Assembly (NCBI GenBank): GCA_026391795.1
Contig: JAPLDI010000050.1
Coordinates: forward strand, 1-64,000
Length of the DNA stretch: 64,000 nucleotides
Origin: Bacteroidota bacterium
GTDB lineage: Bacteria; Bacteroidota; Bacteroidia; Bacteroidales; FEN-979
Direction of reading: 5' to 3'
How positions within the stretch are numbered: position 1 is the first letter of the stretch; each line of letters starts with the position of its first letter. The notes below the pieces were generated by a model. It worked only from the letters and a program-made list of their open reading frames with translations, searched no databases and was not told where the DNA came from. The position numbers were made by a program, and so were the translations under genes. Below, in pieces: positions 1 through 64,000 of the stretch.

Positions 1-257
1 GTTTTTCAAGCCGGCGAAAGTAGAAAGTAAACCAATACTAAATTTATAATAAACTGAAAATCAACTCAGAATAAACCCAATTTAGAGTTGGACTAAACGA
101 GACTAACCTTATAGAAAATTAATTTTCAGATAGATGTAGCGGGGGAAAAAAATTCAATTACTTTTACGGTAGAAAAGCAAATTTATTTTCCTGGAACGGA
201 AAATATTTTCTTTAAGAAAATACAGCTAATCGAAGGATTTTCAGTTACTTGGGAAAA

Positions 258-490
258 GGTTATTCTTGAATGTAAAGAATAACAAAAGGTTACGGAATAA
301 AAATAATACGTGCTCCGGAATACCCTCCTAAAAAATTGTAACTAACATGTAGCTTTTTACGATATAACCTGCTAAAAAGCTGATTTTAATTCCTCTACAA
401 ACACTTCAGGTAATTATTTGTAATTGATTAAATATCAACATACTATTAATTATAAGACAAATATAAATATGCAAAACTTTGATATTATGT
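258..490. repeat. Copy A of an imperfect ~200-bp non-coding direct repeat
   Basis: Shares GGTTATTCTTGAA (258), TTGTAACT (336), ATATAACCTG (362) and CATACTATTAATTATA (439) with copy B, all at a constant offset of 2663 bp. Confidence 0.8.
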
Positions 491-634
491 GTTTTAACTT
501 TTGGAAAAGCAAGTATCCTCCGGCTCATATCCTCAATAATGTAATCTCAATCTCAATCAATAATCAACTTTTTATACTCCGCTCACAGAAAAAATACTAA
601 TATTTATTTCTTCAGGGATTGTTTCTGTAAGAGG

Positions 635-2032
635 TTACTGCTTCACGAATTTTTCGACATATACTTTGAACTTGGTTGTCAGCCGTATAAAATAAACACC
701 GCCTCTCAGATTGCTAATGTCTATTTGAGTTTTGGGTTTTATGAGACTGTACATCAGAACCACTTCCCCGTCCAGATTGATCATTGATAACTGGCCCGGA
801 GTCTGACCTTCCGGGATTTCAATTGTTATTTTATCATTGGCAGGATTAGGATAAACCGATAAATTCGATTCTATTAGCTTATTTATACCGACTGTTACAG
901 AATCATATTTCAATACTGATATTCTCGAATTATTAACGGTATTATTATAAGCCACAAATGGTTGACCGGATTGGCTGATTGCAAGACTCGTCCAGTAAAT
1001 TTCATCTTGTGAAATACTTGGATTTCCTTCATAAACCCAATTAGCCCCATCAAATTTCATCACCGAAGCTGTTTTGAAAAGTGAATAGTCCATAAAAGCC
1101 ACATAAGGTGTACCATTGGGATCGATGGCAAGACTTATCGGCCCGGCCGGGCCACCGGAAAAACCCTTATTACCTACTAATTCCCAGCTAGTTCCGTTAA
1201 AAGTCATTACGGTAGCTTTGCCCGTATTTGTTGAATCCCCAAATGAAACATAAGGCTGATGGTTCGACGGACTGAAGACAAGCCTTGTCCAATATGAACC
1301 ATTAGGCGAGAAACATGGATTTCCTACATAAACCCAATCGGTGCCATTGAATTTCATTACAGTTGCTTTCATGGAGCCGGAAGAACAATTCGAAGAAAAA
1401 GCCACATACGGCAGACTGTCAGAAGGGCTGAATGCAAGACTCGTCCAGTCTGCCCCATTGTTGGAGAACCCCGGATTTCCTACATTTACCCAGTCTGTGC
1501 CGTTATATTTCATTACTCTTGCATTGTAGCCCCATCCCCCATCTTCAAATGCCACAAAGGGCATATTGTCAACCGGACTGAATGCAATACTTTGAGCCAC
1601 AGTCTGACCCGCTGCCGAGAAAAACTGATTCCCGACATATACCCAGTTACTGCCATCAAATTTCATGACCGAAGTGCGCAAGCCACTATTAGCCCAGTCC
1701 ATGTATGCCACATAGGGCTCGCCATTCAACGGATCTATAGCTAGACTAAGGCAATCAGCAGCATCCGGGGTGAATTTTGGCAACCCGACATTGACCCAGT
1801 TCAATCCGTCAAACTTCATTACCGTTGCCTGAGCAGTCGACCCATCCTCAAAAGCTACAAATGGTTCCCCGGATGGACTGAAAACAAGATTGGGGGCTCC
1901 AAAACAGGGCGAGAATTGGGTATTTCCGACATGTTTCCAGGCATAATCCATCGGAGAATATTTTTCCCAGGGCTGTTGGGCAAATCCAATAATGGGAAAC
2001 ATCAACATGCAAATGCAAATATGTTTTTTCAT
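635..2032 (-). CDS. T9SS-sorted secreted repeat (beta-propeller-like) protein
   Basis: Signal peptide; ~6-7 repeats of VMKFDGxNWVxVGxxxFS; C-terminal 'VYPNPANDKITIEI...GVYFIRL...EKFVKQ' sorting domain. Confidence 0.88.
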   Translation of the reverse strand: MKKHICICMLMFPIIGFAQQPWEKYSPMDYAWKHVGNTQFSPCFGAPNLVFSPSGEPFVAFEDGSTAQATVMKFDGLNWVNVGLPKFTPDAADCLSLAIDPLNGEPYVAYMDWANSGLRTSVMKFDGSNWVYVGNQFFSAAGQTVAQSIAFSPVDNMPFVAFEDGGWGYNARVMKYNGTDWVNVGNPGFSNNGADWTSLAFSPSDSLPYVAFSSNCSSGSMKATVMKFNGTDWVYVGNPCFSPNGSYWTRLVFSPSNHQPYVSFGDSTNTGKATVMTFNGTSWELVGNKGFSGGPAGPISLAIDPNGTPYVAFMDYSLFKTASVMKFDGANWVYEGNPSISQDEIYWTSLAISQSGQPFVAYNNTVNNSRISVLKYDSVTVGINKLIESNLSVYPNPANDKITIEIPEGQTPGQLSMINLDGEVVLMYSLIKPKTQIDISNLRGGVYFIRLTTKFKVYVEKFVKQ

Positions 2033-2109
2033 TTATATCGCATTGAATATTTTTGAAAATCCGCTTTTGGTATGTATGATTCCGAAAAATGTTTAATTAC
2101 TTTTCCCAG

Positions 2110-2412
2110 TTATAACTTGATTGACAACTCAAGATGCCCGCCTAGTCCATCTTTGATAATTCGCTGCAAAGTCGAAAACCGGATATCTTTTAAATCCTTT
2201 TCAAGTTTTGAAATATAGGATTTATTTGTGCCGGCAAGCACGGCAACTTCTTCCTGGGTCATCCCCTTTTCTTGTCTGGCTTGTTGAATTAACACCCCAA
2301 GTTTGAAAGCTTCGTACCCGGATTCGAATTTCTCTCTCTTTTTCGTTCCAGTGACACCATACTCTTTGTCAACGAAATCGCTGAGACTAGTGAGATTTTT
2401 GCTTTTCTTCAT
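2110..2412 (-). CDS. XRE-family helix-turn-helix antitoxin (HigA-like)
   Basis: HTH 'IQQARQEKGMTQEEVAVLAGTNKSYISKLEKD'; overlaps the upstream toxin ORF. Confidence 0.88.
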   Translation of the reverse strand: MKKSKNLTSLSDFVDKEYGVTGTKKREKFESGYEAFKLGVLIQQARQEKGMTQEEVAVLAGTNKSYISKLEKDLKDIRFSTLQRIIKDGLGGHLELSIKL

Positions 2413-2737
2413 AATATTCCTTTCTTATTTTTTCTGCCAATTCTAATTGTCCATGTGGTATCTTTTGCGATTTTTTCTGAAATCCATGCCCGATAATGAT
2501 CAGGCTGTTCTTATCGAAGAAAGCAAAGATCCGGAAGATATCACTTCCTACCTGTACCCGGATTTCGTAGATCCCTTCACTCCCTTCCAGATGCTTGAAA
2601 TAGATTTCCGGAATCCTGTCGACTTCCTCGATCACCTTTAATGTCCAGACAATCTTTTTCTTGACTTTAGGCTTTTGCCTTACATAGAAATCATAGAAGT
2701 AATTCTTAAAAAAATAGAGTTCACGCTTTTTTTCCAC
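2387..2737 (-). CDS. RelE/HigB-type toxin (phage Gp49-like)
   Basis: 'EIYFKHLEGSEGIYEIRVQVGSDIFRIFAFFDKNSLIIIGHGFQKKSQKIP' typical of HigB/Gp49; toxin-first order; 26-bp overlap with the XRE gene. Confidence 0.88.
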   Translation of the reverse strand: MEKKRELYFFKNYFYDFYVRQKPKVKKKIVWTLKVIEEVDRIPEIYFKHLEGSEGIYEIRVQVGSDIFRIFAFFDKNSLIIIGHGFQKKSQKIPHGQLELAEKIRKEYYEEKQKSH

Positions 2738-2920
2738 ATTGCAAAGATATAAAAAGTAGTCCGATTGGACAACTGTATTTAAATTATTTTTATTAACGAT
2801 TCACATTCATGGTTGCCAGACCCCATTATTTTCAGTATTTTTATCTGTAAATGTGTGGTTCAGTTAATTTTTATTGGCTAATTTAAAGATTTGTAATAGT
2901 TTGTGAATAGGTTATTCTCT

Positions 2921-3153
2921 GGTTATTCTTGAAATGAATGATAAACAAGAGGTTACTGCCCGGAAAGTCAATTGCCCTCGGTCCGCCCTACTAAAAATTT
3001 GTAACTTATATGCAGTTAAAGAGAATATAACCTGTTAACATTCTGAGAATAATTTTGGTAGGAAGGTAAGTAAGAATTATCTGTAACAACTTAATTATCT
3101 GCATACTATTAATTATAGGACATAAGCATTTTGTCAAAAATATGATTATCAAT
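2921..3153. repeat. Copy B of the ~200-bp non-coding direct repeat
   Basis: Same words as copy A at 2921, 2999, 3025 and 3102, with no net gap. Confidence 0.8.
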
Positions 3154-3217
3154 TAATTGTAGCCTAGAAATGCAAGACTATTCCGGACAATCTCCTCAAA
3201 TCTCTGAGGATAAATGA

Positions 3218-5362
3218 TCATTTTTTAATAAACTTCTCTACCACCCTTATCTTTTGATCATCAGTGATCATTACACAGTAAACACCAGGTACAAAATGAC
3301 TGATATTGATAGTTGTTATCTTTTTACTCGTAATAGAACTTGTAAATATTTTTCTTCCATCAGAATTGAAGATTACTATTTCTCCCGTTATTGGTCTTTG
3401 ACATTCAAGTGTCACCATGTCTGATGCAGGATTTGGAAACAATTTAATTGAATTGCTGGCCGGTTTATTTGTAATACCGACACAGCCATTTGCAGTAGTC
3501 AGAATTGTTCCATATTCTCCGCAGGTGACTCCGGCATTATCAGGAGTAATACATGCAGCATGCAGTGCACGGTTATTACTAATGGATTGATCAGTCCATG
3601 TCGCCCCTCCGTCAGTGGTCAGTTTTATGATTCCTGTAGCCGGATAGTACAGTAAACTGTCCAACATACCCACTGCATATCCCGTTAAAGCATCTCTAAA
3701 ACAGATGGAATAGAATTCATCATTCCCGCCAAAGGAAAATTCACTCCATGTAGCACCGCCATCCAGTGTTTTAAATATTTCCGAACCGGCAACATATCCG
3801 ATATTCTGATCTACAAAGTCGATTGAATAATAGAAATCAAAGGCGGAACTGGTTTTTATCGTAACCCAGGACGCTCCCCCATTGGTTGTCTTAATGATCG
3901 CTCCCCGTGCAACTGTAAATATTGTTGACGCATTGACTATACTTACACCGAGAAGGTTCTGAAGGGTCCCGGAAACCTGTGTGGTCCAGGAATTTCCTCC
4001 ATTTGTGGTTATTAAAATTGTTCCTGAATCCCCTACAGCAAACCCCAGATTTTCATCATAAAAATCAATGGAATTGAGCCGCTGGTTTGTCCCCGAGATC
4101 TGTATAACCCATGAAATCCCTCCATTAGTGGTTTTTAGTATCCTTCCCGATTGTCCTGCAATATATCCTGTACCAGATGATGGAAAATCAACCGCAGTAA
4201 GGTTAATTGTATCTCCTGTATTTATTATAGTCCAGGAATTTCCACCATCCATAGTCCTGACGATATCTCCTGAATCTCCAACTGCAACTCCAATATTGGA
4301 AAGTGGAAAGCAAATACCATTAAGGTTATGAAGTGTTCCGCTAAGCATGTTTGTAAAAGTATTCCCCCCATTTGATGTTTTAAACATTCTGCTCTCATAT
4401 TTTGTCCATTTCTTTTGTCCGACAAATATGAAATTATCAATATCCCTGCCCCATACAGAATAAAAATTCCCATCAGAGAGCACAGTTTTGATTGTCCAGG
4501 TAACCCCGCCATTGGTTGTTTTCAATACAATTCCACTGTCGCCGGAAGCGAATCCCGTAAGTGCATTTACAAAAAATACTGAATGCAGTCTTTCTGTTGT
4601 TCCTGAAACCAGCAACTGCCATGTAATACCACCATCCGTCGTTTTCAAAATTGTTCCGTGTTCTCCTACTACAAAACCGGTACTGTGATCAACAAATGAA
4701 ATTCCTTTAGTATACAGAATTGTGGAGGATGACCAGCAGGTATCCCATGTTAATCCGCCATCCGTTGTTCGCTTAATGATGCCATATACACTTGTGTAAA
4801 TCCCCTGGCCCGTGTAAATCCCGGTATCGGATGTCAGGAAGCATATTTTCTGAGGACACCCCGAGTCTGAAAGTTTATTCCATGTATTTCCACCGTCAGT
4901 TGTCTTATGTATTTCCTGCCATGAATTGCCCCACCACCCTGTGACCCATTTGCATGCATACCCTATGTCTGCCACAGGAAAACTAACGGAGTAAAAGTAA
5001 TCATATCCTTCTTGTATATTTATCCATGTATTGCCTCCATCAGTGGTTTTTAAAATGGTTCCACCAGCACCAACGACATATCCTGTATTCGCATCGGGAA
5101 AGGAAACATCATAGAGATCATTTAATGTACCAGAATTAAGAATATTCCATGTATCTCCCCCATCCGTGGTTTTCATAATTATTCCACCAGTACCGACGAT
5201 GTACCCGGTTGATGGATCAGTAAAATATATCCCCTCCATGACGTTTCCGCATGGTTTTGGATTTGACCATTCCCAGGTTTGGGCGGAAATGGAAAAGAAT
5301 AAAAAATTTAGAAACAGAAAAATGTAAATTTTTTTCATATTATTCTTTTTGTCAAAAGTCAA
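3218..5362 (-). CDS. Ycf48-like/BNR-repeat T9SS-sorted secreted protein
   Basis: Many 'TTDGGxTWxxxxSGTxxxLxxVxFxxxxxGYxVGxxGxILKTT' repeats; C-terminal 'LFPNPASDMVTLEC...VEKFIKK' sorting domain. Confidence 0.9.
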   Translation of the reverse strand: MTFDKKNNMKKIYIFLFLNFLFFSISAQTWEWSNPKPCGNVMEGIYFTDPSTGYIVGTGGIIMKTTDGGDTWNILNSGTLNDLYDVSFPDANTGYVVGAGGTILKTTDGGNTWINIQEGYDYFYSVSFPVADIGYACKWVTGWWGNSWQEIHKTTDGGNTWNKLSDSGCPQKICFLTSDTGIYTGQGIYTSVYGIIKRTTDGGLTWDTCWSSSTILYTKGISFVDHSTGFVVGEHGTILKTTDGGITWQLLVSGTTERLHSVFFVNALTGFASGDSGIVLKTTNGGVTWTIKTVLSDGNFYSVWGRDIDNFIFVGQKKWTKYESRMFKTSNGGNTFTNMLSGTLHNLNGICFPLSNIGVAVGDSGDIVRTMDGGNSWTIINTGDTINLTAVDFPSSGTGYIAGQSGRILKTTNGGISWVIQISGTNQRLNSIDFYDENLGFAVGDSGTILITTNGGNSWTTQVSGTLQNLLGVSIVNASTIFTVARGAIIKTTNGGASWVTIKTSSAFDFYYSIDFVDQNIGYVAGSEIFKTLDGGATWSEFSFGGNDEFYSICFRDALTGYAVGMLDSLLYYPATGIIKLTTDGGATWTDQSISNNRALHAACITPDNAGVTCGEYGTILTTANGCVGITNKPASNSIKLFPNPASDMVTLECQRPITGEIVIFNSDGRKIFTSSITSKKITTINISHFVPGVYCVMITDDQKIRVVEKFIKK

Positions 5363-5615
5363 ACAAATCTATAATAAAATTTTCAAACCAAACTATTTAT
5401 GTCCGATGACGAGATATTGGGAGAAATTACCTTTTTCCGGTGAAGGTTGAAACAGGTTAATATTAGACTAACTAACAGATAAGAAGAAAGATATGGTGAC
5501 TGAGCCGCCAGGCGAAGTCCCATATCAGGTTTTATAATAAAGCAAATTTTAATGCCGGGTAACGTTGAGTTCAACTATTGAAGACTCCACCGGTAAATTC
5601 AGAAAAGACGAATCC

Positions 5616-5746
5616 TTCTTCCAGTGTTCTTCCAATGTTCTTCCAATATTGATCCAATGGTCTCCAATTAAAAGCTGAAAATATCGGACCTGATTGGATG
5701 ACATTGGAAGAACATTGGATCAACATTGGATCAATAATGGAAGAAA
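5616..5746. repeat. Inverted array of 11-bp units (TTCTTCCAATG-type left, ATTGGAAGAAC-type right)
   Basis: Left units 5616-5670 (5 x 11 bp), right units 5693-5746 (one 10-bp and four 11-bp units) in reverse-complement orientation. Confidence 0.9.
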
Positions 5747-5756
5747 GAGATAATGA

Positions 5757-6230
5757 TTACCTCCAGATTGACTGGTGAAGGATGTCGCTGACACTGTTCG
5801 TGGAAATGAAGACGATTAATCTTGCCAGATGATAAATGCCAAGCGTGATCCCAAGGAAATAGGCGATCTTTTTACTATAAAAAATATTCCGGAAATATTC
5901 TTTCTTTGTGATCAGTTCGACCGATAAAACTACGATTACTGCAACACAGAATAAAAAAGTAAAGGGTCCGAACAGATGGTAATAGAAACTTTTAAGGATA
6001 TCCCCTTCGTAAAGATAGATGAGTGATTTGGTAATTCCGCAACCGGGACAGGGAAAACCTGTGATCATTTTGAAGGGACAGAGGGACTGATCTGTTTCGA
6101 TATGATCCCTGAAGTTCTGAAGCATTAAAAAATATGGAATTGCCAGCGTCACGAGAGCGCCGGCAATTCCATATATCTTACGTCTTATCCTTGTATTATT
6201 GGTATAGTTTGTTGATGTCACCCTGAACAA
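5757..6230 (-). CDS. DUF2752 domain membrane protein
   Basis: 'CPFKMITGFPCPGCGITKSLIYLYEGD' is the DUF2752 signature; start codon uncertain (TTG at 6230 overlaps the upstream gene). Confidence 0.85.
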   Translation of the reverse strand: MFRVTSTNYTNNTRIRRKIYGIAGALVTLAIPYFLMLQNFRDHIETDQSLCPFKMITGFPCPGCGITKSLIYLYEGDILKSFYYHLFGPFTFLFCVAVIVVLSVELITKKEYFRNIFYSKKIAYFLGITLGIYHLARLIVFISTNSVSDILHQSIWR

Positions 6231-6546
6231 TCATTGCAGCAACCATAGGAAAGAAAAATCCGAGAATCATGAGAAGAACAGATTGATCCTTTCCGGCATT
6301 TCCGGTAATCTCATACACCTTCGGCAATCCCTCTTTCCCTGCCAGGTAATAGAAGTACAGGTTAACTGGCATGCAGCACCCTGAGAAAATTGCAATGGGC
6401 TGCGAGATGATTTCTTTTTCAGCAACAGCGTTCAGTACTTCTGCCACTTTGATATTCCAGTAGATTAAATACAAACCGCAGGTTACAAAGCCGAGAAGTA
6501 ATACTACAATTGGCTCATTTTTAAATTGTGGAATTGGTTGTGTCAT
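6196..6546 (-). CDS. DUF4234-like small membrane protein
   Basis: 'PIVVLLLGFVTCGLYLIYWNIKVAEVLN'; start reassigned to ATG at 6546 (MTQPIPQF). Confidence 0.7.
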   Translation of the reverse strand: MTQPIPQFKNEPIVVLLLGFVTCGLYLIYWNIKVAEVLNAVAEKEIISQPIAIFSGCCMPVNLYFYYLAGKEGLPKVYEITGNAGKDQSVLLMILGFFFPMVAAMIVQGDINKLYQ

Positions 6547-6773
6547 CTGTTTTTGTTTTTGAGTTTCCCTACTCCTATGGATTTTCGGTATATCCCCGTT
6601 TTTTAAATGGTTTCTGGTCTCCATTATTAGTTGGCAATTTAGTAAATATTTTTAAGTGGAGAGAAGTGTTTGAAAAAAATAGTGAGAAATTTAATTAAAA
6701 TCAAATATATACTTTTTATTTCATTTATTGGTTTTATTTAGAGAACAGTTCCCTATCAAACAAACTTTGGGTT

Positions 6774-7580
6774 ATGGTCACAATCTCAGAAAATACAATG
6801 CTCTCGCAGGAAGATCTGATCAGTTTACAGACTGCAAAATCAATCCTTGAGAACCCGGGTCTGACGGCAAGGATCACCGATCTGATCGGAAGACCCATTG
6901 AGGAAGGATTTAAACTCCTGCCAAAAAATATTAATGACAAGATTGGTAGCATTACCCAGGCATCTTTGTTGAAAGGACTTGAATTTGCGGTACTCACAAT
7001 GGGTGAAACCGAGAGAAAGAGTTCGAAGGACTGGCTGCATAAATTATTGATAACCGGATCGGGTGTGGCGGGTGGTATGGCAGGATTTGCAGCACTTTCC
7101 ATCGAGTTACCCGTTTCAACATGCATCATCCTGAGGTCCATCGCAGATATTGCCCGAAGTGAAGGCCATGACATCCGGCAACTGGAAGTGAAATTATCCT
7201 GCCTTGAGGTTTTTGCCCTGGGTGGCGCTGATCGGAAGCACGAAACTGTCAGCAGTGGTTATTGGGCGGTTCGCAGCATGCTCGCAAAATCTGTTTCTGA
7301 GGCGGCTGCATTCATTGCCGAAAGAGGCCTGGCTGAAAAAGGGGCTCCTCCCCTGCTGCGGCTGATTGCAGCCATCGCTTCCCGCTTCAGTGTTGTGATC
7401 ACGGAAGAAGTTGCAGCCAAAGCCATTCCCATCGTGGGTGCAATTACAGGAGGAACCATCAATGTTTTATTCATTAACCACTTTCAGGAGATGGCACGTG
7501 GCCATTTCATTGTGAAGAGGCTGGAGAAAAAATACGGGACCGGGCTGATTGAGAATGTGTACCAGGATACGACAATTTAA
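6774..7580 (+). CDS. EcsC family protein
   Basis: 'HKLLITGSGVAGGMAGFAALSIELPVSTCIILRSIADIARSEGHD...CLEVFALGG' matches the EcsC family pattern. Confidence 0.85.
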   Translation: MVTISENTMLSQEDLISLQTAKSILENPGLTARITDLIGRPIEEGFKLLPKNINDKIGSITQASLLKGLEFAVLTMGETERKSSKDWLHKLLITGSGVAGGMAGFAALSIELPVSTCIILRSIADIARSEGHDIRQLEVKLSCLEVFALGGADRKHETVSSGYWAVRSMLAKSVSEAAAFIAERGLAEKGAPPLLRLIAAIASRFSVVITEEVAAKAIPIVGAITGGTINVLFINHFQEMARGHFIVKRLEKKYGTGLIENVYQDTTI

Positions 7581-7599
7581 CTGCTCCCGCAAAGAGTAA

Positions 7600-9027
7600 T
7601 TATTGATTTCGCAGGCGAAGAGATAACCATGCTCCTTTAAGAATTCCTTTAAACCACTTCCAGTATTCCTTCCTTTGGAGTAACACCTGCCAAACCGCAA
7701 TGCTTCCGAGTACCGTAAACTGCTTAATGAATCTGAAGATGCCTCCCTCACCATAAAACGCAGTGGTTAGCGCCTGCAAGATGCTTTTACGGATAAAATA
7801 GACGGTGACTGCCTTATTGGTCGGGACCATTCCTGCAAGAATTCCGCCGCAAATGGTCGTATATCTTTCATCTCTTTTTGCCTGGGCAATAAAAATTTTC
7901 AAAACCTTCATCCACAGTGGATTCAAATTCCTGTTGCGGATGACCTGAAGGACAAGATTGGATAAACTCATGTCAAACCCGATCTCCCTTCGCACTTTTT
8001 GATCAAAGATCTTTAAAGCACTACCGCTCAGGTCATTTGCTGCAAAACAGGAGATAATACTCTCCGCAGCCCACCTTCCGCTTTGCAATGCATATTGAAT
8101 GCCTTCACCATTGATCGAGTTGATCAGCCCTGCAGCATCCCCGGTAAGAAGAAGCCTGTCTTTTACAATCGTCGCATCAGGATTATAGATGGATAATGGC
8201 CATCCTTCTACTTTCCCAACCATCGTTCCGGTTCCGATATTTGCTTTCAGGGAAGGATCATTTTCAAGGATATCGTTCAGCAACTCTTTCAGGTTCGTCT
8301 CCGTTTTTGGAAAATTCTCCAGGCTCATTCCAACACCCACATTGGCCGTAGTCGGCCCCATCGGGAAAAACCAGTAATAACCTGGAAAGCTTTTGCTGGT
8401 GAAGAACAATTCTGCCTGGTTCGGAACCAGATTTACATTCTCAAAATAGGCACGAACTGCAACGATTCTGTGTTGAGGATCAGGTCTTTTACCATTCATT
8501 ATTCGTGCAACTGTACTGTTGCTGCCATCCGCGCCGACAAGAAGTTTTACTTTAAAATTTTGTTCCTTATCTTCCTGTTTACAATCAATTGCTACATGAT
8601 TGTCATAAACGGTATAATGCTCCAGTTTACATCGTGTAATAACGTTAACTCCTTGCTTTCTGGCTGCTTCAAGTACCAGGTTGTCAAGCAGTACTCTCGG
8701 GAATACCCGGCCAAAATTCACCATCCCATCCAGGTTTGGGATGTCACCGGTTATCAGCTTTTGCCCGTCAATATATACTGCGGCGCAGGTTATTACATTG
8801 GCTTGCTGGAAATCGGTCAGATCTCCAATGCCGATATTCAATAACTCATTGATGCCTGTCGGGCTGACAAATCCACCACAAATTTTTTCTCTGGGAAAAT
8901 CTTCTGAGTCTATCAGGATTACCTTGTTTCCTGCTTTGGCCAGGTAATAAGCGCAGATGGATCCGGAGGGTCCGGCCCCGGCGATTAATACATCTGCATC
9001 ATACTGTATTTGGGAATTCGTCTCCAG
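7600..9027 (-). CDS. Geranylgeranyl reductase-family FAD-dependent oxidoreductase
   Basis: Supplied ORF (7600-8841) lacks the N-terminus; reading on in the same frame gives 'YDADVLIAGAGPSGSICAYYLAKAGNKVILIDSEDFPREKICGGFVSPTGINELLNIGIGDL'. 'LLTGDAAGLINSINGEGIQYALQSGR' is also typical. Start is uncertain: no in-frame ATG/GTG/TTG upstream; CTG at 9027 is one option. Confidence 0.85.
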   Translation of the reverse strand: METNSQIQYDADVLIAGAGPSGSICAYYLAKAGNKVILIDSEDFPREKICGGFVSPTGINELLNIGIGDLTDFQQANVITCAAVYIDGQKLITGDIPNLDGMVNFGRVFPRVLLDNLVLEAARKQGVNVITRCKLEHYTVYDNHVAIDCKQEDKEQNFKVKLLVGADGSNSTVARIMNGKRPDPQHRIVAVRAYFENVNLVPNQAELFFTSKSFPGYYWFFPMGPTTANVGVGMSLENFPKTETNLKELLNDILENDPSLKANIGTGTMVGKVEGWPLSIYNPDATIVKDRLLLTGDAAGLINSINGEGIQYALQSGRWAAESIISCFAANDLSGSALKIFDQKVRREIGFDMSLSNLVLQVIRNRNLNPLWMKVLKIFIAQAKRDERYTTICGGILAGMVPTNKAVTVYFIRKSILQALTTAFYGEGGIFRFIKQFTVLGSIAVWQVLLQRKEYWKWFKGILKGAWLSLRLRNQ

Positions 9028-9038
9028 CTGTTCCTGAT

Positions 9039-10118
9039 TTACGGCTTTGTTTTAATGATATCGCTAACAGCTCTCTCGCTACTCTCTGACAAATAACTTA
9101 CCATCTCTGACAACATGATTGAGTATTGGTTCTCAGGCAGCTGGCTTAGAATTTGCCGGGCATTGGAAATATAAAATTGAACTTTCCTGAACGACCTTTC
9201 AATACTCTGGGTACCTGTGAGAATAAGGGTTATTTCGTTTTTTTCTTTTTTTGAAAGATCTTTTCTGGAATTGAAGTAGCCCGCTAGTCTTTCAGACTCG
9301 CCATTTTGTGAAAACTGAAAAGCGTAAATGATCGGCAGTGTTTTGATTCCAAAGCGAATATCCTGAAAGTTTTTCTCACCTGAAATCTCCTTTGTAGGAG
9401 CAAAGTCCCTTATATCATCAATGATCTGATAAGCGATACCTATATTATGCCCAAGCTGTTTTAATATTTCAGTATATTTTGTATCCCTGCTTCCAATGGA
9501 AGAACCTACGAAACAGGATAATGAAAATAAACTTGCTGTCTTATTTTCAACGATCTCAAAGTACTTGTCAACCCCGTTTTTATAGCTGTGTGTATGCTCG
9601 TTAAAATTGTTCTGCTGTACTTCTCCAAGAACCAGTTTACTGATACTGTCAAGCATGGAGTATAGGATGACCGGGTCAAATATCCTCTCTGCATTATGAA
9701 TCAGCTGATAGCAGTTTTTTAATGATTGGGCTACAAGGTAATCTCCCAGTAATATGGCGAACCTGTTACCTTTTAAGTTGTTGAGTGTGGCTTTGTTTCT
9801 TCTTACTGATGCATGATCAAGAACATCATCGTGTATGAGAGAACTCATTTGTATCAGTTCCAGAATCGCAGCAACCTTAGCGATGTCATCAATGAAAAGA
9901 GTGTCATCTTTTGACTTCGGGTTTGAGGCACGATAGGAATACCAGCCTGACAGGATCAGCAAGATAGGCCTCAGCATTTTTCCCTTGTTCTTAACAATAT
10001 GGCCTATTGACTTTCTGGTCAGACTGTCTTTAGCTTCAGAAAAAGAGATAATGTATTTTTGAGTAAGATCAAGTTCTGTTTTGAGTGCAGAATGGAAGTG
10101 ATCAATGGTGTTGGCCAT
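9039..10118 (-). CDS. Polyprenyl (trans-isoprenyl) diphosphate synthase
   Basis: Asp-rich motifs 'LIHDDVLDHASVRRN' and 'QIIDDIRDF'; 'LLGDYLVAQ'. Confidence 0.95.
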   Translation of the reverse strand: MANTIDHFHSALKTELDLTQKYIISFSEAKDSLTRKSIGHIVKNKGKMLRPILLILSGWYSYRASNPKSKDDTLFIDDIAKVAAILELIQMSSLIHDDVLDHASVRRNKATLNNLKGNRFAILLGDYLVAQSLKNCYQLIHNAERIFDPVILYSMLDSISKLVLGEVQQNNFNEHTHSYKNGVDKYFEIVENKTASLFSLSCFVGSSIGSRDTKYTEILKQLGHNIGIAYQIIDDIRDFAPTKEISGEKNFQDIRFGIKTLPIIYAFQFSQNGESERLAGYFNSRKDLSKKEKNEITLILTGTQSIERSFRKVQFYISNARQILSQLPENQYSIMLSEMVSYLSESSERAVSDIIKTKP

Positions 10119-10416
10119 AGTTTGTGAGCTTGAGGTGTTTATCCGTAAAAGTAACTTTTCACGGGCAGCACGTAGGTAATTTTTTATCGACCGGGCTTAT
10201 TTAAAATCCCTTCCTGAAAACAAGTAAAGAGCTTTTTGGAACTGTTTCATGTTCCCTGCGAACAGCGGCAAACGAATCCCATGAAAAACCAAGACAGGTC
10301 AAAACAACAGCGCAAATTTATTGTTTTTTTTTGATATTTGATGAATTCCGACACCTTTGAAAAGATTCTAATTCCAAAGGGCACGCTGTATTTCGGGAAG
10401 GATGAAACGAGAGTGA

Positions 10417-11418
10417 CTATTTCACCGGGAAAATGATATCCGTTTCAACCTTCATGGGATCTTTTTCAGTCATAGGATCGGTAACATAGATCTCCCAGGG
10501 GCCTCCTGTGATTATTTTTCCGCTCTCCTTGCAATATTGATCCAGTATCTGGTAGGTCATGGCTGTTTTATCATACGGTCCATAATAGAGGGCCATAACA
10601 ACATTCTGAACAGGTAACTTTTCTGCCTGGATTCTGCCTTTGCCTTTTTCAGCCTTTTCCACCGGAATGCACAGATCCATGACTGAAAACATCGTCACGG
10701 AATCCCATTTAAGATAAATTGCAAACGGAGGCCCGGTGACCTGAAGCTTGTTGGTTTTTATATATTGCATGATCTCTCCGTATCCTTTACCGAGAACCTG
10801 GGCATAGGTCTTGGGTCCGGCGCTATCCTTGATAATCAATGCATTCTGCTCCGGCATCTGCTTTTCTATTATCACCGGCCAGCCTTTCCTTGCTTCAGCA
10901 ATTTGCTTCAGTTTAGCCAGTCCTTTTTCAAAATAAGGTCCCATCATTTTCCCCATGAAAAGTCCAAAATAACGTGAAATTGGATTGTACCCAAGATCCC
11001 CATTATCGCTCCAGGAGACTTTGGTCGAATCCCCGGATGCCTCTATGATAAACTTGCCTTTTGAATTGTACTTACCATGCTGGAACATCAGGTCGTAGGC
11101 TACAAGTTCACCCGGATTAAGCTGCGTAAGCGTCATCTGTCCGTTTCCAATAGTTTTCCCGTCCCACTTTCTTACCGTTCCGATTTGTCCATCAGGACCA
11201 ATCAGTTCAAAAACTGCTGTTGAGTCCATTGATTTTGTCCAGGGGGCCCAGAGATCCCATTTAGTAAGGTTACTGGTCAGGTTGTAAATAATTGTCTTAT
11301 CGGCTTTGATGACCGTACTTCTTTCCACATGATATGTCTTTGGAAGAAGGAAGGAAATGAGGATCAGAATTACAACCAGGATCCCGATTACCAGAATGAT
11401 CTTTTTAAACGTTTTCAT
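10417..11418 (-). CDS. SRPBCC domain plus GyrI-like/AraC effector-binding domain protein
   Basis: N-terminal 'YHVERSTVIKADKTIIYNLTSNLTKWDLWAPW' and C-terminal GyrI-like 'VMALYYGPYDKTAMTYQILDQYCKESG...GGPWEIYVTDP'. Confidence 0.85.
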   Translation of the reverse strand: MKTFKKIILVIGILVVILILISFLLPKTYHVERSTVIKADKTIIYNLTSNLTKWDLWAPWTKSMDSTAVFELIGPDGQIGTVRKWDGKTIGNGQMTLTQLNPGELVAYDLMFQHGKYNSKGKFIIEASGDSTKVSWSDNGDLGYNPISRYFGLFMGKMMGPYFEKGLAKLKQIAEARKGWPVIIEKQMPEQNALIIKDSAGPKTYAQVLGKGYGEIMQYIKTNKLQVTGPPFAIYLKWDSVTMFSVMDLCIPVEKAEKGKGRIQAEKLPVQNVVMALYYGPYDKTAMTYQILDQYCKESGKIITGGPWEIYVTDPMTEKDPMKVETDIIFPVK

Positions 11419-11452
11419 ACTGATGTTTTTGTTACAAATATAACAGAAACCT

Positions 11453-11641
11453 TCAGAATAAAAAGGAAATCAGAGTGGAAAAAACTGTTGAAATCCCCTG
11501 CCGGATCATTTTAGGCTTTTTAGGCTGCTCTTTCCGGGTTATTATTTCTTCTCTAATTGTTAACCGGTTGTAGGGATCGTATTTTTTAGCAAAATATTCG
11601 ATACGCTTCTGCATTACCGAATAATAATCCAATTCTGCCAT
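11453..11641 (-). CDS. Small hypothetical protein (62 aa)
   Basis: ORF with charged N-terminus and hydrophobic C-terminus in an otherwise empty region; no family recognised. Confidence 0.4.
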   Translation of the reverse strand: MAELDYYSVMQKRIEYFAKKYDPYNRLTIREEIITRKEQPKKPKMIRQGISTVFSTLISFLF

Positions 11642-11833
11642 ACTTAATATATTTAAGCAAAATTATGGTGTATAGTTTAATGATCGATGTTGAAATAACT
11701 TAATCCGGAAACAAAAATATAGTAATAATAATCTTATAACAAGAGAATTAAATGAAATATGCTGCTTAAATTAGTAATGAATTATTTCCTGAAAGAAAAA
11801 CTTAATTAATTTAAGAAAATAATTAAGCTAAAA

Positions 11834-11865
11834 TTTGTTTAAGCTTAAATTTAAGTATATCTTTG
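11834..11865 (+). promoter_or_regulatory. Bacteroidetes-type promoter (TTTG-N20-TAtcTTTG)
   Basis: TTTG at 11834-11837, TATCTTTG at 11858-11865, ~37 bp upstream of a short leader ORF. Confidence 0.6.
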
Positions 11866-11901
11866 TTCGCAACTCCAGGATTAATTCATTCGCTGAGGTC
11901 C

Positions 11902-11967
11902 ATGAGTTCAAACGGATACCCAATGGAATCTTTGGAGCAGTGTAAGTTTATATCCATGTTTCCATGA
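11902..11967 (+). CDS. Possible 21-codon upstream leader ORF (MSSNGYPMESLEQCKFISMFP*)
   Basis: ATG at 11902; TGA at 11965-11967 overlaps the ATG of the next gene at 11964 (ATGA junction). Confidence 0.45.
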   Translation: MSSNGYPMESLEQCKFISMFP

Positions 11968-13130
11968 AAAGAGTTTTTTCTTTCGCCGAAAAGCAGGTTC
12001 TTTTCATCCTTCAACTGATCCCCTCTCTTCTTCCGGGAATTGAAAAGGTGATTGCTGTGCATTTTTCTCCGGATTCCGGAGAAGTGACATCAGATATCAT
12101 CAGAAAGGAAAATGACGAATACATCCTGGAGGTTTTTAAAGTATCGGATTCACCATCCATCTTTAATCGTCTCAGGACTGAGAATGCCCCCTATTCCTGG
12201 TTAAGGAAAGAAGATCTGCCATTTGAAATCAAGCATAAAGAAAAAGTTCAATTGGAGATATTTAATGAACTAAATAACAGTATATTACTTATTCGTATTC
12301 TTAATTTATTCGATACCAAGAACGATCTTTTTTTTATCTATTTCAACCAGGATCTCAGCAATTTCGGAACCATAAGTCCGAACAAGATTCTTTCAACCGA
12401 TAACAAGACCATCATCGGTCATATTCTTCGAAATTCCATTTTGGCTTTTCTGCAGATCAACCGGAATGATAAGGATCTTTTTGCCAGCTTGAATGAAAAT
12501 ACACGGGCGATTCTAAGGGAGAGGAGTTATTTACAGGGTGAACTTGAGAACACGGCCGAGAAATACAAGGAAGGAGTGATCCGGCTTAGTAACAGCTATC
12601 TTGTTGAACTTGAGAAAAGCAATGGCATCCATTACAGATTATCCGACCATGCACTTAAAAAAATCAAGGAGTTCAGCGGTGATATTGGCAACCTGAAGTC
12701 CATCATTCTTCAGGCCGCAGGCTTTGCTGAGGCGATGAATCTGGATGGAGCTGCTGATATCGTGTTGATTTCTGATTATCATATTATTACTGACGAGAGC
12801 AAAGTTGTCCGGCAAAAGGAACCTCTTGCTGAACCCATGGGTGATGTCCCGGTTAAATACAATAAAACATTTTTACTCCTTGATAAGCTGGAAAATGCTG
12901 CCCAGCTTGTCAAATCTAAGAATATGCTCCTGACAGGCGCCAACATCGGCCATGAATTCCCGACGCCGGTTTCTCCTCCAGCCATCACCGATGCATTAAA
13001 AAAGCATAAGCAAAAAATTTTATTCCTTTTCAGCGAATATCCTGAACGTTGGGCGATTATCCGAAGCGAGTTCAGGCCGGTACAAAACATCCTGAACACA
13101 AGACCTTTCAAAGAGCAGCTTTCTGCATAG
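11964..13130 (+). CDS. Uncharacterised protein with a segment resembling the sigma-54 activator AAA+ lid
   Basis: 'YRLSDHALKKIKEFSGDIGNLKSIILQAAGFAEAMNLDGAADIVLISDYHI' resembles the 'LSxxALxxLxxYxWPGNVRELxNxIxRA...I...DL' lid; no Walker A/B or GAFTGA motif visible. Confidence 0.6.
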   Translation: MKRVFSFAEKQVLFILQLIPSLLPGIEKVIAVHFSPDSGEVTSDIIRKENDEYILEVFKVSDSPSIFNRLRTENAPYSWLRKEDLPFEIKHKEKVQLEIFNELNNSILLIRILNLFDTKNDLFFIYFNQDLSNFGTISPNKILSTDNKTIIGHILRNSILAFLQINRNDKDLFASLNENTRAILRERSYLQGELENTAEKYKEGVIRLSNSYLVELEKSNGIHYRLSDHALKKIKEFSGDIGNLKSIILQAAGFAEAMNLDGAADIVLISDYHIITDESKVVRQKEPLAEPMGDVPVKYNKTFLLLDKLENAAQLVKSKNMLLTGANIGHEFPTPVSPPAITDALKKHKQKILFLFSEYPERWAIIRSEFRPVQNILNTRPFKEQLSA

Positions 13131-13153
13131 TTTTCCGGCTCATTTCTTTCTTA

Positions 13154-13182
13154 TTGCTGTTTTTGAAATCTTATTATCTTTG
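13154..13182 (+). promoter_or_regulatory. Bacteroidetes-type promoter (TTG-N18-TAtcTTTG)
   Basis: TATCTTTG at 13175-13182, ~25 bp before ATG at 13208. Confidence 0.55.
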
Positions 13183-13207
13183 CGCCTCTCATTAAAAATA
13201 TAGGAGT

Positions 13208-14191
13208 ATGATAATCGCAATTACAGGTGCAAACGGACATGTTGGCGTAAACTTAAGCAAAGCACTGCTGGAGCTCGGGCATGAGGTTCGGGCACTGGTG
13301 CATCAGAACACCAAAGGACTTGAGAATCTCGATGTAAAGATCTATAAGGGCGACCTGCTTGACAAAGAATCACTTAAGCCCTTTCTGACTGGAGCAGAGA
13401 TCGTTTTTCACCTGGCTGCGAAGATTTCGATAACGGGTGATTCTCGCGGCTCCGTGCGGGCGGTTAACACCGAAGGCACCCGGTTTATGGTTGAACTTGC
13501 AAAAGAGACAGGCGTAAAACGTTTCATTCATTTCAGTTCCATTCATGCGTTTCGCCAGGAACCTCATGACCAGGTTCTGGATGAAACAAGACAACTCGTC
13601 GGGGAAGAGGCCCTGGCCTATGACCGCTCAAAAGCGGATGGGGAGCGTATTGTGATGAATGCCGCGAAAGACGGACTGGACGCTTTCGTGCTAAGCCCAA
13701 CCGCCATCATCGGTCCCATGGATTATGAGCCATCGCTTACAGGGAAAGCATTCCTGCAACTTTATTTTCACCAGATCCCTGCACTTGTTCCCGGGGGATA
13801 CAATTGGGTGGATGTGCGGGATATCGTTGATGGGGCAATCAAATCAATTACAAAAGGGAAGAAAGGCGAGAAATATTTGCTGGCTGGTCATTGGCATGGT
13901 TTACCTGAAGTGGCAGCACTGATTGAAAAACATACCGGCAAAAAGATTGTCAGCACGGTGATGCCGTTTTGGCTCGCCTGGATAGGACTTCCGTTTATCA
14001 CTCTCTACAGCAGGATAAGCAGGAGAACACCGTTATATACCCGCGAATCGCTGGAGATAATTATCAGAAGCAGTAAAAATATCAGCTCCGACAAGGCTGA
14101 ACGGGAACTTGGATTTAATCCGAGAAGCCTGGATGAGACGGTAAAGGATGTGATGGACTGGTTCAAAACAAATGGATATCTTAACAAATAA
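13208..14191 (+). CDS. NAD-dependent epimerase/dehydratase, extended SDR (3beta-HSD/dihydroflavonol reductase-like)
   Basis: 'IAITGANGHVGVNLSKALLELGHEVRALV', 'VFHLAAKISITGD', 'YDRSKADGE' active site. Confidence 0.9.
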   Translation: MIIAITGANGHVGVNLSKALLELGHEVRALVHQNTKGLENLDVKIYKGDLLDKESLKPFLTGAEIVFHLAAKISITGDSRGSVRAVNTEGTRFMVELAKETGVKRFIHFSSIHAFRQEPHDQVLDETRQLVGEEALAYDRSKADGERIVMNAAKDGLDAFVLSPTAIIGPMDYEPSLTGKAFLQLYFHQIPALVPGGYNWVDVRDIVDGAIKSITKGKKGEKYLLAGHWHGLPEVAALIEKHTGKKIVSTVMPFWLAWIGLPFITLYSRISRRTPLYTRESLEIIIRSSKNISSDKAERELGFNPRSLDETVKDVMDWFKTNGYLNK

Positions 14192-14201
14192 CTAAAGAAA
14201 G

Positions 14202-14960
14202 ATGAGTTCGGCTAACTTCTATTTGCTTGTTTATGTGTGGATAGCAATCGCAATCCTTATATTTCCAATCGTACTTAAGATCATTGCTCCCTATGGAAGA
14301 CATACCACAAAATCATGGGGGCCCCTGATAAACAATAAAGCCGGGTGGATCATGATGGAATCTCCGGCATTGTTCTTTTTTGCAGGCTTTTTCCTGTTCG
14401 GAACGAATCATCACAACCTGCTCCCCTGGATATTTTTTTCGTTCTGGATGATTCATTACCTGAACCGTACGCTGATCTTTCCATTCCGTTTGCATACAAA
14501 AGGAAAAATGATGCCGGTGACCATTGTGCTGATGGCTTTCTGTTTTAATCTGGTTAATGGCTACATCAATGGTTATTACCTTGGATCCCTTTCTGGCCAG
14601 TATGAATTATCATGGTTATATGATCCCCGTTTTATCATTGGGGTCCTCCTGTTCTGCTCAGGTATGGCAATAAACTGGCAAGCTGATAACATATTAATTC
14701 ATCTCAGAAAGCCGGGGGAAACGGGTTACAAAATTCCAACCGGAGGCTTTTTCCGTTATATCTCATGTCCGAACCATTTCAGTGAGATCATCGAATGGAC
14801 CGGTTTTGCATTGATGACCTGGAGTTTGCCAGGACTTGCCTTTGCCATCTGGACTCTGGTAAATCTGATGCCGAGGGCGTTGCATCATCATAAATGGTAT
14901 AAGGCCACCTTTCCGGATTATCCTGCTGACCGGAAAGCATTGATTCCTTTCATTCTTTAG
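14202..14960 (+). CDS. 3-oxo-5-alpha-steroid 4-dehydrogenase-like (steroid 5-alpha-reductase family) membrane protein
   Basis: 'LRKPGETGYKIPTGGFFRYISCPNHFSEIIEWTGFALMTWSLPGLAFAIWTLVNLMPRALHHHKWYKATFPDYPADRKALIPFIL' closely follows the SRD5A C-terminal domain. Confidence 0.9.
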   Translation: MSSANFYLLVYVWIAIAILIFPIVLKIIAPYGRHTTKSWGPLINNKAGWIMMESPALFFFAGFFLFGTNHHNLLPWIFFSFWMIHYLNRTLIFPFRLHTKGKMMPVTIVLMAFCFNLVNGYINGYYLGSLSGQYELSWLYDPRFIIGVLLFCSGMAINWQADNILIHLRKPGETGYKIPTGGFFRYISCPNHFSEIIEWTGFALMTWSLPGLAFAIWTLVNLMPRALHHHKWYKATFPDYPADRKALIPFIL

Positions 14961-14973
14961 TTGAAAAGTATTG

Positions 14974-15004
14974 TTTGATTGCCCATGTTAAATGAGTATT
15001 TTTG
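14974..15004 (+). promoter_or_regulatory. Bacteroidetes-type promoter (TTTG-N19-TAttTTTG)
   Basis: TTTG 14974-14977 and TATTTTTG 14997-15004 upstream of the lipoprotein ORF at 15057. Confidence 0.6.
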
Positions 15005-15056
15005 CATGGAAGTCATTCCTTTTACAGAAGCTCAATAATTTCTAAATTATTTTAAA

Positions 15057-15836
15057 ATGAAAAAGTTAGTAGTATTATTCCTTTCGCTTTTTATCATGGG
15101 TGCGATCTTTATAAGTTCGTGTAAAAAATCCAGCAGCACCCCTGGCGTGACCTACTCTCAGATTGGTTTTAAAACAGGTTCTGGTTATATTTCATCAAAT
15201 CAGACTATTCAGGGCACTTCTACCCTTCTCTTCGGCATCAATGCTTCAGGCGGTGATTATATTCTGAAACGTTTTCTGGTTATGCGTACTTTTAAGACAA
15301 AACCCTCTGTTGTCAAAGATACCAGTTTTACTCTTTCAAGTTTTAGCTATGATCTCCATACCATTGCCCGACCCATCGCAGGCGACGAAAACTGGGACTT
15401 TAAAATTTTTAACAGCCGGGGTGATTCTCTGACTCTTTCCCTGGTCATCACTACTACAAGTCCACCACCCGCAGGTCCGATATTCAAATGGGCGACAAAA
15501 GTGATTGGAGCTCAAATCAGCACTTCGGGAAACTTCTTTTCTTCATCCGATGGAATTGTTCATTCGATGAAGGATGCCAAAATCAATGCTGCACGGATCG
15601 ATTGGGCATATTTTTATGATGCCGGGGATCAGGCAACTTGGCCAACCATCACCAATGACAGCATGATTGTCATCCAGAATCAGTCGGGTGTTACCTTGCC
15701 AAAAATTACCAATCTTGGGGTAAACGAGTATTATGCGTTTACAACTGCCGGTGGTAAAAAAGGGATGATCAAGATCGATGCAGTTACACCGGATGTAACA
15801 GGCACCATCACAATTGACGTAAAGGTTCAGCAATAG
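15057..15836 (+). CDS. Hypothetical lipoprotein
   Basis: Lipobox-like 'LFIMGAIFISSCKKSSST'; own promoter and a downstream terminator. Confidence 0.7.
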   Translation: MKKLVVLFLSLFIMGAIFISSCKKSSSTPGVTYSQIGFKTGSGYISSNQTIQGTSTLLFGINASGGDYILKRFLVMRTFKTKPSVVKDTSFTLSSFSYDLHTIARPIAGDENWDFKIFNSRGDSLTLSLVITTTSPPPAGPIFKWATKVIGAQISTSGNFFSSSDGIVHSMKDAKINAARIDWAYFYDAGDQATWPTITNDSMIVIQNQSGVTLPKITNLGVNEYYAFTTAGGKKGMIKIDAVTPDVTGTITIDVKVQQ

Positions 15837-15852
15837 TTCTCCATCCTTTAAC

Positions 15853-15883
15853 TAAAAAAAACCTCCTGACAGGAGGTTTTTTT
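15853..15883 (+). terminator. Rho-independent terminator
   Basis: AAAAAAA-CCTCCT-GAC-AGGAGG-TTTTTTT just after the stop at 15836. Confidence 0.9.
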
Positions 15884-15914
15884 GTGACTAAGGGTACAGG
15901 TATTTAAAACTAAA

Positions 15915-15945
15915 TGGGGATCTTATCTGTTCGATAAGATCCCCA
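15915..15945. repeat. Perfect 13-bp-stem hairpin TGGGGATCTTATC-TGTTC-GATAAGATCCCCA
   Basis: Arms 15915-15927 and 15933-15945, 5-nt loop, no following T-tract. Confidence 0.85.
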
Positions 15946-15990
15946 TCCGACATTCCGGCAACCTGGGTCACCAGATGCCTCAAGCTACCG

Positions 15991-16194
15991 TTATTGTGGC
16001 TGGTTTACTTGAACAGGGTCTCCCCCGTTCTTTCTTCCCGGTTTCCTTTGGTCTGAAACCTTGCGGCTTCTTTCTTCCGGTCCTCTCCTTCTGAAATTAC
16101 TCCCGGTTTTCTGCCTATTCTTGCGGAATTTGCTTCCTCCGGGCCTGGTCAGCGAGTGCTGTCCCCCTTGCGGGTTCCTGCTTTCACTTCCCAT
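15991..16194 (-). CDS. Small highly basic low-complexity protein (67 aa)
   Basis: Arg/Lys/Gly/Gln-rich ORF in an intergenic region; no family recognised. Confidence 0.3.
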   Translation of the reverse strand: MGSESRNPQGGQHSLTRPGGSKFRKNRQKTGSNFRRRGPEERSRKVSDQRKPGRKNGGDPVQVNQPQ

Positions 16195-16358
16195 TTTTTC
16201 AGAACGGGCCCTTTATCTCTTACTTGATAAATCAAATGTACGATCTCTTAAACGGGAAAAGCAATTATTCAGGCAGGGTATTATAAACAAATTATAAACT
16301 ATAGTTATTAACAATTTGTTAATAAGTCAGCAGGATCCTTTCTGTAAAAATCACCGGC

Positions 16359-16631
16359 TCATTCGACTGAGACAGTCAATCTCCGCATGGTAAGTTCATC
16401 CGACATCCCTCTTAAATCTTCGTAGTTGCCTGATTTAACCGCACATCTGCCTTTAAAATGGGCAATCAGAGCGCACTGTTCCGCCTGCTCAAAATCATGG
16501 CCACAAACTTCCACAAGGGATTCTATGACAAACTCGAATGTATTTATTTCATCATTGTACAGGATCAGATCGTTGGACATAGAGACCAGATCCTCATTTT
16601 TGTCAGCAGGTTTCAATTTATGCTTGACCAT
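16359..16631 (-). CDS. clpS: ATP-dependent Clp protease adaptor ClpS
   Basis: 'LILYNDEINTFEFVIESLVEVCGHDFEQAEQCALIAHFKGRCAVKSG'; start set to MVKHK at 16631. Confidence 0.93.
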   Translation of the reverse strand: MVKHKLKPADKNEDLVSMSNDLILYNDEINTFEFVIESLVEVCGHDFEQAEQCALIAHFKGRCAVKSGNYEDLRGMSDELTMRRLTVSVE

Positions 16632-16715
16632 AACCACAAGGAATTTTTGACAATAATACTGCTTTTTACCGTTCATAAATGGTAATTTTGTCAATATTTT
16701 ACCCCTTCAAAATAA

Positions 16716-17357
16716 ATGGTTTTTACTGATTTTATAAATCGTTTGTCGCACCAGCTTACCTTCCCCTTACCAGGGTTACCGGTTCAATTGCGGATGACTT
16801 CAACCCGAAGGATTCGGGAGATGTCAGCATTTTACCTGCCGGATAAGGCTATTAAAAGCAGCGTCCTTATTCTTCTTTATCCGGGAAGGGAAACATTCCA
16901 ACCCAACTTTGCTGTTACGCTTCGTCCCACTTATAACGGAGTTCACAGCGGACAGATCAGTTTACCGGGAGGACGGTATGAAACTCCGGATGAAACCCTT
17001 ATGCAGACTGCAATCCGTGAGACGTATGAAGAGATTGGAGTGGATCCTGCTCAGATAAACATTCTGGGGCGATTAACAGAACTCTATATTCCGCCGAGCA
17101 ATTACCTGGTTCAGCCTTTTATCGGTTTTACAAGCGGAAGCCCGGCTTTTGTACCCCAGGTAAATGAAGTTGAAAAGATCTTTGAGATCCCTGTAAGTGA
17201 ACTGCTGGATGACAACAACCTTGTTACTCAGGAAATCTCAGCAGGAGGTACTCAGTTTACAGTTCCTTGCTTTTTGATTGAAGGAACGACCATTTGGGGG
17301 GCTACGGCAATGATCTTATCTGAATTCCGGGAAATAGTGCAGCAGATCAGGTTATGA
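16716..17357 (+). CDS. NUDIX hydrolase (CoA pyrophosphatase-like)
   Basis: 'HSGQISLPGGRYETPDETLMQTAIRETYEEIGV' Nudix box with the CoAse-type GQISxPGG. Confidence 0.93.
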   Translation: MVFTDFINRLSHQLTFPLPGLPVQLRMTSTRRIREMSAFYLPDKAIKSSVLILLYPGRETFQPNFAVTLRPTYNGVHSGQISLPGGRYETPDETLMQTAIRETYEEIGVDPAQINILGRLTELYIPPSNYLVQPFIGFTSGSPAFVPQVNEVEKIFEIPVSELLDDNNLVTQEISAGGTQFTVPCFLIEGTTIWGATAMILSEFREIVQQIRL

Positions 17358-17786
17358 ATCCTGTAGTATAATCTCATCGGTGATCTCACAGGAGTTTTTC
17401 AGCATGGCAGAAACGGCACAATAGTTATCTCTTGAAAGTCTTACGGCCCGGTTCACTTTTATCCTGATTTCATCATTATCTTTAAAACCGGGACCTGAAA
17501 CAATATAAACCAGGTGGATTTTCTGATAATATTTCGGATAGTCTTCTGTTACTTCTCCCTTTGCACTGATCCTGAAAGCCGTGAATTTTACCTGTTTTTT
17601 CCCAAGGATTGAAACCACATCCATCCCGGTGCAGGCAGCCAGTGCTGACAGAACAACGGGTTTTGGGCGGGGACCATGGCGGGTTCCTCCGAATTTCTCC
17701 TCAGCATCAAAATGAATCTGGTAGCCATCAACATCGGAATCAAATGACATATTACCGATCCAATCGGTATGGATTGCTTCATTCAT
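17352..17786 (-). CDS. OsmC family protein
   Basis: 'GPRPKPVVLSALAACTGMDVVSILGKKQ...VNRAVRLSRDNYCAVSAMLKNSCEI'. Confidence 0.92.
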   Translation of the reverse strand: MNEAIHTDWIGNMSFDSDVDGYQIHFDAEEKFGGTRHGPRPKPVVLSALAACTGMDVVSILGKKQVKFTAFRISAKGEVTEDYPKYYQKIHLVYIVSGPGFKDNDEIRIKVNRAVRLSRDNYCAVSAMLKNSCEITDEIILQDS

Positions 17787-17803
17787 CTTAAAGGTGTAAT
17801 TTT

Positions 17804-18925
17804 TTATTTTTTCTTTGATGCTGTCGTAAAACAGAAAGACCCAGGGATCCTGCCTGCCGGGAATGTCCCCAGGAGGGATGCAGTTGATTGATCATACTGG
17901 TATACCGTTCCGTTTTGAATATAATCTTTGGCATCGGACACAAAGATATTTCCATTCGTCGGGTTGATCCCAAGGCCATAGAAAAGATGCTGGTTGGAGG
18001 GAATCAATGGGGCGGTTGGGATGACTGTTGCAGACACAGGCATCTGGTAGACACCATTGTTAAGAAAATAGAGGGTATCCTTTTGATTGTTTATACAAAG
18101 CCTTGATGGAACTCCACCAGAAAAGGTGAAGGTTCTGTCAACAAGGCGCAATGAAGGGTCTATCCTTATAAGGGTCGGAGCCTCAACCTGATCAAAGCCG
18201 CCGGTGCAGAGAACCCATATTTTATCTTTTTTATCCATCACCATGCAGATGGGCTCTTTGCCTGTTTTGATGCTGTCAACAATCTGGTCTGACTTTGTAT
18301 CAATGACCAGGATTCTCGCATTCCGCTGCGCAGTGGGCAGACCCATGTTCCCGATGGTAGTGACAAACATGTAGTTGTTGAACCGTATCATGGATTCGGT
18401 CCAGCTGTTGGTCGGGATGGATTTCTTTATATTCAGTGTTGTCAGGTCAATTACCGACACACTCAGATTCATGTTGGTCACGTAGGCTTTCGAAGAATCG
18501 AAGATGGCCATGAAACGGGGAGAACTGAACCCGGTCATGGTTCTTATTGATTTAAAGTCTTTAAGGGATACAACTTCAATGGTGTTTGAATTATTCACAA
18601 TGATGAACCCCATGTTGTTAAAGGTCAGCATGCTTTCCGCAACGTCACCCAGGAGGCGGTCATTATGTGTTTTGAAGACATCCTGTTCAACGGTTGTGTC
18701 TTTCGTATTGATAAATGTAATAGAGGCATTTCCTGAATTGAAGTTCCCTTCATTCACAACGAAGATCCCGTTCTCATAGGATTTATTTACCGGCGGAGGA
18801 GTTACCGTTGTTGAATCTTCACGTATCGGCGTCTTACTACAAGACAATACAACGGGAATAAGAAGCAGGATGGAGATAAATTTCGAAGCAGCAGAGGTAT
18901 ATATGTTCTTTTTGTTTAAAATCAC
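17804..18925 (-). CDS. YncE/DUF5074-type beta-propeller lipoprotein (BtuG-like)
   Basis: Lipobox 'LLIPVVLSCSK'; 'GIFVVNEGNFNSGNASITFIN...' and 'DSIKTGKEPICMVMDKKDKIWVLCTGG' typical of DUF5074/YncE; downstream of a BtuB-like receptor. Confidence 0.82.
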   Translation of the reverse strand: MILNKKNIYTSAASKFISILLLIPVVLSCSKTPIREDSTTVTPPPVNKSYENGIFVVNEGNFNSGNASITFINTKDTTVEQDVFKTHNDRLLGDVAESMLTFNNMGFIIVNNSNTIEVVSLKDFKSIRTMTGFSSPRFMAIFDSSKAYVTNMNLSVSVIDLTTLNIKKSIPTNSWTESMIRFNNYMFVTTIGNMGLPTAQRNARILVIDTKSDQIVDSIKTGKEPICMVMDKKDKIWVLCTGGFDQVEAPTLIRIDPSLRLVDRTFTFSGGVPSRLCINNQKDTLYFLNNGVYQMPVSATVIPTAPLIPSNQHLFYGLGINPTNGNIFVSDAKDYIQNGTVYQYDQSTASLLGTFPAGRIPGSFCFTTASKKK

Positions 18926-18964
18926 TTTGTAAATGTTTAATAAAGCAGGAATACCTTTATGCTA

Positions 18965-20884
18965 TTATTTTCTGAAATTAAATTTCAGCATCAATGCATA
19001 ATTGCGCCCAGGCATAGGCCTGTTCGCAATTGACTGGTAATCGAGATCAAACAAATTATTCAAATTCAGCTGTAAAGATAGTGTAATTTTTTTCAATTGA
19101 AAGTTTTTCCCCAAAATTATATTAGAAAGATAGTAACCGGGCATATAAGTGCTGTTATCCGGACTGGTATACCTTTCACTGATATAGGAAAAAACATAAG
19201 AACCATAAAAGCCGATAATGGAAACGCCGAGCGTTGAGTTAAACGTATTGACCGGCGTATAGATGAGTTGTTTTCCCATGGTACTGTCACCGGGAAAAAG
19301 TGGTTTTTCATTCGTCGATCTGCAATAGTTCCATGTATTGCTGGATGAGAACCTGAACCGCCAGATGTTCCACGCAAGATTTAGCCCTGCTTCTACTCCC
19401 CTGGCGTGGACTTCGCTGATATTCTGGGGTTCAAAAAGGCCTGAAGAATTTGGTTTCCAGAGTATCTGGTTGATGATCTTTGAGTAGTAGCCAGTGAGTG
19501 TAGTTTCAAGAAAAAAACCTTTGTCCTTCTTCCCGAAGTTGTAAACCGTGCCGGCTTCGATGGCATAATCTGTTTCAGGTTTCAATTCAGCATTGCCATA
19601 CGGTTCAAAATAAAGATCATTTAATGAGGGATAGCGGTAATTACGACAAAGGTTCGTTGAAAAGGAAAGATTGATCTTTTTAAAAGGTTTGTATTCAATG
19701 GCCAGTGCAGGAATAAACGGCAGGAATTTGCTGTCGATCATATCCTGTCTAAGGACCAGCGACAGCTGAAGCCATCTTACCACACTGTAATTGAATTCGG
19801 CAAAGAGTCCAATTGTACTCCTTGTTTTCTCTCCATTGTATGAATCCGAAATAACCCAGTCAGCATTGTACTCAGCCCCCGGTCTGATCGTTAATTTTTT
19901 GATTCCTGACCAGACCAGCCTGAAACGGTTGGCCCAGGAGTAGGAATGGTGGTTCCAGGTATTATCTTCAAGTGTATATCGCATGAACTGATCAACCATG
20001 GACGAACGCAGAGTAAAATAATAGTTGGAGTCAGAGCGTCTCCATTCCGCCATGCTTCGGATGGTCTGGTCCTTTTGTTCTTCTTTATGAACATTTTCGG
20101 TATTGGTTGTGATGGGTGGAATCTGGTGATTATTAATACTATACCAGATACGGGCCGTAAGGATATCTTTTTTCGACAACCTGAAAAATGCTTCCTGGGT
20201 GATTCCCCCCAGAACATAAACTGCATTGGAAAGTTTCTCAGTGGATTTGGTCTGGTCGTTATTGTAGGGAAAATTATTCAGTGCATTGGAATAGTTGATC
20301 TTTGTTATCGATTGCACATTCTGGTTCCCAATTGCCAGGCAGGCATCGGTTGTATAGTTGTTAAAGCTTGCTAAGGTTTGAGCCAGCATCACATTGATGC
20401 TGTTGTTCCAATCCGGGTTACTGACAAGATTGATCACTCCCCCGAAGGCCCCGCTGGTTCTGGCGACGGTTGCAGCACCGTAAAGTATCTCAAGGCTTTC
20501 AAACTGTGAGACTGGTATCTGAGAAAGGTCTGTCTGGCCCAGCATGGGCGAATTAATACAGATCCCGTTCCATTCAACCTGGGTATGGTTGGCAGAGGTT
20601 CCACGGAATGAGGGTGTTGATAGGCTTCCGTTCCCGTACGATTTCACAAAGACCGTTGAATGCTGTGACAGGATTGTCGAAAGATCCGCACTCAGGTACT
20701 GAACAAGAATATTGGAATCAATCCGTATTTTCTTGAACCCATCATTGCGGAGCGTAAAATTTCCGGAAACTTCAACCTGGGGAAGATGCAATGTATCATT
20801 CAGGCTCTGTGAGAAAAGAAAGCAGCCCTGAAAACATAAAATCAAAAATAAAACAAATCGTGTATGTGTAGTGTTTCTTGTCAA
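18965..20884 (-). CDS. TonB-dependent outer-membrane receptor (BtuB-like)
   Basis: Plug 'LSQHSTVFVKSYGNGSLSTPSFRGTSANHTQVEWNGICINSPMLGQTDLSQIPV...GGVINLVS'; C-terminal 'NLNNLFDLDYQSIANRPMPGRNYALMLKFNFRK'. Confidence 0.93.
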   Translation of the reverse strand: MTRNTTHTRFVLFLILCFQGCFLFSQSLNDTLHLPQVEVSGNFTLRNDGFKKIRIDSNILVQYLSADLSTILSQHSTVFVKSYGNGSLSTPSFRGTSANHTQVEWNGICINSPMLGQTDLSQIPVSQFESLEILYGAATVARTSGAFGGVINLVSNPDWNNSINVMLAQTLASFNNYTTDACLAIGNQNVQSITKINYSNALNNFPYNNDQTKSTEKLSNAVYVLGGITQEAFFRLSKKDILTARIWYSINNHQIPPITTNTENVHKEEQKDQTIRSMAEWRRSDSNYYFTLRSSMVDQFMRYTLEDNTWNHHSYSWANRFRLVWSGIKKLTIRPGAEYNADWVISDSYNGEKTRSTIGLFAEFNYSVVRWLQLSLVLRQDMIDSKFLPFIPALAIEYKPFKKINLSFSTNLCRNYRYPSLNDLYFEPYGNAELKPETDYAIEAGTVYNFGKKDKGFFLETTLTGYYSKIINQILWKPNSSGLFEPQNISEVHARGVEAGLNLAWNIWRFRFSSSNTWNYCRSTNEKPLFPGDSTMGKQLIYTPVNTFNSTLGVSIIGFYGSYVFSYISERYTSPDNSTYMPGYYLSNIILGKNFQLKKITLSLQLNLNNLFDLDYQSIANRPMPGRNYALMLKFNFRK

Positions 20885-20911
20885 ATATGTAATTTACGTT
20901 CCTTGAACAAG

Positions 20912-21904
20912 CTAAATCCGGACAATCTTCTTTTCCACCGTTGTTCCGTTTTCAAGGGTAAAGGTACAAAAATAGATCCCGGAGGAAAGAAAAGTTAAAT
21001 CAATCGTTGAATTGTTTGGTAAACCTTTCTTTTCCCAGACCATCTTTCCTGAAATATCATGAATAACAATGTCAAATATAGATCCGATGAACAGGTTGAT
21101 GGTAATCCTGTCAATTACCGGGTTTGGATACAAATACAAGACCTGGTCACCCGTGGAGTATGAAAAATGAAGCACTCCCACCGCGTCGAGATCGAATCCG
21201 CCTGTATTGAAAGGCGTCGGCCAGGGATCATTTACAATATTTCCCTGTGAATCGTACCTGGCGATGGACGGTTTGATGGATCCGACTGCATCAATGATCT
21301 TGATATGCGTTATACGGGTAATATCCAGCCCGGGTGTCCCGTCAAGGAGAGCCAGGTCGAACGGGGTACCATAATCGACCCGGTATTTTCCGGCGAGATT
21401 ATCGATCTTTGTTGCATCGAGTGTTCCAAAAGTTGTAATCTGCTTGGATGTTTGCGTCAGTGAGACAGCCGGAAACCTGAAATAATTAACCCCATCGGAG
21501 CTGACTTCCACGAAACCGAGTTCAAGGAAAGTATCGCTAAGCCCGTTTTCAAAAACGGCAAAGTCATACCCCGGTCCGTTCGTAACAGGATGATCAAAGG
21601 TAAGTATAGCATATCCCCCATCGCCGAGACTGACAGGCGCTTCATCAGCCTTACCAAGTGCAGATCCCTCGGTTCCGAAATTGGCTTTATTGTCGCCATC
21701 ATAGGTTAAGGAAGTATCGAAAAGATTGATATATCCTCTCTGAACCACACAGCCCGTGGCCCAACCAACGATTATAACGCTGTCTTTAAAGATTGCAGTT
21801 GATCCCGCCTGACCAGCGGGAGGTGGAAACTGTGCATTACAGGAAATGGAGAAATAAAGAAACGCAGCCCCGATGCAAAGGGCACTTATAAGCTTGGTTC
21901 TCAT
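20912..21904 (-). CDS. T9SS-sorted cell-surface protein of the TonB locus
   Basis: Signal peptide, 'SLGDGGYAILTFDHPVTNGPGYDFAVFENG...FVEVSSDGVNYFRFP', T9SS tail 'LYPNPVIDRITINL'. Confidence 0.85.
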   Translation of the reverse strand: MRTKLISALCIGAAFLYFSISCNAQFPPPAGQAGSTAIFKDSVIIVGWATGCVVQRGYINLFDTSLTYDGDNKANFGTEGSALGKADEAPVSLGDGGYAILTFDHPVTNGPGYDFAVFENGLSDTFLELGFVEVSSDGVNYFRFPAVSLTQTSKQITTFGTLDATKIDNLAGKYRVDYGTPFDLALLDGTPGLDITRITHIKIIDAVGSIKPSIARYDSQGNIVNDPWPTPFNTGGFDLDAVGVLHFSYSTGDQVLYLYPNPVIDRITINLFIGSIFDIVIHDISGKMVWEKKGLPNNSTIDLTFLSSGIYFCTFTLENGTTVEKKIVRI

Positions 21905-21976
21905 TCGTTACGAAAAACAATCTGTAGGTACCTGAAGGTTACAACCATGGATCGGGCTATTTATGCCTTCTTCCGG

Positions 21977-23293
21977 TTATCTCTTGATAAACTTCCTGAC
22001 CTTTGTTCCCTGGCTGTTCATGAAAGATATAAGGTAGACTCCCGATGGATAATCAGCAACACTGATCCGGATATTGTTTTCACCCTCCCTGACAGGCCTT
22101 GTTTCAATAGTCCTTCCTGTGAGATCAAGGATTTTAATTTCATTCAGATTCGTGGCATTGCCAACATTTATGAAGAGATAGTCATTCACCGGGTTCGGAT
22201 AGACTGATACTGACTCCTGAACAGATCCGGAAGGTGCAACCCCGGTAGGAGTACGGAAATCAATGGCACATGCATCTGAATTTAGTCCTGTAGTATAACT
22301 TGTAAGGGAATCTCCTGCGAAAGAAAATACGAAGCCTTTGCTGTATGACGTACGGTTACCGATATTGGTGTAGAATTTATTATTAAGGTAATCAACCCCA
22401 ACCGAATGGATCTCGACTGCCCCGGCTGAGCCGAAATAATTGATAATCGCGGTATCAGCGATGGCCTGTGTGTCAAGGTTGTAAGATCCGATACTGTTGT
22501 TTATTCCAAGGAAAAGAAGGTTCCCGGCGATACCATATCCCGGTCCTACTTTAACGTTCAATACGTTGGTGACAAAGGTGCCGGTTGCAGGGTCATACCG
22601 CGTAATACTTCCAACAGTTCCTCCTCCATAGGGCGTCTTGTTGACACAATAAATATATCCGCCATAAGGATAGACGCTCCTGCTTCCAACAGCTGTTGGC
22701 CCAAAGTTAACAATGCTTTCAAGTTTCCAGGTGGTTGCATCAATGATGGCCATTCGTCCATTAATACCCTGGTATCCACTATCCACAGCAACATATGCAT
22801 GTTTGTTGTAAACACAAACACCCTGGCAATCACCGGCAATGCTGTCAACCAGGGCGATCATACTCAGATCATCGGCATTCAGCACCTCAACGCGAAAACG
22901 GCCAATCGGATATTCTTTTGTGATGATCAGCCGGTTGTTGTTGTAAAGACCCAGTTTATTGATTCCGGAGTCTTTGACGGCGGCTAACCTCTGGTACGTA
23001 TCAATGTTGTATTTGACAATAGAATCCTCGGCTGTGACAAAGGCGAAATTATCGCTTACAAGCACATCCTGAGTACTTTGAGTATAGATCGTATTGAAAA
23101 CCGTCACGGCCTGAGTGGAAAGGTTATAGGATTCAATGGTCACATAATCTGCATAGGGCGGTGTACTCTCAAATTTTCCTCCATTGGCAATGATCACCTG
23201 GCGGGCCGATGTTGTGCCCTGTGCCAGAACCGATAGGCTACCTGAAAGAAAAAACAGAACCAGTGATAGCAAAAAGAGAAAATACTTTTTCAT
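21977..23293 (-). CDS. YncE/DUF5074-like beta-propeller with T9SS sorting domain
   Basis: Repeated propeller strands ('LVSDNFAFVTAEDSIVKYNIDTY'); C-terminal 'VYPNPVNDYLFINV...VRKFIKR'. Confidence 0.85.
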   Translation of the reverse strand: MKKYFLFLLSLVLFFLSGSLSVLAQGTTSARQVIIANGGKFESTPPYADYVTIESYNLSTQAVTVFNTIYTQSTQDVLVSDNFAFVTAEDSIVKYNIDTYQRLAAVKDSGINKLGLYNNNRLIITKEYPIGRFRVEVLNADDLSMIALVDSIAGDCQGVCVYNKHAYVAVDSGYQGINGRMAIIDATTWKLESIVNFGPTAVGSRSVYPYGGYIYCVNKTPYGGGTVGSITRYDPATGTFVTNVLNVKVGPGYGIAGNLLFLGINNSIGSYNLDTQAIADTAIINYFGSAGAVEIHSVGVDYLNNKFYTNIGNRTSYSKGFVFSFAGDSLTSYTTGLNSDACAIDFRTPTGVAPSGSVQESVSVYPNPVNDYLFINVGNATNLNEIKILDLTGRTIETRPVREGENNIRISVADYPSGVYLISFMNSQGTKVRKFIKR

Positions 23294-23435
23294 ATTGATA
23301 GATGTTTAAAGGGTCGACGATAGGTTAATAAACAAAATTAGTATACTAGATAATACTTTTACAAAAGTATAAAATATTTTGCTTGGTATCAATAATTGTG
23401 ATAATTTTACTGACCTTTTATAACTGACTGAACCT

Positions 23436-23660
23436 ATGAGTTTGACCCGGAACCGGTGGATATTATATTCATTCCTATTTCTGTTTTCAGTTATAATTTC
23501 TTCGTGTGCATCTCATTCAAGGGAATCTATCTGTAAAGGAAACAACACCTACCGGGGTTACAACCCAAAAAAGAACAAGAGCAGATACAACGTGAAGTAT
23601 GATGCAAAAAGCAGGTCGGTCAGAAAAGATTATGTGATCAAGAATGGCATCGCGCATTAG
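23436..23660 (+). CDS. Small hypothetical lipoprotein
   Basis: Lipobox 'SVIISSCASHS' and basic C-terminus; overlaps the start of the next ORF. Confidence 0.6.
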   Translation: MSLTRNRWILYSFLFLFSVIISSCASHSRESICKGNNTYRGYNPKKNKSRYNVKYDAKSRSVRKDYVIKNGIAH

Positions 23661-24765
23661 AAGGATCACCTTCCAGGTGTTTTGTTTCTGCTGTCTTTCC
23701 TTTACTTCATGTCATGTTGCCCGTTATGTTTACTGGAATTATGCCGATGTAAGCGACTATAAAAAGTTTCCGGCAGATACAGTCCGGCCGGGCCTTTCAC
23801 CGCACAGTTTATCCAGGGCACTTCTTCAGAATGAACTTCATACACCTGCAAAATTCAGCAGCAGTAAGGATTCCGGAAATCTGGAGAAATTCCTTTCGGC
23901 ACAAAAAACGCTCGCCTTTCTCATTCTCAGGAAGGACACAATTATTTATGAATCTTACTTTAACGGATATGACAAGCTTTCGGTGATTCCATCTTTTTCT
24001 GTTGCTAAATCCTTCGTTTCCGCCATGATCGGAATTGCTGTATCCGAAGGATCCATTAAGGATATCCACCAGCCGGTGACAGATTATCTGCCTGAACTGA
24101 AAGATCCCGGCTTTAAAAAAGTGACGCTGGAAGACATTCTGACAATGCGGTCGGGAATAAAGTTCAATGAAGGATACAGCAACCCGTTTGGGGAAGCTGC
24201 TAAGTTCTATTACGGTTTGAATCTGCGTCGTTATACGCTTAAACTGAAGGTTGTGAAATCCCCTGGCAAAGAGTACGACTACCAGAGCGGAAACACGCAG
24301 ATCCTCTCAATGGTCCTTGAGAAAGCAACCGGAATGAGGCTGGCAACCTATTTTGAGGAGAAGATCTGGAAACCCATGGGAGCCGGTCATCCTGCCACAT
24401 GGAGCCTTGACAGCAAAAAGCACAGGGAAGCCAAGTCGTTTTGCTGCATCAATGCAGTGCCTGAAGATTTTGCCTTGTTCGGTCAGCTTTACCTTGATAA
24501 AGGTGTGTCAGGAGGTCATGAAGTTGTTCCTTCGTCCTGGGTTGATGAAACCCTGAAGATTCAGAATGACTCCAGGGATTCACAGGGTTATCCTTACACC
24601 TATTTTTGGAGGGTACTGAACAACGGCAGTTTTTTTGCCAAAGGAATTCTGGGGCAGTTCATATTTGTATGCCCCCAAAAACAGGTTGTGATCATTCGAA
24701 TGGGAGAAAGTGCTGGAGATCTTGACTGGCCGGAATTTTTTGGTCAGCTGACCAGTCAGTTATGA
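23644..24765 (+). CDS. Serine hydrolase, beta-lactamase/class C family
   Basis: 'SFSVAKSFVSAMIGIAV' SxxK motif, 'YDYQSGNTQIL' YxN-type region. Confidence 0.9.
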   Translation: MASRIRRITFQVFCFCCLSFTSCHVARYVYWNYADVSDYKKFPADTVRPGLSPHSLSRALLQNELHTPAKFSSSKDSGNLEKFLSAQKTLAFLILRKDTIIYESYFNGYDKLSVIPSFSVAKSFVSAMIGIAVSEGSIKDIHQPVTDYLPELKDPGFKKVTLEDILTMRSGIKFNEGYSNPFGEAAKFYYGLNLRRYTLKLKVVKSPGKEYDYQSGNTQILSMVLEKATGMRLATYFEEKIWKPMGAGHPATWSLDSKKHREAKSFCCINAVPEDFALFGQLYLDKGVSGGHEVVPSSWVDETLKIQNDSRDSQGYPYTYFWRVLNNGSFFAKGILGQFIFVCPQKQVVIIRMGESAGDLDWPEFFGQLTSQL

Positions 24766-25242
24766 TCCATCGTCAACAAAGGCATCCTCTCCGGGATAGA
24801 AGTATGATTCTTTCGATTTTTTTTCCGAAAATGTGAAGAAAACCACCGTTCCCTCCGAGCAGAGTTCATTCTCTTTATTATAAATGCCGACCCAGATATC
24901 GGCCAGGTTCCTTCTCATCTGAAGTACCCTGGCGCGGATCGTGATCTCACCCCCATTCATATAGACAGGTTTATGGTACCGTACATTCATCGAGGATGTG
25001 AGTCCGGCCACCTTGATCTTTACATAGACCACCCAGCTGGCAATCTCATCCATGATGGTTGCCTGGATTCCTCCATGCAATACCCCATGATAACCCTCAA
25101 ACCGGGGTTTCGGTTCCCATACAGAAAGGATATCATCTCCTTCCTCAAAAAAGGAAAGCTGAAGTCCTGAAAGATGATCAGGTGAACAACCAAAGCAGGA
25201 ATAACCCTCCCTGCCCCTGAAAGGATTCCGGATCTTTCGCAT
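24760..25242 (-). CDS. PaaI-family hotdog thioesterase
   Basis: 'GYHGVLHGGIQATIMDEIASWVVYVK' hotdog signature. Confidence 0.88.
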   Translation of the reverse strand: MRKIRNPFRGREGYSCFGCSPDHLSGLQLSFFEEGDDILSVWEPKPRFEGYHGVLHGGIQATIMDEIASWVVYVKIKVAGLTSSMNVRYHKPVYMNGGEITIRARVLQMRRNLADIWVGIYNKENELCSEGTVVFFTFSEKKSKESYFYPGEDAFVDDGS

Positions 25243-25261
25243 GACAATTGAAAAGAGGCTC

Positions 25262-26053
25262 TTATCTACTTACGCCCGCCTTGAATTTGGTTTTCTTGAC
25301 GGCTTTTCCGGTCTCATCATATTCAATCCACTCCCCTTCTTTCAAGCCATTCAGATACTGTCCTGAAATTTTGGGTTTTCCATTCCGGTAGAATTCCTGG
25401 TAAGGACCGGCGAAGATATTCTTTGAATAGGTAGCAATTGACTGAAGGGTGTCATTTTCGTAGTACGACTTCTGGATGCCTTCAAACAGGCCATTCTGGT
25501 AATTGTATTCGGCCATCACCTTGCCATTCCTGTTGAACCAGCGGGCAACTCCGCTCTTGGCATCATCTGTGAAGGTAGCCTCTTCCTGGATCTTGCCATT
25601 ATCATAGTAGACCTTTGACGTGCCATTTTTCTTCCCTTTGGAATAGACTACTTCCGTGAGAGGATATTCATTGTAGTTGCTGTAGTTAATGACGAGGCCG
25701 TCAAGCTGGCCGTTTTTATAATTTTCCTCTCCAAGAAGGCGGTTCCTGCGGTCAAACCAAATCGAGATCCCGTCTTTTTTCCCGCCTGAATAATTATCGA
25801 TCCTGACCAGGACATTGTTGGCCAGTTGGGTAACCCAGCAACCGGTTCTGGTATTGTTCCTGTAAAATCCTTTTACAATCTGATCGGCCATCTGTTCTTC
25901 CCAATATCCGATCTTATTTCCCTGGGCATCTGTCCGGTTAACAGTATCATTTTTCTGTGCCATTCCTTGCGAGAAAAGGAACCCTGGAGCAATGATCAAA
26001 AAAGAGACAAAAAGTGCAATGCGCTTCATAAATCTGAATTTAAGTTTTGGCAA
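25262..26053 (-). CDS. MORN/YwqK-type repeat protein
   Basis: Repeats 'YKNGQLDG', 'YDNGKIQEEATF', 'YQNGLFEG', 'YRNGKPKISGQYLNGLKEGEWIEYDETG'. Confidence 0.85.
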   Translation of the reverse strand: MPKLKFRFMKRIALFVSFLIIAPGFLFSQGMAQKNDTVNRTDAQGNKIGYWEEQMADQIVKGFYRNNTRTGCWVTQLANNVLVRIDNYSGGKKDGISIWFDRRNRLLGEENYKNGQLDGLVINYSNYNEYPLTEVVYSKGKKNGTSKVYYDNGKIQEEATFTDDAKSGVARWFNRNGKVMAEYNYQNGLFEGIQKSYYENDTLQSIATYSKNIFAGPYQEFYRNGKPKISGQYLNGLKEGEWIEYDETGKAVKKTKFKAGVSR

Positions 26054-26083
26054 AAATAAGAAATAATAACTTCAAACACCAAA

Positions 26084-27397
26084 TCAATCTTCTATTTCGG
26101 CATAGAGGTCAAAGCTCTCTGCAGCCGTTATCCGTCCCATATAAAAACTGCCAATGTTCAGCTGTTTCCCTGTTTTCGGGATCAGTACTTCATTGTCAAT
26201 CTCGGGGGAATCAAATTCTGTACGTCCAACGTAGAACTCCTCCTCTTCCCTGTCGATGATCACTTTCAGGAAAGAACCTATCCGGGCCGAATTCAGCCGG
26301 AGAGAGATCTCTTCCTGCATTTCCATAAGCGTGGAAGCCCTTTCCTGTTTTACTTTCCCGGGTACCGTGTTTTTCAGTTCATAGGCACCCGTTCCTTCCT
26401 CATGCGAGTATGTGAATACTCCCAATCTGTCAAACCTGCTCTGACTGATGAAATCCTGCAGTTCCTTAAAATCCTTTTCTGTTTCCCCCGGATACCCTGT
26501 AATCAGGGTTGTACGGATGACTCCGTGGGGCAGTTTAGCCCGGATCAATTTTACAAGTTCGAGGGTTTTTTGTTTATCAATGCCTCTTTTCATCGAAGTC
26601 AGGATCCTGGAGTTTATATGTTGCAAAGGGATATCGATGTATTTGCAGATGTTGTCGTGACGGCTGATCACATCCAGCACCTCCGGAGGGAATCCGTCCG
26701 GGTAGGTATAATGCAGTCGGATCCATTCCAGGCCCTTGATTTCAGCAAGGTTTTCAAGAAGTTCCGGCAATCTTCTTTTCTTATAGAGGTCGAGTCCGTA
26801 ATAGGTCGTATCCTGAGAGATAACGTTTATTTCTTTGACTCCGTTCTTTACCAGGATCGTCGCCTCGCGTATGATTTCCTCCATGGGCCGGGAGATATGT
26901 TTTCCCCGGATGGCAGGGATGGAACAGAACGAACAGTGGCGGTCGCAACCTTCAGCGATCTTCAGGTAGGCATAATGAGAAGGTGTCCCCAGTATCCTTT
27001 CTCCCAGCAGCTCTTTTCTGAACCTGCCCCCTACTCTTTCTACGATCGTTTTCAATTCGTTTACACCATAGAAGCCATCCACTTCAGGGATTTCGATTGA
27101 AAGCTGCTCCCGGTAGCGTTCGGAAAGGCAGCCCATAACAAAGAGCGACTGAATATGCCCTTCGGCTTTGGCCCTGACAAAATTCAGGATGGTCTCAACA
27201 GATTCATTTTTTGCATCGAGGATAAACCCGCATGTGTTGATGATGGCAGTATCAATTTTATCTTTTTCGGAAGGATCGAGGATGGTCGTGAAGGAAGAAG
27301 CGTCGAGCTGTTTCATAAGGACCTCTGAGTCGACAAGGTTTTTGGCGCATCCCAGCGAAACAATTCCAATCCGGTGCGGGAGGGATTTCGTTTTCAA
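26084..27397 (-). CDS. rimO: Ribosomal protein S12 methylthiotransferase RimO
   Basis: 'GIVSLGCAKNLVDSEVLM', radical SAM 'EGCDRHCSFCSIPAIRGKHISRP', 'RTTLITGYPGETEKDF', TRAM-like tail. Confidence 0.96.
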   Translation of the reverse strand: MKTKSLPHRIGIVSLGCAKNLVDSEVLMKQLDASSFTTILDPSEKDKIDTAIINTCGFILDAKNESVETILNFVRAKAEGHIQSLFVMGCLSERYREQLSIEIPEVDGFYGVNELKTIVERVGGRFRKELLGERILGTPSHYAYLKIAEGCDRHCSFCSIPAIRGKHISRPMEEIIREATILVKNGVKEINVISQDTTYYGLDLYKKRRLPELLENLAEIKGLEWIRLHYTYPDGFPPEVLDVISRHDNICKYIDIPLQHINSRILTSMKRGIDKQKTLELVKLIRAKLPHGVIRTTLITGYPGETEKDFKELQDFISQSRFDRLGVFTYSHEEGTGAYELKNTVPGKVKQERASTLMEMQEEISLRLNSARIGSFLKVIIDREEEEFYVGRTEFDSPEIDNEVLIPKTGKQLNIGSFYMGRITAAESFDLYAEIED

Positions 27398-27408
27398 GGA
27401 AAGGAAGA

Positions 27409-28407
27409 TTAGGTAAAGAGACTGTCGATAAACTCGATGCGGTTGAACAGCTGTAAATCCTCCATCCGTTCGCCGATCCCGATGTATTTTACAGGAATCT
27501 TGAACTGGTCGGATATGCCAATGACAACACCTCCTTTGGCTGTTCCATCGAGTTTGGTAAGGGCGATGGCGTTTACTTCGGTTGCGGCAGTAAACTGACG
27601 GGCCTGTTCAATGGCGTTCTGACCTGTAGAGGCATCCAGGATGAGAAGTACTTCATGCGGTGCATCCGGGATCAGTTTCTGCATCACATTCCGGATCTTG
27701 GAAAGTTCATTCATCAGGCTGACCTTGTTATGCAGTCGTCCTGCCGTATCAATGATCACAACATCTGTATCTTTTGCCAGTGCAGATTTAACCGTATCAT
27801 ACGCCACGGAGGCAGGGTCTGATCCCATGTTCTGAGCAATGATGGGAACATCTGCGCGCTGTGCCCATATCTTCAGCTGATCAATTGCAGCAGCACGAAA
27901 GGTGTCGGCCGCTCCCAGGAGAACTGTTTTCCCGGCCTTGCGGAAATTGTAGGCAAGTTTTCCAATGGTGGTGGTCTTTCCAACTCCGTTCACCCCAACA
28001 ACCATGATCACGTAGGGATGAATGCCGGCAGGAATGCTGAATTCCTCATTGTCATCTGCGTTGTTCTCCTGCAGGAGCTGGACGATTTCATCTTTCAGCA
28101 ATTTGTTCAGTTCGCCGGTTCCTATATATTTGTCTTTTGCAGCCCTGGACTGAAGCCGTTCAATGATCTTCAGTGTCGTTTCCACTCCCACATCGGAAGA
28201 AACCAGGGTTTCTTCCAGGCGGTCCAAAACATCGTCATCTACCCGCGACTTTCCTGCAACAGCTTTGGAAAGCTTTGAGAAGATGCTGGTTTTGGTCTTT
28301 TCCAGACCTTTATCCAGGGTTTCTTTTTTTTCTTTGGAAAACTTTGAAAAGATGCCCATGGGTTTAATTCTGTTCAGTTTAGAGGTTATAAAAAAAGCTT
28401 TCTTCAC
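27409..28407 (-). CDS. ftsY: Signal recognition particle receptor FtsY
   Basis: 'VVGVNGVGKTTTIGKLAYNFRKAGKTVLLGAADTFRAAAIDQL', 'DTAGRLHNKVSLMNEL', 'LTKLDGTAKGGVVIGI'. Confidence 0.97.
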   Translation of the reverse strand: MKKAFFITSKLNRIKPMGIFSKFSKEKKETLDKGLEKTKTSIFSKLSKAVAGKSRVDDDVLDRLEETLVSSDVGVETTLKIIERLQSRAAKDKYIGTGELNKLLKDEIVQLLQENNADDNEEFSIPAGIHPYVIMVVGVNGVGKTTTIGKLAYNFRKAGKTVLLGAADTFRAAAIDQLKIWAQRADVPIIAQNMGSDPASVAYDTVKSALAKDTDVVIIDTAGRLHNKVSLMNELSKIRNVMQKLIPDAPHEVLLILDASTGQNAIEQARQFTAATEVNAIALTKLDGTAKGGVVIGISDQFKIPVKYIGIGERMEDLQLFNRIEFIDSLFT

Positions 28408-28444
28408 AGGGAAAAAAGCTTTTTCACAGTGACCGGTGAAAAAA

Positions 28445-28606
28445 TTATTTTTCGGCGCTGGCCAAAAAATCTTTTACCGCATCATTGGGAACAATGTTTT
28501 CTTTGAAAACGTATGCACCGGTCTTGGATGACTTAGCCATACGGATTACTTTTGTAAAATCCTTACCGCCACCGGTCTGGAATGTTGCAACAACTTTCTT
28601 TGCCAT
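28445..28606 (-). CDS. DUF4295 family small protein (53 aa)
   Basis: Not in the ORF list (below cutoff); translated by eye as MAKKVVATFQTGGGKDFTKVIRMAKSSKTGAYVFKENIVPNDAVKDFLASAEK; between rpmG and ftsY. Confidence 0.9.
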   Translation of the reverse strand: MAKKVVATFQTGGGKDFTKVIRMAKSSKTGAYVFKENIVPNDAVKDFLASAEK

Positions 28607-28618
28607 GGTTTATCTTCT

Positions 28619-28807
28619 TTATTTGATTTCTTTATGAACCGTAACTTTTTTCAGGTAGGGGTTGTATTTTTTCAGTTCCAACCGCTCGGGGGTGTTTTTC
28701 TTGTTCTTCTTCGTGATGTATCGCGACATCCCGGGAACTCCGCTGGTCTTTTGTTCAGTGCATTCCATAATGACCTGAATCCTCTGATCTTTACTCTTCT
28801 TCGCCAT
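28619..28807 (-). CDS. rpmG: 50S ribosomal protein L33
   Basis: '[62 protein letters not shown]'. Confidence 0.96.
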
Positions 28808-28908
28808 TTTAAATCTGCTTTTTATTTTGGGACTGCAAAAGTATGCTTTTTAAGATTAAAAACCAAAATATTTTCATAATTTAGCCTTGCCTGTAAAATT
28901 TCCTGATT

Positions 28909-29811
28909 TTGTCCGACTGGTCATCTTTTATTAAAGGGTATAAAGCATACCTTCAACTTGAACGGTCTTTGTCTGTTAATTCGGTTGATGCATATGTTCA
29001 TGATGTGCAGAAGTTTGCACAGTATCTTGACTTTATGAACCTGCGCCTTTCACCGGAAAAGATCGAGATCCATCATTTCCAGGATTTCCTGAAATGGATC
29101 CACGGGCTGGGGATGACAGCCAGGACCCAGGCAAGGGTAATTTCAGGCATTAAGGGATTCTACAAGTATTTGTTGTTGGAAAATATCGTCGCTGTGGATC
29201 CGACGGAGATGCTTGAATCCCCCAAGATCGGCCGGAAGTTGCCGAGTACGCTGAGTGTTGAGGAGATTGACAGCCTGATCGGCAATATCGACCTCAGCAA
29301 GCCCGAGGGTGAAAGGAACAAAGCCATCCTGGAAACGCTTTACGGCTGCGGGCTGCGTGTTTCAGAGCTGGTGAACATCCGGATCTCCAATGTTTTTTTC
29401 AAGGAAGGATTCGTAAAAGTTACCGGTAAAGGGGATAAAGAGCGGCTGGTCCCGCTGGGAAGCATCGCACAGAAACACATCCGGATCTATATGGACAACG
29501 TCAGGTCGCACATCCCGGTGAACAAAGGGTACGAGGATATTCTCTTTCTGAACCGAAGGGGATCCATACTGACACGTGTCATGATCTTCACCATCATTAA
29601 AAAACTTGCCCTGAAATCGGGATTAAAGAAAGTGATCAGCCCGCACACCTTCCGGCACTCCTTTGCAACCCACCTTGTGGAAGGCGGAGCCGACCTCAGG
29701 GCCGTGCAGGAGATGCTGGGTCACGAATCGATCACCACCACAGAAATCTACACCCACCTTGACAGGGAATATCTTCGCAGTACGATTATTCAGTACCACC
29801 CGAGAGGCTGA
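28909..29811 (+). CDS. xerD: Tyrosine recombinase XerD
   Basis: 'LYGCGLRVSELVNI', 'SPHTFRHSFATHLVEGGADLRAVQEMLGHESITTTEIYTHLDREYLRSTI' catalytic motifs; TTG start. Confidence 0.92.
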   Translation: MSDWSSFIKGYKAYLQLERSLSVNSVDAYVHDVQKFAQYLDFMNLRLSPEKIEIHHFQDFLKWIHGLGMTARTQARVISGIKGFYKYLLLENIVAVDPTEMLESPKIGRKLPSTLSVEEIDSLIGNIDLSKPEGERNKAILETLYGCGLRVSELVNIRISNVFFKEGFVKVTGKGDKERLVPLGSIAQKHIRIYMDNVRSHIPVNKGYEDILFLNRRGSILTRVMIFTIIKKLALKSGLKKVISPHTFRHSFATHLVEGGADLRAVQEMLGHESITTTEIYTHLDREYLRSTIIQYHPRG

Positions 29812-29817
29812 AGCCTC

Positions 29818-29904
29818 AATTACGAATTACGGATTACGAATTACGATTAAAAAACTCTCCAGCTCATGAGTTCATCAGCTCACCAGCTCATCAGCTCATC
29901 AGCT
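29818..29904. repeat. Low-complexity tract of short direct repeats (gaattacg-type then ctcatcag-type)
   Basis: aattacgaattacggattacgaattacgatta followed by cagctcatgagttcatcagctcaccagctcatcagctcatcagct. Confidence 0.85.
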
Positions 29905-30709
29905 ATTTAAATGGGGAGTCGGGCTCTTTTGCCATGTGGTTGTAAACCATTTTATCCATGAAGGATGGCAGGAACTTGTTGAGAAGGACGGTCAGCTTTC
30001 CTGTTGTTGTGAGAACAAGGCTTCTTTTCCTTTTAACGATGGCCTCTGCGATTTTTTTTGCAACGGTTTCGGCGGGCATCAGTTTGCTTTCATCCAGCGG
30101 CGTTTCTCCCTGCTGGCTTCCATCCTTTGCCAGAGCAACGTTCCGGATGTTCGATGACGTAAAGCCGGGAGCTGCAATCAGGACATGAAGACCTTTTTTC
30201 CTGTTCTCGATCCGGATCACTTCGAGCAGGCCCTGCATGGCGAACTTTGAAGATGAATATCCTGTCCTTCCCGGCAATCCTTTGTACCCGGCGATGGAAG
30301 AGATCCCGACGAGCGATCCTTTTGACTTCAGAAGATAAGGAAGTGCAAAACGGGAACAATAAACCGTGCCCCAGAAATTGGTGTCCATCAGTTTGCGCAA
30401 TACATCGAGGTCGACCTCCTCAAACAGGGCCCTCATGGAAATGCCTGCATTGTTTATCATGACATCGATGGTTCCATAGTGTTCAGCTGCTTTACGGATC
30501 AATTCCCTGCAATCCTCTTCCGACGAAACATCCGCTCTGACCGGAAGGACACTGAACCCCGTCCGGAGAAGATCCTCAGATATCTCCATCAGTTTTTCAT
30601 TGTTCCTGCCCGAAATAACCAGCCGTGCACCCCGCGAAGCACATTCATAGGCCAGGGCTTTCCCGATGCCGGAGGTGGCGCCGGTAATGATAACAACCTT
30701 GTCCTTCAT
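29903..30709 (-). CDS. Classical SDR family oxidoreductase
   Basis: 'VVIITGATSGIGKALAYECASRGARLVISGRN', 'NNAGIS', 'GYSSSKFAMQG'. Confidence 0.93.
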   Translation of the reverse strand: MKDKVVIITGATSGIGKALAYECASRGARLVISGRNNEKLMEISEDLLRTGFSVLPVRADVSSEEDCRELIRKAAEHYGTIDVMINNAGISMRALFEEVDLDVLRKLMDTNFWGTVYCSRFALPYLLKSKGSLVGISSIAGYKGLPGRTGYSSSKFAMQGLLEVIRIENRKKGLHVLIAAPGFTSSNIRNVALAKDGSQQGETPLDESKLMPAETVAKKIAEAIVKRKRSLVLTTTGKLTVLLNKFLPSFMDKMVYNHMAKEPDSPFK

Positions 30710-30798
30710 GGTATAACTATTTTGATGCGAATATAGTTATTTATCAGCAAGGCGGATATCCCCGGAATTTGTAATTTCGCAAAAACGAGGCCATTGTT

Positions 30799-31983
30799 AT
30801 GACAGAGCGGGAATTATTCTTCAGGTACCTGGGTCTTCCCTCCCACCGGCCTGTGGGACTTGAGATTGATCATGCCGAAGGGATTTATCTGTACGATGTT
30901 TCCGGGAAACGATACATTGACATGGTTTCCGGGATTAGCGTGAGCAATCTTGGTCATCGTAACCCTGCGGTAATCGCTGCCATTGAAAGCCAGCTGAAAA
31001 AATACCTGTACCTGAATGTCTACGGGGAATTTATACAATCGCCCCAGGTGAAACTTGCGCAGAAACTGGTGAGTGTATTGCCTGAAAAGCTCGATTCTGT
31101 TTACCTTGTGAATTCGGGAAGTGAAGCCATCGAAGGGGCAATGAAACTGGCCAGGCGTTTTACCGGCCGCACGGAGATCATTGCTTTTCATAATGCCTAT
31201 CATGGCAGCACACAGGGGGCATTGAGCATCCTGGGCAATGAGACCCTGAAGAATGCCTATCGTCCACTGATTCCGGATATCCGTTTCCTCGAATTCAATA
31301 ATTTTCAGGACCTGGAACGGATCTCTGAACGGACAGCCTGCGTTGTGGCCGAAACCATCCAGGCGGAAGCGGGTATTATTCTTCCGGAGAACGGTTTTCT
31401 TGAGGCCTTATCCATACGATGCAAAGAAACCGGAACCTTGCTCGTCATTGATGATGTGCAGATGGGGTTCGGACGCACAGGCAGGCTCTTCTCTTTTGAA
31501 CATTTCGGTTTTGTTCCCGATATCCTGGTGTTGGCCAAAGCTATGGGAGGCGGAATGCCAATCGGTGCCTTTATCGCTTCCAGGGAAATCATGGACACCC
31601 TTGCATTTAATCCGGAACTCGGTCACATTACGACTTTTGGCGGTCATCCTGTATGCTGCGCTGCTGCACTTGCCAGCCTGGAAGTGCTTTGCAATGGAGA
31701 TCTTGTCACCGGCGCAGGAAAGAAAGGAGTGATGCTGGAGAACAGGATATTGCCCCATTCCATAATAAAACAGATCCGGAGGAAAGGACTGATATTAGGG
31801 ATTGAAATATCAGATCCCGGTAAACGGCAAAGTCTTACAGATGCGATGCTGAGGAATGGCATTGTCATTGACTGGTTCCTTTTTCATCCCGGAACCTTCC
31901 GCATTGCCCCTCCCCTTACCATATCCGAAGAAGAGTGCCGGGAAGCAACAGATCTCATTCTGAAGAGCCTGAATGAGTGCTGA
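30799..31983 (+). CDS. Class III PLP-dependent aminotransferase (acetylornithine/4-aminobutyrate type)
   Basis: 'VNSGSEAIEGAMKLARRFTGRTEIIAFHNAYHGST', 'VIDDVQMGFGRTGRLFSFEHFGFVPDILVLAKAMGGGMPIGAF'. Confidence 0.93.
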   Translation: MTERELFFRYLGLPSHRPVGLEIDHAEGIYLYDVSGKRYIDMVSGISVSNLGHRNPAVIAAIESQLKKYLYLNVYGEFIQSPQVKLAQKLVSVLPEKLDSVYLVNSGSEAIEGAMKLARRFTGRTEIIAFHNAYHGSTQGALSILGNETLKNAYRPLIPDIRFLEFNNFQDLERISERTACVVAETIQAEAGIILPENGFLEALSIRCKETGTLLVIDDVQMGFGRTGRLFSFEHFGFVPDILVLAKAMGGGMPIGAFIASREIMDTLAFNPELGHITTFGGHPVCCAAALASLEVLCNGDLVTGAGKKGVMLENRILPHSIIKQIRRKGLILGIEISDPGKRQSLTDAMLRNGIVIDWFLFHPGTFRIAPPLTISEEECREATDLILKSLNEC

Positions 31984-32033
31984 AATAAAGAGATGACTGA
32001 GCATCTTATACACAGAACTCCCTAACCTTTCTA

Positions 32034-32158
32034 CTTTACAAACTTTACAAACTTTACAAACTTTACAAACTTTACAAACTTTATAAACTTTATAAACTTT
32101 ACAAACTTTACAAACTTTACAAACTTTACAAACTTTACAAACTTTATAAACTTTACAA
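32034..32158. repeat. 9-bp tandem repeat (CTTTACAAA / CTTTATAAA), ~14 copies
   Basis: 13 full units 32034-32150 plus a partial unit; ends 5 bp before ATG of aat. Confidence 0.95.
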
Positions 32159-32163
32159 CTCCA

Positions 32164-32838
32164 ATGCCTGTATACCAGCTTCCCGATGAAATCCTCTTCC
32201 CTGATCCTTCAGAATCGGAACCGGAAGGTTTGCTTGCCGTTGGAGGTGACCTGAAACCGGAGCGTTTACTGACTGCCTATGCATCCGGAATCTTCCCCTG
32301 GTATTCTGAAAATGAACCCATCCTCTGGTGGTCGCCCGATCCCCGGCTGGTACTTTTTCCCCAGAATTTCAAGTCATCTCACAGTTTAAATCAAAAGATA
32401 AAGAAGAACATCTTCACTGTCAGGTGGGATACGGATTTTGAACAGGTCATCCATGCCTGCGCGGAAACGGAACGGAGGAATGAAACGGGCACCTGGATCT
32501 CAAAGGAGATGAAAGATGCTTACATTGAACTGCACAGGCTGGGATTTGCACATTCTGTTGAAATTTACGTTGAAGGAAAACTTGCCGGCGGGCTCTATGG
32601 TGTCTCCCTTGGCAGGGCTTTCTTCGGGGAATCGATGTTTCATATGGTGACCGATGCTTCAAAGATCGCCCTGTATTTCCTGATACAAAAAATGAAGGAG
32701 TTTGAGTTTCTGTTCATTGATTCGCAGGTTGAAACAGAACACCTGGTCAGCCTTGGAGCCGAACTGATCCCAAGAAAAAAGTACCTGAAACTGCTGAACG
32801 AAGCAATTAAGTACCCGACGATCAAAGGGAAATGGTAA
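32164..32838 (+). CDS. aat: Leucyl/phenylalanyl-tRNA--protein transferase
   Basis: 'PDPSESEPEGLLAVGGDLKPERLLTAYASGIFPWYSENEPILWWSPDPRLVLFP', 'GGLYGVSLGRAFFGESMFH'. Confidence 0.96.
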   Translation: MPVYQLPDEILFPDPSESEPEGLLAVGGDLKPERLLTAYASGIFPWYSENEPILWWSPDPRLVLFPQNFKSSHSLNQKIKKNIFTVRWDTDFEQVIHACAETERRNETGTWISKEMKDAYIELHRLGFAHSVEIYVEGKLAGGLYGVSLGRAFFGESMFHMVTDASKIALYFLIQKMKEFEFLFIDSQVETEHLVSLGAELIPRKKYLKLLNEAIKYPTIKGKW

Positions 32839-32844
32839 GCAATT

Positions 32845-32869
32845 CGTCACGCGTAACGCGTGACGGTTT
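32845..32869. terminator. Hairpin CGTCACGCG-TAA-CGCGTGACG followed by GTTTT between convergent genes
   Basis: 9-bp perfect stem, 3-nt loop; between aat (+) and the peptidase (-). Confidence 0.6.
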
Positions 32870-34074
32870 TACAGTCCTAACTTCTTCCTTATATCTTTCG
32901 GAATCGCATTTTTGTTCACCATGATATCCATGGTTTTCAGTTGGACATACGGAACGGATGCATAAAAATATCCCTTGTACGGACTTCCGTCAGTTCCCCA
33001 TGAGTTCTTTACGAGGAAATAGGGATTTCCATTCTGGTCGGTGGCGGTTCCGGTAATCAGCATGCCGTGGTCGTCGGTAGTCTGGTAGTTATCAAACTCA
33101 AGCTGGCGCAACTCCTGAGTGATTTTCTTTTCAGGCATTGGTTTATCAAACTTATAAAGGAGTTTGTCTTTATCGGCATCCGACATCTTTTGCCATTTAG
33201 CACTTTCCAGGCCGGCTATTTCAGTTGCATTTTTATCAGGAACCACGGCAACACCGTTCTTCCAGGAGAATCCTTTTTCACTGACATCAGCACCCCAGGC
33301 TACGGTATAACCATTCTCGACAGAATTGCTGATCACCTTCATCAGTTCATCCAGGGGCAGGTTGTAAAGTTCATCCATGATCCAGTTATCCGGCACTTCC
33401 AGGATGAACTTTGAATAGAATGGATGGTGAGTATAGGATGTCAGTTCGACATAATCATCCATGTTAAGACCCGTCATATCTGCAAAAGAACGGGGTGTAT
33501 AATCTTTTCCCATGAAATTGAAGGTTTCAGGGACTTTCCCGAGATAGGCATCGAGGGTGGCATCAAAAGCCTGGTGCCAGACGGGGGTCAGTTTTTTATT
33601 TGAATTCTTTATCACCGCGTTAACCATGGCTTCCAGGACAGCATCCATCTCGCCATGAACCGGTTTGTCTTCCCCGATCACATTTCCTGAATATGCGGAT
33701 GCGGGCACCATCCCATATTTTCTCCAGACATTGGTTACATCGTGTGCGGCTCCGCCTCCTCCGAAATTATGCTTGCCACCAAACCTTACATAAATTGTCG
33801 CTTTATCGGAATATGCTTTTCTGACACAGAACATATCGGCAAGATTGAACGTGTCTTTTTTGGTCCGGAGAAGTTCGGCTTCCAGGAACCCAATGGTTGA
33901 ATAACTCCAGCAGGTTCCTGAACGGTTCTGGTTTTTAACCGGGGTCACCGGGATGCTTTTCACCAGGGTAAAAACATAGCCTGAGTCGGCTTTTTTAACA
34001 GGTTCCTGGGTCTGGGCGAAAGTGCCGGTAGCCAAGAGTGCCATGAGCATGAGGAGGGTCAGAAGGTTTTTCAT
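32869..34074 (-). CDS. C1-like peptidase (bleomycin hydrolase/aminopeptidase C family), secreted
   Basis: Signal peptide; 'VKNQNRSGTCWSYSTIGFLEAELLR' catalytic Cys; 'DHGMLITG...FLVKNSWGTDG' catalytic His/Asn. Confidence 0.9.
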   Translation of the reverse strand: MKNLLTLLMLMALLATGTFAQTQEPVKKADSGYVFTLVKSIPVTPVKNQNRSGTCWSYSTIGFLEAELLRTKKDTFNLADMFCVRKAYSDKATIYVRFGGKHNFGGGGAAHDVTNVWRKYGMVPASAYSGNVIGEDKPVHGEMDAVLEAMVNAVIKNSNKKLTPVWHQAFDATLDAYLGKVPETFNFMGKDYTPRSFADMTGLNMDDYVELTSYTHHPFYSKFILEVPDNWIMDELYNLPLDELMKVISNSVENGYTVAWGADVSEKGFSWKNGVAVVPDKNATEIAGLESAKWQKMSDADKDKLLYKFDKPMPEKKITQELRQLEFDNYQTTDDHGMLITGTATDQNGNPYFLVKNSWGTDGSPYKGYFYASVPYVQLKTMDIMVNKNAIPKDIRKKLGL

Positions 34075-34236
34075 AAACAGTACGGTTTTGGAAGGATTAA
34101 TTTGAGAAGTTCAAAAGTACAGATATTAATATTAGCCGGCAACACTTTTTCTTTGAACGCTTTGGATTTGACGATGAACGGGGAAAAAGTGACGAAGTGA
34201 CCCGACTGGAGGGTAGCCCGCGGTTTTGCGTCCGTG

Positions 34237-34989
34237 TTATTTTACTCTTGGCTTCCATATTGTTTTGGCAGTGGCACAAACCTTATTGTTCCCCTGAGTC
34301 TTGATGCTATGAACAAAGGAACCGGCATTGCTGTCTCTTTCTGTAAATGATATCAGTGTGTCACCAAATTGAGCTTCTGCAATAAACCGTCCGTCAATGG
34401 AGTGCAGATAAAAATTATCGATAATATCCTCCGGAATTGACTCTACTAACCATTGTAAATACCTGATATTGTTTACGTGCTGATTTGTATCGACATCATA
34501 CCTGTTGACCTTAAATTCCTTAATATGATTTGAAGAGTCAATGGCTTCGATCTTTTTGGTAATATCATGATTGATACATTCTTCATCAGAATATGACCAT
34601 CTCTCCTTAATGGCATCGGAAATCTGGACAGGTCTTCTCCTGTTAATATCAAAAAAGGCCCAGAGTCCTTTCGCTCTTCCGATAATAGTTCCCTGTTCAT
34701 TGTAAATAATATTCTCCCTCATCCCTTTAATCGCCGAATAACCTGATAACCAGGTTCTGATTACAATCTTATCCTTATAACGAGGATAGCGATCCACTTC
34801 CATAAATCCCGAAAGCAATACCCATCCAATATTTTGTTTTCCAAGGTCATACAAGCTGTTATTGATGGAATAACAATGATCTGCAGCCGTTTCTTCAAGT
34901 AAAGTTAAGATCGTTGTCGAGGAAGCTTCCCCGAATTTGTTCATTTCGAAATATCGTAACTCAAATTGCTTTTCAAAATAATTTTTCAA
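34237..34989 (-). CDS. Acyl-ACP thioesterase family protein
   Basis: 'FELRYFEMNKFGEASSTTILTLLEETAADHC', 'DVDTNQHVNNIRYLQWLVESIP'. Confidence 0.9.
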   Translation of the reverse strand: MKNYFEKQFELRYFEMNKFGEASSTTILTLLEETAADHCYSINNSLYDLGKQNIGWVLLSGFMEVDRYPRYKDKIVIRTWLSGYSAIKGMRENIIYNEQGTIIGRAKGLWAFFDINRRRPVQISDAIKERWSYSDEECINHDITKKIEAIDSSNHIKEFKVNRYDVDTNQHVNNIRYLQWLVESIPEDIIDNFYLHSIDGRFIAEAQFGDTLISFTERDSNAGSFVHSIKTQGNNKVCATAKTIWKPRVK

Positions 34990-35194
34990 TGCCTATTTCT
35001 ATTAAGGATTATTGTATCGTTCAATTGCGGTCAGGTTCTTAACCATGGCGCCCGGCCGGTATCCATTTTGCGGGTAATAGCAGACTTTATCTTTACTTTT
35101 TGTTTCTACGCGAATAGGCACAATTACTTTTCATAACCGACAAACCCCGCATAAATGCTGCCGTATGTTAGCGCGTGCTAAAATAGGAAGGAAA

Positions 35195-36580
35195 TCAATT
35201 CTTACAAAATTTCCCACTGTGAATTGAACTTTCAGTTCTTACTTTTACGATGTAAATTCCGGCAGGATAATTTTCAACGTCTAAAATAATCCTCTCTTCC
35301 GTGGGTTGGGTCTCAAGGATCTTTTTTCCTGTCAGATTGTAAACTTCAATATTTTTATTACTACCATCAATACGGTTAAGATCAATCGTCAGGTTATCTG
35401 CAACAGGATTGGGATTAAGAAGAAATCCCGATTCCTGAGGTTCATTCAATCCCACATTGACGTCATCATATTTCATCACAGTGGCTTTATAGGTATTTAA
35501 TATCTCCCCTGTGAAGGCAAAATGGGGTATGCCTGAAGGACTGAACTTTAGCTCGCTAAAAGCAGCACTATAGGAAGTGAATCCTGGTGATCCTACAACA
35601 ACCCAACCGGTTCCGTCAAATTTCAGGACTGTCGCTTTATGGTTTTGAATATAATCGTCGAATGCCAGGTGCGGTTCCCCCGATGGACTGAAAGCAAGGC
35701 TTGTACCATTGACCTGTCCGGGTGAGCAACCGGGAACTCCAACACTCACCCAATTGGTTCCATCAAATTTCATGACGGTGGCTTCATAGGAAATGGCAGC
35801 ATCAACATACGCCACATAAGGCTCCCCTGAGGGGCTAAAGGCAAGGCTTGTATAGAAAACCTCGGCGGTCGAGAAACCTGGTGATCCAACATTTACCCAG
35901 TTGGAGCCATCAAATTTCATGACGGTTGCCTTCCACGATGTTCCGGCATCCTGGTAAGCCACATAAGGCTGACCTGAGGGGTCAAAGGCAAAGCTGATAT
36001 ACCAGCCGGATCCGGCAGAAAAGGCAACTGCCCCGACATACACCCAACTGGTTCCGTCGAACCTCATGACAGCCGTGTTATTATAGCCACAGTGACCGCC
36101 AAAAGCAACGTACGGCTCACCGGTGGGGCTGAAAACGAGCTTTGTATAGTTGGCGTGAATGTCTGAGAACCCCCGTGATCCAACGTATACCCAATTGGTC
36201 CCATCAAATTTCATTACACTGGCCTTGATGGAGCAGGCGGAATCCTGGAATGCCACATAGGGTTCACCTGACGGACTAAAGGCCAGGCTGATAAAATCCG
36301 TAGGACCTTCTGAGAAGCCAGCGGACCCAATCGTCACCCAATCGGATCCGTCGAATCTCATGACGGTAACTTTGCTGCCATTTGCACGATCACGGAATCC
36401 CAGGCAAGGCTGGCCCGACAAGTTGAAGGCCAGGCTGGGTGAGTAAGCGTTACCTGGATTGAAAGATGCATTCCCGATATTTACCCACTTGGATTCAAGG
36501 GGGGCCGATTCAATCCGGTTTTGCTGGGCAAAAACAACAACCGGAATCAGGAATGACAAAATGTAAACAATCGTTTTCAT
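35195..36580 (-). CDS. T9SS-sorted repeat protein, paralog of the 635-2032 gene
   Basis: ~7 'SPSGEPYVAFxD...KATVMKFDGTNWVxVGSPGFS' repeats; T9SS tail 'LNPNPVADNLTIDL'. Confidence 0.88.
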   Translation of the reverse strand: MKTIVYILSFLIPVVVFAQQNRIESAPLESKWVNIGNASFNPGNAYSPSLAFNLSGQPCLGFRDRANGSKVTVMRFDGSDWVTIGSAGFSEGPTDFISLAFSPSGEPYVAFQDSACSIKASVMKFDGTNWVYVGSRGFSDIHANYTKLVFSPTGEPYVAFGGHCGYNNTAVMRFDGTSWVYVGAVAFSAGSGWYISFAFDPSGQPYVAYQDAGTSWKATVMKFDGSNWVNVGSPGFSTAEVFYTSLAFSPSGEPYVAYVDAAISYEATVMKFDGTNWVSVGVPGCSPGQVNGTSLAFSPSGEPHLAFDDYIQNHKATVLKFDGTGWVVVGSPGFTSYSAAFSELKFSPSGIPHFAFTGEILNTYKATVMKYDDVNVGLNEPQESGFLLNPNPVADNLTIDLNRIDGSNKNIEVYNLTGKKILETQPTEERIILDVENYPAGIYIVKVRTESSIHSGKFCKN

Positions 36581-36712
36581 CTCGTTTGGGGTTTTAAGAT
36601 TCTTCTTAATGTGCGCTGATCACGCTGCGTATAGCACCAGTGGCGATAAACCCATCACTACAACGAAAACCCTTTTCACCATTGGTGTTGCACGCCTGTT
36701 GAGGGCAGGGCT

Positions 36713-37915
36713 TTATTCTTTAATTATTTTTCCTACATCAATCGTTTTATCATTTTGTAATCTTATTAAATAAACTCCTGATGGGATATTTCCAATATCT
36801 ATTCGCGTTCTCTTATTAATGACCTTCTGTACGATCAGTTCAAGGCCCCTGACATTCGAAATTGATATGTATGGATTCCCTGTTACCGATGAACACTCGA
36901 TTGTGATTTCATCGTGTGCCGGATTGGGATAAAATCTCATAAGTGGTGAAGCAGATAAACTTCCATGTATTCCGACTCCCCCGCCATTTGTGGTTTTCAG
37001 AATCAAGCCACTATCACCGACTACATAACCTGTATTTACGTCGGTAAAATAGATTGAATGTAAATATTTTGCAGTTCCTGAAAACTCACTTGTCCAATCC
37101 GCGCCGCCATTCATGGTAGTTAGAATTACACCATTATCTCCGACAGCATAACCTGTATTTAAGCCTGCAAAAAATACGGATCTTAACCCATTCACTATGC
37201 CGGTGACCTGATTAATCCAACCGGTTCCTCCGTTTGTAGTTTTTAGTATTATTCCACTATCACCCACAGCATAACCTGTACTCATATCAGTAAAATAAAC
37301 GGAATATAAATTATGGATTGTACCTGATGACTGGGCTACCCATGTTAACCCTCCATCTGTTGTTTTTATAATGGTTCCACTGTCACCAACGGCATACCCG
37401 GTATTTACTGTCGGGAAATATACTGACTCCAGCCAGTTTTTTGTGTTTCCATTAGAAATGGGCAGGAAATAGTTTCCATTTGTTGTTTTTTCAACTACCC
37501 CGCCACCGCTTAGACCACTGGCCGCGACAAGATATCCCGTGTCAATGGCAGGGAAATAAATAGAAGTTATCCGATAAAACCAGGGATTAAGCAATGTTAG
37601 ATCCCAGTTAATACCTCCGTTAATTGTTTTTAACAATATCCCATTATCACCGGCGGTCCACCCTGTTTTAGTATCCAGAAAATGAATGGAATGAAACCAT
37701 TCTGAAGTGCCCGAAGTTAATATCGCCCAGTTTGTGCCACCATTTGTGGTTTTCAGGATTATTCCTCCTTCACCTGATATATACCCGGTATCCGTAGCAG
37801 GAAAATAAACAGAGGATAATACATTGGCCGTCCCTGAATTCAGGATTGTCCAGTTTTGTGCATTTACTTCAGTCAATGCAATCAAAGAAATTAATAACAT
37901 GTAGAGCTTTTTCAT
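36713..37915 (-). CDS. Ycf48-like T9SS-sorted protein, paralog of the 3218-5362 gene
   Basis: 'SGTxxxLxSVYFxxxxTGYAVGDSGxILKTTNGGxxW' repeats; tail 'RFYPNPAHDEITIEC...GKIIKE'. Confidence 0.9.
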   Translation of the reverse strand: MKKLYMLLISLIALTEVNAQNWTILNSGTANVLSSVYFPATDTGYISGEGGIILKTTNGGTNWAILTSGTSEWFHSIHFLDTKTGWTAGDNGILLKTINGGINWDLTLLNPWFYRITSIYFPAIDTGYLVAASGLSGGGVVEKTTNGNYFLPISNGNTKNWLESVYFPTVNTGYAVGDSGTIIKTTDGGLTWVAQSSGTIHNLYSVYFTDMSTGYAVGDSGIILKTTNGGTGWINQVTGIVNGLRSVFFAGLNTGYAVGDNGVILTTMNGGADWTSEFSGTAKYLHSIYFTDVNTGYVVGDSGLILKTTNGGGVGIHGSLSASPLMRFYPNPAHDEITIECSSVTGNPYISISNVRGLELIVQKVINKRTRIDIGNIPSGVYLIRLQNDKTIDVGKIIKE

Positions 37916-38100
37916 TTTTTCCCCCTTATATTAGGTCGTGAGATTTTTTTATGCCTTGCCCCCAACGCTTGCACAAATTCCTGAGTTGAGGTTGTCCGGC
38001 AAAGCCAGATCCTGGAATTAACATTGCAATATAATGAAAATAGCTGTAATATTTACTGTAACCGGGAATTTTTGTTTTCAGGGGACACTCTGCAGAAGAT

Positions 38101-38219
38101 CTACAGTCTTCCTACAGTCTTCCTACAGTCTTCCTATAAGGTCAAAATGTTTTTTGCATTTTGTTTCTGAAGCGAGACTGTAGGAAGCTTATAGGAAGAC
38201 TGTAGGAAGACTGTAGGAC
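38101..38219. repeat. Inverted array of 11-bp units (CTACAGTCTTC left, GACTGTAGGAA right)
   Basis: Left units 38101-38133 plus partial; right units 38176-38219; perfect 31-bp arms 38110-38140 / 38188-38218. Confidence 0.95.
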
Positions 38220-38257
38220 TGAAATTACGAAGTCAGGCAAACTCATCAACTCATCAT

Positions 38258-39256
38258 CTATCTCCCAAATGGCTGATCCTTCTCAAAATCAGGCCTGTAA
38301 TGATCAGCACTGCTCAACTCCTGGATCCATCCGTTTTCCATACCCAGCCGCTCCATCTCATTCACAACCGTTGCATATTCCTCAGGAGAGACCTTGTTTT
38401 GCAACACGGGATGGCAGCTTACCATTAGCGTCGGGTAATATTGCGACATCAGCGAAACATGAATCTTCGGGGAAAGTTCTTCAGCAATAAAATTGATGAC
38501 CTTCAGGCTGTTGCCGGCATGACCCGGCAGGACAAGGTGCCGGATAATAATTCCTGACTCAGCGGTCCCCTCTTTCCCGGTATGAAGGACGGCGCCTTTT
38601 TGCCGGAACATCTCCTTAAGGGCCATTGACGCCATTTCAGGATAATCAGGCGCATCGGAATATTCTCCGGCCAGCGTGGATTCCATGTATTTCAGATCCG
38701 GCAGGTAGACATCGATCATCCCTTCCAGCAGACGCAGGGTTGATGGCTTGTCGTAGCCGTTTGAGTTGTATACCCATACCGGCTTATACCCCAGGGACTC
38801 GATGCAGCGGATGATGATCATCACCTGCGGGATGAAATGCGACGGCGAAACGAACCCTACCCGGGTGATGCCAGCATCCAGAAAGCCACTCACCTGACGG
38901 ATCACTTCCTCCAATTCCATCGCATCGCTACTGACAGCCAGCCGGTTATCACTGATCTGGTAGTTCTGGCAGTAGATGCACTGCAGGTTGCAATGGGCAA
39001 AGAACAGGTTGCAAATCCCCTCCTCCCCGCTGATGGCAGGTTCCTCACCATGATGGATGCATATGGAGGAGATACAGAACGAAGCATTGCTCTTGCAATA
39101 CCCCAAATCCTCAGAGAAACGGTCTGCAGTGCATTCGCGGGGACAGAGATCGCAGTCGTGCAATTTTTCCAGCGGATCAAGAAACGGGGTTAAATCCATC
39201 AATGAATGCAGTTTTTCCGTACTTTTGAAGTTTATTAACGTCACAAAAGTACGCAA
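38258..39256 (-). CDS. Radical SAM protein, PflA-activase-like
   Basis: 'CNLQCIYCQNYQIS' CxxxCxxC motif; N-terminal 'CDLCPRECTADR...GYCKSN'; 'PDLKYMESTLAGEYSDAPDYPEMAS'. Confidence 0.92.
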   Translation of the reverse strand: MRTFVTLINFKSTEKLHSLMDLTPFLDPLEKLHDCDLCPRECTADRFSEDLGYCKSNASFCISSICIHHGEEPAISGEEGICNLFFAHCNLQCIYCQNYQISDNRLAVSSDAMELEEVIRQVSGFLDAGITRVGFVSPSHFIPQVMIIIRCIESLGYKPVWVYNSNGYDKPSTLRLLEGMIDVYLPDLKYMESTLAGEYSDAPDYPEMASMALKEMFRQKGAVLHTGKEGTAESGIIIRHLVLPGHAGNSLKVINFIAEELSPKIHVSLMSQYYPTLMVSCHPVLQNKVSPEEYATVVNEMERLGMENGWIQELSSADHYRPDFEKDQPFGR

Positions 39257-39259
39257 TTC

Positions 39260-39925
39260 ATGAAGATGGAATCCTCAAAGTACACGCATATCATCTGGGA
39301 CTGGAACGGAACTCTCCTGGACGACAGCTGGCTGTGCGTGGAAGTCATGAACTCAATGCTCTCCGCCAGGAACCTTCCTTTGCTGACACTGGAACGCTAC
39401 CGCGAGATCTTTGATTTCCCGGTAAAGGCTTATTATGAAAAGCTGGGATTTAATTTTAAAAAGGAATCGTTTGAGGTTGTGGGAATGGATTTTATGAACG
39501 GGTACAACCTGAAGCAGAAGGAATGCTGGCTCCAGGAAGATGCCGTGAACAGCCTGAAGTGCATCGCCGACAGCGGATACCATCAGAGTGTTCTGTCGGC
39601 CAGGGAACAGAATGAATTGCGGCAGGAGATCATTGACCGCAAGGTGTCAGGTTATTTTGACTTTGTTGACGGCCTGGATGATCACTATGCACACGGAAAG
39701 ACGGACGTGGGGATCAGGCTGCTGAAAGAGATGGGCGTGGAAAAGCGAAAGATCCTGTTTATCGGGGATACCTGCCATGATGCAGAAGTGGCTAAAGAAC
39801 TGGAGATTGACTGCATCCTGGTCCCCAACGGGCATCATTCAAAGCAAAGACTGAGAAAAACCGGTTGTCCGATCGTTAAATCACTGGATAAATTAAGCGG
39901 ATACTTATGCAATCGTGTCGGATAA
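39260..39925 (+). CDS. HAD-family hydrolase (phosphoglycolate phosphatase-like)
   Basis: 'IIWDWNGTLLDDSW', 'VLSAREQNEL', 'ILFIGDTCHDAEVAKEL'. Confidence 0.92.
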   Translation: MKMESSKYTHIIWDWNGTLLDDSWLCVEVMNSMLSARNLPLLTLERYREIFDFPVKAYYEKLGFNFKKESFEVVGMDFMNGYNLKQKECWLQEDAVNSLKCIADSGYHQSVLSAREQNELRQEIIDRKVSGYFDFVDGLDDHYAHGKTDVGIRLLKEMGVEKRKILFIGDTCHDAEVAKELEIDCILVPNGHHSKQRLRKTGCPIVKSLDKLSGYLCNRVG

Positions 39926-42900
39926 AGATCCTTCTGTTTGTACTCTTCCTGATTACCTTCTGGGCAGCCGATGCCAGTGCCCAGGCAACAAAAGGCACCA
40001 CCTTCCGCACGCATAATTACTACCTCTCTTCCGTAAAGAAAACAGTAAAATTACCGGATTCCATTGGTATGGTTGCTTTCCTGGGAGATGTCCCGGAAGC
40101 AGAGATGGATAAAGAGTCGCGTGCAGCCTTTGATTTTCTGAAAAGCCTGAAGGGGTATTACCCGGTTTATCTGACCTTCAGGGAGATCAAAAAGAACCCG
40201 AAACTTCTGGATTCATTCAAACTGGCCTGGTTCCACAGGCAGGATACGGCCCGGTTCTCATCAACCGAGTCAGATAAGAAAGTAATAAACGGAATTCTGG
40301 GTTTTCTGGATAAGGGCGGTGACCTGCTGCTAACGCTGAATGCTTTCCGGTATATCAATACCCTGGGTATCGAGCCCGTTCTTCCCACCGACAGCATAAA
40401 AACCTCCCGGGACGATGGTTACGGGCGCAAGCTGGGACTCCATTCATTTCTTGACCATCCTGTTTTTGATGGGATGTTCGGCGGTTCTTATGTCATGATG
40501 CCTTTTAAAGACACCGCGTTCAGGATAACAGGCTTCTTCGGGAGTTCTGTTCCCGGAAAAGGGAAAGTCACCGGTGTGGACTGGGATTATATTTTCCTGA
40601 GGGAGGAGTCAAAGCTGATGCTTGAATACAATGCCGGGAAAGGTAAGGTGATCGCAATTGGCGGATATACCTGCTATTCGGTTCCGAACATGAACCGGAT
40701 CCACCTGGAACTGTTCACTGCCAATATCTTCAGGTATTTCCGGTCTGCCGCTTCGCACACTGAAATCCGCTGCTGGGATTACACTCCGGCCTCAGTTTAC
40801 AGCCTGCCCGGGAAGGTGCAGGACACAGACCCTCTGTTTGCAGCTATCCCTGCCAGCGAAAAATGGGAGATTCCCGATGATCCCCTGGCCCTTTCCGATC
40901 GCTATTCTTCCGGAAACTTCTGGGACGTTGCAGGAGAACGGCTCCTTACCATGGGAAATGAAAACGGGGGTATTGAAGAGATCTGGGCACACCCCTTCAT
41001 GGCTTTCCGGGATTATGAAGTGGGTTTGAGGTTTGAATATAAGGATAGCATCTACTGGTTGAAGGACGAACGGCCGGAAACTGAGGTTCTCCCCTGGTGT
41101 TTCAAACGAACCTATAAATTTCCGCGTGCCTATCTTCAGGAAATTATATCCAATGATCCTTATGAGCCCGACGGGGTTATCCATTATGAATATCAGGGTG
41201 TTTATCCTGCCGAACTGGTGGTGAAGGTAAAGAGCAACCTGAGGCTGATGTGGCCCTATTCTGAAAAAGTACTCGGTTCGATGGGTCATGCCTATGACCA
41301 GGATTATCATGGCTTCCTGATTCAGGATCAGTCGGGAACGTTTGTTTCCATGATCGGGGCGAACCGGAAACCCGATGTTTATTCCATCGGGCAATTTTCA
41401 GATTTTGAGTATAAAAAAGGCAGTAAGACGTTTGAAGGGATCCCGTCAGGGGAACTCAGGGTTACCGGGTTGCTGACCTATTCGCTGGCGATGGTCGACC
41501 GGATGGATGTTGTCTATGCCGCGACCAGCGAAGGTGTAAAGAAGACAAGTCTCTATTTCGAAGCTTCACTGCGGTCGCCACGGATGATCGTTGAGCGGGC
41601 AAAAAGCCACACTGACAGCCTGCTTGCGAACAACCTTATGATCACAAGTCCGGATGCGGAATTCAACAGGGGTTACCGCTGGGCGCTCCTTGCCACCGAC
41701 CGGTTTTTTGTAAACACGCCCGGAATGGGAAAGTCGCTGGTGGCGGGTTATTCAACGACAAGCACCGGCTGGGATGGCGGCCACAAGGTGAACGGGAGGC
41801 CGGGGTACGGGTGGTATTTCGGCCGTGACGGGGAATGGAGCGGGTTCGCCCTTCTCGATTATGGCGCTTTTGAAAAGGTCAGGTCAGTTCTTGAATTCTA
41901 TTGCAGGTACCAGGATATTTCCGGAAAGATCCTGCATGAAGCCACAACTTCCGGCGTGGTGCATTATGATGCAGCCGACGCCACCCCGCTTTTCATCGTC
42001 CTTGCCGGGCGATATTTCCGTCATGCCCAGGATACCGCTTTTCTCCGTTCCATCTGGCCTTCTGTCAGGAAAGCCGTTGATTTCTGCTTTTCCACCGATA
42101 CCGATCATGATCACCTGATTGAGAACACCAACGTGGGCCACGGATGGGTGGAAGGCGGCGAACTTTATGGCTCACATGCAACGCTTTATATGCAGGGATG
42201 CTGGGCCGCAGCCCTGCTGGAGACGGCCAACATGGCCGCAGCAATGAAAAGCCCGGAAGCCGAAAGTTATACGCTCGAAGCCGGCATCGTGAAGAGCCTT
42301 ATCAATACCCGTTTCTGGAAGCCTTCACTGAGATATTATTCCTACGGGATGGACAAAAACCTTACCTACCGGTCTGAACCAACTGTTCTCCCCGCGGTTC
42401 CCCTCTTATTTAAAATGGCGGATCCTGAGAAGGCAAAACCTGTTCTTGAACAGCTGGCTTCCAATGCTTTTTCCACCAACTGGGGGACACGGATCCTGCG
42501 CGAGGACAGTCCCTTCTTTAAGCCGACAGGCTATCACTACGGCAGTGTATGGCCCCTCTTTACCGGCTGGACTGCACTTGCCGAATATGCTTACGGCAAC
42601 TATCCCCAGGGATTCTCCCACATCATGAACAACCTGAATATCTACAAGAACTGGGGAAAAGGATTTGTCGAGGAGGTCATGAACGGTGCCAGCTACCAGC
42701 CTTCGGGCGTTTGTCCGCACCAATGCTGGTCGGAGACGATGGTGCTTCAGCCGGCCATCGAGGGTCTGCTCGGTTTCAAAATCGATGGATCAGAAAACAA
42801 GGTCATCCTTACACCGCATTTTCCGGCCAGTTGGGATTCCGTCAATGTGAGGAACCTGAGGATCGGGAATTCGGTCTTCGATTTTTGCATGAAACGAATG

Positions 42901-43404
42901 AAAGGGAGCTGTTTTTTTACCTTCACGCCACAGGGGACCCTGCCAATCAAGGTGGAGTTCACCCCTGCCTTCCCCGCAGGAACAAGGTTCATTCATGTTC
43001 TGAAAGATGGAAAAGAGACACCGTTTGCCACTTTTAATGACCAGAAAAACACCTATGTGCTTACCACCCTTATCCTGAGTGAATCCAGTTCGCTCCGGAT
43101 GGAGTATGATAAAGGCATTGAGGTGCTGCCTGCCGTAGCTGACCCCCACCCCGGCTCCCGTCCGGAGGGACTGAGAATTATCTCTACACAGTATTCCGGT
43201 TATACATATTACATCGGAGTAGAGGGAGAAAGTAATACTTCAGGTAATGTTGATTTATATATTCATAATCAGAATATTGAAAAAATTGAAAACGGAACAA
43301 TTCAAGGCTGGGACGGGGAGATTTGCCACCTGGTCGTTGATTTTGGCAGCAGCCTGGCAAAGTACCAGAACAAGACCATTATTATCCATCTCAGGCAATC
43401 GTAA
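39907..43404 (+). CDS. Large secreted six-hairpin glycoside hydrolase (glycogen-debranching-like C-terminal domain)
   Basis: Signal peptide; 'TSTGWDGGHKVNGRPGYGWYFGRDGEW', 'DTDHDHLIENTNVGHGWVEGGELYGSHATLYMQGCWAAALLE', 'YHYGSVWPLFTGWTALAEY' (alpha/alpha)6 motifs; N-terminal ThuA/GATase-like region. Confidence 0.82.
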   Translation: MQSCRIKILLFVLFLITFWAADASAQATKGTTFRTHNYYLSSVKKTVKLPDSIGMVAFLGDVPEAEMDKESRAAFDFLKSLKGYYPVYLTFREIKKNPKLLDSFKLAWFHRQDTARFSSTESDKKVINGILGFLDKGGDLLLTLNAFRYINTLGIEPVLPTDSIKTSRDDGYGRKLGLHSFLDHPVFDGMFGGSYVMMPFKDTAFRITGFFGSSVPGKGKVTGVDWDYIFLREESKLMLEYNAGKGKVIAIGGYTCYSVPNMNRIHLELFTANIFRYFRSAASHTEIRCWDYTPASVYSLPGKVQDTDPLFAAIPASEKWEIPDDPLALSDRYSSGNFWDVAGERLLTMGNENGGIEEIWAHPFMAFRDYEVGLRFEYKDSIYWLKDERPETEVLPWCFKRTYKFPRAYLQEIISNDPYEPDGVIHYEYQGVYPAELVVKVKSNLRLMWPYSEKVLGSMGHAYDQDYHGFLIQDQSGTFVSMIGANRKPDVYSIGQFSDFEYKKGSKTFEGIPSGELRVTGLLTYSLAMVDRMDVVYAATSEGVKKTSLYFEASLRSPRMIVERAKSHTDSLLANNLMITSPDAEFNRGYRWALLATDRFFVNTPGMGKSLVAGYSTTSTGWDGGHKVNGRPGYGWYFGRDGEWSGFALLDYGAFEKVRSVLEFYCRYQDISGKILHEATTSGVVHYDAADATPLFIVLAGRYFRHAQDTAFLRSIWPSVRKAVDFCFSTDTDHDHLIENTNVGHGWVEGGELYGSHATLYMQGCWAAALLETANMAAAMKSPEAESYTLEAGIVKSLINTRFWKPSLRYYSYGMDKNLTYRSEPTVLPAVPLLFKMADPEKAKPVLEQLASNAFSTNWGTRILREDSPFFKPTGYHYGSVWPLFTGWTALAEYAYGNYPQGFSHIMNNLNIYKNWGKGFVEEVMNGASYQPSGVCPHQCWSETMVLQPAIEGLLGFKIDGSENKVILTPHFPASWDSVNVRNLRIGNSVFDFCMKRMKGSCFFTFTPQGTLPIKVEFTPAFPAGTRFIHVLKDGKETPFATFNDQKNTYVLTTLILSESSSLRMEYDKGIEVLPAVADPHPGSRPEGLRIISTQYSGYTYYIGVEGESNTSGNVDLYIHNQNIEKIENGTIQGWDGEICHLVVDFGSSLAKYQNKTIIIHLRQS

Positions 43405-43412
43405 CAGGATCT

Positions 43413-45536
43413 ATGGATACAAGAAAAAGTGCGGGATTTTGGTTGGTCCTTTTTGCTTTCCTTCTCTTTTTTACGGATTTGAAGGGACAGTTTCTTTCAA
43501 ACCTGGATGCAACAAAAGATGATGCCCTTTTTACCACCTATGCTGCCCCGCAGAACCGGTCGGAATATTTGAATGACCAGGGTTACCAGTTTCTGTGGAA
43601 TGATGAAGAGAATGGGGCAGAATTCGTTTCAAAAGAGGGATTGAACTTCGGAATGGCATTTTCCAGGGATGATGAATTCAGGTTCCGGTTAAAGGAATTA
43701 TACCGTGAGCCGGTTGTTACCCTCTCCTACAGCGATCTTGTCTCATATTATTATTACCCTTTCCAGGGTATCCGGGTCACCGTTTTGTTCGACGTATTCT
43801 CTTCGAAGGAAGCAATCGCAGATATCCGGGTAAGGAACGAAGGGAACTTCCCTGTTGAGTTACAGGTGTTTCCATATTTTTATTTTCCGTCGAGAGATAC
43901 CGTTAATGACATTCTTCACCAGGCTCCTTTCGATTTTTATTCCTTCCCGGTGCATAAAAGCCGCGATGGCTGGATGAAAGAGCATTCCATCCCGGTTTCG
44001 GAAGAGCTGACAGGATTCACAGCAACCGATATCCGTTTCGACAGTGTCCTGACATTTGTAAAATACAAACATGTTGCTACAATGCAGCGAGTTACAGATC
44101 CCTTCCTGCACCTTAAGGATCAGCTCCGGATGAATAAAAGATCTTCACTGGCTGTAAAAGGATTCCTCTTTTCGAGGGAATTCAGGATCTGCCAGGGCGA
44201 ACAGGTTCATTTCAGGATGGTTTTTGGGCTGGAGGATAAAGAGATCAGGATGCCCATACTATCGAAAAAAATTCAGCCCTTATTCGCAACGGATCTGAAA
44301 AAGCTGGTGCGTGAAGATGAAGAGGCTTATAAAAAGATCCCTTTGCTGAAGGGAGAAACCAATCAACACGCATTAAAAGAGAGGGACCTCACCTGTTTCT
44401 ACTGGAGTTGTTTTTCCCTCCTGAGGCAGTGCATGATGCCGCCGGAAGGCAAGTGCACCCGGAACTATTATGTTTTCTCCCGTGAACCGAAATGGGGATG
44501 GGGATATGGCGGACAGGTTTTTCATGAAAGCCTTTCCATGCTCGCTTATGCGCTTATGGATCCGGAAGGTGCCATGAATTCACAACGCGTCTATTTTGAG
44601 CGTCAGCATCCCGACGGGTACATCAACTACCGTACGGGTCCATACCTTGACGAAACCATTGAAATCAATGGAAAACTTACAAGTTCAGCTCCTTTATTCA
44701 ATTATGAGAACCTCGGGATTTTCAGGATCACCCATGATAAAAAGTTCCTGGGTGAGGCTTATCGTTCGGGTTCGAGGTTTTACCAGTTCTATGTTGCAAA
44801 CCGCGATTCAAACAACAATGGCCTTTGCGAATGGGGTGGTGAAGCATCCCTTGAATCGTTGAGGGATGCGAGGGTTGCGGTATGGGACCAGGTCGGCTGG
44901 CCTTCCAATTTCGAGGGGCCGGATCTCAATTCCATGCTGGTCAGGGAGGCAAGATCACTTGCAGTGATGGCATCCGGCCTCGGTTTCAGGGAAGATGCTG
45001 CGAAATGGACCAAAGAGGCAGAGTCCCGTTCAAACCTGATAAACCGTACGATGTGGGATCCGGCGGACGGGTTCTATTATAATGTGAACAGGGAGGATCA
45101 ATCCTTTACATTTAGAAGAAAAGATGACCTGAAGATCAGGGAGATCATCGGATTTTTACCCTTGTGGGCCGGTGTGAGCGATCGGAAGAAGACCAACCGG
45201 CTGCTCCACCACCTGACCGATCCGGATGAATTCTGGAGATCCTACGGCATTCCTTCGCTGTCGGCGAAGGAGAGTTATTATAATCCCATAGGATACTGGA
45301 ACGGACCGGTTTGGGTTCAGTGGGACTACCTGCTGTTTCGTGGACTGCTGGACCAGGGATACAAAAAAGAGGCAGAAGAACTGGCCATGAAGGTCCTTGA
45401 CAATATGATCTGGCATCTGAAGCAGGATCATGCTTTCTGGGAGTTTTACAGTCCGGATGACCGTGAGGCCGGATGGAACAAGACCTACATCTGGGCCGGG
45501 CTGGCAGCAAGGTTCCTGGTCGATCTGGGAGAATGA
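43413..45536 (+). CDS. Six-hairpin (MGH1/GH63-like) glycoside hydrolase
   Basis: 'EPKWGWGYGGQVFHESLSMLAYALMDPEGAMNSQRVYF', 'GFYYNVNREDQSF', 'YYNPIGYWNGPVWVQWDYLLFRGL'. Confidence 0.85.
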   Translation: MDTRKSAGFWLVLFAFLLFFTDLKGQFLSNLDATKDDALFTTYAAPQNRSEYLNDQGYQFLWNDEENGAEFVSKEGLNFGMAFSRDDEFRFRLKELYREPVVTLSYSDLVSYYYYPFQGIRVTVLFDVFSSKEAIADIRVRNEGNFPVELQVFPYFYFPSRDTVNDILHQAPFDFYSFPVHKSRDGWMKEHSIPVSEELTGFTATDIRFDSVLTFVKYKHVATMQRVTDPFLHLKDQLRMNKRSSLAVKGFLFSREFRICQGEQVHFRMVFGLEDKEIRMPILSKKIQPLFATDLKKLVREDEEAYKKIPLLKGETNQHALKERDLTCFYWSCFSLLRQCMMPPEGKCTRNYYVFSREPKWGWGYGGQVFHESLSMLAYALMDPEGAMNSQRVYFERQHPDGYINYRTGPYLDETIEINGKLTSSAPLFNYENLGIFRITHDKKFLGEAYRSGSRFYQFYVANRDSNNNGLCEWGGEASLESLRDARVAVWDQVGWPSNFEGPDLNSMLVREARSLAVMASGLGFREDAAKWTKEAESRSNLINRTMWDPADGFYYNVNREDQSFTFRRKDDLKIREIIGFLPLWAGVSDRKKTNRLLHHLTDPDEFWRSYGIPSLSAKESYYNPIGYWNGPVWVQWDYLLFRGLLDQGYKKEAEELAMKVLDNMIWHLKQDHAFWEFYSPDDREAGWNKTYIWAGLAARFLVDLGE

Positions 45537-45554
45537 GGTGAACAGGTTGATCAT

Positions 45555-45634
45555 TGTCTTCCCCCGGGCTTGTCTTCCCCCGGGCTTGTCTTCCCCCGGG
45601 CTTGTCTTCCCCCGGGCTTGTCTTCCCCCGGGCT
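45555..45634. repeat. 16-bp tandem repeat TGTCTTCCCCCGGGCT x5
   Basis: Units start at 45555, 45571, 45587, 45603 and 45619; the last unit forms hairpin CCCCCGGGC-TTTA-GCCCGGGGG with downstream sequence. Confidence 0.95.
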
Positions 45635-45716
45635 TTAGCCCGGGGGTACAAAAGAAAAATATTCAAAGGGCTTTAGCCCAGAATCTTATCAGAAAAAAGT
45701 CGTAATAGTTCTAAAG

Positions 45717-47879
45717 ATGATCATGAAACAATCCCGGATAATTTTCTTCCTGTTGATCCTGCCGGTAATTCTGCATGGCCAGACATTGGGTACCATGTCT
45801 GATTACCTCAGGATCCACGCCAAAGCAGAGGATCCGCTTTATACCACGTATGCTGCAACCATGGCACGTTCAAGGCTTTATGGCGACAAAGCCTATAAGA
45901 TGGATTACTATTCCGATTGCAGGCCGGTCACCTATTCCAGTGATCATGCCGGGAACATGTTTGTGGTCTGGAAGATTGACGGGGTGGTGATCATGAATAC
46001 CGGCGAATTTTTCAAAAAACCGGTCGTGCTCTACTCTTTCCCCGACATGATGATCATGGAGTATGAGCCCTTCCGGGGGATTCATGTGCGGGAGACCTTC
46101 CTGGTTTACAGTTCTACCCTTGCACTTGCGGATATGGAGGTAAAAAATACGGATGCCATCCCTCATGAAATTACGGTTTACCCGGTACTGGAACTGGGAA
46201 ACGATTCGCTCGAGATCATGAGCTACAATGAAAAGGCCGACGGGTACGTCACAAACCGGTATGAAAGTCCCTACCGGCTGATCAGCAGCTTAAAAACAGA
46301 ATATCCCTACCCCTTGCATACGCGTGATTTTTTCACTGCCAGCCAGAAGGTTGCTTCTTATGGAGGTTATTCGGGCGACATGTCTGATTTCTATAACCGG
46401 ATCAAAACAGATTACTATTCAGATAACCGCAACGATTCCCTGAATGTAAAGAAGGAAGGCTTCGTTGACTTCATCGCCCTGCAGCTGAAGAAACGGCTGC
46501 GTCCCGGCGAGATAAACGATTTTCGATACCTGCGTGGAGTTCAGTCGCAGTCGGAAACACCCGATTCGCTTTTTTCTGAGGCAACGAGGATGAAGAGTTT
46601 GTTTCTAAAAACATTTTATGAGGATAACCTGATGCTGTTCGGCAGGATTCCCAGGATCTCCTTCAGGACGGAAACCGAGAAGCAGGTTTATATCGGCGCT
46701 TTCAACCTTGCGAGAGGATCCATGTACCCGGCTTCCGGCAAGACCAAATATAACTTTTACGCTTTTTCAAGAAATCCCTTGTGGGGATGGGGTCACGGGC
46801 ACCAGGTGCTTCACGAATCCCTGAGTATGCTCAGCTATGCTTATCTCGATCCCCTGTCGGCTGAAGGGTCGCAGCGGGTGTATATGGAGCAGCAGGACAG
46901 CAGCGGGCTCATTGCCTACCGGCATGGTCCGCGCGGGAAACAGGATTATCCGCATAAAAACATGCCTACGACATCTTCCCCATTTTTCAGCTGGATCAAC
47001 TGGGAGATTTACCAGGTATCCAAAGACAAACAGTTCCTCGGGGAGTCGTATGTTTCGGGCTCAAACTATGTTAACTGGCTGATCCGGAACCGCGACGCCA
47101 ACCACGACGGCACATTTGAATGGGGGCCTTACGGGATCATTGAGAATGTTCGTGACTGGTACAATGCCGTATTCCAGGTATCGGCCGAACGTTACCTGGA
47201 TGTGGACAAGGAGGATATATCCGATGAACTCGAATGCCTTGACCTCACCCTGATGGTTATCAAGGAGGAAAGAAGTCTTGCAAAAATGGCTGCTGCACTT
47301 GGGAAGACAGCTGAATCGGGTGCATGGCTGAAGAAAGCAGAAAACACGGTAAAACTTGTGAATGAGCGGATGTGGGATGATTCAACGGGATTCTATTATT
47401 CGGTAAACAAGAAAGATTATTCCTTTCAATTTATGACCCGCGACCTGAGGAGGCAGGAGATCATAGGATTCCTTGCCCTGTGGGCGGAGGCAGCCCCGAA
47501 AGAACGGGCAGAAAAGCTGGTGAAGGTGTTAACGGATACAACCCGGTTCTGGAGAAAGTACGGGATCCCTACCCTCTCAGCCCGCGATCCCTGGTACGGC
47601 CCTTATGTGGATTATTGCTGCAAATGGAACGGACCGGTATGGCTCCTTTGGGATTACCTGGTTTATGACGGGTTGAGAAATTACAACTATACTGAAATTG
47701 CATCCGGGCTTGCATCGAAGATGATGTTGTGTGTAACGACCCAGCTGTCGAAGAACCATAACTTCTGGGAATCGTACAGCCCCGACAATGAAGTGCTGAA
47801 CTGCCCTTCGAATTACATATGGGATTCGATCATGGCGAAGCTCATCATTGAAGAAAATAACAGAAAACCGCTGAAATGA
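45717..47879 (+). CDS. Six-hairpin (MGH1/GH63-like) glycoside hydrolase, paralog of 43413-45536
   Basis: 'NPLWGWGHGHQVLHESLSMLSYAYLDPLSAEGSQRVYME', 'GFYYSVNKKDYSFQF', 'CKWNGPVWLLWDYLVYDGL'. Confidence 0.86.
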   Translation: MIMKQSRIIFFLLILPVILHGQTLGTMSDYLRIHAKAEDPLYTTYAATMARSRLYGDKAYKMDYYSDCRPVTYSSDHAGNMFVVWKIDGVVIMNTGEFFKKPVVLYSFPDMMIMEYEPFRGIHVRETFLVYSSTLALADMEVKNTDAIPHEITVYPVLELGNDSLEIMSYNEKADGYVTNRYESPYRLISSLKTEYPYPLHTRDFFTASQKVASYGGYSGDMSDFYNRIKTDYYSDNRNDSLNVKKEGFVDFIALQLKKRLRPGEINDFRYLRGVQSQSETPDSLFSEATRMKSLFLKTFYEDNLMLFGRIPRISFRTETEKQVYIGAFNLARGSMYPASGKTKYNFYAFSRNPLWGWGHGHQVLHESLSMLSYAYLDPLSAEGSQRVYMEQQDSSGLIAYRHGPRGKQDYPHKNMPTTSSPFFSWINWEIYQVSKDKQFLGESYVSGSNYVNWLIRNRDANHDGTFEWGPYGIIENVRDWYNAVFQVSAERYLDVDKEDISDELECLDLTLMVIKEERSLAKMAAALGKTAESGAWLKKAENTVKLVNERMWDDSTGFYYSVNKKDYSFQFMTRDLRRQEIIGFLALWAEAAPKERAEKLVKVLTDTTRFWRKYGIPTLSARDPWYGPYVDYCCKWNGPVWLLWDYLVYDGLRNYNYTEIASGLASKMMLCVTTQLSKNHNFWESYSPDNEVLNCPSNYIWDSIMAKLIIEENNRKPLK

Positions 47880-47938
47880 TATAATTTTGCACCCTGAAGT
47901 AAGGAAGACAAGGAAAATTCTTTTTTAGTTTTGTTGAA

Positions 47939-49957
47939 ATGAAAGTTCGTTTGTGGTTGTTAATGACAGGTCTTGCGATTCTGGCAATGATCCTGCCTTC
48001 CTGTATAAACTCATACAGGGCCGATATTGAAAAAATCCTTAGCCCGGGATCTTTGCCATACCTGAAGGACAGTAAGCTGATCCAGGTCTCCAGTCACGAT
48101 ACAACAGGTGGCAATAACGATATGATCACGCTCGCTGCAGGAAAAGAAGCTGCAATTTTAAATGTTGCAGGGCCGGGAATAATAACACGTATATGGTTCC
48201 GGATCGATTCGGATGATCCTTATTTTTTACGGAGGATATTGATTAAAATGTACTGGGACAAAGAGGAGGATCCATCGGTTGAAGTTCCCCTGGGTGATTT
48301 TTTCGGCAGCGGATTCGCCTACAAGCAATATGTGACTTCTTATCTTGGGATGCCTTCGGGAGGATATACCTGTTTTTTTCCGATGCCTTTTGAAGACTGG
48401 GCCAGGGTCGTTATTGTAAATGAAACAGGAATGGAATTGCGAGGGTTGTACTACCAGATCGATTACCAGAAGCTTGAAAGTCCGATCATTGCCGATATTG
48501 GTAATTTCCACGCCTACTGGCACCGTGATGTGAATACCGATTATGATTCCAATTTCACAATTTTGGATACAAAAGGCCGGGGCCATGTTGTCGGGGTAAA
48601 TATGAGTATCCAGTCATATGATGGTACATTCAGTTTTCTGGATGGAAATGAAGAGGTATTTGTGGATGGGGAAAAAAAACCGTCGATCCATGGAACAGGA
48701 ACTGAAGATTATTTTTCCAGCGGGTGGTATTTCAACAAGGGTGAATATGCCGGTCCGTACAACGGACTGGTGCTGAAGAATGATTCGCTGGGCAGGATAT
48801 CCGCGTACCGTTTTCATATTCCGGATCCCATCCCCTTCAAAAAATCCATTAAATTCACGATTGAACATGGCTTCAATAATTCAGAGATAGCTGATTACAG
48901 CAGCACTGTATACTGGTATCAGGTGGAACCCCATGTCAAGTTCCCTCCTATTCTCAGGTCGGGGCTGAGGATACCGCTGCGCCTGATCCCCGAGCCGAAC
49001 CTGATTGAGGCTGAAAAGCTGACATTTAATCTGGGGAAGATCCGTTCGAAAGTCATGGATATGAGTGATTATGGCGCAGAATGGGGCGGGAAAAAGCAAC
49101 TTCTTATTGAATCCGGTCCCCGGGACGAGTTTTTGCTCAACCTGAACCGGCTTGATGAATCAGGATACACGATCCGGATCTATTTCACACGCGGCCCTGA
49201 TTACGGGAATGTCGATGTTTTTCTTGAAGGAGAAAAGGTCGGACAGATCAAAGGGTATGCTCCGTTTATTCAACCCGGGGGCTACTTATCCATCAAGGAT
49301 TTTAAAAATCTTTACAACAGCCTGAACCTGCAATTTGCAGTTGCAGGAAAGGACAGCCTGGCGCGCGGATATCACGTCGGGCTTGACGGGATCAAACTGG
49401 AACCGAAACGGGCTTATATCAGGGAATGGAATGTAATAGGTCCGTTTCCGGACCTGAGAAAGGAAAACGATACACGTTCGGGGATGGATTCGGTTTATCC
49501 TCCGGAAATCTCGATCAATAAGGATAAAGTTTACCTGGGGCTGCATGGTAAACCTGTTCGCTGGCAGGTAGTCAAAACCGATGCAAAGGGTTTCGTCTCC
49601 TTCGATAATATGATCGGTCCCGATCAGCCTGCTGTATTTTATGCCTTTACGTATGTTTTTTCGCCTGAAACACAGACTGCTACGCTGATGATCGGGTCCG
49701 ACGATGCAATAAAAGTTTATTACAACTCAAACAAGGTATTGCTGCAGCGGGGCGGACGGTCTCCCGAACCTGACCATAGCAGGAGTTACATCAGGGTCAA
49801 CAAGGGCTGGAATAAACTTCTGCTGAAAATTGAAAACAGGGCAGGGCGTGCCGGTTTTTATGCGCGGATCCTTGACCGGGACAATATTTTCAGGTACTAC
49901 CTGAAGCAGGAAATACCTGCTGAGACAACCGTTGCTCCAGCCAAAGTCAAAGATTGA
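47939..49957 (+). CDS. DUF2961 (GH172-family) lipoprotein with C-terminal PA14-like region
   Basis: Lipobox 'AMILPSCINS'; 'GPGIITRIWFRIDSDDPYFLRRILIKMYWDKEEDPSVEVPLGDFFGSGF...SIHGTGTEDYFSSGWYFNKGEYAGPYNG'. Confidence 0.9.
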   Translation: MKVRLWLLMTGLAILAMILPSCINSYRADIEKILSPGSLPYLKDSKLIQVSSHDTTGGNNDMITLAAGKEAAILNVAGPGIITRIWFRIDSDDPYFLRRILIKMYWDKEEDPSVEVPLGDFFGSGFAYKQYVTSYLGMPSGGYTCFFPMPFEDWARVVIVNETGMELRGLYYQIDYQKLESPIIADIGNFHAYWHRDVNTDYDSNFTILDTKGRGHVVGVNMSIQSYDGTFSFLDGNEEVFVDGEKKPSIHGTGTEDYFSSGWYFNKGEYAGPYNGLVLKNDSLGRISAYRFHIPDPIPFKKSIKFTIEHGFNNSEIADYSSTVYWYQVEPHVKFPPILRSGLRIPLRLIPEPNLIEAEKLTFNLGKIRSKVMDMSDYGAEWGGKKQLLIESGPRDEFLLNLNRLDESGYTIRIYFTRGPDYGNVDVFLEGEKVGQIKGYAPFIQPGGYLSIKDFKNLYNSLNLQFAVAGKDSLARGYHVGLDGIKLEPKRAYIREWNVIGPFPDLRKENDTRSGMDSVYPPEISINKDKVYLGLHGKPVRWQVVKTDAKGFVSFDNMIGPDQPAVFYAFTYVFSPETQTATLMIGSDDAIKVYYNSNKVLLQRGGRSPEPDHSRSYIRVNKGWNKLLLKIENRAGRAGFYARILDRDNIFRYYLKQEIPAETTVAPAKVKD

Positions 49958-49959
49958 AA

Positions 49960-50940
49960 ATGAAAGGGATGAGGGTTTTTACTGTTCTTCTGTTTTGTAT
50001 GTCCTGGATGATTTCCATTGGCCAGGTGCCGGAGAAGGGCGGCAAACCGGTTCCTTCTTCCTACTGCCTCTCCCCCATCGAATACAAGCTCTATAACATG
50101 ATAAATGACTACCGTCAGCGGTATGACCTTCCTCCTGTTCCTCTGTCAAAATCTCTCTGTTTCGTCGCTGCCACGCATGCAAAGGACCTTTTTATCCATC
50201 ATCCTGACCAGGGCCCCTGCAAACAGTATTCCTGGTCTGACCAGGGCTTCTGGAAACCCTTTTGTTATCCCAGGGATGAGAATAAAAAGAACAGTGTCTG
50301 GGATAAACCAAAAGAGTTGACTACCTACAAGGGCAAAGGATATGAGATCACTTACTGGGAAAACAGTGAAGTGGTCATCGACAGCATCATGACATTGTGG
50401 AAGTCGATGGATTATTTCAACGCTTTCCTGATGAATACCGGAAAATGGCAGGGAAGAAAATGGAATGCCATCGGGATCGGCATTTATGAAAATTACGCGT
50501 GTGCCTGGTTCGGTGAGCTTTCGGATCCTGAAGGGGAACCCTTTATTTGCGGCCAGGAGCCGCGGAAGCCTGGTTCAACTCCTGTAGTGAAGGCCACTCC
50601 TCCTGAAAAGAAGGTGCCGGAGACCAAGAAAGTTCAGGAAGCAAAGGTTCCTGCCGATAAAAAAGCGAAAGAAGCTGCTGCAACTTCAACAGGATCTGAA
50701 GCGAGCACAGTCCCTGGTAATGAATATTATTACATCATTGTCAAGGGCATTGCCCCGGAGAAAGAATTGCAGCGTTTCCTGAAGGATCTCCAGTCAAAAG
50801 GATATTCCTCCGCTAAGCTGCTTGAGAAGAATGGCAAGCAGCGGGTATCCATCATGGGGTTCCCGGATAAATCAAAGGCCGACAGTGCCCTCAGGCAGGT
50901 AAAGAAGAGCTGGCCTGACGCCTGGATTCTGAAACAATAG
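49960..50940 (+). CDS. Secreted CAP/SCP-domain protein with C-terminal SPOR domain
   Basis: CAP 'IEYKLYNMINDYRQRYDLPPVPLSKSLCFVAATHAKDL'; SPOR-like 'YYYIIVKGIAPEKELQRFLKDLQSKGYSSAKLLEKNGKQRVSIMGFPDKSKADSALRQVK'. Confidence 0.85.
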   Translation: MKGMRVFTVLLFCMSWMISIGQVPEKGGKPVPSSYCLSPIEYKLYNMINDYRQRYDLPPVPLSKSLCFVAATHAKDLFIHHPDQGPCKQYSWSDQGFWKPFCYPRDENKKNSVWDKPKELTTYKGKGYEITYWENSEVVIDSIMTLWKSMDYFNAFLMNTGKWQGRKWNAIGIGIYENYACAWFGELSDPEGEPFICGQEPRKPGSTPVVKATPPEKKVPETKKVQEAKVPADKKAKEAAATSTGSEASTVPGNEYYYIIVKGIAPEKELQRFLKDLQSKGYSSAKLLEKNGKQRVSIMGFPDKSKADSALRQVKKSWPDAWILKQ

Positions 50941-50944
50941 GCTG

Positions 50945-53770
50945 TTATTTTGCATCCATCACACACCTGAACCCAACCGTACCGTTTCTGTCGAGCCCGG
51001 GGGAGATCAGCAACAGCATTTCAGGATGATTCACTGGCAGTGGACCGCTGGTAATATACCAGGGGCTGGAGGTGGGATGATAATAACTTCCTCCGCGGAT
51101 AATGACATAAGAATAACTTCCAATGTCGTAGACATCATTTGTGAGTTGCCATATATTCCCGGTCAGGTCTTCAACCCCGAAAGGACTTGCCCCCTGGGGA
51201 TGCGCTTCAACGGGGGTCGGATGGTTCAGGCTATAGTTGCATTTTGAAGGATCTAGGGTATTCCCCCAGGGGTACTTCCGCAGATCCTTACCCTGGGCGG
51301 CATATTGCCATTCCATTTCCGTCGGTAATCTTTTTCCCGCCCAGCGGGCGTATGCCTTTGCATCCTCCATGCTGATGTATACCACCGGACAATATTGCTG
51401 TCCATCCGGGATGGCGCCGCCGATCCAGTGCTTCAGATAGTTGGTCGTATCCTTGGGCTCATACCGGGTCCGTTTCAGGAAGATCAGCCATTCGCGGTTG
51501 GTAACAGGGTATTTGTCCATTAAGAATTTTTTCATCTGAACCACGAGTGTGTCGGTACGGTTGGGTAAAGGGATAAAAGGATCTGCAGAACCAGGATCTC
51601 TTTTCGTGACAAAGCGGAATGTTCCTCCAGGGATCTCTAAAACCTGCTCATAGCCATGGTCACGGAGCTTTGTTTTTATTACAGAGGATACCAGTACAGG
51701 GATATCATTCCTCCGGTGCAGAACCCTTTCATCAACCAGTTCTGTTCCTGAGAAAAGCTGGATGACGATCTTTTCTGTCGTAATATCAAAGTAGGAGCTG
51801 AATGGGATCGTATTGCCGCGGGCCGTAAAAAGGTAGCTCCGGGAATGGTAGGAAGGGTTCCCACCTGTTATCCGGATGCTGTCGCCTTCGGAAGCAGTAA
51901 AGACGACGGAGTCCTCTTTAAAACCGGCATGAAGAAGTACGGGGAAGATGGCCAGGCAACCCGCATTGCCTTCCCGCCGGGAGTTCAGCCAGGAACGGTC
52001 AAAAGGATCGACCGTGGCCGTGAGAAGTATTTTTCCTTTGCTGACGATTGTATCCGCTTCAAGATGGTTCCAGAGGTCGACAGCATGGTAAGCGTTATTG
52101 CCGGAGTTCCCGGCTATCGATTTCCGGGAGGATGAAAGGTCGAATAAGGGACCTTTGAACCCGCCGGGGCGCAGGCTGAAAATTGTAAAGAGCACCTTCC
52201 TGCCGGAGACCCAGCGGTTGACATAGATACTGTCGGCCAGAGTTTCGACAAGCGGCATCCAGTCAGCATTATGGAATACCGGATCATTTTCCCTGAGGAT
52301 CCGGGTGGTTCGCCCGAGGTACTCAGACTCCTCCTTAATCCATGCCGGGCGGCCGGCCCGCATGGTATTTATCTCAACCCCGTACCCGTTGAAGAAGGAA
52401 AGGGCCAGTTCCCGGTGCAGCCGGTCATCGGCAAGCTGCAGCACACGGAAGATGGCAAAATCAGGTTTGATCAGTTTGTTCAGGTTCAGAACCGGAGGAA
52501 GAACCAGTGCGTCGTGCACCCTTCCGGCGACGATACCCGGCATGTCTTTCGGAACGGCCATGCCTTCACTGTACATGATGATCCCCGGTCTGACCTTGTC
52601 GGCAGTAGCCTGCAATTCTTTGCTGGATGAACCTTTTGTGTCGAGTACAACGCCATCGGCATCCGTGGCACGGAGCAGATCCCCCATACCCTTCATCTGG
52701 TCCTCTTTCCGCGAACTTTCATCCCAGGGATTGTAGGAGATGAAATATCTTTTTCCTTTTTTATGAAGGAAATCTGCCTGCTTGCGAAGTTCCGCAACTC
52801 CTCCCGGAAGATCCCGGTACATATCCCACTGGTTCCGCTGATCGAGACCCAGACGCGGCCAGGTCGGCCACAGGGCAAAGATATCATAGCCACCGGTAAG
52901 TGAATCGTATTCGGAAAAAGAACGATAGAAACTGTATCTTTTTTCCGTGCCATCGTAAAACTTCTTATCCCACGCAAACTGAAGCAACATGATATAGCTG
53001 CTCTTCATCCACCCAAGGTCTTTCCGCTCAAAGTACGTATTGTCAAAGGAAGGAAGGTCGTACAGGTAACGCTCACCGAACATCATCTTCAATCCGTCAT
53101 GCCAGTCGCCGGTGTGAATGTCGAAGTAAAGATTATACTCCACCCAGCCTCCCGGTTTAAGCGTAACAGCCCAGCGGTCAACAGTTGTTTTCTCCTGATC
53201 CCGCTGATCGCGCCGGGCAAGAGATGAGATCGAATATTCCTCATTGATTCTGAAATCAGAATATCCCAGGTGCCAGGCATTATCCGGAAGGATCACCCCT
53301 ACGGGGGCGTATCCTGGCCGGAACAGCAGGGAACGGCAGAGGGATTGTGGCCACTCCTTCGTGCCTCCGGCCGTAATGAAAACTTTATCCGGCCCCTCTC
53401 CAAGCGGCACGAGGTTCTCAATCCTGTGGTTTCCTTTTCCTGTATTCGTAAACCGGAGTACATACCTCAATCCTTTCTCAAATTTCCTGTCCTGTCTCAG
53501 GGATCCCCGGATGCTGTCGGCGAGGAAAAATGAGATCTCGCTTTTTCCAAAGGTCGCTTTCCCATAGGAATTATAAAAATTGCTGTCGATGAGAACCGAG
53601 AACAAGGGAACCCCGTACTGCAAGGCGATGGAATGCTTTTTTTCAAGCACCACCCCGTTTACGGTAAAGGAGTTGGGTTCATCGAACCGCAGCGACTGGA
53701 TCTGGTTTTGGGCAGATAAAGAACCAATAAGAAGAAATAAGGATAAAAAAGGTGACACTATGTATTTCAT
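50945..53770 (-). CDS. Secreted TIM-barrel glycosidase-like protein fused to a C-terminal SUMF1/FGE-fold domain
   Basis: 'KRYFISYNPWDESSRKEDQMKGMGDLLRATDADGVVLDTKGSSSKELQATADKVRPGIIMYSEG'; C-terminal 'YPVTNREWLIFL...DAKAYARWAGKRLPTEMEWQYAAQG...YPWGNTLDPSKCNY...DLTGNIWQLTNDVY...IIRGGSYYHP'. Confidence 0.85.
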   Translation of the reverse strand: MKYIVSPFLSLFLLIGSLSAQNQIQSLRFDEPNSFTVNGVVLEKKHSIALQYGVPLFSVLIDSNFYNSYGKATFGKSEISFFLADSIRGSLRQDRKFEKGLRYVLRFTNTGKGNHRIENLVPLGEGPDKVFITAGGTKEWPQSLCRSLLFRPGYAPVGVILPDNAWHLGYSDFRINEEYSISSLARRDQRDQEKTTVDRWAVTLKPGGWVEYNLYFDIHTGDWHDGLKMMFGERYLYDLPSFDNTYFERKDLGWMKSSYIMLLQFAWDKKFYDGTEKRYSFYRSFSEYDSLTGGYDIFALWPTWPRLGLDQRNQWDMYRDLPGGVAELRKQADFLHKKGKRYFISYNPWDESSRKEDQMKGMGDLLRATDADGVVLDTKGSSSKELQATADKVRPGIIMYSEGMAVPKDMPGIVAGRVHDALVLPPVLNLNKLIKPDFAIFRVLQLADDRLHRELALSFFNGYGVEINTMRAGRPAWIKEESEYLGRTTRILRENDPVFHNADWMPLVETLADSIYVNRWVSGRKVLFTIFSLRPGGFKGPLFDLSSSRKSIAGNSGNNAYHAVDLWNHLEADTIVSKGKILLTATVDPFDRSWLNSRREGNAGCLAIFPVLLHAGFKEDSVVFTASEGDSIRITGGNPSYHSRSYLFTARGNTIPFSSYFDITTEKIVIQLFSGTELVDERVLHRRNDIPVLVSSVIKTKLRDHGYEQVLEIPGGTFRFVTKRDPGSADPFIPLPNRTDTLVVQMKKFLMDKYPVTNREWLIFLKRTRYEPKDTTNYLKHWIGGAIPDGQQYCPVVYISMEDAKAYARWAGKRLPTEMEWQYAAQGKDLRKYPWGNTLDPSKCNYSLNHPTPVEAHPQGASPFGVEDLTGNIWQLTNDVYDIGSYSYVIIRGGSYYHPTSSPWYITSGPLPVNHPEMLLLISPGLDRNGTVGFRCVMDAK

Positions 53771-53946
53771 TCCCGGTGGTTATTTTGAATTAAACTTCTT
53801 TAGCTGATCTGTATTCATCACTAAGTTTCAGATGGCAAAATTAAAATAATCTGTCTGGCATTTCAAATGAATGTTATGGGTTCAGTCCAAAAACGAACGG
53901 AGATTCATCAATGAAGAAACGGAAACAGGGAGTGAAAAAGAGCAAA

Positions 53947-54492
53947 TCAAAAAGAGGCAAGTTCAGCCAGCTTCCCGACCGTTTTCCAGTTCCTTGTGGT
54001 GGCTGTAACTTTAAGCTTGTTCTCAAAGAAGGAGTTGGATAGTTTGGTGTTGCCATAACCTCCCGGACAGTACAGGTATACTTCCTTCCCGATGATTGCA
54101 AACCTGTCGGGCGGGTAGTCAAATTTAAGGATGGCTGATAATTCTGAAGGTTGAGGATCTTTTCCAAGGAAAGTAACATGCAGTCTTTCAGGGTCGATCC
54201 CTTTTTCTGCCAGAAAAGGATTTGAAGAGAGGATGGCATTGATTTCACCGGCATTCCTGATAATAACCGGTACCTGGAATTTGTATCTGCCTTCAATCGC
54301 CTTCTCAATCTTATTGCACAGATCTCCGGCAGAGAGATCCCCTGAAGTTTTGAAGATTACATTTCCGCTCTGGATATAAGTAGTGACTTCAGTGAACCCC
54401 AGACTGGCATACAATTCTTTCAGATCTGCCATCAGGACTTTTTTCTGTCCGCTGACGTTGATCCCCCTCAGGATTGAAATATAGGTTGTCAT
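53947..54492 (-). CDS. DUF1697 family protein
   Basis: 'MTTYISILRGINVSGQKKVLMADLKELYASLGFTEVTTYIQSGNVIF'; start corrected to ATG at 54492. Confidence 0.93.
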   Translation of the reverse strand: MTTYISILRGINVSGQKKVLMADLKELYASLGFTEVTTYIQSGNVIFKTSGDLSAGDLCNKIEKAIEGRYKFQVPVIIRNAGEINAILSSNPFLAEKGIDPERLHVTFLGKDPQPSELSAILKFDYPPDRFAIIGKEVYLYCPGGYGNTKLSNSFFENKLKVTATTRNWKTVGKLAELASF

Positions 54493-54502
54493 TGAGAAAG
54501 GT

Positions 54503-54988
54503 TTATCCGTAGAACAGGTCGCGCTGGGCGAAGGCATATTCATGCTCCAGCAGCCATTTCTTGCGTTTGAGGCCACCGGCGTACCCAACCAGTTTTCCAT
54601 TCATCCCGATCACGCGGTGACAGGGAACGATGACGGATACGGGGTTCGTTGCGTTGGCCCCTCCCACTGCACGCAGCGCCTTTACGTCGCCGATCCTCCT
54701 GGCCAGTTCAAGGTAGGTAATGGTTTTACCATACGGGATTTTCAGAAGTTCATTCCATACTTTTATCTGGAATGGCGAACCTTCGAGGTCGAGCGGGATG
54801 GAGAATTCTTTTCGCCAGCCTTCAAAATATTCGTGCAGCTGAAGTTTACATTCTTTGAGACAAGCCGGGGTCCGTTTTACTTTTACCCTGAAGTTGACGA
54901 ACTCGATGCTGCGGACCCCCTTTGATGAGCAGGTGATCTCCACGAACCCAATCGGTGTTTCGAGGAAGGCTCTTTGAATGTCGTTCAT
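54503..54988 (-). CDS. ogt: Methylated-DNA--protein-cysteine methyltransferase
   Basis: 'GKTITYLELARRIGDVKALRAVGGANATNPVSVIVPCHRVIGMNGKLVGYAGGLKRKKWLLEHE'; start set at ATG 54988. Confidence 0.95.
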   Translation of the reverse strand: MNDIQRAFLETPIGFVEITCSSKGVRSIEFVNFRVKVKRTPACLKECKLQLHEYFEGWRKEFSIPLDLEGSPFQIKVWNELLKIPYGKTITYLELARRIGDVKALRAVGGANATNPVSVIVPCHRVIGMNGKLVGYAGGLKRKKWLLEHEYAFAQRDLFYG

Positions 54989-54989
54989 A

Positions 54990-55202
54990 TCATTTTGTTT
55001 TTGTTTTTCTGCTTTTCCATGCCAGCGCAAGCATCAGGATCCCGAATACCAGCATTCCCGAACCCGACCAAAGGTTGATGTTGATGCCAAGGGAACGCTG
55101 GTAGAGAACGGCATCCGCATTCGTAAATAATCCGAAAATCGTCAATATCAATCCCAGGATGGAGAACATCAGGCCAATCGGAAATTTAATATCTATGCCC
55201 AT
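54990..55202 (-). CDS. Small two-TM membrane protein
   Basis: 70-aa hydrophobic ORF 11 bp downstream of the symporter gene; start matches the operon arrangement. Confidence 0.6.
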   Translation of the reverse strand: MGIDIKFPIGLMFSILGLILTIFGLFTNADAVLYQRSLGININLWSGSGMLVFGILMLALAWKSRKTKTK

Positions 55203-55213
55203 ATCATCATTTT

Positions 55214-56944
55214 TTACCAGAACAATACTGTAAGAACGCCTGCGATAGAGAGAACTGCGATAGCCAGCGTTGTGGAACGCCGGTACCAGGGAACATCTTC
55301 CTTCATGCTCCGGGGTGTCAGCGAATAAACAAGTCCCCTCAGTTCTTCATCTGATTTTTTCCGGGAAGTCAGGAGCGACAGCACGACGGCTACTCCTGCA
55401 CTGGTTGCACAGCCGAAAATGGCAGTCCAGAAATTCTGGGCCATCTCCACGGGATAACTGTGAAGTTTGAAGATCCATCCGCCCTTTACCAGTGTATCCG
55501 CACCTTCGGGAAAGGTCAGTCCGTGGTGCAGCAGGGCAATCAGGAAACCTGCGAGCAGTCCGGTAAAGGCGGCATGTCCGGTGGTCCGTTTCCAGAACAT
55601 TCCGAGGAAGATCACGGCGAACAGGGGGGCATTGATCATTGAGAAGATCGTCTGCAGAAAATCCATGATGTTCCCGAACATGCTTGCAAGGTATGCGGCT
55701 GCTATGCTGACGATAACCCCGAAGATGGTTGCCATGCGTCCCACAAACAGGTAATGTTTCTCATCCGCTTCTCTATTGCCCGTAACCGGCCGGATATAAC
55801 TCTGGTAAATGTCGTAGGTCCACACTGTATTGAACGCGGAAACATTTCCTGCCATCCCCGACATGAAGGAAGCCAGGAGTGCGGTGATCCCAAGTCCAAG
55901 CGCACCGGCAGGCAGGTACTGCTTCAGCAGCATGATGATGGTATAATCATAAATCGGCTGTCCGGCAGCACTCTGAGGAAGGACAAATCCCTTGCCCGGC
56001 ATATTCAGCAGAACCAGTGCAGCAATCCCCGGAACGATGATCAGGAAGGGGATGAACATTTTCGGAAATGCACCGATCAGCGGCGTATTGCGGGCAGCTG
56101 TGGTGGAATGGGCCGACATGGCGCGTTGCACGATCAGGAAGTTTGTGCACCAGTACCCGAAGGAGAGAACAAAACCGAGCCCGGCAAAGATGCCGTACCA
56201 CTCTACTCCCATCGGGTTGGATTTTGCCGAACCGGTGTATTTCCAGGTTGTGGTCCAGGTATCGGCTGCAAATCCTTTGGCTTCAACGATGGGTTTCAGG
56301 TGCTCCTGCATTCCCGACCAGCCGCCGAGGTCTTTCAGGCAGAGGATTACGATCGGCAGCAGCCCGATGACGATAATGAAAAACTGCAGCACTTCATTGT
56401 AGATTGCGGAGGAAAGCCCCCCGAGGTAAGTATAGGCGAGCACAATGGCGGCAGAAAGGATCAGGCTGAAGTGAAAATTCCATCCCAGGACAGTCTCCAT
56501 CAGGATGGCAAGGGCATACATCGATATCCCGGAAGCAAGGATTGTCATCACGGCAAAAAGGATGGCATTCAGTCCGCGTGTCTTTTCGTCAAATCGCAGT
56601 TTCAGGTATTCCGGAACCGACCTGGCCTTTGATCCGTAATAGAACGGCATCATGAATAGCGCCAGGAAGACCATGGCGGGGATAGCACCTATCCAGTAAA
56701 AATGGGTGGTTAGCATGCCATATTTGACACCCGAACCTGTCATGCCCATCACTTCAAGTGCGCCGAGATTGGTGGAGATGAATGCCAGTCCGGCAACCCA
56801 GGCCGGCATCGAACGGCCGGCTTCAAGAAACGACTTTGCGTCTTTCATGAACCGCTTCAGGGTCCAGCCAATGCCCAGGACAAATACAAAATAGATCACC
56901 ATCACCAGGTAATCGATCCAGTCAAGAGAAAAGTTTGTGCCCAC
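55214..56944 (-). CDS. Sodium:solute symporter (SSS family)
   Basis: 'FLEAGRSMPAWVAGLAFISTNLGALEVMGMTGSGVKYGMLTTHFYWIGAIPAMVFLALFMMPFYYGSKARSVPEYLKLRFDEKTR', 13-14 TM pattern. Confidence 0.94.
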   Translation of the reverse strand: MGTNFSLDWIDYLVMVIYFVFVLGIGWTLKRFMKDAKSFLEAGRSMPAWVAGLAFISTNLGALEVMGMTGSGVKYGMLTTHFYWIGAIPAMVFLALFMMPFYYGSKARSVPEYLKLRFDEKTRGLNAILFAVMTILASGISMYALAILMETVLGWNFHFSLILSAAIVLAYTYLGGLSSAIYNEVLQFFIIVIGLLPIVILCLKDLGGWSGMQEHLKPIVEAKGFAADTWTTTWKYTGSAKSNPMGVEWYGIFAGLGFVLSFGYWCTNFLIVQRAMSAHSTTAARNTPLIGAFPKMFIPFLIIVPGIAALVLLNMPGKGFVLPQSAAGQPIYDYTIIMLLKQYLPAGALGLGITALLASFMSGMAGNVSAFNTVWTYDIYQSYIRPVTGNREADEKHYLFVGRMATIFGVIVSIAAAYLASMFGNIMDFLQTIFSMINAPLFAVIFLGMFWKRTTGHAAFTGLLAGFLIALLHHGLTFPEGADTLVKGGWIFKLHSYPVEMAQNFWTAIFGCATSAGVAVVLSLLTSRKKSDEELRGLVYSLTPRSMKEDVPWYRRSTTLAIAVLSIAGVLTVLFW

Positions 56945-57066
56945 GCCCGCGCTGTTTTAATTCCTGAAAATTGAAAATGCAGATCCTGAAAAGATCCAGA
57001 TCATCTACAAATTTAATGATGTTTTCATGGAAAAGACAAAATGGGGATTATTTATCCACCTCACCC

Positions 57067-57129
57067 TTTCCCTCTCTTCAAGGAGAGGGAAATTGTTTCA
57101 AACTCCCCTTCTCCTTCCAGGAGAAGGGG
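57067..57129. repeat. Two consecutive hairpins (TTTCCCTCTC/GAGAGGGAAA and CCCCTTCTCCT/AGGAGAAGGGG)
   Basis: Perfect stems at 57067-57092 (10 bp) and 57105-57129 (11 bp). Confidence 0.9.
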
Positions 57130-57195
57130 ACGGGGGATGAGGTGAAAATGTTGTGTCAGGCATTGGGTATCAGGTTTTGGGTATTGGGATCAGAT

Positions 57196-57232
57196 GCTGG
57201 TCGGGGCGGGTTCTGAACCCGCCCCGACCAGC
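57196..57232. repeat. 18-bp-stem palindrome GCTGGTCGGGGCGGGTTC-T-GAACCCGCCCCGACCAGC
   Basis: Perfect complementary arms around a 1-nt centre; core repeated at 59256-59278. Confidence 0.95.
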
Positions 57233-57340
57233 CTGAAATAATACAATCCTGCCGGCCATTTTGAAACATCCATTTCCAACGTATTCTGTTCCCTAATAAT
57301 TTCCTTTTCAAACACTTTCTTGCCGGAAAGGAAAGCCATC

Positions 57341-58981
57341 TCAACCCGTTTTTACAAACTTTCCTGTAACAACATCTCTTCCTGCATGTAAAGTATAAAT
57401 GTAAATGCCTGGCGGGAGGTCCAGCACATTCACGTTCAGGGTATGGTCACCTGCCGGCACTGCCGTCTGAAATGTTTCATAGATCCTGGTTCCCTGAAGG
57501 TTGTAAATATCCAGCTGAACATCAGAACTTCCCGGGAAGTCATAGGCAATCGTCAGCTGAATCCGTGCAGGATTTGGATAAGGAAGGGAAATGATCTTCC
57601 CGGACAAATTATTTTGTATTCCCGTGGTACCGGTCACGTATTCATAGGCACCGATATCGAATCCTCCTCCCTGGGGCCGGAAATGATTCAGGTAGTCAAA
57701 GTCTACATTTTCGTTATTAACATATCCTGCATCGATCAGGGGGGATCCGGATTTCAATTCATAGCTGCCATTCACAAAACCAGCGTTGACGGTATCGGTG
57801 CTGAAATAATTGTTGCTGATGGTGACTTCAGATGAAGGATCCGAAACTTCCACGTACGATGCACTTCCTTCAAAAGCATAGTCGCCGGGGTTGATAATGG
57901 CATTGGACACGGCGAGGTTATTTGTGCTGTTAAGACTGGCGAACCTGATCCCATCGCATTTAGGGTTGATGATATCGTTAAAGAGGATATGAAAACCTGA
58001 TCCGTCAGATATATAGATCCCGAATTTCTTTTTTGACAGGTCGTTCGGGAAATAGGTACGGCCGGCATCGATGATCAGGTTGTTAAAGATTCCATTTCCG
58101 CCCAGCCCGTGATCTTCAATGCCATCACCCTTCCCTTCGCTGATGCTGTTATTATAGCAATCGCATACTGATCCCCCTCCAAGCAAGATGCCCGACATCT
58201 GGCCGGAAACCTCGGCCTGGCTGTCGTACATGATGATGTTTCCGTAAACCTGGCAGTCGACGGAAGCAGAGCCAACCTGGATCCCGTCCCAACCGGTTGA
58301 TTTAACGATGTTGTTGTAAACCCTGACACCTGACAGGATACTCGGGAATAAAACAGTGTCCTTTCCGTTACAGTTAAATGTTTCACCCCCGTAGAACGAA
58401 CTCCCGATATAGAGTCCTTCATCCCCGGTATTCTCGATATAGTTGTCGTGGATGAGCGTGTTATACTGTGTAAAATTTGTGCGTGTTGCACTGAACGAAC
58501 AATCGGGATCTGTTTTGGCATAAAGCCCGGCGATCGGATCATCGGTAATCCTGATATGATCCATCTCGAAATCCGTGCTCAGTTCACCAAAGCTGACCCC
58601 AGCCCCATTACTGACATGCTGTATATTGATTCCATAAAAATTAGCCGGATCGCCTGTCCCGGTCAACCGGACAAATCTGCAGTTTGAAACCGCAATCCCA
58701 TAATTATAACTCGTGTTTACGGTAACCTCACCTCCGTAATTCATGAAGATGATTGGTTTATCCGAACTTCCGTTGAAGTCGCGGATGCGCAGGTATTCGC
58801 GGACTCCGGATTGTATCCAGACCGTATCACCCGGCTGAACCTGGTTGAAAGGCTGAAAATCACCTTCTGCAATATTCGTGGCAAGCCCGATCAGGAATGC
58901 AGGGGGTAGCCCTTTTGCGGTAAAGGTGAAGAATAGAGTTGTCGTAATCAATATCGTATATTCAAAAATTTTGCGTTTCAT
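57341..58981 (-). CDS. Right-handed parallel beta-helix T9SS-sorted protein
   Basis: Repeated 'NNxIxxxxxxGIxxxxxxxxxxVYGNIIMYDSQ' coils; 'GSPLIDAGYVN...RPQGGGFDIGAYEY'; T9SS tail 'PYPNPARIQLTIAY...GKFVKTG'. Confidence 0.9.
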   Translation of the reverse strand: MKRKIFEYTILITTTLFFTFTAKGLPPAFLIGLATNIAEGDFQPFNQVQPGDTVWIQSGVREYLRIRDFNGSSDKPIIFMNYGGEVTVNTSYNYGIAVSNCRFVRLTGTGDPANFYGINIQHVSNGAGVSFGELSTDFEMDHIRITDDPIAGLYAKTDPDCSFSATRTNFTQYNTLIHDNYIENTGDEGLYIGSSFYGGETFNCNGKDTVLFPSILSGVRVYNNIVKSTGWDGIQVGSASVDCQVYGNIIMYDSQAEVSGQMSGILLGGGSVCDCYNNSISEGKGDGIEDHGLGGNGIFNNLIIDAGRTYFPNDLSKKKFGIYISDGSGFHILFNDIINPKCDGIRFASLNSTNNLAVSNAIINPGDYAFEGSASYVEVSDPSSEVTISNNYFSTDTVNAGFVNGSYELKSGSPLIDAGYVNNENVDFDYLNHFRPQGGGFDIGAYEYVTGTTGIQNNLSGKIISLPYPNPARIQLTIAYDFPGSSDVQLDIYNLQGTRIYETFQTAVPAGDHTLNVNVLDLPPGIYIYTLHAGRDVVTGKFVKTG

Positions 58982-59255
58982 AATGATCGGTTTTTAAGGT
59001 TGAAAATCCGGAACCTGATTATCCACATGGGTTCCTGCATGAAACTAAATAGGTGCGCTTTTATTGTTTTTAAATAGCACCAGTAAAGTTAATTGTCACG
59101 ACGGAAAACCATTATCGTTCATCAAAGGTGAAACCGGTTCAACATTCCTGTGTTATACATCTGTAGGAAAAAGTTACAAATTTCACATGTTTGGATGTAT
59201 GCAGGATGGAGACAAGAAGCTGGATGCTGGATGCTGGATGTGTGTGAATAGGGTC

Positions 59256-59278
59256 GGGGCGGGTTCTGAACCCGCCCC
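59256..59278. repeat. Second copy of the GGGGCGGGTTC-T-GAACCCGCCCC palindrome
   Basis: Same core as 57196-57232, on the other side of the beta-helix gene. Confidence 0.9.
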
Positions 59279-59313
59279 TTTCAGCGTAACCAATACGCTG
59301 AAATTCGGAACGA

Positions 59314-59536
59314 TAGAATAAAAGGAAATTACAACAGTATGACCCCGTCGGGGTCCAGATATTTATAGAATAAAAGGAAATTACAACATTATGACCCCGT
59401 AGGGGTCAGATATTTATAGAATAAAAGGAAATTACAACAGTATGACCCCGTAGGGGTCAGATATTTATAGAATAAAAGGAAATTACAACAGTATGACCCC
59501 GTAGGGGTCAGATATCTATAGAATAAAAGGAAATTA
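59314..59536. repeat. ~51-bp tandem repeat (4 copies plus partial), each with GACCCCGTAGGGGTC palindrome
   Basis: Unit TAGAATAAAAGGAAATTACAACAGTATGACCCCGTAGGGGTCAGATATTTA; starts at 59314, 59366, 59417, 59468 and 59519. Confidence 0.97.
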
Positions 59537-59596
59537 GGATACTGGATGCTGGATGCTGGATGTGTGTGAATTGGGTTTTGGGATTTGGGTGTGGGG

Positions 59597-60922
59597 TTAC
59601 CTGGTTTTTGGTTTCGAAAGGTAATACACAACCAATCCTGCTGCGGTGATGGCAATACCGGCAAGGGATTCGTGGGGTTTGTAGATAAAACCGTAAACCA
59701 GGATCCAGGTATTGACCACAAGGAAAAAGCCGGGCAGGTAAGGATAACCGAAGGCCCGGAAAAAGGTTTCGTTCTTCTTCTGCCGAAACCGCGTAATAAA
59801 GACACCGAGCACAGAGAGGAAGGTAAAAAGGTTCAGGGTAAATCCGACAAAAATAATCACCTGCTCAAAAGTGGAAGTAAGGATAAACAGGATGGAGATG
59901 AAACTCTGAAAGAAGATTGCAATGTAGGGAACATCATGCCGCTTGTGCGAAAGCCATCTCAGCGGACGGTAATCCTCCCCTATCGCATTATAGACCCTCG
60001 GCCCCACAATGATCATTGAGCTGACGGAAGAGATCAGCAGGAACGAAATGATCAGCCCGATGATTGTTCCTGCCGCATGGCCGAGGATCTTCTGCGTAAA
60101 GATGTACCCGATCTCGATCTTTCCGGCCAGGTCGGGGATCGGAACGGCAAAGAGGAAAATAAAATTGATCATCATATAGAGAACTACAACGATGGCGGTA
60201 CCTGTGATCAGGCTTCGGGGTGTGTTCTTCAGGGGATCTTTGATCTCACTGAGGATGTAGGCGGCAGCATTCCATCCCGAATAGGAATAGGAAACAAAAT
60301 ACATGGAGATGGCAAATGCCGGGCTGATGATGTCTTTCCATGCTTTTTTGTCGGGAAGGAAACCGATGTTTGAACTTTTTCCATAGGTAAGTCCAAGAAT
60401 GAACAGGAGAATGATAAAGGAGATCTTGACGATCGTCATGATGTTCTGGAAGACGGCGCCTGCATGTTTGCTGGTACCGTGAAGAAGTGAGAGGAAGAGA
60501 ACCAGAAGGATGGAAAGCATCACCGGCAGGTTCATCTGTCCCATGAACTCCGGGAAATAGGGTTTCAGGTCGAGGGCGCTGGAAAAATATTTCCCGAAGG
60601 CGATGGCAGCTGCAGCAACCGGGGCGGCAAAGCCTACCGTAATGGATATCCAGCCGGCCAGGAAGCCGAGTCCGGGATGATAGATCTTTGAAAGAAAATT
60701 GTATTCACCGCCGGAACGGGGATAGAGGACGCTGAGCTCTGAATAGGCAAAAGCACCGCAGAGTGCAACAACTCCACCAAGCAGCCAGAGCATCAGCAAC
60801 GCGAAGCCCGAAGTAATACCCATCACCTGGAAGCCCAGGCTGGTGAATACCCCTGTGCCGATCATGTTGGCTACCACAACCGACGTTGCTGTTATCAGGC
60901 TGAAATTACTCTTCGACGGCAC
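59597..60922 (-). CDS. APC-family amino acid permease
   Basis: 'VVANMIGTGVFTSLGFQVMGITSGFALLMLWLLGGVVALCGAFAYSELSVLYPRSGGEYNFLSKIYHPGLGFLAGW'. Confidence 0.93.
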   Translation of the reverse strand: MPSKSNFSLITATSVVVANMIGTGVFTSLGFQVMGITSGFALLMLWLLGGVVALCGAFAYSELSVLYPRSGGEYNFLSKIYHPGLGFLAGWISITVGFAAPVAAAAIAFGKYFSSALDLKPYFPEFMGQMNLPVMLSILLVLFLSLLHGTSKHAGAVFQNIMTIVKISFIILLFILGLTYGKSSNIGFLPDKKAWKDIISPAFAISMYFVSYSYSGWNAAAYILSEIKDPLKNTPRSLITGTAIVVVLYMMINFIFLFAVPIPDLAGKIEIGYIFTQKILGHAAGTIIGLIISFLLISSVSSMIIVGPRVYNAIGEDYRPLRWLSHKRHDVPYIAIFFQSFISILFILTSTFEQVIIFVGFTLNLFTFLSVLGVFITRFRQKKNETFFRAFGYPYLPGFFLVVNTWILVYGFIYKPHESLAGIAITAAGLVVYYLSKPKTR

Positions 60923-60924
60923 GT

Positions 60925-62109
60925 TCAGTTTTTCTTTTTAGCGAACAGCAGGTTGGTTTCATTGAACTTTACATTGTACCCAATCCGGAACGGGACCGCA
61001 TGCTTTGTTTCCTGTTTTTTGTAGGCAGCCTCAAGGTCGGGCTGGAATTTGAACTTGAACAGATCGATGGTCTGGGTATAATCCCCAAAAAGTTTTACGC
61101 TCCACGTGGCATGCTTGAAATACCGGTAGGGAATTCCTGAATCATCCTGGAGTATGGCAGAAGAGTGATCAAGAAGATAATTCCTCATCAGATGGAAATC
61201 AGAAAGGAACATCAGGTAAGAGGCAGCTTTCAGGAAACAGACCTGGCTGCTGAAAGAACCGGCAAACAGAAGAAATTCAGGATGTTTTCTTAGGTTCTGA
61301 TCAGAAAGATCATACGAGAGATAATAGAGAACCTGCTGTTTTTTACGAGTGGTATCAACAAAGGAGACCCTGACCCCGATTGTGGATGTGTCCTGCCGGC
61401 AGGGAACAATTCCGCCGTTCCTGTCGAGGTTGAAATAGGTGATCCCGGTGAGATGGTGCCCTGATTTGCGAATGTAAAAGACAATAAGCGGCAGGGTGCC
61501 GTCGAGCGATTGCTGGTTGAGATCCTTTTCCATGCTTTTAGTACGGAAGAAGCCCAGGTGGTTAGAATAGTAAAGTGCCGATCGTATCTTTTCAAGATAG
61601 GTAAGGAAATCATTTTTTTGCATCGTATCGCAGCGATGAAGCTTGCCAACCGGCTCCAGTCCGACCAGGATATAATTCCCGGCATCCGGGAAGAATGCAT
61701 TGGCATAGAGAAAATCGGCACCGGCGAAGGGATAAAACAGAGTCGGGGTGGCGGAAGTCACACTATCAATATTTTTTGCTCTCCAGCGGGCAATGGGTCC
61801 TGTCTTGTTTTTTTCGACCAGTTTCCAGTCGCTGCTGATCTGTTCCTGGTAACGGATCCAGCTCTTTTCTTTCGTCAGCTCCCTGCAAAGATTTACCGGT
61901 GGAATGCCTGAAATTACTGAAGCCAGGTCATCCATAAGCGTATCAGTCACAGTACCTGGCAATTTTGGCTTCACAGCCACAGAATCATCAGACATAGTAT
62001 CTCCGGTGTTCTGTGATGCCTGGTTCTGCGTACAGGAAATGAGAAGAATGGTTGCTGCCATGAGTAACCTGCGGGCAGGAATCCGGAATTTAATTATGCA
62101 ATCAAACAT
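60925..62109 (-). CDS. Hypothetical lipoprotein
   Basis: Lipobox-like 'AATILLISCTQNQ'; 3 bp from the permease gene; no family recognised. Confidence 0.7.
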   Translation of the reverse strand: MFDCIIKFRIPARRLLMAATILLISCTQNQASQNTGDTMSDDSVAVKPKLPGTVTDTLMDDLASVISGIPPVNLCRELTKEKSWIRYQEQISSDWKLVEKNKTGPIARWRAKNIDSVTSATPTLFYPFAGADFLYANAFFPDAGNYILVGLEPVGKLHRCDTMQKNDFLTYLEKIRSALYYSNHLGFFRTKSMEKDLNQQSLDGTLPLIVFYIRKSGHHLTGITYFNLDRNGGIVPCRQDTSTIGVRVSFVDTTRKKQQVLYYLSYDLSDQNLRKHPEFLLFAGSFSSQVCFLKAASYLMFLSDFHLMRNYLLDHSSAILQDDSGIPYRYFKHATWSVKLFGDYTQTIDLFKFKFQPDLEAAYKKQETKHAVPFRIGYNVKFNETNLLFAKKKN

Positions 62110-62240
62110 AGCCTGGATGAAATGATCGGCAAAAGTAAAACAAATCCGGGTGCAACACTGTTCTGCGTTAAAAATTCCTAAATGTTCCCCTGAAAGTGCG
62201 TTCGTTTGGATTAAAATGCGTTTTTTTGCACATTAATTAA

Positions 62241-63560
62241 ATGCTGATGTACAAAAAGAGTATCCTGATCCTTTTCTTTTTCCTCCTGACTGTTGCGGGC
62301 ATATCGCGTGGCCATCTGAATATTGACTCCATTTTTTTCAATCCATCCTACTACCAGTTACGCCTCGATTCCCTCTATCTCGGACAATACCGCCAGGCGC
62401 TGAAAGGTCATGAACAGGAAAATAGCCAGATGCTTGCCACCGCCCTGCCGGGTCTCCGTTCACTGACAGAAAACCAGATCACGCAACAGGTCAGTGAGAT
62501 GAATTCAGTGATCCGGGTGGGATACACTCCGAAAGTAAGGGAGTTCATCGATGTCTTCCTGTTTAAGAAACCGGAAGCATCCTGCCTGCTGCTAACGCTG
62601 GCCAATCATTATGTTCCGCTGTTCCAGTCGATCTTTGATAAATATAACATCCCTCATGAACTTGCCTACCTTCCTTCGGTGATCTCCGCTTTCAACCCCG
62701 GTGCTTCGTCCATGTATGGTTCATCCGGGATCTGGAACATTATGTACATCAGCGGAAAACTTTACAAACTGGAGATCAATTCCATGGTGGATGAACGCAG
62801 GAATTATGAGAAGTCGACCGATGCAGCTGCAAGGCAGTTCAGGGATTTCTTTGCGATCTACCAGGACTGGACACTCGCCCTCACAGCTTACATCGTGGGT
62901 CCTGCTGTCGTGAATAAGGCAATCCGGAGGGCCAATGGCAAAACCGATTTCTGGAGCCTTTACCCCTTCCTGCCTTCGGAGACCCGTGATTATCTTCCTG
63001 CATACATGGCGATGACCTATTTTGTAAACTATCATAACCAGTTCAACCTGAAACCCCTTCAGGCCGATCTTCCCTTTGCAACCGATACGGTTTGCATCCG
63101 GAAAGAGCTTCACTTGCGGCAGGTCTCAAAGGTTCTGGATATCCCGATGCCCGTGCTGAGAGACCTGAATACGCAATACAAACACGACATCCTTCCGGCC
63201 GGTCCGAAGATCTGTATCCTTAACCTGCCCGTTAGTTATGGTGACAAATTCCGCCTTCTCAAAGACTCGATCTTCCGGTATAAAGATTCTGTGATCCTTG
63301 CTTCCCGTCAAAGCACGATCACTTTTCCGATGGCAACCTTTACCCATGATGAGTCGAGGTCAGGATCCGGAAAGAACCAGGTGTACCATACCGTCAGATC
63401 AGGCGAAACCCTGGGTTCAATTTCGGCAAAGTACCATGTCACGGTTGCCGATATCAAATCGTGGAACCACATGAAATCGACAACCCTGAGGGTCGGACAG
63501 CAGCTTCTGCTCTATACCTCTGCAAAGGCAGGCAGTCATCCTTCTTCCATGAATAAATAA
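62241..63560 (+). CDS. Lytic transglycosylase (MltD-like) with C-terminal LysM
   Basis: 'YNIPHELAYLPSVISAFNPGASSMYGSSGIWNIMYISGKLY' SLT motif; 'VYHTVRSGETLGSISAKYHVTVADIKSWNHMKSTTLRVGQQLLLY' LysM. Confidence 0.9.
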   Translation: MLMYKKSILILFFFLLTVAGISRGHLNIDSIFFNPSYYQLRLDSLYLGQYRQALKGHEQENSQMLATALPGLRSLTENQITQQVSEMNSVIRVGYTPKVREFIDVFLFKKPEASCLLLTLANHYVPLFQSIFDKYNIPHELAYLPSVISAFNPGASSMYGSSGIWNIMYISGKLYKLEINSMVDERRNYEKSTDAAARQFRDFFAIYQDWTLALTAYIVGPAVVNKAIRRANGKTDFWSLYPFLPSETRDYLPAYMAMTYFVNYHNQFNLKPLQADLPFATDTVCIRKELHLRQVSKVLDIPMPVLRDLNTQYKHDILPAGPKICILNLPVSYGDKFRLLKDSIFRYKDSVILASRQSTITFPMATFTHDESRSGSGKNQVYHTVRSGETLGSISAKYHVTVADIKSWNHMKSTTLRVGQQLLLYTSAKAGSHPSSMNK

Positions 63561-63616
63561 AAAGAAATTTACTGACCACTGCCAGTTTTGCCATCCTTAA
63601 CCGTTTCTGACGCGTA

Positions 63617-64000
63617 ATGAAACCGATCCGAATCTTTCTCCTCCTGCTGATCGTTTTTCTTTTTTTTGGAATGGTTTCAATTCTCACCCCCGACCGTGAC
63701 CTGTCAATTGCAAAAGGCTTTTCTGTCAGGTTCCCTTCGCTGAAAAGAGTGCTCAAACCGGCGGATATTGAATATGCCAATATTGCCTCCGTCCTGCAAC
63801 AGAAGCGATCGGATACGGATTCCCTGGTCAGGATGGCAAAAACCGATACCCTGAAGAGACCGGATTCATCAACTGTCAAACTGGTTTCCCAGCCCCTTGA
63901 TTACCCCGCCGACGATAAAAGCGTTCTATATCCCTTTTTCCGGGAGCTTGATAAGTCACTTGTCAGCAACGAATGCATCCATATTCTTCATTACGGAGAT
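63617..64000 (+). CDS. Partial CDS running off the window; possible SGNH/GDSL-type hydrolase
   Basis: ATG at 63617; open to the window end; terminal '...NECIHILHYGD' resembles the 'HYGDSQ' block of GDSL-like proteins. Confidence 0.6.
   Translation, partial: MKPIRIFLLLLIVFLFFGMVSILTPDRDLSIAKGFSVRFPSLKRVLKPADIEYANIASVLQQKRSDTDSLVRMAKTDTLKRPDSSTVKLVSQPLDYPADDKSVLYPFFRELDKSLVSNECIHILHYGD

Follow-up and report, generated by a model that had tools for sequence, protein, structure and literature searches.

A MITE-like reading of inverted 11-bp arrays dispersed between the genes of a Bacteroidota genome

In the ParR/parC iterons of plasmid R1 about five 11-bp repeats stand on each side of a short spacer, and parC is found at its parMR operon, one per plasmid. 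The intergenic elements that we describe here resemble parC in having paired 11-bp arrays of about five units, but they are present in many chromosomal copies and their arrays are inverted. A second point of comparison is the BrickBuilt MITE of Porphyromonas gingivalis, which occurs in about 19 intergenic copies of limited host range, present or absent according to the strain, and is made of tandem units, one half of each being conserved and the other variable, for which long stem-loops are predicted; its units are 23-nt direct repeats with a leader on one side and a tail on the other, its terminal inverted repeats are of the IS5 type, and target-site duplications (TSDs) accompany three of the four testable copies (PMC4596501). 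The present elements are likewise intergenic tandem-unit copies, at least 19 in number, with a conserved and a variable part in the unit and a limited distribution; unlike BrickBuilt, they have units of 11 bp in arrays inverted on either side of an A-rich centre that is conserved, and neither an IS5-type terminal inverted repeat in the aligned copies nor a TSD. Of the elements described so far, BrickBuilt comes closest to them in kind, as a precedent for a MITE-like reading and not as a proven homologue.

The REPs, as introduced in one account (PMC3733652), are palindromes of 20–40 bp, most of which bear a GTAG or a CGTC tag at one end. With the REP/BIME systems of the RAYT (Y1_Tnp) genes our elements have in common that they are dispersed intergenic palindromes, often near the 3' ends of genes, in a genome that carries five Y1_Tnp genes; the elements, however, are 120–210 bp long and none adjoins any of those five genes, which are flanked by palindromes of the CCCTACGGG and GGGCTGAAGCCC type and not by 11-bp arrays. 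The short simple repeats of the same genome and the (TTCCN7)n arrays of Bacteroidales are also tandem, often intergenic, and fast in changing their units, but they are one-sided, direct and devoid of a conserved centre, and periods other than 11 prevail among the simple repeats. A literature search on 11-bp inverted arrays returned nothing specific. The MITE-like dispersed repeat is a known kind; this type of element is apparently new to the literature.

The arrays of the window and their neighbourhood

In the window—the whole stretch of 64,000 nucleotides that was analysed—the left array of locus 1 (5616–5670, plus strand) comprises the five units TTCTTCCAGTG, TTCTTCCAATG, TTCTTCCAATA, TTGATCCAATG and GTCTCCAATTA, each about 11 bp long, and the right array (5693–5746, minus strand) five inverted units, ATTGGATGAC, ATTGGAAGAAC, ATTGGATCAAC, ATTGGATCAAT and AATGGAAGAAA, the innermost of which is a 10-mer. 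All ten units quoted in the original prediction are present where it had placed them. Between the arrays lies a centre (5671–5692, with no strand assigned) that is a degenerate form of the A-rich centre conserved in other copies. A repeat finder delimited arms of 56 nt (5613–5668 and 5693–5748) that are 77% complementary around a 24-nt centre, and Tandem Repeats Finder gave a period of 11 on either side. The RNA folds of the two strands reach −57.5 and −58.2 kcal/mol (z −6.6 and −6.9), none of 200 shuffles being equally good; the array is real and, with a fold z of about −7, well past the expectation of chance. A fixed TCTTCC in every unit, as first proposed, was not what the units contained: CTTCC occurs in only three of the left units and its complement in two of the right ones, the shared core being TCCAAT.

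Locus 1 lies 9–10 nt past the stop codon of a DUF2752 gene (5757–6230, minus strand) and precedes by about 250 nt the start of a Ycf48-like gene that encodes a type IX sorting domain (Por-tail; 3218–5362, minus strand), so that the neighbourhood was correctly described at the outset. The DUF2752 proteins of congeners are only 25–30% identical, which leaves no close orthologue by which to compare the site of locus 1 or to judge the age of this copy. Locus 1 is among the more decayed copies, its centre being degenerate and its variable dinucleotides mismatched. Upstream of the DUF2752 gene stands a DUF4234 gene, at whose start we observed a DUF805 RNA (RF03081, 77.7 bits; 6562–6629, minus strand), a cis-regulatory RNA that here bears the name of another domain family.

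The second array of the window, locus 2 (38100–38219), is a perfect 31-bp version whose unit differs from that of locus 1: its left array (38100–38141, plus strand) of CTACAGTCTTC units pairs perfectly over 31 bp with the right inverted array (38175–38219, minus strand) of GGAAGACTGTA units, and its A-rich centre (38147–38159, minus strand) reads ATGCAAAAAACAT on the minus strand and is common to a copy on contig C1. Within 464 kb of this genome—the window plus 20 other stretches of 20 kb—loci 1 and 2 were the only palindromes with arms longer than 30 nt, except for one self-palindromic simple repeat of 9 bp.

The window holds other repeats as well. At 45554–45645 the 16-bp unit TTGTCTTCCCCCGGGC occurs in five perfect copies with TTTAGCCCGGGGG after them, which stretch we read as a REP-like palindrome (cccgggctttagcccggg) with a multiplied left half; at 59313–59536 a 51-bp unit, in which the palindrome GACCCCGTAGGGGTC is contained, is repeated 4.4 times and has the 7-bp repeat GGATGCT on either flank; and at 32033–32158, between two genes, the 9-bp unit ACTTTACAA occurs 14 times.

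Copies across the genome and the features that they conserve

Pattern searches of the genome (3.76 Mb in 50 contigs) revealed at least 19 intergenic elements of the same architecture, namely two arrays of 11-bp units in inverted polarity around a short centre, which in most copies carries A(6–8)CAG. The predicted class of periodic inverted arrays, with an 11-bp period and units varying by locus, thus does exist, at a period of 11.0. Three sequence families were distinguished. Family A comprises further copies with the unit of locus 1 on C8, C12, C18, C23, C36 and C38, and family B consists of locus 2 and a second copy on C1, whose centre is identical. Ten more elements came from a search with A(6–8)CAG (C7, C10, C15, C17, C18a, C19a, C19b, C38b, C43 and C49; C7 and C15 were found by the unit-pattern search also) and have other units, such as CTTTCAGCTTC or GGAGCTATGAT. 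In this T/S family the arms are combined as TT (C17, C18a), SS (C10, C15, C19a, C19b) or TS (C7, C38b, C43, C49), these last being four separate sites with unpaired arms; the outer end of the T arm reads TGATCATGTTNTCTTCATGTTCGCTTCGGGATTCC. Each copy is about 120–210 bp long, and homology between copies mostly stops at the ends of the element, spanning about 125 bp in family A and 180–210 bp in T/S; C43 and C49 have in addition some shared sequence beyond it on one side. The elements have no coding capacity, the one case that fell inside an open reading frame concerning a short frame of 103 aa that is probably spurious. Dispersed, non-coding and intergenic in at least 19 copies, the elements are in this respect what is expected of a MITE.

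We accordingly favour, with a probability of about 0.55, the reading that locus 1 belongs, as a somewhat degenerate member, to a dispersed intergenic repeat of a MITE-like, non-autonomous kind with 11-bp minisatellites as arms, and is not a part of the neighbouring genes. To this reading lead the number of copies, the 11-bp period and inverted polarity, the conservation of a centre whose arms are replaceable, the confinement of most homology to the element, and the persistence of the four mixed-arm copies. The same data bear on the notion that locus 1 was produced by chance or by mutation alone, as an 11-bp minisatellite that was inverted at this one place and belongs to no class. A genome rich in simple repeats of 7–9 bp, within an order in which one-sided 11-bp arrays occur, lends that notion some plausibility; yet it is highly improbable and already contradicted by the copy number and the mostly shared centre, to which may be added that the centre-found copies all have period 11 and that the 464 kb contained no further tandem-armed palindrome save the 9-bp simple repeat.

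In the ten centre-found copies arm identity is 0.61 at lag 11 and 0.57, 0.47, 0.41 and 0.37 at lags 22, 33, 44 and 55, against at most 0.33 at lags that are not multiples of 11; and since neither arm nor period had been part of the query, the exact period of 11.0 bp is not an artefact of how the copies were found. Among the other tandem repeats of the genome, units of 7–9 bp predominate. From family to family the unit sequence differs, whereas period and inverted polarity are constant. Within family A the core TCCAAT is shared and the bases preceding it vary: in the left arm of seven copies the TCCAA columns had 0 substitutions in 140, against 32 in 168 at the other six positions (chi-square p 5e-8). 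The proposed unit of TCTTCC plus five locus-specific bases is not supported, TCCAAT being invariant in family A and the ten further copies having other units. Slippage alone does not account for the constancy of 11 bp, and a purely selfish drifting array would not by itself predict the conservation of the family A core; both points count against the MITE-like reading.

These two properties keep alive another reading, namely that the arrays are phased, iteron-like sites for a host DNA-binding protein, with a nucleoprotein complex nucleated at the centre; the elements would then be multiplied host sites serving nucleoid organisation, partition or regulation. A spacing of 11 bp puts the units on about one face of the DNA, and the invariance of TCCAAT beside bases free to vary is what such sites would show, as is the retention of the 11-bp period in arms that do not pair. 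We nevertheless consider this reading unlikely, because the units of A, B and T/S are so different that a single protein would need a loose specificity, because an exact 11.0 drifts relative to the 10.5 bp of a B-DNA turn across five units, and because no candidate protein is known.

Fifteen of the 19 copies fold at z values of −6.7 to −12.7, whereas the four TS copies fold no better than their shuffles (−0.6 to −1.6). The arms match within a copy at 28.8 and between copies at 30.0 (permutation P 0.76), and we thus found no covariation of paired bases as a sign of a selected RNA structure; regular arm-to-arm copying, or selection for pairing, would have led to a better match within the copy, which was not observed. 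That result, together with the four copies that form no hairpin, indicates that pairing is not the preserved feature—sequence rather than pairing being kept, as binding sites for a protein would have it—and that the hairpin is a frequent outcome of the architecture, not its constant. The supposition that the array was maintained as a long hairpin does not agree with these figures.

The same measurements enter into a further reading, quite unlikely in our estimation, according to which the elements act as RNA: a long double-stranded stem after the stop codon, with one unit per A-form turn and an A-rich loop, would end, protect or process transcripts. The helical pitch of A-form RNA is 11 bp per turn, which the period of 11.0 matches exactly, and the 15 strong folds are in keeping with such a stem; the four unfolded copies and the missing covariation are at variance with it.

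Gene context, site comparison and the question of a mover

By kind of interval, the copies of this genome were 14 co-directional, 2 convergent and 2 divergent, according to gene calls made by longest-ORF heuristics. Of the co-directional copies, seven are no farther than 60 nt from a stop codon and none comes that close to a start, and the addition of 37 loci from other Bacteroidota indicated a mild depletion between divergent genes (4 of 44 vs. 50 of 222, p 0.04). Both observations suit the RNA reading; but the centre faces the sense strand of the genes in nine copies and the opposite strand in five, with no bias (p 0.42), which is unfavourable to an RNA and speaks for a protein-binding site. 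Furthermore, an intrinsic terminator—a G+C-rich stem with a run of T—was discarded for locus 1, none having been called at its array within the scanned 3000–8000, and Rfam 15 at gathering score returned no family for the arrays of the window or the sampled copies, its matches being the DUF805 RNA of the window and one tRNA, both away from the elements. The promoter pattern TTG-N(17–23)-TAnnTTTG was not found inside the elements and occurs only downstream of C17 and C38. The gene context fits an insertion that is tolerated away from promoters, for which no RNA role is required.

One site permitted a comparison with relatives. The elements C38a and C38b stand side by side between a gene of 248 aa and rpsL, in an interval of 733 nt. 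Five relatives keep this gene order, two from the genus (G002, G003) and three from the family (G006, G008, G011); in them the interval measures 389–501 nt and contains neither element, while the rpsL promoter and leader still align. Such presence and absence at an orthologous site, at this one site and at a divergence too great for boundaries at the level of the base, together with the intergenic placement, supports the MITE-like reading; for protein sites of the host, in contrast, the absence from congeners at this site is unfavourable. It also conflicts with the qualification of the arrays as old, the five relatives including two congeners, although locus 1 itself is not dated thereby. In array form, the A(6–8)CAG centre motif and the family A unit were absent from all four congeners, and among 100 relatives no match to the centre motif elsewhere lay within such a hairpin, which likewise favours the MITE-like reading.

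Against the MITE-like reading it counts that neither a TSD nor, among the Y1_Tnp genes, an autonomous partner was found. The longest word shared by the two flanks averaged 5.2 nt, against 5.7 by chance, in a test that is weak because the outer ends are blurred. The five Y1_Tnp genes of the genome, which were checked for a partner, have other palindromes beside them or none—those at L370, L371 and L372, RAYT-like, being near their own CCCTACGGG, GGGCTGAAGCCC and GGCGCTTTAGCGCC—and mobilisation by a RAYT was rejected, no 11-bp array adjoining any of the five. Under the MITE-like reading, copies would reach new sites through an enzyme acting in trans or through template-switching DNA synthesis; slippage would then alter the number and the sequence of the units; and occasional copying from arm to arm, or inversion between copies, could yield perfect hairpins and mixed-arm copies alike, and TS copies could by either route have given rise to the TT and SS elements. 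Effects on neighbouring genes, such as that of a long 3'-UTR hairpin formed where an element is transcribed, would be a by-product and not the reason for which the elements exist.

Occurrence beyond this genome and significance

A GTDB-wide scan of cell genomes for inverted TTCC or WTCC arrays at 11-bp spacing gave 64 stretches, a count made with no control at other periods, which limits the claim of a period of 11 outside this genome. A single Paludibacter MAG supplied 12 of them and four Chitinophaga species five, and several Bacteroidales and Prevotella MAGs had pairs; the unit is particular to each genome, TTCCCACTTAA, TTCCTCCGTTC and TTCCATATATG being examples, and further 11-bp palindromes that the pattern did not require are again present in these stretches. 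In Paludibacter 11 of the 12 stretches align over about 250–300 bp, of which a leader makes up about 140 bp, and such multi-copy sets with other units in single genomes lend support to the MITE-like reading. Matches in Blautia and Lachnoclostridium resembled DnaA boxes (TTATCCACA) and were left out of the count; in two Lachnospiraceae contigs (L242, L264) inverted arrays of TTATCCAC at 11-bp spacing similarly resemble DnaA-box clusters. A viral origin was discarded, viral contigs having 9 stretches at period 11 vs. 15 at period 10 and 37 at period 12, the last number being in part what coding repeats would give; the lack of a preference for 11 there limits the same claim.

When 395 Bacteroidia were sampled at random, convincing inverted TTCC arrays were confined to the present genome, from which we conclude that the class is patchy. 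Of 295 genomes of the order, 18 had one-sided (TTCCN7)4 arrays, about as frequent as the reversed control CCTT, so that TTCC is not a signature, and the idea of TCTTCC as a class motif across the order has to be abandoned. The reversed-control pattern itself led to a genome of the same family, G019, in which two 11-bp arrays of different units surround a conserved centre at several loci: L147, L150, L152 and L156 have TTCCTCTAACC on the left, a centre of CTGTCCCC..TCAAGG and GGTCTATGGTA on the right, all units being of 11 bp. In these elements we also observed a conserved upstream ATATCGTATATTTGTT, Bacteroidetes-promoter-like in two, and CTATACTGAAAAAACTATAC downstream in three. A more far-reaching reading, tentative and in our view improbable, is that of a class of dispersed Bacteroidota elements recognised and copied by helical phase or shape and not by a fixed sequence, in which the unit is replaceable and only the exact 11-bp period, the inverted polarity and a short centre are kept; it would involve an undescribed machinery of copying or binding.

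On the MITE-like reading, both arrays of the window are accounted for with no role for the Ycf48-like or the DUF2752 gene. Strong hairpin z-scores in such genomes, moreover, need not indicate a functional RNA, which calls for caution. Whereas the intergenic repeats of bacteria are usually sorted either by sequence, as REPs and MITEs, or as simple repeats, the elements described here combine the two: they disperse in the manner of a MITE and yet have minisatellite arms, in which one unit gives way to another at a constant period and polarity. The question that this combination raises is a testable one, namely whether the 11 bp are enforced by a DNA-bound protein, by the helical turn of a double-stranded RNA, or by the mechanism of copying.

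Follow-up and report, generated by a model that had tools for sequence, protein, structure and literature searches.

A dispersed stem-loop element with 11-bp tandem-repeat arms in a Bacteroidota genome and its possible kinship with S23p-bearing elements

Eukaryotic foldback transposons have long terminal inverted repeats that are built of short tandem units and enclose a variable middle, and the STRR sequences of cyanobacteria are intergenic heptanucleotide repeats that occur as short tandem arrays, many per genome. ORFs of the S23p family, which is widespread but without known protein function, have been described from intervening sequences (IVSs), stem-loops that are cut out of 23S rRNA by RNase III (PMC4990558), and the IVS of Coxiella burnetii has been described as a selfish element (PMC4990558). 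Two further reports describe template switching between inverted repeats, by which arms are homogenised and perfect hairpins are made (PMC8794818, PMC8604942). Here, we describe a small stem-loop with tandem-repeat arms that is located in the window, a stretch of 64 000 nucleotides taken from a Bacteroidota assembly of 3.76 Mb (50 contigs, 95.6% complete). The hairpin and its neighbours comprise the following features.

36713–37915, minus strand: downstream gene with Ycf48-like repeats and a T9SS-type C-terminus, as judged by sequence
38101–38140, unstranded: left arm of family A, three copies of CTACAGTCTTC and then CTATAAG, in 11-bp units
38140–38175, minus strand: conserved 36-nt loop core of family A, identical in the second copy
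38175–38218, unstranded: right arm of family A, four 11-bp units
38188–38198, minus strand: 11-bp unit CTTCCTATAAG, present in the window copy only and without a counterpart in its sister
38258–39256, minus strand: upstream gene, predicted to be radical-SAM-like from a cysteine motif only

Positions 38101–38218 contain two inverted arrays of an 11-bp unit, which give the element a long stem of terminal inverted repeats. The arms (38110–38140 and 38188–38218) are 31 nt each, are 100% complementary and are separated by a gap of 47 nt, and TRF reports a period of 11 in each of them, in agreement with the first-pass annotation, which had described a perfect 31-bp inverted repeat with a 47-nt loop and an 11-bp period. 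Its placement of the hairpin between the neighbouring genes also holds: the stop codon at 38258 precedes the element by 40 bp, and the gene start at 37915 follows 186 bp beyond it. The RNA fold has a z-score of −8.7 on the plus strand and −10.5 on the minus strand, with none of the shuffled sequences equally stable. The pattern TCTTCC-N5-TCTTCC, with one mismatch allowed, occurs seven times in the window compared with 0.52 expected. No Rfam family exceeded its gathering threshold at the hairpin in a search of the whole window, the sole match being a DUF805 RNA (RF03081) at 6562–6629 with 77.7 bits.

Families A and B (see below) were searched for across the entire assembly, and arrays of any sequence were scanned for in 1.4 Mb of it. 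The 36-nt loop (38140–38175), of which the first-pass annotation had made no use, pinpoints a copy of the hairpin elsewhere in the genome. The whole-assembly search with TCTTCC-N5-TCTTCC detected a further inverted array at C1:33205–33286, which a DNA search aligned with the window copy at 92% identity over 106 bp (element span G000:C1:33197–33302). Family A has these two copies in the genome, between which the loop is identical, and is a dispersed intergenic stem-loop element of roughly 120 bp. A single exact 11-bp insertion (38188–38198) separates the window copy from its sister. The inserted unit is reverse-complementary to positions 38130–38140 in the opposite arm, and with it the longest perfect stem grows from 23 to 31 bp. 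The insertion may thus be read as a signature of polymerase template switching between the arms of the palindrome, as support and not proof because it represents one event in one pair of copies.

The window also contains a member of a second family, family B.

5613–5748, unstranded: family B copy, locus 1 of the first-pass annotation, with TCCAAT-N5 arrays in inverted orientation on either side of a 24-nt loop at 5669–5692

A pattern search and a covariance model placed family B at exactly seven sites (on contigs C8, C12, C18, C23, C31, C36 and C38). Every copy is an inverted pair, so that together with family A nine of nine loci are inverted. The invariant of family B is TCCAAT, with TCTTCC present in just 17 of its 67 units; the TCTTCC core that the first-pass annotation had assigned to both window hairpins was therefore overstated, and its identity between them is mostly a chance match due to one spacer variant. 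Measured from the innermost CCAAT to ATTGG, the loop of every copy has exactly 24 nt, and the loop sequences are identical at a mean of 12.4 of 24 positions, compared with at most 9.1 in shuffles, which clearly points to homologous loops. Similarity between the loops of the two families is also above that of simple shuffles, yet both are A-rich. Because loops are held in common within each family at otherwise unrelated sites, the element has been copied between loci in both families, a conclusion that we regard as practically certain. The annotation had argued against simple copying between loci; this view is not supported, given two copies of family A and seven of family B with conserved loops, and its proviso, that the genome might hold no further arrays, is answered by seven more loci of the two families outside the window.

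The spacers of family B fall into few types. Units of one arm have the same spacer type in 38% of comparisons (permutation p < 0.0002) and units of opposite arms of one element in 29% (permutation p = 0.0014), compared with 12% for units of different family B elements; units are therefore homogenised within an element. The proposal of the first-pass annotation that units are homogenised within a locus is borne out by these values and by the insertion that matches the opposite arm. In family B, the variable spacer bases pair in register no better than when arms are permuted between elements; selection for a perfect stem is thus not evident in this family, and template switching is not demonstrated for each element. 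We consider in-place homogenisation of the arms with template switching to be likely.

Both families are intergenic, lying between protein genes and outside rRNA. Six of ten elements (families A and B and a related element on C15) lie 9–56 bp past the stop codon of a long ORF, and several of the downstream genes start 100–250 bp away and look exported. The C15 element itself (G000, L170:1513–1623) is a possible third family with a period of about 11 bp and 49-nt arms, 56 bp past a stop codon. No hairpin is found behind the orthologues of the radical-SAM-like gene in relatives, and there is no clean empty site because the gene order beside this gene differs in them. Integron attC sites were dropped as a candidate, as the sequence shows no attC core motif and relatives have kept the upstream gene. 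The family B pattern is absent from all 148 relatives, four of the same genus included, and the covariance model gave no convincing match in 60 relatives; its weak matches in G008, G033, G034, G044 and G046 were recognised on inspection as unrelated or chance hairpins. The search for family A covered this genome and also viral contigs, the latter with the loop as query; the search pattern of neither family is present in those contigs. Direct 11-bp arrays of the CCAAT type (L063–L068) occur in Acidobacteria, Chitinophaga, Bacteroidales, Proteiniphilum, Methanosarcinaceae and Pseudoalteromonas, and those of other phyla were rejected as homologues; such arrays have no inverted partner within 2.5 kb and are thus taken to be independent minisatellites.

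Other inverted arrays in the 1.4 Mb scanned have periods of 7, 9, about 11 and about 19; inverted arrays of period 7 and 8 were seen in a genome of the same genus. Of the tandem arrays that have a partner in inverted orientation no more than 1.5 kb away, most have it at less than 120 bp, i.e. as a hairpin; a few ordinary genes are also flanked by inverted arrays, at larger gaps. Within the window, a 51-bp unit with a CCCCGTAGGGG palindrome is repeated 4.4 times at 59313–59536 with GCTGGAT-type heptamer arrays on both sides, and Y1 transposase genes at other sites of the genome lie among palindrome-bearing arrays of 36–50 bp. A 9-bp unit, ACTTTACAA, is repeated 14 times at 32033–32158 directly upstream of an ORF at 32164, and related 9-bp units form the inverted flanks of an S23p gene on C40. 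At 45554–45635 a 16-bp unit, TTGTCTTCCCCCGGGC, is repeated 5.1 times with 100% identity just past an ORF ending at 45536.

The genome has ten matches to PF05635 (S23p, 23S rRNA intervening-sequence protein). None lies at a hairpin of family A or B, the loops of which are too short for an S23p ORF. The PF05635 genes have inverted short tandem arrays around them, with a unit that is particular to each locus. Flanks were scored by comparing the 450 bp upstream with the reverse complement of the 450 bp downstream, measured from the ends of the domain match and not of the gene. As the yardstick we used the 95th percentile of mismatched pairs (15.5; the 99th percentile is 73.5), because their extreme tail probably consists of homologous elements in opposite orientation. 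The mean score of 33 S23p loci from this genome and its relatives, the latter mostly represented by the best-scoring locus per genome, is 25.4 for inverted flanks, compared with 11.5 for direct flanks and 11.7 for mismatched pairs. A score of at least 16 is reached by 24 of the 33 loci and by six of 237 control ORFs drawn from two genomes only (Fisher p about 1e-21); judged by sequence, these six include two S23p genes and one GxxExxY gene. For GxxExxY (PF13366) loci, again mostly the best-scoring one per genome, the figure is 18 of 26, compared with 4.6% of mismatched pairs; this association is weaker because direct flanks, too, have a high mean (23.0), to which a few loci contribute most. 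A phylum-wide S23p sample gave 12 of 30 compared with 2.6% of mismatched pairs; the inverted-array architecture around S23p genes extends across the phylum, if more weakly. In the relatives G001–G059 a genome has up to 15 GxxExxY matches, many of which are fragmentary or interrupted by stop codons; such broken copies are as expected of mobile genes. The unit GATGCTG occurs in this genome both around S23p genes and in ORF-less hairpins, which makes it plausible that the ORF-less hairpins and the S23p elements belong to one architectural class. No cargo-bearing element with 11-bp arms was found, the S23p arms having units of mostly 7, 8, 9 or 13 bp. A literature search, beyond whose reach most subscription papers lay, found no description of inverted tandem arrays around free-standing S23p genes. 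Kinship of the window hairpins with the S23p elements is possible, if somewhat doubtful.

Four other explanations were considered. The hairpins could be MITE- or REP-like non-autonomous elements that are moved by a transposase (for example Y1/RAYT) and are unrelated to the S23p elements, which we consider unlikely. The copies are palindromic, dispersed, intergenic and genome-specific, the MITE trait of terminal inverted repeats in multiple copies at unrelated sites is present, and the genome has five Y1 transposase matches. However, when the Y1 and PF05635 genes of this genome were inspected closely for an autonomous transposon, the array-flanked Y1 genes were seen to be accompanied by other, longer repeats (24–50 bp, several of them CCCTACGGG-type palindromes) and by no 11-bp arrays, and mobilisation by a RAYT was rejected on this ground. 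Visual inspection of the aligned flanks, in which the element borders are uncertain, gave no target-site duplication, and no tagged end was noticed; the REP traits of a 20–40 bp length, a GTAG or CGTC tag and the flanking of a RAYT gene are all absent.

That the arrays are sites of a DNA-binding protein, with TCCAAT presented on a single helix face at 11-bp intervals, in opposite orientation on the two sides of a spacer of fixed length, and controlling the next gene, is improbable. The invariance of TCCAAT while the spacers vary would suit this explanation, as would a loop that keeps its 24 nt despite diverged sequence, spacer pairing under no selection and the exported-looking genes that start 100–250 bp off, but the core of family A is different, genomes of the same genus have no family B sites, many copies directly follow a stop codon (9–56 bp) and a search around the window copy gave no promoter-like site. 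Transcription terminators, or 3′-end hairpins that stabilise mRNA, grown by unit duplication would account for the very stable RNA folds and for the position of most copies just past stop codons, but the stem of the window copy is followed by no T-run and a scan of its sequence gave no terminator-like site, while loops in common reflect copying and not local growth; we regard this as quite improbable. Ordinary intergenic minisatellites with an incidental inverted layout are very improbable indeed: 7-bp and other short arrays abound in the genome, CCAAT-type arrays without an inverted partner occur in unrelated phyla and 11-bp arrays that lack an obvious inverted partner are present in G003, a genome of the same genus, but nine of nine loci of the two families are inverted with loops conserved within families, and inverted pairs cluster at gaps below 120 bp.

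The explanation that we favour, with moderate confidence, is that the window hairpin is a copied stem-loop element whose arms are altered in place and which is an ORF-less member of the S23p/GxxExxY class. Elements of families A and B were first copied between unrelated loci. Their arms would then grow or shrink in place by whole 11-bp units and become uniform through slippage and through template switching of the polymerase from one arm to the other, and the window copy would record one such event. We infer, as a third step, that the hairpins are ORF-less members of a class of stem-loops with arms of inverted short tandem arrays, the larger members of which would carry an S23p/IVP (PF05635) or GxxExxY (PF13366) ORF in the loop. 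By analogy with the IVSs of 23S rRNA, the transcribed stem should be a substrate of RNase III. A class that spans the Bacteroidota, consisting of small mobile stem-loops with template-switched arms, S23p or GxxExxY genes in the larger members and the hairpins as MITE-like derivatives, is a more speculative possibility.

If this is correct, turnover of the arms by template switching would yield loci that are unrelated in sequence with the architecture kept, and genes of the S23p family would gain the context of a free-standing element outside rRNA. Short tandem arrays fill the intergenic regions of many bacteria and are unexplained; here, comparable copies show arms that appear to have been rewritten from each other. 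The link to S23p suggests that the stem-loop element is the unit of selection, and its mobility becomes directly testable.

The window elements have inverted repeats of tandem units in common with foldback transposons, but are bacterial, are far smaller and have no known transposase. The IVSs of 23S rRNA, such as that of C. burnetii (PMC4990558), are like the window hairpins stem-loops with terminal inverted repeats, the IVS stem being 28 bp; the Coxiella IVS has an S23p-family ORF in its loop, and here S23p marks larger elements of like architecture, whereas the window elements lie between protein genes, are ORF-less and have tandem arrays as arms. REP elements, which are associated with RAYT/TIRYT transposases, are similarly short, palindromic, intergenic and dispersed in one genome, but they are 20–40 bp long with GTAG or CGTC tags (PMC3733652), while the window elements are about 120 bp long with 11-bp tandem arms. 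The TAACTGA heptanucleotide repeats of Beggiatoaceae (PMC4679880) are likewise short, tandem, intergenic and numerous in a genome; in those sets all repeats but a single indirect one are direct, whereas families A and B always form inverted pairs around a conserved loop.
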